Notes under the pieces: model-generated
Database searches by the model: none
The model's input: only the letters and a program-made list of their open reading frames with translations
What the model was told of the DNA's origin: nothing
Translations under genes and position numbers: made by a program
Assembly: GCA_027309085.1 (NCBI GenBank)
Contig: DAIDDL010000043.1
Coordinates: 1-34,211, forward strand
DNA: 34,211 nucleotides
Direction of reading: 5' to 3'
Source of the DNA: Sulfobacillus sp.
GTDB taxonomy: Bacteria > Bacillota > Sulfobacillia > Sulfobacillales > Sulfobacillaceae
In this document: one piece after another, positions 1-34,211 of the stretch
Layout: each line of letters opens with the position of its first letter
How positions within the stretch are numbered: the first letter of the stretch is position 1

Positions 1-73
1 CACGGTCGTCCCCCTCGCGTACGCTGGCGGTACTGGATCCGTAGGGATCTGGGAGACCCAGACTGTGCCGACA
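1..73 (+). rRNA. rrf: 5S ribosomal RNA, 3' part (5' end lies outside the window)
   Basis: The window opens with CACGG. The conserved GGTA of loop E ends at base 32, the same distance found in Bacillus subtilis 5S rRNA (aligned from memory). A helix IV hairpin follows, GATCC paired with GGATC around a short loop at 36-49, and then GAGA at 53-56, again at the expected spacing. The 3' end is placed near 72-74 by comparison with known lengths. A rho-independent terminator lies ten bases further on, as expected for the last gene of an rRNA operon. The usual GAGAGTAGG reads GAGACCCAG here, so the match is not perfect. The terminal helix cannot be checked because its 5' strand is outside the window. 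Confidence 0.7.
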
Positions 74-82
74 ATCCTTTTT

Positions 83-109
83 GCCCTTTCCCTCGGGAGA
101 GGGCTTTTT
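83..109 (+). terminator. Rho-independent terminator after the 5S rRNA gene
   Basis: A stem of about nine pairs (83-91 with 96-104, including one G-T pair) closes a four-base loop and is followed directly by five T. It points in the plus direction and sits just after the presumed 5S 3' end, so it probably ends the rRNA transcript. Confidence 0.8.
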
Positions 110-164
110 GCTGAAGCCACAGAGCATTGGGAACCAACGGGGTGGATGCCGGCCGGCTATGGAT

Positions 165-203
165 TTCGCCGAAGGGAGATCCATCTGGATCCCCTTCGGC
201 GAA
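165..203. repeat. Long inverted repeat between the convergent rRNA and ispH transcripts
   Basis: TTCGCCGAAGGG (165-176) pairs with CCCTTCGGCGAA (192-203). Inside, GATCC pairs with GGATC around an ATCT loop, with a single bulged A at 177. That gives 17 pairs. There is no T run on either side, so it is not a standard intrinsic terminator. Its place between two converging transcripts suggests a bidirectional stop or an mRNA 3'-end stabiliser, which is inference. Confidence 0.6.
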
Positions 204-225
204 CAGGTTCTGTCTGATTATGCTT

Positions 226-247
226 TGCGGCCGCGAGAGGGGCCGCA
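226..247. repeat. Short GC-rich hairpin just after the ispH stop codon
   Basis: TGCGGCC (226-232) pairs with GGCCGCA (241-247) around an eight-base loop. On the plus strand it is followed by TCTTTTATT, a weak T-rich tail. On the minus strand it comes right after the ispH stop but has no T run. It could contribute to transcript ends in either direction. Confidence 0.4.
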
Positions 248-251
248 TCTT

Positions 252-1142
252 TTATTCGGGGATCTTGACAGGAAACGACTCGATTGCTTTGATCACATCC
301 CGCGTGATCCGGCTAGGTGTAGACGATCCTGCTGTGACCCCGACCGTGGCCACTCCCTCAAACCACTCGGGTTTGAGATCATGGGCGCTTTCCACCCGCA
401 CAGACGGCTTGTGTCCGATTTTCTCCACAACCTCCACGAGGCGGTTGGAGTTGTTGCTGCGCCGGTCCCCGACGACTACGACCATATCGACCTCGTCCGC
501 TGATTTGACCGCAGCTTCTTGGCGCAACTGGGTGGCCATGCAAATCTCATTATGCACTTCGGCTTGCGGATATCGTTCGAGAAGACCTTGGATAATGGAC
601 GCTGTATCCCACTGGCTTAAAGTGGTTTGCGTGACAATCGCGATCTTTTCCTCTGGGGTAAAGGGCACCTGGGCCACATCGTCAAGACGGGTCACCAGAA
701 ACGCCCGCCCGGCTGGCGCCTCACCCATGGCCCCTTCAGGTTCCGGATGGTCTCTGGTGCCAATGTAGACAATAGCGTAGCCTTCCCGGATTCTTTCCTG
801 AATGAGGGTATGGGTCTTGGTCACGTCAGGGCAGGTTGCGTCGAAGCAGGTGAGGCCCCGTTCCCGCGCCTTGGCTTTCACGCTGGGCGAGATGCCGTGA
901 GCCGTAAAGATGACCGTCGCGCCATCCGGCACCTGATCCAGCAAATCCAGGCGGGAGGCTCCGTCAAGAGTCGTAATCCCGTAATGCTCCAGCTCAAGGA
1001 CCGTATGCTGATTGTGCACAATTTGACCAAGAATGTATATGGGGCGCGGAACATGCGGGTCTTGGGCGACGCGCTTGGCCATGGTGATGGCATCGACCAC
1101 ACCATAGCAGTAGCCGCGGGGATGAATTTTCAACACGTCCAT
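252..1142 (-). CDS. ispH: 4-hydroxy-3-methylbut-2-enyl diphosphate reductase (IspH/LytB)
   Basis: Last enzyme of the MEP isoprenoid pathway. It reduces HMBPP to IPP and DMAPP with a [4Fe-4S] cluster in the cytoplasm. The 296-aa protein has the usual family length. The three cluster cysteines are present: C12 (GYCYG), C104 (DATCP) and C201 (NEICMAT). Substrate-binding residues are also recognisable: H43, H82, the H132/E134 pair in DHPEPEG, and the SNNSN stretch near 229-233. An AAGGAG ribosome site lies about ten bases before the ATG. It is separated by 240 bases from the Lgt-like gene upstream and appears to have its own promoter and a leader of about 180 nt. Its product pool feeds the polyprenyl synthase encoded at 30830. 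The family assignment is firm. Confidence 0.96.
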   Translation of the reverse strand: MDVLKIHPRGYCYGVVDAITMAKRVAQDPHVPRPIYILGQIVHNQHTVLELEHYGITTLDGASRLDLLDQVPDGATVIFTAHGISPSVKAKARERGLTCFDATCPDVTKTHTLIQERIREGYAIVYIGTRDHPEPEGAMGEAPAGRAFLVTRLDDVAQVPFTPEEKIAIVTQTTLSQWDTASIIQGLLERYPQAEVHNEICMATQLRQEAAVKSADEVDMVVVVGDRRSNNSNRLVEVVEKIGHKPSVRVESAHDLKPEWFEGVATVGVTAGSSTPSRITRDVIKAIESFPVKIPE

Positions 1143-1160
1143 TAGGTTTGACTCCTTTTG

Positions 1161-1178
1161 GCACTGCAGCTGCAGTGC
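1161..1178. repeat. Perfect 18-bp palindrome in the ispH leader
   Basis: GCACTGCAGCTGCAGTGC is its own reverse complement. In RNA it would give a seven-pair stem with an AGCT loop, placed immediately before the AAAAGGAG ribosome site of ispH. It could be a protein-binding site or an mRNA structure that affects translation. No T run follows, so it is not a terminator. Confidence 0.6.
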
Positions 1179-1308
1179 AGTCTATCCCCGACCAGGCCCT
1201 CCCAATGGGCTCTGCTAGGGTTCCTCACACCGCTCTTTTAGAGGTTCCGGAATTCTAGCGAGTACTAGGCCAGTGCCTGAACCGCAGGGGGCTGAGTCTT
1301 CCCGGACG

Positions 1309-1326
1309 GGTGACACCGCTGTCACC
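1309..1326. promoter_or_regulatory. Operator-like inverted repeat at the ispH transcription start
   Basis: GGTGACA and TGTCACC flank a four-base spacer (1309-1315 and 1320-1326). The repeat begins two bases after the minus-strand -10 box and would cover the +1 position near 1322. That location is typical of a repressor operator, but it could equally form a hairpin at the 5' end of the mRNA. I do not recognise the regulator. Confidence 0.5.
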
Positions 1327-1328
1327 AT

Positions 1329-1357
1329 ATTATAGCCCCGGGGATGCGCAGGATCCA
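1329..1357 (-). promoter_or_regulatory. Probable ispH promoter
   Basis: A consensus TATAAT lies on the minus strand at 1329-1334. At 17-bp spacing the -35 position reads TGGATC (1352-1357), a weak 3/6 match, so activity may need an activator. The predicted start is about 180 bases before the ispH ATG. Confidence 0.5.
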
Positions 1358-1382
1358 GAGGGTGGGCCGGGCAGGAGCCGCT

Positions 1383-2066
1383 TCACTTGCCCATCAAGCG
1401 GTAGCCTGTCACAGCGAGGACCACCGCGAACCACTGCAATGAGGTGAAAGGGTTGCCTCGGCTGGCCGCCGTCAAGCTGGCCAGAACTGTAGTGATGGCC
1501 GTCGTCATGAGGAATACTCCCGCAATTTGCCCGGGCTTAAGAGCATGGGACCGGTGAAGGATCCAGATAACGCCGCTCCCAACAGCCATGAGAATGGCCC
1601 AAAGAAAATAGGTGGCGAAATGATTGAGGTGGCGGGTGGCAATGGTCAAGAGGGGAATGCGGGTCGCGACGCCAACCCAGTTGAACCCCATCGCCCATAG
1701 GGCCAACGCAGGGGAAACGGTCAGAGCGATGGCATCCAGGTCGGATAGAGCCCAGCGCTTCCGGTGGTACACAAGCACATATAAGACGGCAAGGCCGGCC
1801 CCCGCTACTGCACCCCACAGCCCTAAGCGGCTCTCGGGGGTGAAAATCAAGTGGGATGGATTATGAACGAAGTAAGCTGGGTCCGTGGCGATATAAATGC
1901 CTTTGTCCCCCATGAGGCCGCCAAGAATCAGGGCCCAGAGAAGATCTTGCACACGCCCCGGAGTCTTCATCCTCTCCTGCAGCACAAATGCCAGCGTCGC
2001 CGCCGCAATGAGCAATACGTTGAAGAGGGGGAGCGGGCCGAGAAGCACTTGGGAAGGAATATACAT
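1383..2066 (-). CDS. Lgt-like polytopic membrane protein lacking the known catalytic residues
   Basis: A 227-aa membrane protein with about six to seven hydrophobic segments. Its layout resembles prolipoprotein diacylglyceryl transferase (Lgt): a GGLMGDK-type turn near residue 49, a GLWGAVAGAG stretch near 82 where Lgt has its HGG loop, then SDLDAIALTVSPALAL, where Lgt has the segment leading to GRIGNF. The key His of the HGG loop and the Arg of GRIGNF are not present; the corresponding stretch reads WAMGFNWVG. I therefore call the fold, not the activity. An AGGAGG ribosome site lies in the last codons of the thioredoxin-like gene, four bases upstream, so it is co-translated with the ccdA cluster. 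It may be a partner or scaffold in thiol transfer, or a divergent acyl transferase; both are inference. Confidence 0.55.
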   Translation of the reverse strand: MYIPSQVLLGPLPLFNVLLIAAATLAFVLQERMKTPGRVQDLLWALILGGLMGDKGIYIATDPAYFVHNPSHLIFTPESRLGLWGAVAGAGLAVLYVLVYHRKRWALSDLDAIALTVSPALALWAMGFNWVGVATRIPLLTIATRHLNHFATYFLWAILMAVGSGVIWILHRSHALKPGQIAGVFLMTTAITTVLASLTAASRGNPFTSLQWFAVVLAVTGYRLMGK

Positions 2067-2070
2067 CGGC

Positions 2071-2589
2071 TTAATCCTCCTGATTCTGTTCAGCCGCCGC
2101 CAGATTCTGGCGCAGCAGAGCTGGCGTCATGGGGCCGACAATCTTGCTGACGATGATGCCATTGCGATTGACAAAATAGGAGGTAGGCAAGGTCGTCACG
2201 AAGAAGGCGTTGAAGACATGGCCGTCTGGGTCATACCAGCTGAGGCGGGAGGGAATATGATACCGGCCCAGGAAAGCTGACGTAGAACCGGCGGAGCCTT
2301 GGCTGACTAGGAGGAGCCGGCTGGACGGGGTTACGGCCGCGGTCAGGTTGGGCAGCTCCATCCGGCAGGCTGGGCACCATGTGGCCCAGAAATTGATGAG
2401 CGCGGCATGGTGGTCCAAGAGGCGGGATAGGGCAACGGATTGGCCAGATGCGCTGACGACAGCGATGTTGCCGACGGACTGCCCGACCTGGGCCGTAAAG
2501 CCCTGGTGGGCCGAGGGGCGGATTACGACTGCGAGTGCCAGCACCAGCACAAATACCGCTCCCAGGACGTTGCGCCACGCATTCCTCAC
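2071..2589 (-). CDS. Membrane-anchored thioredoxin-like thiol-disulfide protein (TlpA/ResA type)
   Basis: A 172-aa protein with an uncleaved signal-anchor (hydrophobic residues about 8-23) and an extracytoplasmic thioredoxin fold. The active site is W71-C72-P73-A74-C75, and the cis-proline is P135 in TLPTSYF. Proteins of this type (ResA, TlpA, CcmG) reduce disulfides on the outer face, for example in apocytochrome c, using electrons passed on by CcdA. The gene starts with GTG, which overlaps the ccdA stop as GTGA, so the two are translationally coupled. The exact client is unknown: no cytochrome c biogenesis genes are in the window. Confidence 0.87.
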   Translation of the reverse strand: MRNAWRNVLGAVFVLVLALAVVIRPSAHQGFTAQVGQSVGNIAVVSASGQSVALSRLLDHHAALINFWATWCPACRMELPNLTAAVTPSSRLLLVSQGSAGSTSAFLGRYHIPSRLSWYDPDGHVFNAFFVTTLPTSYFVNRNGIIVSKIVGPMTPALLRQNLAAAEQNQED

Positions 2590-3296
2590 AGCAAGGGGCC
2601 CATGGCCACCAGATTGGGTATGCGGTCAAACCAGCCTGTCAGCAGCATGACTCCCAGCACTACCAGCATAGCCCCTGAAGCCCGTTCTATCCAAGGGAGA
2701 TAGCGGCCCATGTGCCGTGTCCACTGGGCGGCTTGCCCAAGAAAAAAGGCCAGCGCTAAAAACGGCACAGCGAGCCCTACCGCATAGCTGGCGAGCATAA
2801 GCCCCCCTGTGGCAACGGTAGAGGAGTGCGCCGCCAGGAGAAGGATGCTGGCGAGAATAGGCCCGACGCAGGGCGTCCACCCGGCGGCAAAGACCATGCC
2901 TAAAATCACGGCGGAGAAACCTTGGGCCTTGGGAGTCACCGCGAAGTGCACATCGCGCTTAATGAGGCCGATCTGGATCAGCCCAAACAGTTCCAGGCCA
3001 AAGACGATCATCACCAGCCCGCCCAATTCCGCGATGACCTGCCGGTGAAAGTGCACGAATTGCCCCATGCTGCTGGCTCCAAGGCCTGCCAGCACCAAAA
3101 TCACCGAGAACCCGGAGACGAACAGCAGGGCATTTTGCATGACACGCCGCCGGATGAGGTGATTATGCACCGATTCGGCTGTTAGGGCCGTGCCGGCCAT
3201 GGTGGTCAGGTAGGACGGGATAAGGGGCAGGACGCAGGGGGAAAGCACAGAGGCAAGCCCTGCCACAAACGCCACTCCGAGCGAGACGATGGACAT
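2586..3296 (-). CDS. ccdA: CcdA-type transmembrane thiol-electron carrier
   Basis: A 236-aa, six-helix membrane protein of the CcdA/DsbD-beta family. It carries reducing equivalents from cytoplasmic thioredoxin across the membrane. The two redox cysteines sit in the expected motifs: C21 in SPCVLPLIPSYL and C143 in GWTPCVGPIL. An AAGGAGG site lies about eight bases before the ATG. It leads a three-gene unit with the thioredoxin-like and Lgt-like genes and has a well-formed promoter in the intergenic region shared with ftsE. The immediate electron acceptor is very probably the adjacent WCPAC protein. Confidence 0.93.
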   Translation of the reverse strand: MSIVSLGVAFVAGLASVLSPCVLPLIPSYLTTMAGTALTAESVHNHLIRRRVMQNALLFVSGFSVILVLAGLGASSMGQFVHFHRQVIAELGGLVMIVFGLELFGLIQIGLIKRDVHFAVTPKAQGFSAVILGMVFAAGWTPCVGPILASILLLAAHSSTVATGGLMLASYAVGLAVPFLALAFFLGQAAQWTRHMGRYLPWIERASGAMLVVLGVMLLTGWFDRIPNLVAMGPLL

Positions 3297-3334
3297 GCAA
3301 GGCGCCTCCTTGGGTCACTAGTTCAATGCCAAAA

Positions 3335-3363
3335 ATTATATCATGGGCAGGCATGGATGTCAT
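3335..3363 (-). promoter_or_regulatory. Promoter of the ccdA cluster
   Basis: On the minus strand the -35 box ATGACA (3358-3363) and -10 box TATAAT (3335-3340) are exactly 17 bp apart, matching 11 of 12 consensus positions. Transcription would start near 3328, about 30 bases before the ccdA ATG. No equally good plus-strand promoter for ftsE was found in the same gap. Confidence 0.8.
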
Positions 3364-3417
3364 AACGGCAGGAATTTCGCAATCGATGTCGTATCTTAAT
3401 ATGTTAGGGGGAACGAT

Positions 3418-4104
3418 ATGATCCGGTTGGAAAATGTCAGTAAACGCTATGGGAACGGGCATTACGGCGTAATCGATGTGAATCTAGAAATTCACCGAGG
3501 CGAATTTATCTTCCTGGTGGGGCCATCGGGTGCGGGCAAGTCTTCTCTTATCCGGATGTTGTACCGTGAGGAGCTGCCGACATCAGGGGAAATCTACCTC
3601 GACGAGTTTCGGCTTTCACAGTTGAGACGCACCCAGGTGTCTCGTCTCAGACGGCAGCTGGGAGTAGTGTTTCAAGATGTCAAATTATTGACCAACCGCA
3701 CCGTATTCCAGAATGTGGCCTTTGCCATGGAAGTGGTGGGGGCCAAGGGACATGATATCCAAAAGCGGGTGCCGCAAGTCCTGGAGCTGGTGGGTTTGGC
3801 CCGGCGGAGGAACAATCTGCCCCACCAGCTGTCCGGCGGTGAGCAGCAGCGGGTCGGCATCGCCCGCGCTCTCGTCAACAATCCGGTCTATGTCATCGCG
3901 GACGAACCCACGGGGAATCTGGATCCCGAGACGGCTTTCGACATTATCAAGCTCCTGAACGAAATCAACCGCCGCGGGGCGACCATCGTGATGGCCACCC
4001 ATGCCAAAGAGATCGTCAATCAGATGCACAAGCGTGTGGTCGCCGTGGAAAATGGCCGGGTTGTGCGCGATGAGGCGAGAGGGGCATACGGTTATGAACC
4101 TTAA
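3418..4104 (+). CDS. ftsE: Cell division ATP-binding protein FtsE
   Basis: ATPase of the FtsEX complex, which couples cell division or elongation to activation of peptidoglycan hydrolases. The 228-aa protein has Walker A GPSGAGKS (35-42), the Q-loop in VVFQDVKLL, the ABC signature LSGGEQQR (138-145) and Walker B with catalytic E163 (VIADEPTGNLD). The length is normal for FtsE. A TTAGGGGG ribosome site lies about eight bases before the ATG. It overlaps ftsX by 11 bases. The usual partner hydrolase is not adjacent. Confidence 0.95.
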   Translation: MIRLENVSKRYGNGHYGVIDVNLEIHRGEFIFLVGPSGAGKSSLIRMLYREELPTSGEIYLDEFRLSQLRRTQVSRLRRQLGVVFQDVKLLTNRTVFQNVAFAMEVVGAKGHDIQKRVPQVLELVGLARRRNNLPHQLSGGEQQRVGIARALVNNPVYVIADEPTGNLDPETAFDIIKLLNEINRRGATIVMATHAKEIVNQMHKRVVAVENGRVVRDEARGAYGYEP

Positions 4105-4981
4105 CAGCGTGTGGTATATCGCCAAAGAGACGGGGCGCAATCTGGTCTACAATATTTGGATGACATTGGCATCGGTATCCACCGTGGCTATTTCGATGTT
4201 TGTCCTCTCTTTCTTTCTTGTCCTGACTGTCAATATGACTCATCTGACCACTGTCTTGCAGAGCCAGGTGGAAATGCGGGTGTTTATCAATGCCAATGTG
4301 CCGCGCCACAGTGAAATGACCCTGTTAAAACAAGCCGACCAGTGGCCAGGCGTCCGCAAAATACAGTTTTTTACCAAGCAGCAGGCAGCGGACAGCCTGA
4401 AGAAGGAGTTTCCGGACCAAAGGGACCTCCTCACTCTGATCTCCAAGTCGAATCCGCTGTTTGACGGATTTAATGTCTATACCAAAAACCCTAACGAAAT
4501 TCCCGCCTTGGCGGTGCGCTTTCAGCACGAGAAAGCGGTGCACAATGTCGTCTATGAAGGGCAGGTTGTCAGCCGCCTCTCCCGCCTGTCTGTGATTATG
4601 AAATGGGTGGGCTGGGCGGTAGAGCTTCTGTTAGGTCTGGCGACACTGTTTATTATTGTCAATACGATCCGCCTGGCCGTTTTCGCCCGCCGACGGGAAG
4701 TCGCCGTCATGAAGCTGGTGGGTGCTACGGACTGGTTTATTCGCTGGCCGTTTGTGCTGGAAGGACTGGTGTTGGGTATAGTAGGGGCGGGAGTAGCTGA
4801 TCTTGTCGTCAGTCAGGGTTATCACTGGCTGATTATGGCGGCCACGGGGGCGCTTCCCTTCTGGCCCATGGCGCCTTATGCCCAGGTGATGGCTAAAACC
4901 TGGGACTTTACCCTGATTGGTGGTTTAGTGGTGGGGGGGGTGGCCAGCATTGTCGCCTTGCGCCGCTTCTTGAAGGTCTGA
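4094..4981 (+). CDS. ftsX: Cell division membrane protein FtsX
   Basis: Membrane partner of FtsE. The 295-aa protein has the FtsX pattern: an N-terminal amphipathic stretch, TM1 (about residues 20-48), an extracellular domain (about 50-165) that in this family recruits peptidoglycan hydrolases, then three TM helices with the conserved NTIRLAVFARRREVAVMKLVGAT segment between TM2 and TM3. The start at 4094 is chosen because the protein then begins MNLNSVWYIAKETGRN, as FtsX proteins do, and a GAGAGGGG site precedes it. A longer reading frame runs back into ftsE but would add unrelated residues. Confidence 0.95.
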   Translation: MNLNSVWYIAKETGRNLVYNIWMTLASVSTVAISMFVLSFFLVLTVNMTHLTTVLQSQVEMRVFINANVPRHSEMTLLKQADQWPGVRKIQFFTKQQAADSLKKEFPDQRDLLTLISKSNPLFDGFNVYTKNPNEIPALAVRFQHEKAVHNVVYEGQVVSRLSRLSVIMKWVGWAVELLLGLATLFIIVNTIRLAVFARRREVAVMKLVGATDWFIRWPFVLEGLVLGIVGAGVADLVVSQGYHWLIMAATGALPFWPMAPYAQVMAKTWDFTLIGGLVVGGVASIVALRRFLKV

Positions 4982-4995
4982 CCTATTCCCCTCCG

Positions 4996-5004
4996 TGGTA
5001 TAAT
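4996..5004 (+). promoter_or_regulatory. Extended -10 promoter for the uvrB transcript
   Basis: TGGTATAAT is a perfect extended -10 element (TGn plus TATAAT), 14 bases after the ftsX stop. The -35 position at 17-bp spacing is poor (GTCTGA), which fits extended -10 promoters. Transcription would begin near 5011, leaving a leader of about 260 nt before uvrB. Confidence 0.6.
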
Positions 5005-5010
5005 GTAAGG

Positions 5011-5270
5011 ACTGGAGAAAGAAAGAGCGGCAGGTGTTCCGGATGGCCGCAAAGACGCCGGCGGAGAGTGGGCTTCCCTTGTGCTGTGCTGTCATGGTTC
5101 CGGTAAAAGGCGTTCTCTTGGCTCGGCGAGTTTTCCAAGCCGGACGGCAGGGAGGACGTTTTGTCTTGAAGCAGGATTTTCACACCCGATTGCGGCAGAC
5201 TGTGTGGCGCGGCAATTTGGCGTGGAGAGCGGCCAAGGACCGGCAGTCAAGAATTCAGAAAGGATGAGCG
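5011..5270 (+). other. Long untranslated leader of uvrB, possibly holding a small ORF
   Basis: About 260 bases with no recognised gene. One frame stays open from GTG 5034 to TGA 5267 (77 codons, many Arg and Gln) and ends three bases before the uvrB ATG. It lacks a convincing ribosome site and resembles nothing I know. I saw no CGAAC-N4-GTTCG type LexA box and no terminator-like hairpin. The stretch may simply be a leader. Confidence 0.3.
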
Positions 5271-7286
5271 ATGGGCGTCTTTCAATTGGTGAGTCCTTAT
5301 GAACCCCAGGGCGATCAGCCCCAGGCCATTGAGAAGCTGGTGCGCGGTGTGGTCTCCGACCAGTTCAGGCAGCAGGTGCTCTTAGGAGTTACGGGCTCCG
5401 GCAAAACCTTTACGATGGCCAACCTAATTCAGCAGGCCAATCGGCCTGCCCTGGTGATGGCGCCCAATAAAACCCTAGCCGCACAGCTGGCCGGGGAATT
5501 GAAGGCGTTTTTTCCCAACAATGCGGTGGAGTATTTTATCAGCTATTACGATTATTACCAGCCCGAAGCGTACGTGCCGCAAACGGATATGTTTATTGAG
5601 AAAGATTCCCAGATTAATGATGAGATTGACAAGCTGCGCCACTCCGCTACATCGGCTCTGCTGGAGCGTCCCGATGTGATCATTGTCGCCAGTGTCTCCT
5701 GCATTTACGGTTTGGGTTCCCCGACCGACTACCGGGATTTGGTGCTGTCCCTCCGCGTGGGGATGGAGCGCGAGCGGGACGCCATCTTGCGGAAGCTGGT
5801 GGAAATCCAATACGACCGCAACGACTCCAACTTTGTGCGGGGAAAATTCCGGGTGCGTGGCGATGTGGTGGAAATCTTTCCCGCAAACCAGAGCGAGCAA
5901 GCGATCCGGGTCGAGATGTTTGGGGATGAAATTGAGCGGATCCGCGAGTTTGACGCCCTCACGGGAGAGATTATGGGAGAGCGTGAGCACGTTGCGATTT
6001 ACCCCGCCTCTCACTACGTTATGGGACAGGACCGCGTGGCACCGGCGATTGGGGCCATTGAGCAGGAATTGCAGGAACGTTTGCGTGTCCTCAAGGACCT
6101 TGGCAAAGACCTGGAAGCCCAGCGCCTGGAGCAGCGCACCCAATATGATTTGGAGATGCTGCAGGAAGTCGGATTTTGCTCCGGCATTGAGAACTATTCC
6201 AGACACTTTACGGGAAGGCTGCCTGGAGAGCCGCCGTACACGCTGCTGGATTATTTCCCGCATCCATTTCTCACGATTATTGATGAATCCCACGTCACGG
6301 TGCCCCAGATCCGGGGCATGCACGCGGGCGACATGTCCCGCAAGACCACGCTCGTCGAGCATGGGTTCCGGCTTCCTTCAGCCTTGGACAACCGGCCTTT
6401 GCGCTTCGATGAATTTCTTAAAGATATTGACCAGGTGGTCTATGTGTCAGCGACCCCGGGACCCTATGAGCTGCAGGAAGCCGAACAGATCGTGGAGCAA
6501 ATTGTGCGGCCTACGGGGCTGATTGACCCGCCCATTGTGATCAGGCCGACTAAGGGTCAGATTGACGACCTCCTGTCGGAAATACGGGGGCAGGTCAAAC
6601 AGGAGCAGAGAGTGTTAATCACCACCCTGACCAAGCGCATGGCCGAGGACCTGACCGAATATCTTCGGGAAAATCAGGTCCGGGTGCGCTATCTGCATTC
6701 TGACATCGATGCGTTGGAGCGCATGGCCATTATCCGTGACCTGCGGCTGGGAGAGTTTGATGTGCTGGTGGGGATCAATCTTCTGCGCGAGGGGCTGGAC
6801 TTGCCGGAGGTCGGGCTGGTAGCCATTTTGGATGCGGACAAAGAGGGGTACCTGCGTTCCGTGACCTCTCTCATTCAGACGATCGGGCGGGCTGCTAGGA
6901 ACCTGGAGGGCCATGTCATCATGTATGCCGATAGAATGACGGATTCGATGGCCCGCGCCATCGAGGAGACGGACCGCAGGCGCGCCATCCAGCGCCAGTA
7001 CAATATTGAGCACCATATCACCCCGACGGGGATTACCAAAGCCGTCAGGGAAGTCATACAGGCCACAAAATCCGTTGAGGCCGAAGGCGCTGTGCAGAAG
7101 CCCGTGAAGGAGATGACCGCCCGCGAGCGGATCCAGACGGCGCACCAGATCCGCAAGGAAATGAAAGAGGCCAGCCGCAACTGGGAATTTGAGCGGGCGG
7201 CGCTGCTGCGGGATATGCTGATGGAACTGGAAAACGAAGCACCGGTCAGGGCAGCGGCAGGGGGGAAGCGCAAAGGACATGGCTAG
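5271..7286 (+). CDS. uvrB: Excinuclease ABC subunit B (UvrB)
   Basis: Damage-verifying helicase-like subunit of nucleotide excision repair. It is loaded by UvrA and then binds UvrC. The 671 aa is the normal length. Walker A is GVTGSGKT (39-46). The beta-hairpin that wedges between DNA strands is the [13 protein letters not shown] segment near 92-104. Helicase motif II reads IIDESH, and motif VI is QTIGRAARN. The C-terminal UVR domain that contacts UvrC is present ([16 protein letters not shown] onward). The start at 5271 has an AAAGGAT ribosome site. The last eight bases overlap uvrA, so the two are translationally coupled. Confidence 0.98.
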
Positions 7287-10116
7287 CACAGTGATTGCCA
7301 TCAAAGGGGCCAGACAGCACAATCTGAAGAATGTGTCCCTGGAGATTCCCAGAGACAGGCTGGTGGTGATTACCGGCGTGTCCGGGTCAGGGAAATCATC
7401 CCTGGCTTTCGATACCATTTACGCCGAAGGCCAGCGCCGCTATGTAGAATCGTTGTCGAGCTATGCCCGACAATTTTTGGGGCAGATGGACAAGCCGGAT
7501 GTGGACAGCATTGACGGACTCTCGCCCGCCATCTCCATTGACCAGAAGACGACCAGCCACAATCCCCGCAGCACGGTGGGCACTGTGACGGAAATTTATG
7601 ATTACCTGCGCCTTCTGTACGCGCGGGTGGGGGTGCCCCACTGTCCGCAGTGCGGCGACGAGGTCAGCCAGCAGACGGTCGAACAGATGGTGGACCGCAT
7701 TATGCAGCACCCGGAAGGGACCCGTCTGGAAATCCGCGCGCCCCTCATCCGCGGCCGCAAGGGGACGCATGAAAAAGTCTTTGACCAATTGCGCCAGCAG
7801 GGATTTACCCGGGCGCGGGTCGACGGCGATCTCGTCGAGGTGGAGAACGCACCGGCCCTCAACAAAAACAAGAAGCACGACATCTCTGCGGTTGTTGACC
7901 GCATTGTGGTGCGGGACACGATTACGCACAGGCTGGCGGAATCGCTGGAACAGGCCCTGGAAGTCAGCGGGGGACTGGCTGAGGTGGGCGAGCCGGAAGG
8001 GGAGACGGAGCTCTTTTCACGGGAACTGGCGTGCCCGCGCTGCGGAATTTCTCTGGAAGAGCTGACTCCGCGAATGTTTTCCTTCAATGCCCCCTACGGC
8101 TCCTGTCCCGCCTGCACAGGCCTGGGATTCAAGCTGGAGCCGGACCCCGACCTCATAGTGCCGGACCCGTCACTGTCCATCAATGAGGGGGCAGTGGCCC
8201 CTATCTTCCGCGCCCCCAGCCGGTTCTACGCGAACTTGCTGGCGGCCGTCTTTGCGGATGCCGGGTATTCCCTGAGCACACCCTTCCGCGACCTCCCCGA
8301 GGAGGCGCGCCGCATTGTATTTTATGGTTATGAAAAAAGTTTGCCGTTCCATTTTGAAGGGGTGTTCGGCAACCATGTGCAATCAACGCGGTACCAGGGA
8401 ATTATTCCGATTCTGGCCAAGCGCTACCGGGATGCGGGCTCAGAAAGCGCCAAGCAGGATGTGGAGGAGTACATGAGCTCCAAGCCCTGCACCGTGTGCT
8501 ACGGCAAGCGGCTGAAGCCGGAAGTGCTGGCGGTGACCGTCGGGTCGCTGTCTATCGCTGACTTTACAGATTTGTCCGTGCGCAAGGCCCGGGACTTTGT
8601 GCGAACTCTCGTGTGGAACGACCGCGACCAGCGGATTGCCGGCCCTATCCTCAAAGAAGTGAGCGAGCGCTTGAGCTTTCTCCTCGATGTCGGCCTGGGC
8701 TACCTGACGCTGTCCCGCGCCGCAGGCTCCCTTTCAGGGGGAGAGGCCCAGCGCATCCGCCTGGCGACTCAAATCGGGTCGTCGCTGGTGGGGGTGCTGT
8801 ACATTCTTGACGAGCCGTCCATCGGGCTGCACCAGCGCGACAATGAACGGCTCATCGCCACACTGAAAAAACTGCGGGATTTAGGCAATACCGTGCTCGT
8901 GGTGGAACACGATGAAGATACCATGCTGGCGGCTGATTACCTGGTGGATGTCGGCCCCGGCCCCGGAATCTACGGGGGGCATATTGTGTCCCAAGGCACC
9001 CCGCAAGCGGTTATGGCAGACCCGCACAGCCTGACGGGGCAATATCTGGCGGGCACCCGGGAAATCGCCGTGCCCGAAGTCCGGAGCCAGCCCCAGGGGC
9101 GCTGGCTCAGTGTGATTGGCGCGACGGAACACAATTTGAAGGACATCACGGTCAGAATTCCTTTGGGCCTGATGGTGGCGGTCACCGGGGTCTCCGGGTC
9201 AGGCAAATCGACCCTGGTCAACGACATTATCCGCAAGCAGCTGGAAGTGACCCTCAACGGGGCCCGCAACCGCCGCATTGGCGCGTACACCCGCATGGAG
9301 GGCATGGACCACCTGGATAAGGTGATCGCGATTGACCAGAGCCCCATCGGGCGCACTCCGCGGTCCAATCCCGCGACGTACACCGGCGCGTTTGACCTGA
9401 TCAGGGAAGTGTACGCCGGCACCACGGAGGCCAATATCCGCGGCTACAAAGCCGGGCGTTTTTCCTTCAATGTGCGCGGAGGGCGATGCGAAGCTTGCAA
9501 GGGCGACGGCATCCTCAAAATTGAAATGCACTTTCTGCCCGACATCTACGTGCCCTGTGAAGTTTGCAAGGGGACGCGCTACAACCGGGAGACACTGGAT
9601 GTGCATTACCGGGGAAAAAATATTGCCGACGTGCTGGATATGACAGTGGACGAGGCGCTCGACTTCTTCCAGCTGCACAGCCGGCTCAAACGCAAATTGC
9701 AGACGCTGAAGGACGTGGGCCTCGGTTACGTGCGCATGGGCCAGCCGGCTACCACTTTATCGGGCGGCGAGGCCCAGCGCGTAAAGCTGGCGACAGAACT
9801 GTCCCGCCGCTCGGATGGGCGGACCTTCTACATTTTGGATGAACCGACAACTGGACTGCACCAGGAAGACATCCGCCACCTTCTTGGCGTGGTGCAGAGA
9901 CTGGTGGCGCAAGGGGACACGGTGCTGATTATTGAGCATAACCTGGATGTGATTAAGACTGCAGACTGGGTCATTGACCTGGGCCCGGAAGGGGGGGACA
10001 TGGGGGGAGAGGTGGTCGCCCAGGGGACTGTGCAAGAAGTGATGGCCAGCCAGGCTTCTTATACCGGGCAATTCCTGGAGCGCCATCTCAAGCGGCGTGA
10101 AGCGGTGCATCCGTGA
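7279..10116 (+). CDS. uvrA: Excinuclease ABC subunit A (UvrA)
   Basis: DNA-damage sensor of nucleotide excision repair, a dimeric ABC ATPase. The 945-aa protein has two ATPase modules: Walker A GVSGSGKS at 33-40 and again at 637-644, with signatures [12 protein letters not shown] and [12 protein letters not shown]. Zinc-binding cysteine pairs are visible as CPRCG...CPACTG in the first half and CEACKGDG...CEVCKGT in the second. A further CPQCG pair lies near residue 116. Length and domain order are those of canonical UvrA. It overlaps the end of uvrB and precedes uvrC by 46 bases. Confidence 0.98.
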
Positions 10117-10162
10117 GAGGGCGAGCTGGGCGGGAGTTGGGGCACTGAGGGAGGGCGTGGCG

Positions 10163-12073
10163 ATGGCGTCAGAGCATCTGGAAGAAAAGCGGCAGCTCCT
10201 GCCGGATAAGCCTGGAGTCTACATGATGAAGGATGCGGAAGGGCGCATTATCTATGTGGGCAAGGCGGTGAGCCTGAAACAGCGCGTGCGCAGCTATTTT
10301 CTCGATTCCAGCCGGCTCCAGCCCAAGGTGGCCGCGATGATGCGCCACGTCACGGACTTTGAAATCATCACCACGGATACGGAAGTCGAGGCCTTGATCC
10401 TGGAAGCGACGATGATCAAGAAACTGCAGCCGCATTACAATATCCGCCTCAAAGACGACAAAGCCTACCCTTATATCCGTCTGACATGGGAAGAAGACTT
10501 TCCGCGTCTGGTGATCGCCCGCCGCCCGGATGCTTCAGGCAGCCGGTATTTTGGACCCTATACCCGGGCCCAGTCCGTGCATGAAACCATCCGCCTCCTG
10601 CGCTATATTTTCCCCATCCGCAACTGCACCAACCAAAAATTCAAGAATGCGGTCAGGCCTTGCCTGGAATATCATATCAAACGCTGCCCGGCACCCTGCC
10701 AGGGGCTGATTGACCGGGAAAGCTACCGGAGCATGATGAAGAATGTGGAGCTGTTTCTGGAAGGGAAGGTCGACGCGGTCGAGAAGACCCTGGTCCAGCA
10801 GCTCAATGACGCTGCGGACCAGATGGAATTCGAGAAGGCGGCCCGCTACCGGGACCAGGTGCGGGCTGTGCGGGAAATTACGGCCCAGCAGAAAGTTTCC
10901 GCAGAGGCGGGCCGCAACCTGGACGCCATCAGCTGGACGGTCAGCGAGCAAGATGCCTATCTCCAGGTCTTTATGGTGCGCGATGGACGCCTGATCGGGC
11001 GCGAATCGTTCACCCTGACGGGGGTGGATGGGGGAGACGACCACGAGATTGCGAAGGCGTTTCTCATGCAGTACTACGACCGGGCGCGGGAAATTCCTCC
11101 CGAAATTCTAATTGAGCGCCTCCCCCCGGATGCCGGCGGCATTGACCAGTGGCTGCGGGACAAGCGGGGCGGCCGTGTCGAACTGAAAGTGCCGCAGCGC
11201 GGGGAGAAGCAGCGGATGCTGGCCATGGTGCGGCAAAATGCGGAACTGGCCCGCGACGAAGCCCTGCGGCGGATGGAAATTAAAGAGCGCGACCGGGACA
11301 CCGCTCTTCTTGGGCTGCAGCACACACTGGGGCTGCCGAAGCTTCCTGTGCGCATGGAATGCTACGATATTTCCAATACCCAGGGCACGGAGTCGGTGGC
11401 GTCCATGGTGGTTTTCACCAATGGCAAACCCGACAAGAGCCAGTACCGCCGGTTCCGCATCCAGACGGTGGAGGGACCCAATGACTTCTTGTCGATGAAA
11501 GAAGTCATTGGGCGCCGTTTTCATCACCAGGCCGAAGATGCCAAGCAATTGGGGAAGAGCCGGTTTGCGGCGACTCCGGAATTGGTTATCATCGATGGAG
11601 GGCGCGGGCAGTTGGGGTATGCCTATCAGGCCATGCAGGAAATGGGGGTTCAGGACATCCCGGTGTTCGGGTTGGCTAAGCAGCATGAGTGGCTTTTTGA
11701 GCCGCTGTCCCCCGACCCGATTATTTTGGACCGGGACTCCGCGGCCCTCAAGCTGGTTATGCACCTGCGCGATGAGGCTCACCGGTTTGCCATTACCTAT
11801 CACCGCAGCTTGCGCACCAAAAGGAATCTGGCCTCCGTACTGGACAGCATTCCGGGAGTGGGCCCCGCCCGCAAGAAGATTCTGCGCCAGACCTACGGTG
11901 ATCTGGACACGATGCAGCGGGCCAGCGTGGAAGAGATGGCTAAGCTGCCCAAAATGACCCACCAGGCGGCGGAAGCGGTCCACCGCTATCTCTCGGAGCA
12001 TTTGAACCCGGCAGCCGCGCCTGAATCTGCCCCGCTTCCGGAGGGGGACGGGCAGCTGTCCCGCGCGCCTTGA
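10163..12073 (+). CDS. uvrC: Excinuclease ABC subunit C (UvrC)
   Basis: Dual-incision nuclease of nucleotide excision repair. Domains in order: N-terminal GIY-YIG nuclease (GVYMMKDAEGRIIYVGKA, residues 18-35), a cysteine cluster region (NCTNQ ... PCLEYHIKRCPAPC), a UVR domain that binds UvrB (LNDAADQMEFEKAARYRDQV), the RNase H-like second nuclease (IDGGRGQLGYA) and a C-terminal helix-hairpin-helix (IPGVGPARKKIL). The start at 10163 is preferred to a longer frame from 10097: GAGGGAGGG lies about nine bases upstream and the protein then begins just before LPDKPGVY, as usual. This gives 636 aa. Confidence 0.96.
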   Translation: MASEHLEEKRQLLPDKPGVYMMKDAEGRIIYVGKAVSLKQRVRSYFLDSSRLQPKVAAMMRHVTDFEIITTDTEVEALILEATMIKKLQPHYNIRLKDDKAYPYIRLTWEEDFPRLVIARRPDASGSRYFGPYTRAQSVHETIRLLRYIFPIRNCTNQKFKNAVRPCLEYHIKRCPAPCQGLIDRESYRSMMKNVELFLEGKVDAVEKTLVQQLNDAADQMEFEKAARYRDQVRAVREITAQQKVSAEAGRNLDAISWTVSEQDAYLQVFMVRDGRLIGRESFTLTGVDGGDDHEIAKAFLMQYYDRAREIPPEILIERLPPDAGGIDQWLRDKRGGRVELKVPQRGEKQRMLAMVRQNAELARDEALRRMEIKERDRDTALLGLQHTLGLPKLPVRMECYDISNTQGTESVASMVVFTNGKPDKSQYRRFRIQTVEGPNDFLSMKEVIGRRFHHQAEDAKQLGKSRFAATPELVIIDGGRGQLGYAYQAMQEMGVQDIPVFGLAKQHEWLFEPLSPDPIILDRDSAALKLVMHLRDEAHRFAITYHRSLRTKRNLASVLDSIPGVGPARKKILRQTYGDLDTMQRASVEEMAKLPKMTHQAAEAVHRYLSEHLNPAAAPESAPLPEGDGQLSRAP

Positions 12074-12131
12074 ATGCTGGGCTGCGAACCCGCCAGAGAG
12101 GGGGACCGCAGATGGAAAGGGGAGTGGCGTT

Positions 12132-12473
12132 ATGCGTTGGCTAACGGTATGGATTGCCTCCGCGGCAGGACTGGCAGTGATCACTCACCTGAATCTGGGG
12201 GTGACGGCAGTGAGCACCGAAAGCGTTATTGTGGCGGCTCTGGTGCTCGGTCTGGTGAATACCATCATCCGGCCTGTGGTGAAGCTGTTGACGCTGCCCA
12301 TCAATCTTTTGACTTTTGGTCTGTTCGGCTTGGTCATCAATGCACTCATGCTGTGGCTGGTCGCAGCGGTAGTGCCGGGATTTGCCGTGGCGGGATTTGG
12401 CGCGGCCTTTTGGGGAGCATTAATTCTTTCAGTCGTATCGGGGGTAGTAGGATGGGTCATCAGGTACGCGTAA
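12132..12473 (+). CDS. Small four-helix membrane protein of the phage-holin-4 / YvlD family
   Basis: A 113-aa protein that is almost entirely hydrophobic, with four predicted TM helices and the family's NTIIRPVVKLLTLPINLLTFGLF signature around residues 42-64. Members (Pfam Phage_holin_4_2, B. subtilis YvlD) are chromosomal membrane proteins of unclear function; the name does not imply a prophage here. A GGAAAGGGGAG ribosome site precedes the ATG. The gene overlaps the following HAD gene by 22 bases, so the two are probably co-translated. Confidence 0.85.
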   Translation: MRWLTVWIASAAGLAVITHLNLGVTAVSTESVIVAALVLGLVNTIIRPVVKLLTLPINLLTFGLFGLVINALMLWLVAAVVPGFAVAGFGAAFWGALILSVVSGVVGWVIRYA

Positions 12474-13273
12474 AATTATTGGTGCTCGATTTGGACGGCA
12501 CCGCTTTGCAGGAAGACGGCTCACTGTCCATGGAATTGATTGAGGCTGTCACCCGCATTCAGCAAGCTGGCGTGCAGGTGATGCTCGCGACCGGCCGCAT
12601 GATGCGGTCTGCGATCCCGTACTGGATGCAACTCAGTCTGGGCACCGGCCCCCTTATTGCCTACAATGGCAGCATGGTGGCGGAGATGCCGAGTGAGAGG
12701 TCTTGGTTTTCCTGGCACTTGAACAGCGATGTGGCGCGTCTGGTGGTGAGCCGCGCGCTGGACAGCGACATTCTGACGCAAGTCTATGTCGGCAATGAAC
12801 TGTGGCTGTCGCGTGAAGATGAGCGGGCCCAGAATTACATTGCGGTCAATCATATTCCCGGTGAAGTGAAAATAGGGCGGGACATTCTCCGCTGGCCGGC
12901 CCCGCCCATTAAAATTCTTTTGCAGGATAATCCCGAACGGCTCGACCGTTTCCGGGAAGATATTACCCCTGAGGTGCTAGGTCTTCAGGGACGTCTTTTT
13001 AAGTCACAGGAAGATTATTTGGAGATTGTGCCTGCAGGGGTGGGCAAGGGGCCGGCCCTGGCGAAGGTGGCTGAGCGCCTGGGAATTGGGGCTCCCGAGA
13101 TTATGGCGATCGGTGACGCGGAAAATGACATCGACATGCTGCGCTTCGCCGGAATTGGGGTGGCGATGGGCCAGGCTTCGGAACTTGTCAAGTCCTCTGC
13201 CCGCCATGTGACCAAGCCGGTCCAGGACAATGGCGCGGCTTACGCCATTCACCGCTGGATTTTGAATGACTAG
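12452..13273 (+). CDS. Cof-type HAD-IIB family sugar-phosphate phosphatase
   Basis: A 273-aa cytoplasmic haloacid-dehalogenase-superfamily hydrolase. Motif I is DLDGT with nucleophile D13 and acid/base D15. Motif II is LATGR near 45-49. The motif III lysine lies in GVGKGPAL (about K199). Motif IV is GDAENDIDM with D222 and D226. The C2B cap between motifs II and III and the late GVAMG place it in the Cof/YwpJ group, which dephosphorylates sugar phosphates and flavin precursors with broad specificity. The ATG at 12452 follows a GGGGGTAGTAGG site. A longer frame upstream only reads through the holin-like gene out of frame. Its TAG stop overlaps that of the opposing small gene. Confidence 0.9.
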   Translation: MGHQVRVKLLVLDLDGTALQEDGSLSMELIEAVTRIQQAGVQVMLATGRMMRSAIPYWMQLSLGTGPLIAYNGSMVAEMPSERSWFSWHLNSDVARLVVSRALDSDILTQVYVGNELWLSREDERAQNYIAVNHIPGEVKIGRDILRWPAPPIKILLQDNPERLDRFREDITPEVLGLQGRLFKSQEDYLEIVPAGVGKGPALAKVAERLGIGAPEIMAIGDAENDIDMLRFAGIGVAMGQASELVKSSARHVTKPVQDNGAAYAIHRWILND

Positions 13274-13491
13274 TGGAGGCGGCTCACAATCTGGTGTCCC
13301 CAGGGCAGGCGCCACACAAGGTAAAGCGTGGTCAGGCTCACGGTGACCACGAAGGCCCATGCAAACTGCCTTTCCATTCGCCGCTCCTGGGCGGCTCTTT
13401 TAAGGTCCGCACGCGACGCCCCCCCGGGGTCACCCGGTGCGGCGCTCGCGCCCCGCTGCCGGCGTCTGCGCGACCATTCCGGTGTCGCCAT
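13270..13491 (-). CDS. Small basic single-pass membrane protein, unknown function
   Basis: A 73-aa protein. Its N-terminal half is rich in Arg, Ala and Gly (RRRRQRG near residue 8), and one TM helix follows at about residues 44-63 (FAWAFVVTVSLTTLYLVWRL). The case for a real gene is the AGGAGG site exactly eight bases before ATG 13491, on the strand opposite its neighbours. A TTG six bases further upstream is too close to that site. The stop overlaps the HAD stop as CTAG, an end-to-end convergent arrangement. I do not recognise the family. The positively charged side should stay in the cytoplasm. Confidence 0.6.
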   Translation of the reverse strand: MATPEWSRRRRQRGASAAPGDPGGASRADLKRAAQERRMERQFAWAFVVTVSLTTLYLVWRLPWGHQIVSRLH

Positions 13492-13647
13492 TGGCAATGC
13501 CTCCTATAAAAACCTCTTTTACAGTCTTTATTCGACATAGGGTGCGAATTTCCTGTGTCGGGGAATGAAAATGTACAGGGCTGGCAGCATCTCTCGGGAT
13601 TCTGGCCCATCAGTGCGCAGCGGGCCGGCGTGGTAAAGAAATATGGG

Positions 13648-14526
13648 GTGAGACAATTGGAGCAGGCACGTTTAGTGGTGATCACGGGATTGTCGGGGGC
13701 GGGCCGCAGCGAGGCGATGCGGGTCTTTGAGGATCTGGGCTATTTCTGTGTGGATAATCTCCCGCCCAATCTCATCAGCAAGTTTGCCGAACTGCTGCAC
13801 AAGAGCCCCGAAGTCCGGGGAGCCGCGTTGGTGATGGACATCCGCGGAGGAGTTTTTTTTCACCAGCTGACTGAGTCGCTGCGCGAACTGGAAGTGGTGG
13901 CCCTGCCTTATCAGGTGCTCTACCTCGAGGCTGATGAAGAGACTTTGATAAGGCGCTATAAACTGTCCCGCCGCCGGCATCCCCTGGAGGCGCAGGGCCG
14001 CCTGGTGGAAGCCTTGCGCAAGGAAAAACAGGCGCTGCAGGAATTGCGGGGCAAGGCTGATGTGGTCATCGACACTTCGGGGCTGACCCCGCTGCAACTG
14101 CGCCAGCGGATCTCCGATATTTTCCGGCTGGACCGGGGAGCGGCAGTGTTTCAGGTGCGCCTGGTCTCATTTGGGTTCAAGCACGGACTGCCTAAGGATG
14201 CTGACCTGGTCTTCGATGTGCGGTACCTGCCCAATCCCTACTACGTAGATGAGCTGCGCAGCAAAACGGGCAATGACCCAACTGTGGACCAATATGTGAT
14301 GCGATTTCCGCAGGCGAAGGAAACGCTGGCGCATCTCGACAGTCTTTTGACATTTCTCATCCCCCAGTTCCAGCAGGAAGGCAAACCGCAGATTACGGTC
14401 GGTATTGGCTGCACCGGGGGTCAGCACCGGTCGGTCGTGTTTGCCAACCGCCTGCGCGACCTGCTGGTCCACAACGGCAACCAGGCCTTGGTGGAGCACC
14501 GCGACCTCGAATTGCGGGAGGATTGA
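13648..14526 (+). CDS. rapZ: RapZ/YvcJ family nucleotide-binding protein
   Basis: A P-loop protein that hydrolyses or binds nucleotides. In E. coli it controls GlmZ small RNA and cell-wall amino-sugar supply; in Gram-positives it affects competence. The N-terminal P-loop is GLSGAGRS, with Arg where most ATPases have Lys, as I recall from actinobacterial homologues. FEDLGYFCVDNLPP follows and is diagnostic, as is C-terminal GCTGGQHRSVVFANRL. The GTG at 13648 gives 292 aa, the usual length. No strong ribosome site supports it, and GTG 13555 or TTG 13657 remain possible. It ends one base before yvcK in the conserved rapZ-yvcK-whiA cluster. Confidence 0.93.
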   Translation: MRQLEQARLVVITGLSGAGRSEAMRVFEDLGYFCVDNLPPNLISKFAELLHKSPEVRGAALVMDIRGGVFFHQLTESLRELEVVALPYQVLYLEADEETLIRRYKLSRRRHPLEAQGRLVEALRKEKQALQELRGKADVVIDTSGLTPLQLRQRISDIFRLDRGAAVFQVRLVSFGFKHGLPKDADLVFDVRYLPNPYYVDELRSKTGNDPTVDQYVMRFPQAKETLAHLDSLLTFLIPQFQQEGKPQITVGIGCTGGQHRSVVFANRLRDLLVHNGNQALVEHRDLELRED

Positions 14527-14527
14527 T

Positions 14528-15862
14528 ATGTGGCGTCTATTGATTCCCGGATTAAAGCTCAAACGTTTCATGGCCCTGATGGCGCTGGGATTCATGGCGC
14601 TGGGCATGGCTCTCGGGCTGTCTTTGTGGGCCTTGCCAGCTCTGATCCCGCACTGGCACCGCCCGGCCTCCGAGGCGGTGCTGCTGGTGCTTGGGGTGGG
14701 CAGCATTGTACTGGGAGTCTATGGGCTGTGGCGGTCTCTCAATGAAATGCTTGGGTCCGACAAGTGGGCTGGCCTCCTCTACTCCAAGCGGCAATTGGCG
14801 CGCGGCCCGCATGTGGCCGCGCTGGGCGGCGGCACCGGCATGCCGTCTGTCCTCCGGGGACTGAAGCATTACAGCTCTAATTTGACCGCGGTGGTGACCG
14901 TGGCCGATGACGGCGGCAGCTCTGGGCGCCTGCGTGGGGACATGGGAATGCTGCCCCCGGGGGACATCCGCAACTGCATGGTGGCGCTGGCGGATACCGA
15001 ACCGCTTATGGAGCAGCTGTTTCAGCACCGGTTCACCTCCGGAGAACTGAAAGGCCACAGCTTTGGCAATCTGTTTTTAGCGGCGATGGAGCAGGTGTCG
15101 GGGGACTTTGTCACGGCCCTCAGGGAATCCAGCCGGGTTCTGGCGGTGCGCGGCACGGTCTTGCCGGCCACTCTGGAACATGTGACGCTGGAGGCGGAAC
15201 TGGTCGACGGGACGCATGTTACGGGGGAAAGCGCCATCGGGCACAGTGCGCGTCCCATCTCCCGGGTGTGGATGGAGCCGGGGGATGCCACCCCACTGCG
15301 CGAGGCCATTGAGTCCATCATGTCGGCCAACATGGTGGTGCTGGGCCCTGGCAGCCTGTACACTTCCATATTGCCCAACCTGCTGATTCCGGCTATTGCC
15401 GATGCGATCCGGCAGACACCGGCGGTGAGGGTCTATGTGGCCAATATCATGACCCAGCCCGGCGAAACGGTGAATTTTTCCGTCAGGGATCATTTGGATG
15501 CCATTGAGAGCCATGTGGGACCGGGACTGATTGATGTCGTGCTGGTGAACAACCAGCGGGTGCCTGAACACTTGCTGGAACGCTACCGCCAGGAAGGAGC
15601 CGACCAGGTCGGCGTGATTTTTGACGGGGGCGGAACAGGCGGCGAGCCAGTGGTGATCTATGATAATCTACTGTTAGCCGGCCAGGTGGTGCGCCATGAC
15701 CCTGACAAGCTTGCTGTCGCCCTGCTGCGGATTTTGCTGAAATTTCGGCCAAAATGGGCGGAAGGGCGTATGATTGATGCAGCCTGGTTGGAAAATCGTC
15801 TACGGGAGCGACACCAGCCACGATGGGATGGTCTTATGCGCGACAAGTTAAGGCGGAGATAG
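14528..15862 (+). CDS. yvcK: YvcK/CofD-like gluconeogenesis factor with N-terminal membrane helices
   Basis: A member of the CofD/YvcK superfamily, which binds UDP-sugars and is needed for growth on gluconeogenic carbon and for cell-wall homeostasis. The 444-aa protein has two N-terminal TM helices (about 14-40 and 48-68). The catalytic-like core starts at GGGTG (100-104), followed by VTVADDGGSSGRLR (124-137) and PPGDIRNC (143-150). GHSFGNLFLAA and LGPGSLYTSILPNL are also typical. GGGAGG lies about seven bases before the ATG, one base after the rapZ stop. The last 40 bases overlap whiA. The membrane helices resemble those of clostridial relatives and suggest it works at the membrane. Confidence 0.94.
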   Translation: MWRLLIPGLKLKRFMALMALGFMALGMALGLSLWALPALIPHWHRPASEAVLLVLGVGSIVLGVYGLWRSLNEMLGSDKWAGLLYSKRQLARGPHVAALGGGTGMPSVLRGLKHYSSNLTAVVTVADDGGSSGRLRGDMGMLPPGDIRNCMVALADTEPLMEQLFQHRFTSGELKGHSFGNLFLAAMEQVSGDFVTALRESSRVLAVRGTVLPATLEHVTLEAELVDGTHVTGESAIGHSARPISRVWMEPGDATPLREAIESIMSANMVVLGPGSLYTSILPNLLIPAIADAIRQTPAVRVYVANIMTQPGETVNFSVRDHLDAIESHVGPGLIDVVLVNNQRVPEHLLERYRQEGADQVGVIFDGGGTGGEPVVIYDNLLLAGQVVRHDPDKLAVALLRILLKFRPKWAEGRMIDAAWLENRLRERHQPRWDGLMRDKLRRR

Positions 15863-16677
15863 CCCGTGAGACTCAGGGGCTTCTTCCGGACTGCATCTGG
15901 GCCGAACTGTGGGGCCTCGGGGGGTTTTCACAGCCGGGAGAATGGGCCGGGGGCCTGGTGGTGGGAAGTGCCCTAGTGGCCCGGCGCGCTTACAGCCTGA
16001 TGAAAATTCTCGATTTATCCCCCCAGATTGTTGTGCACCGGGCGCGACGCCGGATGCATTTCGCCATTGTGCCCGGCGAGGTCCGGCAGGTCGGAGACGG
16101 CCGCGACCTTATTCTGTCGTGTGGGGCGGCCTATCTGCGGGGGGTCTTTCTGGCCCGGGGGTACCTCGGGGATCCGGAACGCGGGATTCACCTCGAACTG
16201 GGAGTGAAAGACAGTGCGCAGCAGGCCCTGTTGGCGCAGGTGCTGGGGCCCTTGCGGGTCCATCCCAAGACGACCGTGCGCCGCGGACGCACGGTCGTGT
16301 ACTGGAAGGGCCGCGCGCAGGTTACCCGCCTGCTGGCGCATATGGGAGCGCACCAGGCGGTTCTGGAATGGGAAACCTCGCAGGTGATGAAAACGGTAAA
16401 AAACCGCGTCAACCGCCTGGTGAATTCGGAGACGGCCAATCTGCGCCGCACCGTGGAATCCGGCATGGAACAGGCGCGCGCCCTGCAGGAGACGGTTATG
16501 GACCCGGCGCTGCCCCAGCCCTTGCGTGACCTGGCCGCGTTGCGCATCGCCCATCCAGACTGGTCGTTGAAGGAATTGGGACTGGCCCTGGTCCCTCCCA
16601 TTTCCAAATCTGCCGTAAATCACCGCATGCGGCGGCTGCTGCGGGGGCATGATCCAAAAGAGCACCGACAGTATTAG
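15823..16677 (+). CDS. whiA: WhiA sporulation/cell-division regulator
   Basis: A DNA-binding protein of the WhiA family, which controls sporulation septation in Streptomyces and cell division in Bacillus. The 284-aa protein shows the three expected parts: an N-terminal WhiA domain, a degenerate LAGLIDADG homing-endonuclease fold (around AYLRGVFLARGYLGDPE, residues 100-116) and a C-terminal helix-turn-helix (LKELGLALVPPISKSAVNHRMRRL). The start overlaps yvcK by 40 bases; GGGAG lies somewhat far upstream, so exact initiation is moderately sure. It is the last gene of rapZ-yvcK-whiA, and no clear terminator separates it from the nuo promoter region. Confidence 0.94.
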   Translation: MGWSYARQVKAEIARETQGLLPDCIWAELWGLGGFSQPGEWAGGLVVGSALVARRAYSLMKILDLSPQIVVHRARRRMHFAIVPGEVRQVGDGRDLILSCGAAYLRGVFLARGYLGDPERGIHLELGVKDSAQQALLAQVLGPLRVHPKTTVRRGRTVVYWKGRAQVTRLLAHMGAHQAVLEWETSQVMKTVKNRVNRLVNSETANLRRTVESGMEQARALQETVMDPALPQPLRDLAALRIAHPDWSLKELGLALVPPISKSAVNHRMRRLLRGHDPKEHRQY

Positions 16678-16778
16678 GCGGCCTATGGCGGCAGATCGCA
16701 GGGAAGGGCTACCGTTTTTCCTGGCTGTTTGTCATAATGGTGAATTGTTAGAGAAGTAAGACGACATGGCGAGCCTAG

Positions 16779-16818
16779 TCGACGGCGCTTTGACAAGAGC
16801 GTATAATCTGTTTGTGAA
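16779..16818 (+). promoter_or_regulatory. Probable nuo operon promoter region with a Rex-like half-site
   Basis: TATAAT (16802-16807) has TCGACG at 17-bp spacing upstream (16779-16784, 4/6). A perfect TTGACA also lies at 16790-16795, but its properly spaced -10 (TGTGAA, 16813-16818) is poor. Just after the TATAAT, TTGTGAA (16812-16818) matches one arm of the Rex operator as usually described; the other arm does not match. The 200-base gap from whiA otherwise holds nothing I recognise. Start would be near 16814, about 64 bases before nuoA. Confidence 0.55.
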
Positions 16819-16877
16819 TCCGAGAACGTTCGGGCTTAGTTCCTATGGCGGCGTTCGATTGACTTTAGACAGCGGGG

Positions 16878-17240
16878 GTGGCGTTTTTGTTCACGAATTA
16901 CACCGCACTATTGATTTATTTTATTGTGGCTTTTCTGTCGGCGTTCGGCATGTCATTCATCTCGAATCTGCTGGGCCCGCAGGCACCCGGGGGTCTGAAG
17001 AAGGCTACCTACGAATCAGGAATTGCCCCGGAAGCGCCGGTAGGCTATTTTTCCGTGCGGTTTTACCGGGTGGCGATGTTTTTCATGATTTTTGACGTGG
17101 CAGTGATGGCCCTGTATCCCTGGGCTATCAGCCTGACTGATTTGCGGCAGGCGGGATTTGAGAAGGCGGTATTCTTCCTGGTCATTGTGGCGTTTGCGTT
17201 TGCCTATGTGTGGAACAGGGGGGGATTTCAATGGGATTGA
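16878..17240 (+). CDS. nuoA: NADH-quinone oxidoreductase subunit A
   Basis: Small membrane subunit of complex I, three TM helices, 120 aa. The conserved core [39 protein letters not shown] (residues about 45-83) is a clear family match; the loop in front of TM2 lies near the quinone site. The start is GTG 16878, with a GGGGG run directly abutting it, too close for ideal spacing. TTG 16887 would have a better distance and lose only three residues. Its end overlaps nuoB by ten bases. First gene of a complete nuoA-N cluster. Confidence 0.94.
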
Positions 17241-17746
17241 ATCCGGCGCAAAAAGAAGCGGAAAAGTCTCTCTTGCTGACAACGGTGGAAAAGATGGGCC
17301 GTTGGGCGCAGAAGTCGTCTGTGTGGCCGGCCACGTTCGGCTTGGCGTGCTGCGCCATTGAAATGATGAGCGTGACCAATTCCCGCTATGACCTGGCCCG
17401 GTTCGGGGCAGAGGTCTTCCGGGCGTCGCCGCGGCAAGCGGACCTGATGATTGTGGCAGGACGGGTCAGCCAGAAGATGGCGCCGGTGCTGCGCACGATT
17501 TGGGAGCAGATGCCGGAGCCGAAATGGGTCATATCGATGGGGGCTTGCGCTTCATCGGGCGGGGTGTTTGACAACTACGCCATCATACAGGGAGTGGACC
17601 ATGTCGTGCCGGTGGATATTTACGTGCCGGGGTGCCCGCCTAATCCAGAGGCCCTGATGTTTGGCATTCTCAAATTGCAAGAGCAAATTATGAAGGGCAT
17701 CCCCCCGAAGTATCAGAGACTGGCAATGGAGGCGCAAACCCCATGA
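17231..17746 (+). CDS. nuoB: NADH-quinone oxidoreductase subunit B
   Basis: Peripheral-arm subunit that carries the terminal [4Fe-4S] cluster N2, which passes electrons to quinone. The 171-aa protein has the ligands C40 and C41 in [11 protein letters not shown]106 in GACASSGG and C135 in PGCPPNPE. The start at 17231 is preferred because GGGGGG lies nine bases upstream and the longer frame adds only a few residues. It overlaps nuoA at its start and nuoC at its end (ATGA). Confidence 0.97.
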
Positions 17747-18204
17747 ACCAAAATGACCCCGAAATTGTCGAGCGGCTGCAAAGTCAGTTTCCGGATGCGC
17801 TCGAGCCCGTGGCGGCTATTGACCAGCCGACCCTGCAGGTTGGGCTCTCGGACCTGTTGCGCGTCATGGCTTTTCTCCGGGATGAGCAAAAGTACAAGAT
17901 GTGTCTCGATGTGCTGGTTGTGGATTACCTGCCGACCCACCCGCGTTTTGAGTTGGTTTACCATCTTTACGAACCGTGGAAGCATGCCCGCATCCGCATC
18001 AAAACCCGCGTGGCGATTAACCAGAGCGTGCCCAGTGTGACGGCGTTGTGGCCAGGAGCCAATTGGCCGGAGCGGGAAGCTTATGATCTGTTTGGCATTG
18101 TTTTCGAGGGGCATCCGGATTTGAGGCGCATCTATCTCCCGGACGACTGGGACGGACACCCTCTGCGCAAGGATTATCCCATGACTGGGACTCGTATCGA
18201 CTGA
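17743..18204 (+). CDS. nuoC: NADH-quinone oxidoreductase subunit C
   Basis: 30-kDa-type subunit of the complex I peripheral arm; it has no cofactor and packs against NuoD. The 153 aa include the family signature [41 protein letters not shown] (residues about 106-146). It is encoded separately from nuoD, unlike the fused nuoCD of E. coli. The start overlaps the nuoB stop as ATGA. It is shorter than some homologues because its N-terminal extension is brief. Confidence 0.96.
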
Positions 18205-18216
18205 GAGGTGATGTGA

Positions 18217-19425
18217 ATGGCTGCTGATAAACTGGAATCCACGCAAACAGAGGATCCAAGCCAAACGATGATTATCAACATGGGCCCGCAGCACCCCAGC
18301 ACGCACGGAGTGTTGCGCGTCCGCCTGGAACTGGATGGGGAGCGGGTCGTCAATGCCGAGCCGGTCATTGGGTACCTCCATACCGGTTTTGAAAAGACGG
18401 CAGAAAACCTGACCTACCAGCAGTGCAACACCATTACCGACCGCCTCGATTATCTGGCTCCGATGACCAATAATCTGGCGTATGTGCTGGCCGTGGAAAA
18501 GCTGCTGAACTTGGAAGTGCCCAAGCGCGCGCAGTATATTCGTGTGCTATTTGCGGAATTGACGCGCGTAGCCAGCCACTTGGTATGGCTCGGCACCCAT
18601 GTGATGGACTTGGGCGCCATGAGTCTGTTTTTCTACACCATGCGGGAGCGCGAGGTGATTCTTGATTTAATTGAGGATGCGGCTGGGGTGCGGATGAATC
18701 CCAGTTACTTCCGGATTGGCGGGATTGCCTACGATTTGCCGGAGGGATTCCATGAAAAAGTCCATGCGTTTGTGAAGGACTTTCCCCGCTGGATGAAATC
18801 CTACCGCCATCTTTTTGAGGGAAACCCTCTGATTAATGAGCGCCTCGAGGGTATTGCCACGATTACTCAAGAACAAGCGCTCGGGTTGTCTGTCACGGGA
18901 CCGAATCTGCGGGCCACAGGGCTGCCGCTTGACTTGCGCAAGGATGAGCCGTACTCCTCTTATGACGAATTTGACTTCAACGTGCCCGTGCGCAGCGGCG
19001 CAGATGCCTATGCCCGGTTCTGGGTGCGGGTGGACGAGATTTATGAGGCTATGAAGATTATCGAGCAGGCGATTGACAAAATTACTCCGACTGGGCCCTA
19101 CACTTCCAGCAACCGCAAGGTGAGCCTGCCTCCCAGGGAGGAAATCTACGGCAATATGGAGGCCTTGATTCACCAGTTTAAACTGGTGACGCAGGGATTT
19201 GTGGTGCCGGCAGGGGAAGTGTATCAGGCTGTGGAAGGGCCGCGAGGCGAGATGGGATTCTATATTGTCTCGGACGGCGGCACCAAGCCGTACCGCTGGC
19301 GGGCCCGGACCCCATCTTTCTATAATCTGCAGACAATGCCGCTCATGTGCAAAGGCGGATTGGTGGCGGACGTGATTACTGCCATCGGCAGTATTGACAT
19401 TATGTTAGGGGATGTCGACAAATGA
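18217..19425 (+). CDS. nuoD: NADH-quinone oxidoreductase subunit D
   Basis: 49-kDa-type subunit, 402 aa, related to the large subunit of [NiFe] hydrogenases. It forms the quinone-binding cavity with NuoB. Seen are GPQHPSTHGVLR (about 26-37), with the histidine of the quinone head-group site, then GYLHTGFEKTAENLTYQQ, RIGGIAYDLPEGF and the C-terminal ADVITAIGSIDIMLGDVDK. The hydrogenase cysteines are absent, as expected. GAGAGGTGATG precedes the ATG. Its stop overlaps nuoE. Confidence 0.97.
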   Translation: MAADKLESTQTEDPSQTMIINMGPQHPSTHGVLRVRLELDGERVVNAEPVIGYLHTGFEKTAENLTYQQCNTITDRLDYLAPMTNNLAYVLAVEKLLNLEVPKRAQYIRVLFAELTRVASHLVWLGTHVMDLGAMSLFFYTMREREVILDLIEDAAGVRMNPSYFRIGGIAYDLPEGFHEKVHAFVKDFPRWMKSYRHLFEGNPLINERLEGIATITQEQALGLSVTGPNLRATGLPLDLRKDEPYSSYDEFDFNVPVRSGADAYARFWVRVDEIYEAMKIIEQAIDKITPTGPYTSSNRKVSLPPREEIYGNMEALIHQFKLVTQGFVVPAGEVYQAVEGPRGEMGFYIVSDGGTKPYRWRARTPSFYNLQTMPLMCKGGLVADVITAIGSIDIMLGDVDK

Positions 19426-19907
19426 AGCCGGAGTGGAATCAGTGGGCCCGGGAATTTAAAGAGCAGTACCCGGGCGCCAACTCTGCGTTAATGCCGTTGC
19501 TGCACCGCATACAGGCCGAAGAAGGCTGGCTGTCTGATGAGACCATTCACGATGTCGCCACTCTCTTTGACCTGCCGGAATCATACGTAGAATCGGTTGC
19601 CTCGTTTTACTCGCTGTTTTTCCGAAACCAGGTAGGCAAGAAAGTCGTGCATGTCTGTGTGGGACTGTCCTGTGCCCTAGCCGGCTCCGACCGGCTGATG
19701 GAGAACCTCGAGCACCGCCTGGGCATAAAAGAAGGCCAGACGACAGCGGATGGGGAGTACACCCTGCTGGAAGCGGAGTGCCTGGCCGCCTGCAATCAGG
19801 CGCCCGTGGTCCAGGTCAACCTGCGCTATTTTGAAGGGCTGGACCCCGAGCGCCCCGATGTGCTGCTGGAGTCCAGCAAGTCTCCGGAGGAAGAGGTGAA
19901 GCCATGA
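19422..19907 (+). CDS. nuoE: NADH-quinone oxidoreductase subunit E
   Basis: 24-kDa-type thioredoxin-fold subunit of the NADH-dehydrogenase module with the [2Fe-2S] cluster N1a. The 161-aa protein has ligands C79 and C84 (CVGLSC) and C120 and C124 (ECLAAC). Its start overlaps the nuoD stop and its stop overlaps nuoF. Its presence matters: many Firmicute and cyanobacterial complexes lack NuoE, F and G and do not use NADH directly, so this complex should. Confidence 0.96.
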   Translation: MKPEWNQWAREFKEQYPGANSALMPLLHRIQAEEGWLSDETIHDVATLFDLPESYVESVASFYSLFFRNQVGKKVVHVCVGLSCALAGSDRLMENLEHRLGIKEGQTTADGEYTLLEAECLAACNQAPVVQVNLRYFEGLDPERPDVLLESSKSPEEEVKP

Positions 19908-21196
19908 GCCAGAAGTATTATCTGCTGCGCAACCGCGAAGTAGCGGACATTGACCGCATGGACGTCTACCTGGCTCACGGGGGCTATCAAGCCCTCAAGA
20001 CCGCCCTCACCGACTACAAGCCGGAAGAATTGGTCGACCTGGTGAAGAAATCCGGGCTCCGGGGCCGGGGGGGCGCCGGCTTTCCAACCGGAATGAAGTG
20101 GGGATTCCTGCCCAATGACGGCCGCAAGCGCTACCTGGTTGTCAATTCTGATGAAGCAGAGCCCGGGACATACAAAGACCGGGAAATCATTGAAAAAAAT
20201 CCTCACCAGCTCGTTGAGGGCATTATTATTTCCAGCTATGCCACCAAAGCCCGCGAAGCCTACATATATTGCCGCGGAGAGTTCCTATTTGGAGCTGAGC
20301 AGTTGCAGCGGGCGGTCTCCGAGGCGTACGCGGAAGGATTTTTGGGTGAGAACATCCTGGGCTCGGGGTTCTCCGTGGATCTGAAGGTCTACCGGGGCGC
20401 TGGCGCTTACATTTGCGGCGAAGAGTCGGCTTTGTTGGAGTCGCTGGAAGGACGGCGCGGGAATCCGCGGCTGAAACCGCCGTTCCCTGCGATTGCCGGA
20501 CTTTACGGCGGGCCAACCGTGGTGAATAACGTGGAGACCATCACCAATGTGCCCGCTATCGTCACCTACGGGGCCGAGTGGTACACCAGCATGGGAACTG
20601 CCAAGAGTCCCGGAGTCAAGATTTTCAGTGTCAGCGGGCGGGTGTCCCGCCCCGACAACTATGAAATCCCCCTGGCCACGCCCCTGCGGTCGCTGATTGA
20701 CGATTACGCGGGCGGGGTGCTGCCGGGGCACAAGATCAAGGCGGTCATTCCCGGGGGCAGTTCCGTTCCCTTGCTTCTGCCTGACAAGCTGGATACGCCC
20801 TTGGATTACGAATCGGTGCTGCAGGCAGGATCCATGCTGGGATCCGGAGGGTGCATCGTTCTGGACGACAGCGTCTGCATGGTGGGGGCGACGGCGCGTC
20901 TGGTCAAGTTTTACCGGGAAGAGTCATGCGGGAAGTGCACTCCGTGCCGGGAAGGCACGTACTGGATGACCGACGTGCTGGACCGGATCGAGAGGGGTCA
21001 GGGTACTGAAGAGGACCTTGACACTCTTATGGATATTGCTGACAACATCGGCGGGAAATGTTTCTGCCCGCTGGGCGATGCCTCCTTGGGGGTCCTGGTC
21101 AGCGCTATGAAGTTCTTCCGTGACGAGTTCGAGGCACATGTGCGTGAACACGCATGTCCGATGGGAGCGAAGCTATATGATACGGTTAACCATTGA
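19904..21196 (+). CDS. nuoF: NADH-quinone oxidoreductase subunit F (NADH- and FMN-binding)
   Basis: 51-kDa-type catalytic subunit, 430 aa. NADH is oxidised at FMN and electrons pass to cluster N3. The flavin/NADH loop GRGGAGFPTGMKW is at residues 54-66, and ICGEESALLESLEGRRGNPR at about 170-189. N3 ligands are C342, C345 and C348 (CGKCTPCREG) and C388 (CFCPLGD). A GGAAGAGGTGAAG ribosome site lies in the end of nuoE. It overlaps nuoG by 20 bases. Confidence 0.97.
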   Translation: MSQKYYLLRNREVADIDRMDVYLAHGGYQALKTALTDYKPEELVDLVKKSGLRGRGGAGFPTGMKWGFLPNDGRKRYLVVNSDEAEPGTYKDREIIEKNPHQLVEGIIISSYATKAREAYIYCRGEFLFGAEQLQRAVSEAYAEGFLGENILGSGFSVDLKVYRGAGAYICGEESALLESLEGRRGNPRLKPPFPAIAGLYGGPTVVNNVETITNVPAIVTYGAEWYTSMGTAKSPGVKIFSVSGRVSRPDNYEIPLATPLRSLIDDYAGGVLPGHKIKAVIPGGSSVPLLLPDKLDTPLDYESVLQAGSMLGSGGCIVLDDSVCMVGATARLVKFYREESCGKCTPCREGTYWMTDVLDRIERGQGTEEDLDTLMDIADNIGGKCFCPLGDASLGVLVSAMKFFRDEFEAHVREHACPMGAKLYDTVNH

Positions 21197-23498
21197 TGGT
21201 CAGGAAGTCACGGTGCCTGAAGGCACAATGATTGTGGATGCAGCCGCCAGGCTCGGGGTGGATGTGCCGGTTTACTGCTATCATCAGGCACTAGGACCTT
21301 TAGGCGCCTGCCGGATGTGTCTGGTGCAGGTCGAGAAGATGCCGAAACTGGTTACGGGGTGCACCACTGCGGTCACAGAGGGAATGGTGGTACACACCAA
21401 AGGCGGTGCCGTCGAGAAGGGCCGCAAGGGCGTGCTGGAATTTTTGCTCATCAACCATCCGCTCGACTGTCCAGTCTGCGACAAGGGAGGCGAGTGCTAC
21501 CTTCAGGACTATACCTTTGAGTACGGTCCGGGTCGCGGCCGCTTCCAGGAGCCCAAAATTCAAAAAGTGAAAAACGGGCCGATCAACGACCTCGTGCTGA
21601 TTGACCAGGAGCGCTGTGTGCTCTGTCAGCGCTGTGTGCGCTTCATGGGGGACTACGTGGGAGAGGAGCAGCTGCTGCTTGAAGGGCGAGGCGTGGAAAC
21701 TGTCGTGACGACGGTGGACCACCAGCCTGCCACCAGCCAGTTCACCGGCAATGTGATTGACCTCTGCCCCGTGGGCGCGCTGTTGTCTGCCCCGTACTAC
21801 CACAAAGGGCGGCCGTGGAATATTGACCGCCACAGCACCGTCTGCCCGCACTGCCCCGTCGGCTGCTCCAGTCTGGCGACCACGCGGGAGAGCCACATCA
21901 TCCGCCTGGAAGGGCGGCCGGTTCCCGACCGAGACTGGGGCTGGCTGTGTGACCGCGGCCGCTTTGGATACGATTTTGGCTATCATGCTGACCGGATTGC
22001 CGATTCATGGGTCAAGGAGCGGGCCACTTCAGCGGCCCAGGCGACCCGGGATGTCGCCGAATGGATGCAGCAGACGAATGCCCAATACGGGCCAGGCAGC
22101 ATCGGGTTTGTGATGGGTGGACAGTTTACGGCCGAAGAGGCCCATTTGATCAAAAAGTTCGCGCACGATGTGGCGCAAAGCGACAATGTCGCCGTGATGC
22201 GCAATGTCCGCGGCTATCTTCCTGCGGCGCTGAATGGCACCTTTCAAGATCTGACAGAAGCAGACACCGTCGTGTTTGTCGGAGTCGATCCGTATGAAGC
22301 GGTGCCGGTGGTGCATCTGAAGCTGCGCGACCGCCTGCGTCACTTTTCCCAGTTGAAAGTTCTGGGGGTCGGGCCCCGCAGGCTGACTCGGGACACCATG
22401 CCGGGACGGGATTATCTGGTGGCAAGCCAGGATGAGGCGGTATTTTTTGCCCGGGCGCTAGCCGCCGCCGCCAAGGACGGGCCCGGGGTGCAGACGCTGG
22501 TAGATTCTGTCCGGGACTACGTTCTACCCGTGTCCGACGCGGACATTGAAGCCTTTGGGCAAGCGCTTCTGGACGCGGAACACCTGAGTCTCTTGTGGGA
22601 CGGCGAAAACGCTGCCATGGCAGAGGTTCTGGCCGTGTTGGCCGGGCTCCGGGAGAAGCCGACAGCCGTGCTGCCGACGTTTGGCCCTGTAAACTGGCGG
22701 GGCTATGAGCAGGCCGGAATTGACCCCCGCTATGACAATGTCGAAGAACTTCTGAACAAGACCCGGACGGGAGAGATCCGGATGCTGGTGCTGTGGGGCG
22801 CAGACCTCACCCGAGACCTGCCAGACCGCCAGCTGGCCGAGCAGGCGCTGGCAAAAGCTGACTATGTGGTTTCGGCGCAAGTGGTGCCGCCTCTCGACAT
22901 GCCCTATATAGACGCTTTGCTGCCCGTTGCCACTTGGGGCGAAGTGGAGGGAACCTACGTGAATATGGAGGGACGGCTGAGCATTGGCGCGGCCGGGGTG
23001 CAGCCGCCGGGGCAGGCGAGGCCTACCCGGACTTACGTGGCGAACTGGGGCAGGCTTTTCAGGCAGGATTTCGGACTGGATGACGAGTGGGACCCGTTCG
23101 ACAGCGCCCAGGGCGACCTGATTTCGCGGGCCGGGAATAATCATGGCCCGGCACAGGCTGTGCCACGCCCGGGCACGCGGGATGCATCCCAGGAGTGGAC
23201 CATTATTGAGGGTGACTGGGTGATGGAAAACGGCATGCCTTCTGAGATTCTGGAGCCGCGCGAAACGGAATTTGTGGCGCGGGTGAGCCCTGAGGATGCT
23301 GCGCGTTTGGGCATCGGCGAGCACGGCGGGTACGTGGAAGCTCAAACCGCCGGAGGCACCGTGATGATTGGGGTGCAAGCAGACCCGGCGATTGTGGAGC
23401 GCACGCTGTGGATCCCCCGCGGAAGCCGGCATGACTGGGCCCAACATTTGGAAGGCCTGGTAAAACTGACCCGGCCTGAGGAGGTGCCGAGCGTATGA
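21177..23498 (+). CDS. nuoG: NADH-quinone oxidoreductase subunit G
   Basis: 75-kDa-type iron-sulfur subunit, 773 aa. Clusters can be read in order: [2Fe-2S] N1b (C34, C45, C48, C62), His-ligated N5 (H94, C98, C101, C107), N4 (C147, C150, C153, C197), and the extra off-path N7 (C223, C226, C230, C258), found in only some bacteria such as E. coli and Thermus. A molybdopterin-oxidoreductase-like domain follows, apparently without a cofactor role, and then a C-terminal dinucleotide-binding-like domain. The start at 21177 is chosen because the ferredoxin fold begins MIRLTIDGQEV and GGGAG lies eight bases before it; a frame from 21120 only adds the nuoF tail read out of frame. Confidence 0.95.
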   Translation: MIRLTIDGQEVTVPEGTMIVDAAARLGVDVPVYCYHQALGPLGACRMCLVQVEKMPKLVTGCTTAVTEGMVVHTKGGAVEKGRKGVLEFLLINHPLDCPVCDKGGECYLQDYTFEYGPGRGRFQEPKIQKVKNGPINDLVLIDQERCVLCQRCVRFMGDYVGEEQLLLEGRGVETVVTTVDHQPATSQFTGNVIDLCPVGALLSAPYYHKGRPWNIDRHSTVCPHCPVGCSSLATTRESHIIRLEGRPVPDRDWGWLCDRGRFGYDFGYHADRIADSWVKERATSAAQATRDVAEWMQQTNAQYGPGSIGFVMGGQFTAEEAHLIKKFAHDVAQSDNVAVMRNVRGYLPAALNGTFQDLTEADTVVFVGVDPYEAVPVVHLKLRDRLRHFSQLKVLGVGPRRLTRDTMPGRDYLVASQDEAVFFARALAAAAKDGPGVQTLVDSVRDYVLPVSDADIEAFGQALLDAEHLSLLWDGENAAMAEVLAVLAGLREKPTAVLPTFGPVNWRGYEQAGIDPRYDNVEELLNKTRTGEIRMLVLWGADLTRDLPDRQLAEQALAKADYVVSAQVVPPLDMPYIDALLPVATWGEVEGTYVNMEGRLSIGAAGVQPPGQARPTRTYVANWGRLFRQDFGLDDEWDPFDSAQGDLISRAGNNHGPAQAVPRPGTRDASQEWTIIEGDWVMENGMPSEILEPRETEFVARVSPEDAARLGIGEHGGYVEAQTAGGTVMIGVQADPAIVERTLWIPRGSRHDWAQHLEGLVKLTRPEEVPSV

Positions 23499-24484
23499 TT
23501 CTGCAGCTGGTCATTCTCATCGTGAAGGTCATTCTCCTTATTTCTCTGCTGATGCTGGGGTTCGCGTACACGACGCTGTTTGAACGGCGCCTGCTGGGAT
23601 TTTTCCAACTGCGGCTGGGCCCGAACCGGGTAGGACCGTTCGGGCTGATGCAGCCTCTGGCCGACGGGCTGAAAATGGCATTGAAAGAAGATCTCATGCC
23701 GGCTTTGGCGGATAAGTCTGTGTTTCGGCTCGCGCCGGTGTTTTCCCTGTTCGCCGCGCTTTGCGTGGATGCGGTCATTCCATTCGGGGCTCCTATCCAC
23801 CTGTTTGGCACCGCCATCAGCCTCGATATTGCCAATCCGTCCATTGGCCTGTTGATTGCCTTTGCGTTCAGTTCTCTAGGCATCTACGGCATAGTGCTGG
23901 GCGGCTGGGCATCGCAGAACAAGTACTCTCTTTTGGGCGGCATCCGGGCCTCGGCCCAGATGATTTCCTACGAACTGGCTATGGGGCTCTCGGTGATGGG
24001 AGTTCTGATGCTGGCGCATACCGCCAGCATGGAGGGGATCGTCCTCGCCCAAAAGGCTCACGGCTGGTTTTTTGTCCCGGAAATCATTCCGTTCCTCATC
24101 TATTACATTACGGCCTTCGCGGAAACCAACCGCACGCCGTTTGACCTGCCGGAGGCTGAGTCGGAACTGGTCGCTGGATACCATACCGAATATTCCGGAT
24201 TCCGTTTTGCCATGTACTACATTGCTGAATACATCAACATGATCACCGTCAGCGGCATTGCGGTCACTCTGTTTTTTGGGGGATGGCTCGGGCCCAGCTT
24301 CCTCCCGCCGATTATCTGGTTTTTGCTCAAAGTCGGCGTATCTATGTTCGTGTTCGTCTGGGTGCGGGCGACATTCCCCCGTTTCCGCTATGACAAGCTG
24401 ATGTCCTTCGGGTGGAAGTACCTGGTCCCTGCGGCACTGGTCTACTTCGTGGCGACGGCAGCGTTTGTGTCGGGTGTGCTTTAA
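23495..24484 (+). CDS. nuoH: NADH-quinone oxidoreductase subunit H
   Basis: Membrane subunit at the joint between the two arms, about eight TM helices, 329 aa. It forms the entrance to the quinone chamber. Signatures: ERRLLGFFQLRLGPNRVGPFGLMQPLADGLKM (about 29-60) and FAETNRTPFDLPEAESELVAGYHTEYSG (about 207-234), whose acidic residues are linked to proton coupling. The start overlaps the nuoG stop by four bases with GAGGTG upstream. A 68-base gap separates it from nuoI. Confidence 0.97.
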   Translation: MILQLVILIVKVILLISLLMLGFAYTTLFERRLLGFFQLRLGPNRVGPFGLMQPLADGLKMALKEDLMPALADKSVFRLAPVFSLFAALCVDAVIPFGAPIHLFGTAISLDIANPSIGLLIAFAFSSLGIYGIVLGGWASQNKYSLLGGIRASAQMISYELAMGLSVMGVLMLAHTASMEGIVLAQKAHGWFFVPEIIPFLIYYITAFAETNRTPFDLPEAESELVAGYHTEYSGFRFAMYYIAEYINMITVSGIAVTLFFGGWLGPSFLPPIIWFLLKVGVSMFVFVWVRATFPRFRYDKLMSFGWKYLVPAALVYFVATAAFVSGVL

Positions 24485-24552
24485 TGCAGCGGACCTTCCC
24501 TATCGCATGCAAATGGTTACGGCAACGGGTTGAGGTTTAAGGAGGGATTGCA

Positions 24553-24990
24553 GTGTTCGAAGGGATCAAGGCGATGGCGCAAGGATTGGGATCAACCTTT
24601 CATGCCCTGGGCCAACCGCGGGATACGATTGAGTATCCCGAAAAGAGGCGGGAGTATTCCCCCCGGTTTCGCGGCAAGCACATGCTGGCCAAAGACGGGG
24701 ACGGGCATGAATTATGTGTGGGGTGCGGGCTGTGTGAAGCGGTGTGCCCGGCCCACGCCATCCGGGTTGTCGCAGCCGAGGCTGAGGACGGCAAGGCAGT
24801 GTCCTGGACCAACCGCTATGCCGTGGATTACGAGGTCGATATGATCCGCTGCATTTTCTGCGGCATGTGTGAAGAAGCGTGTCCCACGAACGCGGTCCGG
24901 CTGACGCCGTTTAATGAACTCGCGGCCAGTGACCGCCTGGAAATGATTGCGGACAAAGAAGAGTTACTCCATCCTCCTGTCAGGAAATGA
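24553..24990 (+). CDS. nuoI: NADH-quinone oxidoreductase subunit I
   Basis: Ferredoxin-like 23-kDa-type subunit carrying [4Fe-4S] clusters N6a and N6b that lead to N2. The 145-aa protein has two CxxCxxCxxxCP motifs: C55, C58, C61, C65 and C100, C103, C106, C110. It starts with GTG after AAGGAGGG at good spacing. A competing overlapping frame starting at 24530 lacks the cysteine pattern and is not real. Confidence 0.97.
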   Translation: MFEGIKAMAQGLGSTFHALGQPRDTIEYPEKRREYSPRFRGKHMLAKDGDGHELCVGCGLCEAVCPAHAIRVVAAEAEDGKAVSWTNRYAVDYEVDMIRCIFCGMCEEACPTNAVRLTPFNELAASDRLEMIADKEELLHPPVRK

Positions 24991-25004
24991 GGTGACCATG
25001 GACT

Positions 25005-25613
25005 ATGGTCGGAATAGGCATATTGGCTGTTTTGGCGATTGCTGGCGCTATTGGCGTCATCACTGCCCGACAGCCGGTGCATAGCGCACTGTATCTCGTT
25101 GGAAATCTGTTGGCTTTGGCGCTTCTCTATCTGGACCTCCAAGCGGAATTTTTGGCGGTGGCGCAGGTGATTGTATACGCCGGAGCTATCATGGTGCTGT
25201 TCTTGTTCGTGGTGACGCTGCTCACGGCCGGGAAAGAAGACCGTGAACCCCCGGAGGACCTGGCGGGGCAGCGGGCCTGGGCGGGTATCGTATCCATTAT
25301 CGTGGGGATTGTTTTAGTGGCGCTGGCCATCAAGTATCCCGGAGCGGAACTGAAAGTCGCGTTGCCCGCGAATTTCGGCAACCTGCAGGGCATAGGGCGG
25401 CTTTTGTGGGGGCCGGATTTCATCTATCTGGTGGGCATAGCCATCATGCTCCTGTCAGCAGCGCTGGGAGTGCTGGTGCTGAACCCTCCCAAGCGTGAGC
25501 GGCAGATTGAGCGCCAGCTGGCGGCCGCTGCCAGGGCTCGGGAGGCGGCCGCAGGCGGTGGCGCTGTGCCGAAAGCGGAGAGCACGAACGGCAAGGAGGG
25601 TCAGGGCGCATGA
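25005..25613 (+). CDS. nuoJ: NADH-quinone oxidoreductase subunit J
   Basis: Membrane subunit with five TM helices, 202 aa. The conserved QAEFLAVAQVIVYAGAIMVLFLFVVTLL (about residues 46-73) includes the pi-bulge TM3 that changes conformation during turnover. The C-terminus is a charged Ala/Glu/Arg-rich tail (about 160-202) after the last helix. GAGGTGACC lies upstream of the ATG. The stop overlaps the nuoK start as ATGA. Confidence 0.95.
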   Translation: MVGIGILAVLAIAGAIGVITARQPVHSALYLVGNLLALALLYLDLQAEFLAVAQVIVYAGAIMVLFLFVVTLLTAGKEDREPPEDLAGQRAWAGIVSIIVGIVLVALAIKYPGAELKVALPANFGNLQGIGRLLWGPDFIYLVGIAIMLLSAALGVLVLNPPKRERQIERQLAAAARAREAAAGGGAVPKAESTNGKEGQGA

Positions 25614-25912
25614 TTTATATCAACTGGGTAGTCGCACTGGCCGCAATCCTTTTCACTGTGGGGGCTATCGGCGTCATGTTCCGCCGCAATCCTCTTATCA
25701 TGTTCATGGCTTCGGAGATGATGTGGAACGCTGCGGCCCTCGTGTTCATTGCCTATGCCCGCGAGTTTCATGACATGAATGGGCAGGTGATGGCGTTCTT
25801 GATTATGGGCACCGCCGCGGCGGAAGTGGGCATCGGTCTGGCCATTATTGTCAGCGTCTACCACAAGAGGCACCGCCTTGATATTGATGAGATTTCCCGC
25901 ATGAAAGGATAG
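25610..25912 (+). CDS. nuoK: NADH-quinone oxidoreductase subunit K
   Basis: Small three-helix membrane subunit, 100 aa, related to MrpC of Na+/H+ antiporters. The two buried glutamates needed for proton transfer are present: E36 (FMASEMMWNAA) and E71 (GTAAAEVGIGLAI). GGAGGGT precedes the start. Confidence 0.97.
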   Translation: MIYINWVVALAAILFTVGAIGVMFRRNPLIMFMASEMMWNAAALVFIAYAREFHDMNGQVMAFLIMGTAAAEVGIGLAIIVSVYHKRHRLDIDEISRMKG

Positions 25913-25926
25913 CAATATCAACGAAG

Positions 25927-25946
25927 GGACACGACACTGAGTGTCC
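25927..25946. repeat. Small hairpin in the nuoK-nuoL gap
   Basis: GGACAC (25927-25932) pairs with GTGTCC (25941-25946) around an eight-base loop, just before the nuoL ribosome site TAAGGAG. No T run follows, so read-through is expected. It could act as an mRNA stability or processing element. Confidence 0.35.
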
Positions 25947-25963
25947 GGTAAGGAGCGGCTGAT

Positions 25964-27829
25964 ATGCAAGGTGTGGCAGAAATTGTGCTGTTGCCTTTGT
26001 TTGGAGCAATAACCATTGGCATGTTTAAAGGTTTAATGCCCAAAAAGCTTCCCGGGATTTGGGCGAGTCTTTTGGTGGGAATAAGCTTTCTCATCAGCAT
26101 TGCGGAGGCTCTGAAGCTTTCCAGGCTTCCGGTGCACCACCGATTTCTGACGGGGGCGGTCTTCCCCTTGATTACAGGATTTGGTCCGGCCATCCACTGG
26201 CGGTATTACCTGGACCCGCTGTCGGGACTGTGGCTGCTGGTCATCACGGGGGTTGGCATGCTGATTCACGTGTATTCCATCGGTTACATGCACGACGACC
26301 CTCACAAGGCCAGATATTTCTCGTATCTTAACTTCTTTGTGTTCGCCATGTTGCTGTTGGTTTTAGCGGGCAATCTGCTGATTCTGCTGATTGGGTGGGC
26401 GCTGGTCGGACTGGCCTCCTATCTTCTCATCGGATTCTGGTACCAAAGGCCTTCGGCCGTCCGGGCCGCCAAGAAGGCCTTTGTCATGAACACAGTGGGG
26501 GACGTAGGCATTCTTCTGGGGCTGACCCTTTTGTACGTTCACTATCACACGGTGTCCTATCCAGGGCTGTTCCGGATTTTCGATCACCAAACGCCCTCCG
26601 CGTTTTTTGAGTGGACCGCATTTCTCTTATATGTGGGCGCGATGGCAAAATCTGCCCAGTTTCCCCTGCACATGTGGCTGGTCGATGCTATGGAAGGCCC
26701 TACTCCCGTGTCCGCTCTCATTCACGCCGCAACCATGGTCACGGCTGGCGTATATTTGATGGCACGGCTGTATCCCTTATTGCGTCTCGCCCCGGATGTG
26801 GCCTATCTTGTGGCAGCTATCGGTGCATTCATGACGATATTTGCTGCGAGCAGCGCGATATTCCAGCGAGATATCAAAAAGGTTCTTGCGTTTTCCACGG
26901 TCAGTCAACTGGGGTACATGATGCTGGGAGTGGGCGTTGGCGCGTTTTCGGCTGGGGTGTTTCATTTTATGATGCACGCATTTTTCAAAGCGTTGTTGTT
27001 CTTGGGCGCAGGCAGCGTGATCCACGCGCTCTCTGGTGAACAGGATATGAACCGCATGGGAGGACTGTGGCGCAAGATGCCGTGGACCACCTGGTCGTTC
27101 CTAGCGGCGACTCTAGCCATTTCTGGTATCCCTCCGTTTTCTGGGTACTTTTCTAAGGAAGCAGTACTGGGAGAAACCTATAATCTGGGCCATCCGATTC
27201 TCTGGGTTGTGGGGGCGGTAGCTGCTGGACTTACCTCTTTTTACATGTTCCGGCTCTTCTTTTTGACGTTTTTTGGAAAACCGCGCGATGCCTCCTTGTA
27301 CGAGCATGCTCATGAAGCGCCTTGGATAATGACCGTTCCGGTGGTGATTTTGGGCGTCTTTGCAACGTTTGGAGGATTTTTAAAGAACTGGGTTAATCAG
27401 TGGCTGGCTCCAACATTCTCTCTATACCGCGGGGCGCCTCATGCGGCAATGGAGTCAGGTCCAATATGGACGACGATTTTCACAGTCGGGCTGGCTGTGA
27501 TTGCGTTCTTTATTGCCTATGCGCTGTATATCCGCAAGAGCACGGCCACCAATGCAGCTTCTGAGAGCGGCCCGGGACGGTGGATGTACCGTGCCTGGTA
27601 CATGGACACCGTGTGGACCTACCTGGCGGTTGTGCCGTTCCAGAAAATCGGGAATGCAGTAATGCAGGCGGAGACGGGAATCTTGGCGACCGTCAAAGGC
27701 ATCGGGACCGTTGTGTGGGACTGGGGCGAAGACCTCAGACCTCTGGAAACGGGTTACGTACGCCGGTACGCGCTCTCCATGATGGTCGGAGTTGGTGCGC
27801 TTTTGGTCTATTACCTTATCCGCGTGTAA
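25964..27829 (+). CDS. nuoL: NADH-quinone oxidoreductase subunit L
   Basis: Distal antiporter-like proton-pumping subunit, 621 aa and about 16 TM helices, with the long lateral helix near the C-terminus. Key segments: WALVGLASYLLIGFWYQRPSAV with the TM5 glutamate region, MWLVDAMEGPTPVSALIHAATMVTAGVYL with the conserved lysine and histidine neighbourhood, and FSTVSQLGYMMLGVG. TAAGGAG precedes the ATG. It is a separate gene of normal length without frameshift. Confidence 0.97.
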   Translation: MQGVAEIVLLPLFGAITIGMFKGLMPKKLPGIWASLLVGISFLISIAEALKLSRLPVHHRFLTGAVFPLITGFGPAIHWRYYLDPLSGLWLLVITGVGMLIHVYSIGYMHDDPHKARYFSYLNFFVFAMLLLVLAGNLLILLIGWALVGLASYLLIGFWYQRPSAVRAAKKAFVMNTVGDVGILLGLTLLYVHYHTVSYPGLFRIFDHQTPSAFFEWTAFLLYVGAMAKSAQFPLHMWLVDAMEGPTPVSALIHAATMVTAGVYLMARLYPLLRLAPDVAYLVAAIGAFMTIFAASSAIFQRDIKKVLAFSTVSQLGYMMLGVGVGAFSAGVFHFMMHAFFKALLFLGAGSVIHALSGEQDMNRMGGLWRKMPWTTWSFLAATLAISGIPPFSGYFSKEAVLGETYNLGHPILWVVGAVAAGLTSFYMFRLFFLTFFGKPRDASLYEHAHEAPWIMTVPVVILGVFATFGGFLKNWVNQWLAPTFSLYRGAPHAAMESGPIWTTIFTVGLAVIAFFIAYALYIRKSTATNAASESGPGRWMYRAWYMDTVWTYLAVVPFQKIGNAVMQAETGILATVKGIGTVVWDWGEDLRPLETGYVRRYALSMMVGVGALLVYYLIRV

Positions 27830-27873
27830 CAGGCCTGTCTCGGTTATTGCAGAAACTGTGAGGAGGCTGTGAG

Positions 27874-29316
27874 ATGGTTTTGGTGTGGTTGTTGGCGATT
27901 CCTTTGATCGGCAGTTTCGTCGTGTTGTTCAGCGGCGACCGGGCGGCAAAGGGTGTCGCTGTAGGATTTGGCCTGATCGAAATTATTGCGTTTGTGGTTC
28001 TCTTGGCCCATGGCCCAGCCGACATCAATGTGCCATGGATCCCCGAGTGGGGAGTGCGCTTTCATTTAGGAGCGGACGGACTGTCTCTGTTCCTGATTGG
28101 ACTGACGGCGGTGATGACCGTTATGGCGCTGTTTGCCTCGTCCAAGACATACCGGCGCAGTTACTTCTTCTGGATTCTCTTCCTGGAATTTGGAATGGCA
28201 GGCGTGTTTGAGTCGTTGGACCTGATGCTGTTCTATGTTTTTTGGGAAGTGATTCTCATTCCGATATTCTTCCTGCTGACGGGATACTCAGGGAGCCGGG
28301 GCCGTCCGGCTGCGATGAAGTGGCTGATAATGAACTTGGTGGGCAGTCTCTTTATGCTCATCGGGATCGTGGCTGTGGCTGTTTTGCACACGCAGCCATT
28401 CGGAGCGCTGACCTTTGAAATCAGCCAGCTGACACACGTGCCCATGTCGGCGGCGGTGGCGCCTTGGGTCTTTGCGTCATTCTTTCTGGCATTCGCCATC
28501 AAAGCCCCCCTATGGCCCTTTCACGGGTGGATGCCGGACGCCTATTCGGATGCCCCAGCTCCTGTCACTTCGCTGCTGGCGGGGGTGATGTCCAAAGCGG
28601 GAATTTACGGATTTCTGCGCATTATGCTGCCGATCTTTATGCCGCAAATGCGCCAGTACCAAACCGGGCTGTTGATTTTTGCAGCCATTGGCCTGCTGTA
28701 TGGAGCCTTTATGGCCTTGCGCCAAAAGGACATGAAGATGGCGAGCGCATATGCCTCTTTGTCGCATATGGGCATGATGGCGCTCGGGGTGTTTTCCCTT
28801 ACCGAGGCTGGCATTTTGGGCGCGACATTCCTCATGGTGGCGCACGGACTGATTATTGGCGGGCTGTTTGTGGTGCTCGGGTTTGCTGAAGAGCGCACCA
28901 AAACCCGGGAGATTGGCGCCATGGGCGGACTCAATGATGATGCCCCCCGGCTCGCCGCGTACTTTCTGTTCTTTGCGCTGGCTGCCCTGGGACTTCCGGG
29001 ACTGCCGGGATTTGTCGGAGAGTATCTCATTATTCAAGGGCTGGTGGCGCATGACGTGGTATTTGCGGTCATCGCCGGCATTGTGCTGATAGTCGCCGCC
29101 TGGTACATGATTCGGCTGTTCCAAGGCGTCATGCAAAGTGTCAGAAAGGGGCCGCGCATTTTGGACTTGACGGCCATGCAGGTCGGCTACATCGGGACAT
29201 TGGCCCTCTTGGTCCTCCTGCTGGGGGTGTGGCCAGCTGGCATCACCAGCCACGCGGCGCCGACTTTGTATCACGCCGTGCATCTTTTGGCGACGAAAGG
29301 AGGCGCCTCCTCATGA
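27874..29316 (+). CDS. nuoM: NADH-quinone oxidoreductase subunit M
   Basis: Middle antiporter-like proton-pumping subunit, 480 aa and about 14 TM helices. Seen: FYVFWEVILIPIFFLLTGYSG with the TM5 glutamate, and HGWMPDAYSDAPAPVTSLLAGVMSKAGIYGFLRI with the conserved TM7-8 lysine. The ribosome site is GAGGAGG. It overlaps nuoN by four bases (ATGA). Confidence 0.97.
   Translation: MVLVWLLAIPLIGSFVVLFSGDRAAKGVAVGFGLIEIIAFVVLLAHGPADINVPWIPEWGVRFHLGADGLSLFLIGLTAVMTVMALFASSKTYRRSYFFWILFLEFGMAGVFESLDLMLFYVFWEVILIPIFFLLTGYSGSRGRPAAMKWLIMNLVGSLFMLIGIVAVAVLHTQPFGALTFEISQLTHVPMSAAVAPWVFASFFLAFAIKAPLWPFHGWMPDAYSDAPAPVTSLLAGVMSKAGIYGFLRIMLPIFMPQMRQYQTGLLIFAAIGLLYGAFMALRQKDMKMASAYASLSHMGMMALGVFSLTEAGILGATFLMVAHGLIIGGLFVVLGFAEERTKTREIGAMGGLNDDAPRLAAYFLFFALAALGLPGLPGFVGEYLIIQGLVAHDVVFAVIAGIVLIVAAWYMIRLFQGVMQSVRKGPRILDLTAMQVGYIGTLALLVLLLGVWPAGITSHAAPTLYHAVHLLATKGGASS
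29298..29311 (+). promoter_or_regulatory. Ribosome-binding site of nuoN inside a perfect palindrome
   Basis: AGGAGGCGCCTCCT, immediately before the nuoN ATG, contains a full Shine-Dalgarno sequence that can pair with the following CCTCCT (five pairs, GCGC loop). Ribosomes finishing nuoM would open it, which would couple nuoN synthesis to nuoM translation. Confidence 0.5.
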
Positions 29317-30734
29317 GCGCCACATCAACCATGTTGCCGGAATACGTGATCCTCGGCACTTTGCTCATTGCCATGCTGGGGATCATGGTCAGCCGCGCGC
29401 ACTCTACGCTGCCATCATGGATAGGGCTGCTGGGCACGATCGGCGGCTTATGGGCCACGGCAGATTTGTGGAGCCGGCACCTGAAGCCGGTTCTGCTGTT
29501 CAACCAGAGTCTCAGCGTAGATAATTACAGCCTGTTTGTGGATTTTCTGGTGATGATAGCGGCAGGCTCCACCATCCTTCTGGGGTGGCAGGGAGAAAGG
29601 GAGCACGATGAGTTTCCTGTGTTGGTCCTGCTGTCCGCGTTAGGGATGATGACACTGGGGATGTCAGCGAATTTGATCACCCTGTTTTTGGGAGTCGAGA
29701 TTCTATCGCTGCCCTTATACATTCTCGCGGCGTCCCACCGGGATCCTCTCGGCGGGGAAGCCGGTTTGAAATATTTTCTTTTGGGAGCTTTTTCCTCGGG
29801 AATCTTGCTGTTTGGCCTCGCCCTGATTTACGGGGCGACGGGGAGCATGACATTTACGGATTTTGCCACGGCCGTGAGCAGCAATTCCCCGATCTTAGCC
29901 GCGGGCCTGATGCTGGCGCTGGTAGGGATTCTGTTCAAACTGGCTATTGTGCCCTTTCACATGTGGGTCCCGGACGTTTATGAAGGCTCTCCCGACGCGG
30001 TGACCAGTTTCATGGCGTTTGGCACCAAAGTGGGAGCCGCCGTCATTCTGCTCCGGTTTTTGGCTTACGGATTCTATCTCTCTCCGGATGCGTGGGGCCC
30101 GCTGTTGGGTTATCTCGCCCTCTTGACCATGATCGTCGGCAACTTGGTCGCGCTGACCCAAACCAATCTGAAGCGTCTGTTTGGGTACTCGGGAATTGGT
30201 CACGCTGGCTTTCTACTAATCGGGGTGGCGGTGCACAGTGTCGTTGGGGCCCGGGCCATGCTGTTCTACCTGCTGCCGTACGGGCTGGCCGTGATTGGGG
30301 CGTTCGCCATTATCACTATGATTTCCAATGGCGAGAAAAACGTGACCATCCACGACCTCGAGGGACTAGCTCACAAGAAGCCCTGGGCAGCGGCGCTGTT
30401 CATCGTATTTATGCTCTCTTTTGCAGGGATTCCCTTGACCGGTGGGTTTATCGGCAAATTCTACCTGCTCCAGGCCGCATTGTTTGCCCACCAGCCAGGG
30501 CTCGCCGTAGGGTTGGTTGTGGGAACATTTCTCGGTCTTGGCGCTTACCTGCGGCCCCTGCAGGCCATGTTCCGGCACGAGAGCAATGAGCAGGCTCTGG
30601 CTGGGTGGAATGTCAACTGGGCGCAGATTGTGGTGCTGGTGGTGGCGGTGGTCGGAACCATCGGGCTGGGCGTGTACCCCACTCCGGTCGTGCATATGGT
30701 TAATCAGTCGGCAAACTTTTTCTGGCTGCACTAA
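29313..30734 (+). CDS. nuoN: NADH-quinone oxidoreductase subunit N
   Basis: Proximal antiporter-like proton-pumping subunit, 473 aa, about 14 TM helices. FLGVEILSLPLYILAASHR carries the TM5 glutamate, HMWVPDVYEGSPDAVTSFMAFGTKVGAAVILLR the TM7 lysine region, and LKRLFGYSGIGHAGFLLIGV is also typical. The start at 29313 overlaps the nuoM stop and follows AAAGGAGG; a longer frame from 29229 merely reads the end of nuoM. Last gene of the cluster, followed by 95 non-coding bases. Confidence 0.96.
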   Translation: MSATSTMLPEYVILGTLLIAMLGIMVSRAHSTLPSWIGLLGTIGGLWATADLWSRHLKPVLLFNQSLSVDNYSLFVDFLVMIAAGSTILLGWQGEREHDEFPVLVLLSALGMMTLGMSANLITLFLGVEILSLPLYILAASHRDPLGGEAGLKYFLLGAFSSGILLFGLALIYGATGSMTFTDFATAVSSNSPILAAGLMLALVGILFKLAIVPFHMWVPDVYEGSPDAVTSFMAFGTKVGAAVILLRFLAYGFYLSPDAWGPLLGYLALLTMIVGNLVALTQTNLKRLFGYSGIGHAGFLLIGVAVHSVVGARAMLFYLLPYGLAVIGAFAIITMISNGEKNVTIHDLEGLAHKKPWAAALFIVFMLSFAGIPLTGGFIGKFYLLQAALFAHQPGLAVGLVVGTFLGLGAYLRPLQAMFRHESNEQALAGWNVNWAQIVVLVVAVVGTIGLGVYPTPVVHMVNQSANFFWLH

Positions 30735-30764
30735 ATGAGAATTTCATTAAGATCTTCGGGGGAT

Positions 30765-30780
30765 GTGCTAAACTTAGCAC
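30765..30780. promoter_or_regulatory. Operator-like palindrome upstream of the polyprenyl synthase gene
   Basis: GTGCTAA and TTAGCAC are perfect inverted repeats around AC. The site lies 50 bases before the synthase start and overlaps TGCTAAACT, a passable extended -10 element. It has the same half-site as the CIRCE element but in opposite orientation, and it does not fit the Rex consensus. The regulator is unknown. Confidence 0.45.
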
Positions 30781-30829
30781 GATAAGTTGCGCATATTTCA
30801 TACCCTTCTCAGGTAGAGAGGAGATTATT

Positions 30830-31795
30830 TTGGAGTTTTTCTCATTGGTGGAGCCTCATCTCGCCCAGGTAAATGCCATGCTCGAAGAGCAACTGCTGAC
30901 GGACAACGAACTGATCCAGGAAGTGGCGCAATACCTTCTGCTGGCGAGCGGGAAACGGTTGCGGCCAGCTCTGGTGCTCCTTTCCGGCCAGTTCGGTGTG
31001 AGTCCAGAACCTTTCCAGGCCAAACGTCTGGTCGAGGTGGCGACGGCGGTGGAAATGATTCACATGGCCACCCTGGTTCATGACGATATTATCGATGACG
31101 CGGTGCTGCGCAGGGGAATGCCTGCAGTGCGGACGCAATTCAGCAATGCGGTGGCCGTTTTGTCGGGGGATTTTCTGTTTGCCTCCGCGTTCCGCCTGTT
31201 CTCCAGAGCGGGGGACCTGGCGATTGTAGAACTGGCCGCGAAAGTGGTTCATGTCATGTGTGTGGGGGAAATCTACCAGAACATGGACCACGGGCGCATT
31301 GCCACAGAAGAAGCGTACTGGAAGCGGATCGAAGCGAAGACCGGATTTTTTCTCGAGACCAGCTGCCGTCTGGGGGCCCTGGCGACGGGGGTCCCAGAGG
31401 AAATTCAGGTCCCTTTGGCGCGGTATGGCCACCACATCGGGCTGGCGTACCAGGTAGTTGACGATCTGCTCGACTGGCTGGCTAACCCGGAGAAACTTGG
31501 CAAGGCGATTCTAGAAGATGTAGCAGCCGGAGTGTATACGCTTCCCATTATTCACGCGCTGGGGCAGCCTGCCTATGGCGGCGCTGTGCAAGAAATTTTG
31601 TCTGCCGCAGAGCCAGGCAGACATGTGGAGGAACTGCGGCAAATTCTTGTGCAGAGCGGCGCCTTGGACTACGCCAAAGTGCAGGCGGAGCACCACATTG
31701 CCCAAGCTCTTGACATGTGCGGGCAGTTGCCTGCCAGTCCGGCGCGGAGCGCCTTGGAGGAACTGGCAGAATTCGTGCTGGCAAGGGAATACTGA
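30830..31795 (+). CDS. hepT: Trans-polyprenyl diphosphate synthase (heptaprenyl synthase component II type)
   Basis: Condenses isopentenyl diphosphate onto an allylic starter to make the long prenyl chain of menaquinone. The 321-aa protein has the first aspartate-rich motif DDIID (85-89) followed by RRG, and the second, DDLLD (211-215). GKRLRPALVL (41-50) supplies the usual basic residues. It starts with TTG after GAGAGGAG at good spacing. The small regulatory component HepS, found in Bacillus, is not nearby, so chain length cannot be set from sequence alone; octaprenyl or other synthase is possible. Placement behind the nuo genes fits quinone supply for complex I. Confidence 0.88.
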   Translation: MEFFSLVEPHLAQVNAMLEEQLLTDNELIQEVAQYLLLASGKRLRPALVLLSGQFGVSPEPFQAKRLVEVATAVEMIHMATLVHDDIIDDAVLRRGMPAVRTQFSNAVAVLSGDFLFASAFRLFSRAGDLAIVELAAKVVHVMCVGEIYQNMDHGRIATEEAYWKRIEAKTGFFLETSCRLGALATGVPEEIQVPLARYGHHIGLAYQVVDDLLDWLANPEKLGKAILEDVAAGVYTLPIIHALGQPAYGGAVQEILSAAEPGRHVEELRQILVQSGALDYAKVQAEHHIAQALDMCGQLPASPARSALEELAEFVLAREY

Positions 31796-31826
31796 GAAGA
31801 ACGGCCAACCAGAAGGAGCGATATTT

Positions 31827-32456
31827 GTGCAGCGGATTCCTGATGCAGCTATCCGGCGTCTGCCGGCATATTTGCGGTGGTTGACCGAATGCCAAGAAGA
31901 ACGCGTGACTTCGGTGATTCTGGGACAGGCCACCGGATATTCATCAGAGCAAGTGCGTAAGGATTTGGCCTATTTCGGGGCGTTTGGGACTCGCGGGGTC
32001 GGTTATGATGTCCTGGCCCTGCGTGAGGAGATTTACCGGATCCTGCGGCTTGACCGCGGGGTGCGGGCCATGGTGGTGGGCGCAGGCCATTTAGGCACAG
32101 CGCTTGTCCGGTATGTGGCCCAAGGGCACCAGGACGTGCAGATTATGGCGCTCTTGGATAGCAACCCTGAGATTATTGGGGTGCAGGTCGGGTCATTGCG
32201 GGTGGAGTCTGTAGAGCGGCTGGAAGACATTGTCCGTGAACTGGGCATCGGAATTGCCGTGCTGGCAGTGCCTAAAGAAGCGGCCGTGCCGGTGGCAGAC
32301 CGTCTGGCGGAGTGCGGGGTCCGCGCCATTCTAAATTTTGCGCCGGTGGCGGTGTGCACCCGTTATCCGGAGGTTTTTGTGCAGCCCATTGACCTGACCC
32401 TCGAACTGCAGGCGCTATCGTACTTTGTGGGGCAGCGGGAACGGCATTCTCTATGA
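31827..32456 (+). CDS. rex: Redox-sensing transcriptional repressor Rex
   Basis: A dimeric repressor that binds DNA when NADH is low relative to NAD+ and releases it when NADH rises. The 209 aa is the family length. The N-terminal winged helix (about 1-76) contains SSEQVRKDLAYFGAFGTRGVGYDV, and the Rossmann domain begins AMVVGAGHLGTAL with the GxGxxG at 85-90, followed by LLDSNPEIIG. The GTG at 31827 follows AGAAGGAG; a longer frame from 31575 only overlaps the synthase gene. It lies 31 bases after hepT and overlaps the EamA gene, so it is probably co-transcribed with both. Likely targets include the adjacent nuo promoter, by inference. Confidence 0.96.
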   Translation: MQRIPDAAIRRLPAYLRWLTECQEERVTSVILGQATGYSSEQVRKDLAYFGAFGTRGVGYDVLALREEIYRILRLDRGVRAMVVGAGHLGTALVRYVAQGHQDVQIMALLDSNPEIIGVQVGSLRVESVERLEDIVRELGIGIAVLAVPKEAAVPVADRLAECGVRAILNFAPVAVCTRYPEVFVQPIDLTLELQALSYFVGQRERHSL

Positions 32457-33328
32457 ACCGGCGCGCTTTTTACTACAGCATGGGGCTGGTGGTTCTGAGC
32501 TGGGGACTCAATTATGTCATTACCAAAATCGGCGTCGGGCATTTCCCCCCCGCCGATTTTGTGTTCTGGCGCTTCCTGGCCACCACGCTCGTAGCCGTGC
32601 CCTGGATGGTCCGGCAGTATCCCGCCAGCTGGGCTGCAGCGGTCCAGCTGGCGGTGTTGGGACTGACCGGGGTGACCCTCTACCAGCTGGCCTTTACGAC
32701 CGCCCTTCACGACACTCTGGCGGCCAATGTCGCATTTTTGTTTGACCTGTCGCCGCTGATGACACTAGTCGGGCAAAGGCTTCTGCACATGCGGCCCTCA
32801 GGTCGGCAGATGTTTGTGGGAGCAGCAATTTCACTTGTGGGAGTGCTCCTCCTCGTGGGCGCATCAGCGGGCGGGTCCCTGACAGGGGACGGGTTTGCTT
32901 TGCTGGCTGCCTTTCTGTGGGCCGTGTTCACCGTGCTTACCGACCGCTTTCACCTGCCTATTTCCGGGGTGGCCCTTACCGGCTGGATGAGCCTTTTTGG
33001 GACAATCGGAGTGCTGCCCTGGATGACTTGGCGCCATCTGGTGCCGCAAGGACTCGGCGTGTGGGGACCGCTGGCGTACACCGTGGTATTTGTGACCGTC
33101 ATGGGGCTCTCTTTGTGGCAGAATGCAGTGATGGCCGTCGGGGGCGGCAAGGCCAGTCTCTACCTCTACATCATTCCCGTCATTGCCGCGGCCGCGGGCT
33201 GGGTCATCCTCGGGGAAGCTCTGAGTCTCCTGGAGGGGGCCGGAGCTCTCCTTATTATAGCGGGAGTGGCCGTTGCGGAGGGGATATGGCGGTACCGTCC
33301 GCCCAGCAAGCGTCCAGCAGCAGACTAG
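32453..33328 (+). CDS. EamA/DMT superfamily transporter
   Basis: A 291-aa permease of the drug/metabolite transporter superfamily with about ten TM helices in two EamA repeats. Repeat one spans about 8-135 (LSWGLNYVITKIGVGHFPPADFVFWRF is typical); repeat two spans about 147-280 (ends YLYIIPVIAAAAGWVILGEALSLLEGAGALLIIAGV). The start overlaps the rex stop as ATGA. Substrate cannot be predicted: the family exports amino acids, metabolites or drugs. It ends 12 bases before the convergent mazF remnant, with no obvious terminator between. Confidence 0.9.
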   Translation: MNRRAFYYSMGLVVLSWGLNYVITKIGVGHFPPADFVFWRFLATTLVAVPWMVRQYPASWAAAVQLAVLGLTGVTLYQLAFTTALHDTLAANVAFLFDLSPLMTLVGQRLLHMRPSGRQMFVGAAISLVGVLLLVGASAGGSLTGDGFALLAAFLWAVFTVLTDRFHLPISGVALTGWMSLFGTIGVLPWMTWRHLVPQGLGVWGPLAYTVVFVTVMGLSLWQNAVMAVGGGKASLYLYIIPVIAAAAGWVILGEALSLLEGAGALLIIAGVAVAEGIWRYRPPSKRPAAD

Positions 33329-33340
33329 GCTCGGGTAGGG

Positions 33341-33668
33341 TTACATAAACAAAGGGATCAAATCGAGACATTGAGCCACTAATTCGTTGGGGACGCGTCC
33401 TTTTATTTGCAAGTAAAGAGCTTTCCAATCTAAGCTCTTCACTTGGTCTGTTAAAACAACTCCTTGAAAAACGAGTCCCTTCGGGAGAAGGACCTCGAAG
33501 GGATATCCTTTTTGTTGATGAGTGATAGGACAGACAACGGCAAAACCCGTGACCGTGTTAAAGTTTTTGGCGACAAAACTATCGCCGGGCGCGTACCAGC
33601 CTGTTCGTGTTCCAATTGTGGATTAAAATTCATGTAAACAGATCGCCTTGGTCGGGCGTAACGGTCAC
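33341..33668 (-). pseudogene. mazF: mazF-type toxin gene, broken by two single-base frameshifts
   Basis: Reading the minus strand and changing frame twice restores a typical MazF/PemK endoribonuclease. The order is TPDQGDLFT, then a shift near 33633, MNFNPQLEHEQAGTRPAIVLSPK, then a shift near 33561-33568. After that come FNTVTGFAVVCPITHQQKGYPFEV, GVVLTDQVKSLDWKA and the end at TAA 33341-33343. The original start was probably the GTG at 33666-33668, overlapping the mazE TGA. As it stands no full toxin can be made. Each break is explained by the loss of one base in a short homopolymer. Genuine decay is likely, because all other genes in 33 kb are intact, but sequencing error is not excluded. 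Confidence 0.85.
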
Positions 33669-33897
33669 AGCAACTCATTCCCTTCGACGCCCCAATCAAT
33701 TTCACTGTGACGATTCTCCGGGTAATTTTGCTTAACAAGTCTTCCAAGGTGAATTCCTTCTTTTTAACGGTTAAGATAATGCTATCTGTTGCGTGCCATT
33801 CTAATTCCGTTCCTTGGTCGATTGCAGCTGCTTCGATTACGGAGTGCGGTATACGAATCGCGAGACTGTTGCCCCATTTGTGAACAGTGGTGCCCAC
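33665..33897 (-). pseudogene. mazE: mazE-type antitoxin gene with a frameshift near its end
   Basis: AbrB/MazE swapped-hairpin antitoxin. The first 59 residues are intact and include VHKWGNSLAIRIPHSVIEAA and WHATDSIILTVKKKEFTLEDLL, the DNA-binding part. After KIT the frame shifts at the C run 33720-33722. Adding one C restores PENRHSEIDWGVEGNELL and a TGA that overlaps the mazF start. That tail is the toxin-binding region in this family, so the present product, which runs on in the wrong frame to 33451, could still bind DNA but probably not toxin. It starts with GTG after GGGGGAG. Confidence 0.85.
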
Positions 33898-33914
33898 AGC
33901 AACTCCCCCTTTTT

Positions 33915-33945
33915 GTGCTATGGTGATACCCTGCTACGATAGCAC
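33915..33945 (-). repeat. Inverted repeat in the mazE leader
   Basis: GTGCTAT (33915-33921) and ATAGCAC (33939-33945) are inverted copies with a 17-base loop that holds a further small palindrome, GGTGATACC. It lies just before the mazE ribosome site and may be an operator half of this autoregulated locus or a leader hairpin. Confidence 0.4.
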
Positions 33946-33960
33946 CACACTTTCGCTTGT

Positions 33961-33981
33961 TGTATATACATGGGATATACA
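33961..33981 (-). promoter_or_regulatory. Operator-like palindrome upstream of mazE
   Basis: TGTATAT (33961-33967) and ATATACA (33975-33981) are perfect seven-base inverted arms seven bases apart, 64 bases before the mazE start. MazE-MazF complexes repress their own promoters through such sites, so this is the likely operator/promoter area. No clear -35 was found. The rest of the 33898-34121 gap holds nothing else I recognise. Confidence 0.45.
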
Positions 33982-34123
33982 CGTCCCGTAGAAACGATAC
34001 CTATCAGCCACCCAATTTTTATTCGAGATTGTCGGCATTATTGGGGTCCCGCCAGCAAAACGCAGATGTACAACGGTGGGTTAATCTGGCAATTAGTTTG
34101 GGTCGTCTATTCTTAACGGTCCT

Positions 34124-34154
34124 GAACCTCCCCCCGGCTAAAGCCGGGGGGTTC
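34124..34154. repeat. GC-rich hairpin typical of an IS200/IS605-type element end
   Basis: CCCCCCGGC (34130-34138) pairs with GCCGGGGGG (34143-34151) around TAAA, with GAACC and TTC outside allowing further pairing. This CCCCCCGGCTAAAGCCGGGG form is, from memory, very common at the right ends of IS1341/IS605 elements and in the 3' part of their omega RNAs. It has no T run on the plus strand. Confidence 0.65.
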
Positions 34155-34211
34155 TAAAAACCTCTACCGTCACACTCTCATCGGCTCTCGCTCCCACTTG
34201 CGCAAGAGTTA
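34138..34211 (-). CDS. Possible C-terminus of a TnpB-type protein (partial, runs off the window)
   Basis: One minus-strand frame is open from the window edge to a TAG inside the hairpin loop (34138-34140), giving 23 residues that include TLAQVGARADESVTVEVF. TnpB genes often end inside this hairpin, and their variable tails look like this. None of the RuvC or zinc-finger motifs fall in the window, so this is only a suggestion. A second frame ending at NSCASGSESR is an alternative tail. Confidence 0.3.
   Translation of the reverse strand, partial: TLAQVGARADESVTVEVFRTPRL

What the first reader, a model, noticed from the sequence alone, without database searches (positions are those of the whole stretch)
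34103..34211. IS200/IS605-type right end with an identifiable would-be guide sequence
If the GC-rich hairpin is the 3' end of an omega RNA, the 16-20 bases directly after the element end on the minus strand (about 34103-34122, starting GGACCGTTAAG) are the guide that a resident TnpB nuclease would use. It would then target empty copies of this very site. The element's core is just outside the window.
Basis: partly seen in the sequence, partly recalled or inferred. Interest (0 to 1): 0.5.

Follow-up and report, generated by a model that had tools for sequence, protein, structure and literature searches.

The report
Jumping-gene end carrying an RNA guide
The window stops inside the right-hand end of a small bacterial jumping gene of a well-known kind (IS200/IS605), whose guide RNA would read the DNA next to it as an address, here the tail of another, unrelated jumping gene; it is a clear new example of a known system rather than a new one.

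Summary
The window is the end of a contig (C110) that breaks 90 bases inside a repeated element. The genome has nine near-identical copies of this end, each followed by different DNA after a shared ...GGTTCAG. The window already holds the last 23 codons of tnpB (34138-34209, minus), with the stop codon at the hairpin loop. Related copies show a Y1 tnpA, a tnpB with invariant D/E/D residues, and left ends inserted after TTAC. A 150-nt structure ending at the hairpin shows changes on both sides in 21 of 39 pairs, as expected of an omega RNA. The left half of this insertion lies on contig C11, and an uninterrupted paralog on C13 (...CATTTAC|GACCGTTGCGAATAG...) fixes both ends. It reads the last codons of a Tn3-family transposase gene. 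The only other site in the genome within 3 mismatches (TTAC plus 16 bases) is the C13 paralog, mismatched at guide positions 8 and 9. Cleavage is inferred, and the C11 side shows a broken tnpB. New member of a known kind.

The parts
34122..34211 (-). Right end (RE) of an IS200/IS605 (IS608-like) element, cut by the contig end; last base of the element is 34122
   Evidence: 9 near-identical copies with divergent flanks; boundary fixed by the empty-site paralog on C13
34138..34209 (-). 3' end of tnpB: last 23 codons (TLAQVGARADESVTVEVFRTPRL) and TAG stop, the stop lying at the loop/stem edge of the hairpin
   Evidence: translation; same tail ends the 307-aa frame on C82, and similar tails end the full-length tnpB frames on L079 and L153
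34124..34154 (-). Terminal hairpin of the RE / 3' end of the omega RNA scaffold; GAAC (right guide tetranucleotide for TnpA, by analogy with IS608) at its 5' foot
   Evidence: 96.5-100% paired in 16 aligned ends (helices 5 and 6); covariance model hit C110:34124-34155, E 4e-6; IS608 code in PMC5934647
34122..34125 (-). TCAG right cleavage site (C_R; IS608 has TCAA)
   Evidence: invariant in 9 of 9 own copies; pairing with GAAC by the IS608 rule is inference
34102..34121 (-). Would-be omega RNA guide, 20 nt: GACCGTTAAGAATAGACGAC
   Evidence: first bases outside the element in the empty-site alignment
34043..34121 (-). Right end of a Tn3-family transposon remnant: last codons of the transposase gene (34093-34121) and terminal inverted repeat (34043-34080)
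   Evidence: alignment to C13, whose ORF is a Tn3 transposase (PF01526 E 5e-145, NF033527 580 bits, cutoff 500); IR-like copies on C13, C77, C130, C81

Best explanation
The window ends inside the right end of an IS608-like IS200/IS605 insertion sequence (tnpA Y1 + tnpB, about 2.1 kb). It inserted after TTAC in the 3' end of a Tn3-family transposase gene. By the known mechanism, TnpA recognises the end hairpins on single-stranded DNA, cleaves after TTAC and TCAG, and leaves no target duplication. The 3' part of the tnpB transcript folds into a roughly 120-150-nt omega RNA that ends at TTCAG and runs on into the flank. Its first bases (GACCGTTAAGAAT...) would guide TnpB to TTAC-flanked copies of the empty site, favouring retention or re-entry of the element. 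Shown here: element type, both boundaries, tail of tnpB, conserved RNA structure in related copies, guide sequence, empty paralog. Inferred: transcription, processing, TnpB loading and cleavage.
For: Nine copies with one sharp boundary. tnpB frame running into the RE. Y1 TnpA: PF01797 1.3e-44 and NF033573 on the C11 copy; of 8 distinct tnpB-bearing relatives checked, 5 carry an uninterrupted full-length TnpA homolog, 1 an interrupted one, 1 a remnant, 1 none found. TnpB: PF07282 and NF040570 above cutoff in 3 of 3. D254/E361/D439 invariant in 9 of 9 (their reading as the RuvC triad is from recalled motifs). Foldseek rank 1 is ISFba1 TnpB and rank 2 another TnpB-omegaRNA complex (8h1j), E 3e-11 and 7e-11. 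TTAC at 6 of 6 intact left ends of this subfamily in the own genome. Complete 2111-bp copy with TTAC and TTCAG ends. Empty site TTAC|GACCG on C13, with contiguous alignment across the junction. Covariation: 93.7% of cells paired versus 79.9% shuffled, 82 double-change cells versus 29.6, 0 of 500 shuffles reach any measure, slid controls 39-52% paired. RNA model hits (E<=0.001) in 24 of 34 family genomes. Two places in the own genome match TTAC plus 16 guide bases within 3 mismatches: the C13 paralog and the window itself, whose TTAC is replaced by TCAG; reversed control 0.
Against: The copy in the window is cut, so only 90 bases of it are seen. The left-end contig C11 carries a tnpB that breaks after about 115-119 residues into 93 bases that are 94% identical to C161:77094-77186, so this insertion may lack a working tnpB or be rearranged. 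The C13 target has mismatches at guide positions 8, 9, 17 and 20. The zinc motif is CxC, and PF01385 (OrfB_IS605) is not matched by 3 of 3 TnpBs at E<=0.1. The RNA matches no Rfam family at gathering in the window. The structure was derived from the same 16 related sequences on which it was scored, which inflates the controls. TnpB similarity to solved TnpBs is weak by sequence (E 0.005), and the fold model is moderate (pLDDT 59, TM 0.34-0.36 on the query for the two best; Cas12f chains follow from rank 3). Left ends without TTAC exist: G001 C78 reads TGAC, the 84%-similar C129 end in the own genome reads TTAT.
Confidence: 0.86

Rival explanations
1. A decayed right end: the element is as described, but this copy (and perhaps the whole family in this genome) no longer makes a functional TnpB or guide RNA; the hairpin persists only as a TnpA-recognised DNA end. 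This overlaps with the best explanation on anatomy and differs on present activity.
For: tnpB broken on the left-end contig. Only one tnpB region (C82, itself cut at the contig start) matches at E<=1e-20 in the own assembly. The C83 copy is a solo right end.
Against: The tail of tnpB is open in the window and the same in C82. D/E/D intact in C82. Copies are 98-99% identical to the window's, so spread looks recent. Covariation upstream of the hairpin extends beyond the hairpin that TnpA would need.
Confidence: 0.4
2. An IS607-family element (serine recombinase plus TnpB) rather than IS200/IS605.
For: On C83 the same right end sits about 500 bases from the remains of a tnpB (PF12323) that follows a serine-recombinase tnpA (PF00239).
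Against: The C83 tnpB breaks off before the right end, and PF12323 is not matched by the TnpBs joined to this right end. Complete copies with these ends carry Y1 tnpA. TTAC target, AAAG and GAAC guides and absence of a target duplication fit Y1 elements.
Confidence: 0.02
3. An ordinary rho-independent terminator unrelated to transposition.
For: GC-rich hairpin; such stems also occur in 4 of 20 shuffled windows.
Against: On the tnpB (minus) strand the hairpin is followed by GGTTCAG, not a T run. It sits at the edge of a nine-copy repeat and at the end of a transposon gene.
Confidence: 0.02

Closest known systems
IS608 (Helicobacter pylori), IS200/IS605 family
   Same: Y1 TnpA, TTAC left target, AAAG left guide tetranucleotide before the LE hairpin, right guide and cleavage site fitting the same pairing (GAAC/TCAG here, GAAT/TCAA in IS608; PMC5934647 passages), tnpB present
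   Different: Right cleavage site TCAG not TCAA; tnpA and tnpB overlap on one strand (divergent in IS608, recalled); tnpB of about 540 aa whose 3' end overlaps the omega RNA
ISDra2 TnpB / reRNA (Deinococcus radiodurans)
   Same: Guide RNA from the right end running into the flank, TAM equal to the insertion target (PMC8612924 passages); fold matches 8exa and 8bf8
   Different: TAM TTGAT there, TTAC expected here; zinc CxC; 16% identity in those fold alignments
ISFba1 TnpB-reRNA (8iaz)
   Same: Best fold and best sequence hit among solved structures
   Different: E 0.005 by sequence; 384 aa against about 540 aa
Non-autonomous IS200/IS605 derivatives (MITE- or PATE-like; names recalled)
   Same: Short TTAC...CTCAG elements without tnpA or tnpB were found in a same-genus genome
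   Different: Those keep the omega-RNA-like structure by the RNA model; the window element belongs to the tnpA-tnpB form

Membership tests
IS200/IS605 (IS608-like) | Y1 HUH transposase TnpA | tested here: met
   PF01797 E 1.3e-44, NF033573 152.8 bits (cutoff 55) on the C11 copy; uninterrupted homolog in 5 of 8 tnpB-bearing relatives; HVH and IKQY motifs read (motif names recalled)
IS200/IS605 (IS608-like) | Insertion 3' of a fixed short target, no target duplication | tested here: met
   TTAC at 6 of 6 intact left ends of this subfamily in the own genome and at the divergent C112 end; empty site TTAC|GACCG without duplication. Exceptions: C94 and L079 left ends truncated, G001 C78 TGAC, divergent C129 TTAT
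IS200/IS605 (IS608-like) | Subterminal hairpins with guide tetranucleotides matching the cleavage sites | tested here: met
   AAAG/TTAC at LE and GAAC/TCAG at RE by reading against the IS608 sequences; TnpA binding not tested
TnpB (RNA-guided endonuclease) | RuvC catalytic D, E, D | tested here: met
   Invariant at D254, E361, D439 in 9 of 9 aligned; assignment to RuvC by recalled motifs
TnpB (RNA-guided endonuclease) | Family profile | tested here: met
   NF040570 110.6, 118.4 and 105.2 bits against cutoff 100 in 3 of 3 TnpBs; PF07282 above cutoff in 3 of 3; PF01385 not matched in 3 of 3
TnpB (RNA-guided endonuclease) | CX2C zinc ribbon | tested here: inconclusive
   CxC...CxC in 8 of 9, first pair CX2C in L171
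TnpB (RNA-guided endonuclease) | Omega RNA at tnpB 3' end, ending at the RE | tested here: met
   Covariation on 16 ends; the window itself covers only the last 90 nt; expression not tested
TnpB (RNA-guided endonuclease) | Guided cleavage next to the TAM | not testable with these tools
   No experiment possible
IS607 | Serine-recombinase TnpA in the element | tested here: not met
   Complete copies with these ends carry Y1 tnpA

The most novel reading that the evidence does not exclude
In these bacteria the guide-bearing ends have partly uncoupled from the nuclease gene. Many right ends, and short gene-free TTAC...CTCAG elements that keep the omega-RNA-like structure, would act as stand-alone guide genes for a TnpB made elsewhere. 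The window's end would be one such guide, aimed at a Tn3-family transposon, so that one mobile element polices another.
Probability: 0.2. Interest if true: 0.55.

Novelty: new member of a known kind. Interest (0 to 1): 0.33.

Why it matters
It gives a well-specified case from natural sequence: guide, expected TAM, empty paralog in the same genome and a conserved guide-RNA structure are all identified, so TnpB targeting of another transposon's gene can be tested directly. The RNA matches no Rfam family at gathering in the window, and its model finds relatives in 24 of 34 genomes of the bacterial family.

Tried and rejected
IS607 membership was my first reading, from C83, and was dropped when complete copies showed a Y1 tnpA. 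The terminator reading was rejected (repeat edge). Rfam gave no match at gathering for the window, and only four hits far below their gathering scores on a relative's end. Window 32900-34121 searched in 8 genus genomes (own included) gave no empty site in the 7 others, only matches within the first 391 bases of the query, almost wholly inside the ORF at 32453-33328. The guide plus TAM searched in 34 family genomes gave the two own-genome places and one 3-mismatch hit in G006; the reversed-pattern control also gave 3 hits, so the G006 hit is chance level. One AlphaFold model was moderate (pLDDT 59) and used only for fold ranking. The paper search for Sulfobacillus with TnpB found 0 papers in the held library; searches were seen as listings, and of these papers I read passages of PMC5934647, PMC8612924 and PMC10278001 and the outline and abstract of PMC11870625.

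Rows dropped before counts: one search used 16 right ends. Alignment A1 used 9 of them (L061, L079, L153, L157, L080, L158, L096, L082, L083) and 7 new ones (L162, L163, L164, L171, L178, L182, L183). Left out of A1: the window and L060 (contig-cut, 90 and 86 nt), L155, L159, L084, L071, L074 (indels or more distant), the other contig-cut own copies, duplicates of loci already in (such as L161, L165, L166, L172, L175, L187), and the first of two ends on L178. TnpB alignment A2 left out matches with stops or truncation, and L165 as a duplicate of L153.

Full report
WHAT IS THERE. The window is contig C110 of a 4.49-Mb, 172-contig genome, and its last base is the contig's last base. On the minus strand the end reads ...TTTTTAGAACCCCCCGGCTTTAGCCGGGGGGAGGTTCAG|GACCGTTAAGAATAGACGAC. 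The hairpin is stable (z -2.85; 2 of 200 shuffles as good), though such a stem alone is not rare (4 of 20 shuffles). Counting the window, nine copies of this end exist in the genome; the eight others align over 76-91 bases at 98-99% identity. In all nine the shared sequence ends with GGTTCAG, after which column agreement drops from 0.89-1.0 to 0.33-0.56. The contig stops 77 bases upstream of the single base that only this copy has, and five other contigs stop 75-77 bases inside the element; I read this as an assembly break in a repeat.

THE ELEMENT. Contig C82 continues upstream of the same end into an open frame of 307 aa that ends in the hairpin. The window holds its last 23 codons and the TAG (34138-34209). 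A same-genus genome (G001; its contig matches Sulfobacillus benefaciens PXYT01000069.1 in length and at 100% protein identity) has a 94% identical region with a 551-aa tnpB frame and an overlapping tnpA, although its left end has been replaced upstream of tnpA. A complete copy of 2111 bp lies in DAHXNH010000250.1 (L153:3023-5133), with TTAC on the left, TTCAG on the right and both frames open. The C11 TnpA is Y1 (PF01797, NF033573). Of 8 distinct tnpB-bearing relatives, 5 have an uninterrupted full-length TnpA homolog (L079, L153, L162, L163, L164), L080 has one with stops, L171 a remnant, and none was found on L178. TnpB scores above NF040570's cutoff in 3 of 3 and matches PF07282 but not PF01385. 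D/E/D residues read as the RuvC triad are invariant in 9 of 9 proteins, including C82; zinc cysteines are CxC in 8 of 9. The AlphaFold model (pLDDT 59) ranks ISFba1 TnpB first and a second TnpB complex (8h1j) next in the PDB, followed by Cas12f chains, with TM 0.34-0.38 on the query over the first eight.

BOUNDARIES AND THE EMPTY SITE. Left ends of this subfamily in the own genome start TTAC|CAAAACAGGGCGTAAAGCCCCGG...: 6 of 6 intact ones carry TTAC (C11, C44, C163, C88, C124, C99), as does the more divergent C112 end. Against this, C94 has a truncated left end and one G001 copy (C78) reads TGAC, and the 84%-similar C129 end reads TTAT. C11's left flank and the window's right flank align side by side and without gap at the junction to one uninterrupted stretch on C13...GTTAGACCATTTAC|GACCGTTGCGAATAG... 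(84.6% over 214 bases on the left, 72.1% over 86 on the right). So the two contigs very probably carry the two sides of one insertion, the element ends at 34122, there is no target duplication, and the guide begins at 34121. The C13 gene is a Tn3-family transposase (PF01526 5e-145). The window's 34043-34080 is a Tn3-type terminal repeat with similar copies elsewhere. The C11 remnant of the transposase already has an internal stop.

END CODE. IS608 has AAAG and TTAC at the left, GAAT and TCAA at the right (passages of PMC5934647). Here AAAG precedes the left hairpin and GAAC precedes the right one, with TTAC and TCAG as cleavage sites. On my reading this keeps the pairing rule, including the fourth position, and independently supports TTCAG as the end. 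That TnpA uses these is inference.

THE RNA. Sixteen right ends of 124-150 nt were aligned. The consensus has four helices upstream of the terminal hairpin. Of 39 pairs, 21 show changes on both sides; 93.7% of cells pair against 79.9% in shuffles and 39-52% when slid; 0 of 500 shuffles reach any of the five measures. The structure was predicted from the same related sequences, so these controls are generous. The terminal hairpin itself varies little (1 of its 12 pairs has a double change), so the case for RNA rests on helices 1-4. The window shows only the 3' 90 nt of this region. A covariance model finds matches (E<=0.001, rough calibration) in 24 of 34 genomes of the bacterial family and 9 of 11 genera. 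No Rfam family matches the window at gathering. TnpB is known to cut its own mRNA into the guide RNA (abstract and passages of PMC10278001), and the insertion target is known to serve as TAM (passages of PMC8612924).

WHAT THE GUIDE WOULD DO. TTAC plus the first 16 guide bases, with up to 3 mismatches, occurs twice in the genome: on C13 (2 mismatches) and in the window itself, where TCAG replaces TTAC (reversed control 0). Over the 20-nt guide C13 differs at positions 8, 9, 17 and 20. As ISDra2 TnpB is reported to use about 12 guide bases (passage in PMC10278001), C13 would probably be a poor target. The effective target is the donor site after excision, or empty sister copies, as in the reported retention and gene-drive models.

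WHAT IS NOT SETTLED. C11's tnpB breaks after about 115-119 residues into 93 bases that are 94% identical to C161:77094-77186, just before the contig end. This copy may therefore be rearranged or lack its own TnpB. The copies are too alike for the assembly to say how many complete tnpB genes remain.

VERDICT. A well-supported new member of the IS200/IS605-TnpB kind, with its guide, expected TAM and empty site identified. Ordinary in kind, useful as a defined test case.

Noticed in passing
L209:2159-2516 (minus), L210:1818-2176 (plus), L211:1994-2352 (minus); same-genus genome G004: Elements of 358-359 bases: TTAC|left-end hairpins ... omega-RNA-like structure ... CTCAG followed by a different flank in each. 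Three of four copies examined have the TTAC left end (L212 does not). No tnpA or tnpB hit in these loci of 2.4-4.5 kb, and G004 has no match to the queried TnpB at E<=1e-20.
   Followed up: partly
L203, L204, L205, L206, L207 (genome G016): A second repeat ending GAAT...hairpin...TCAA, near-identical apart from small indels in five places with different flanks, matched by the RNA model but with no tnpA or tnpB hit of the tested types in loci of about 4.5-5 kb.
   Followed up: partly
L003:1501-1590 (C83:65822-65911): A solo right end of 86 bases, preceded exactly by TTAC where the full element reads TAAC; possibly a minimal mobilised end.
   Followed up: no
L010:about 1493-1530 (C86): A 38-base palindrome in which the right-end hairpin has two matching outer arms (CTGAACCTCC...GGAGGTTCAG), like a folded-back copy of the end.
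   Followed up: no
window:33451-33897 (minus): MazE antitoxin and part of a PemK/MazF toxin in one frame (PF04014, PF02452), which looks like a degraded toxin-antitoxin pair; 33340-33639 has an 82% copy on C146.
   Followed up: partly
L056 (C83:65911-67604): IS607-type serine-recombinase tnpA with an N-terminal piece of a different tnpB, broken, beside the solo right end; further 88-91% fragments on C83, C158, C140, C87, C93 and C5.
   Followed up: partly
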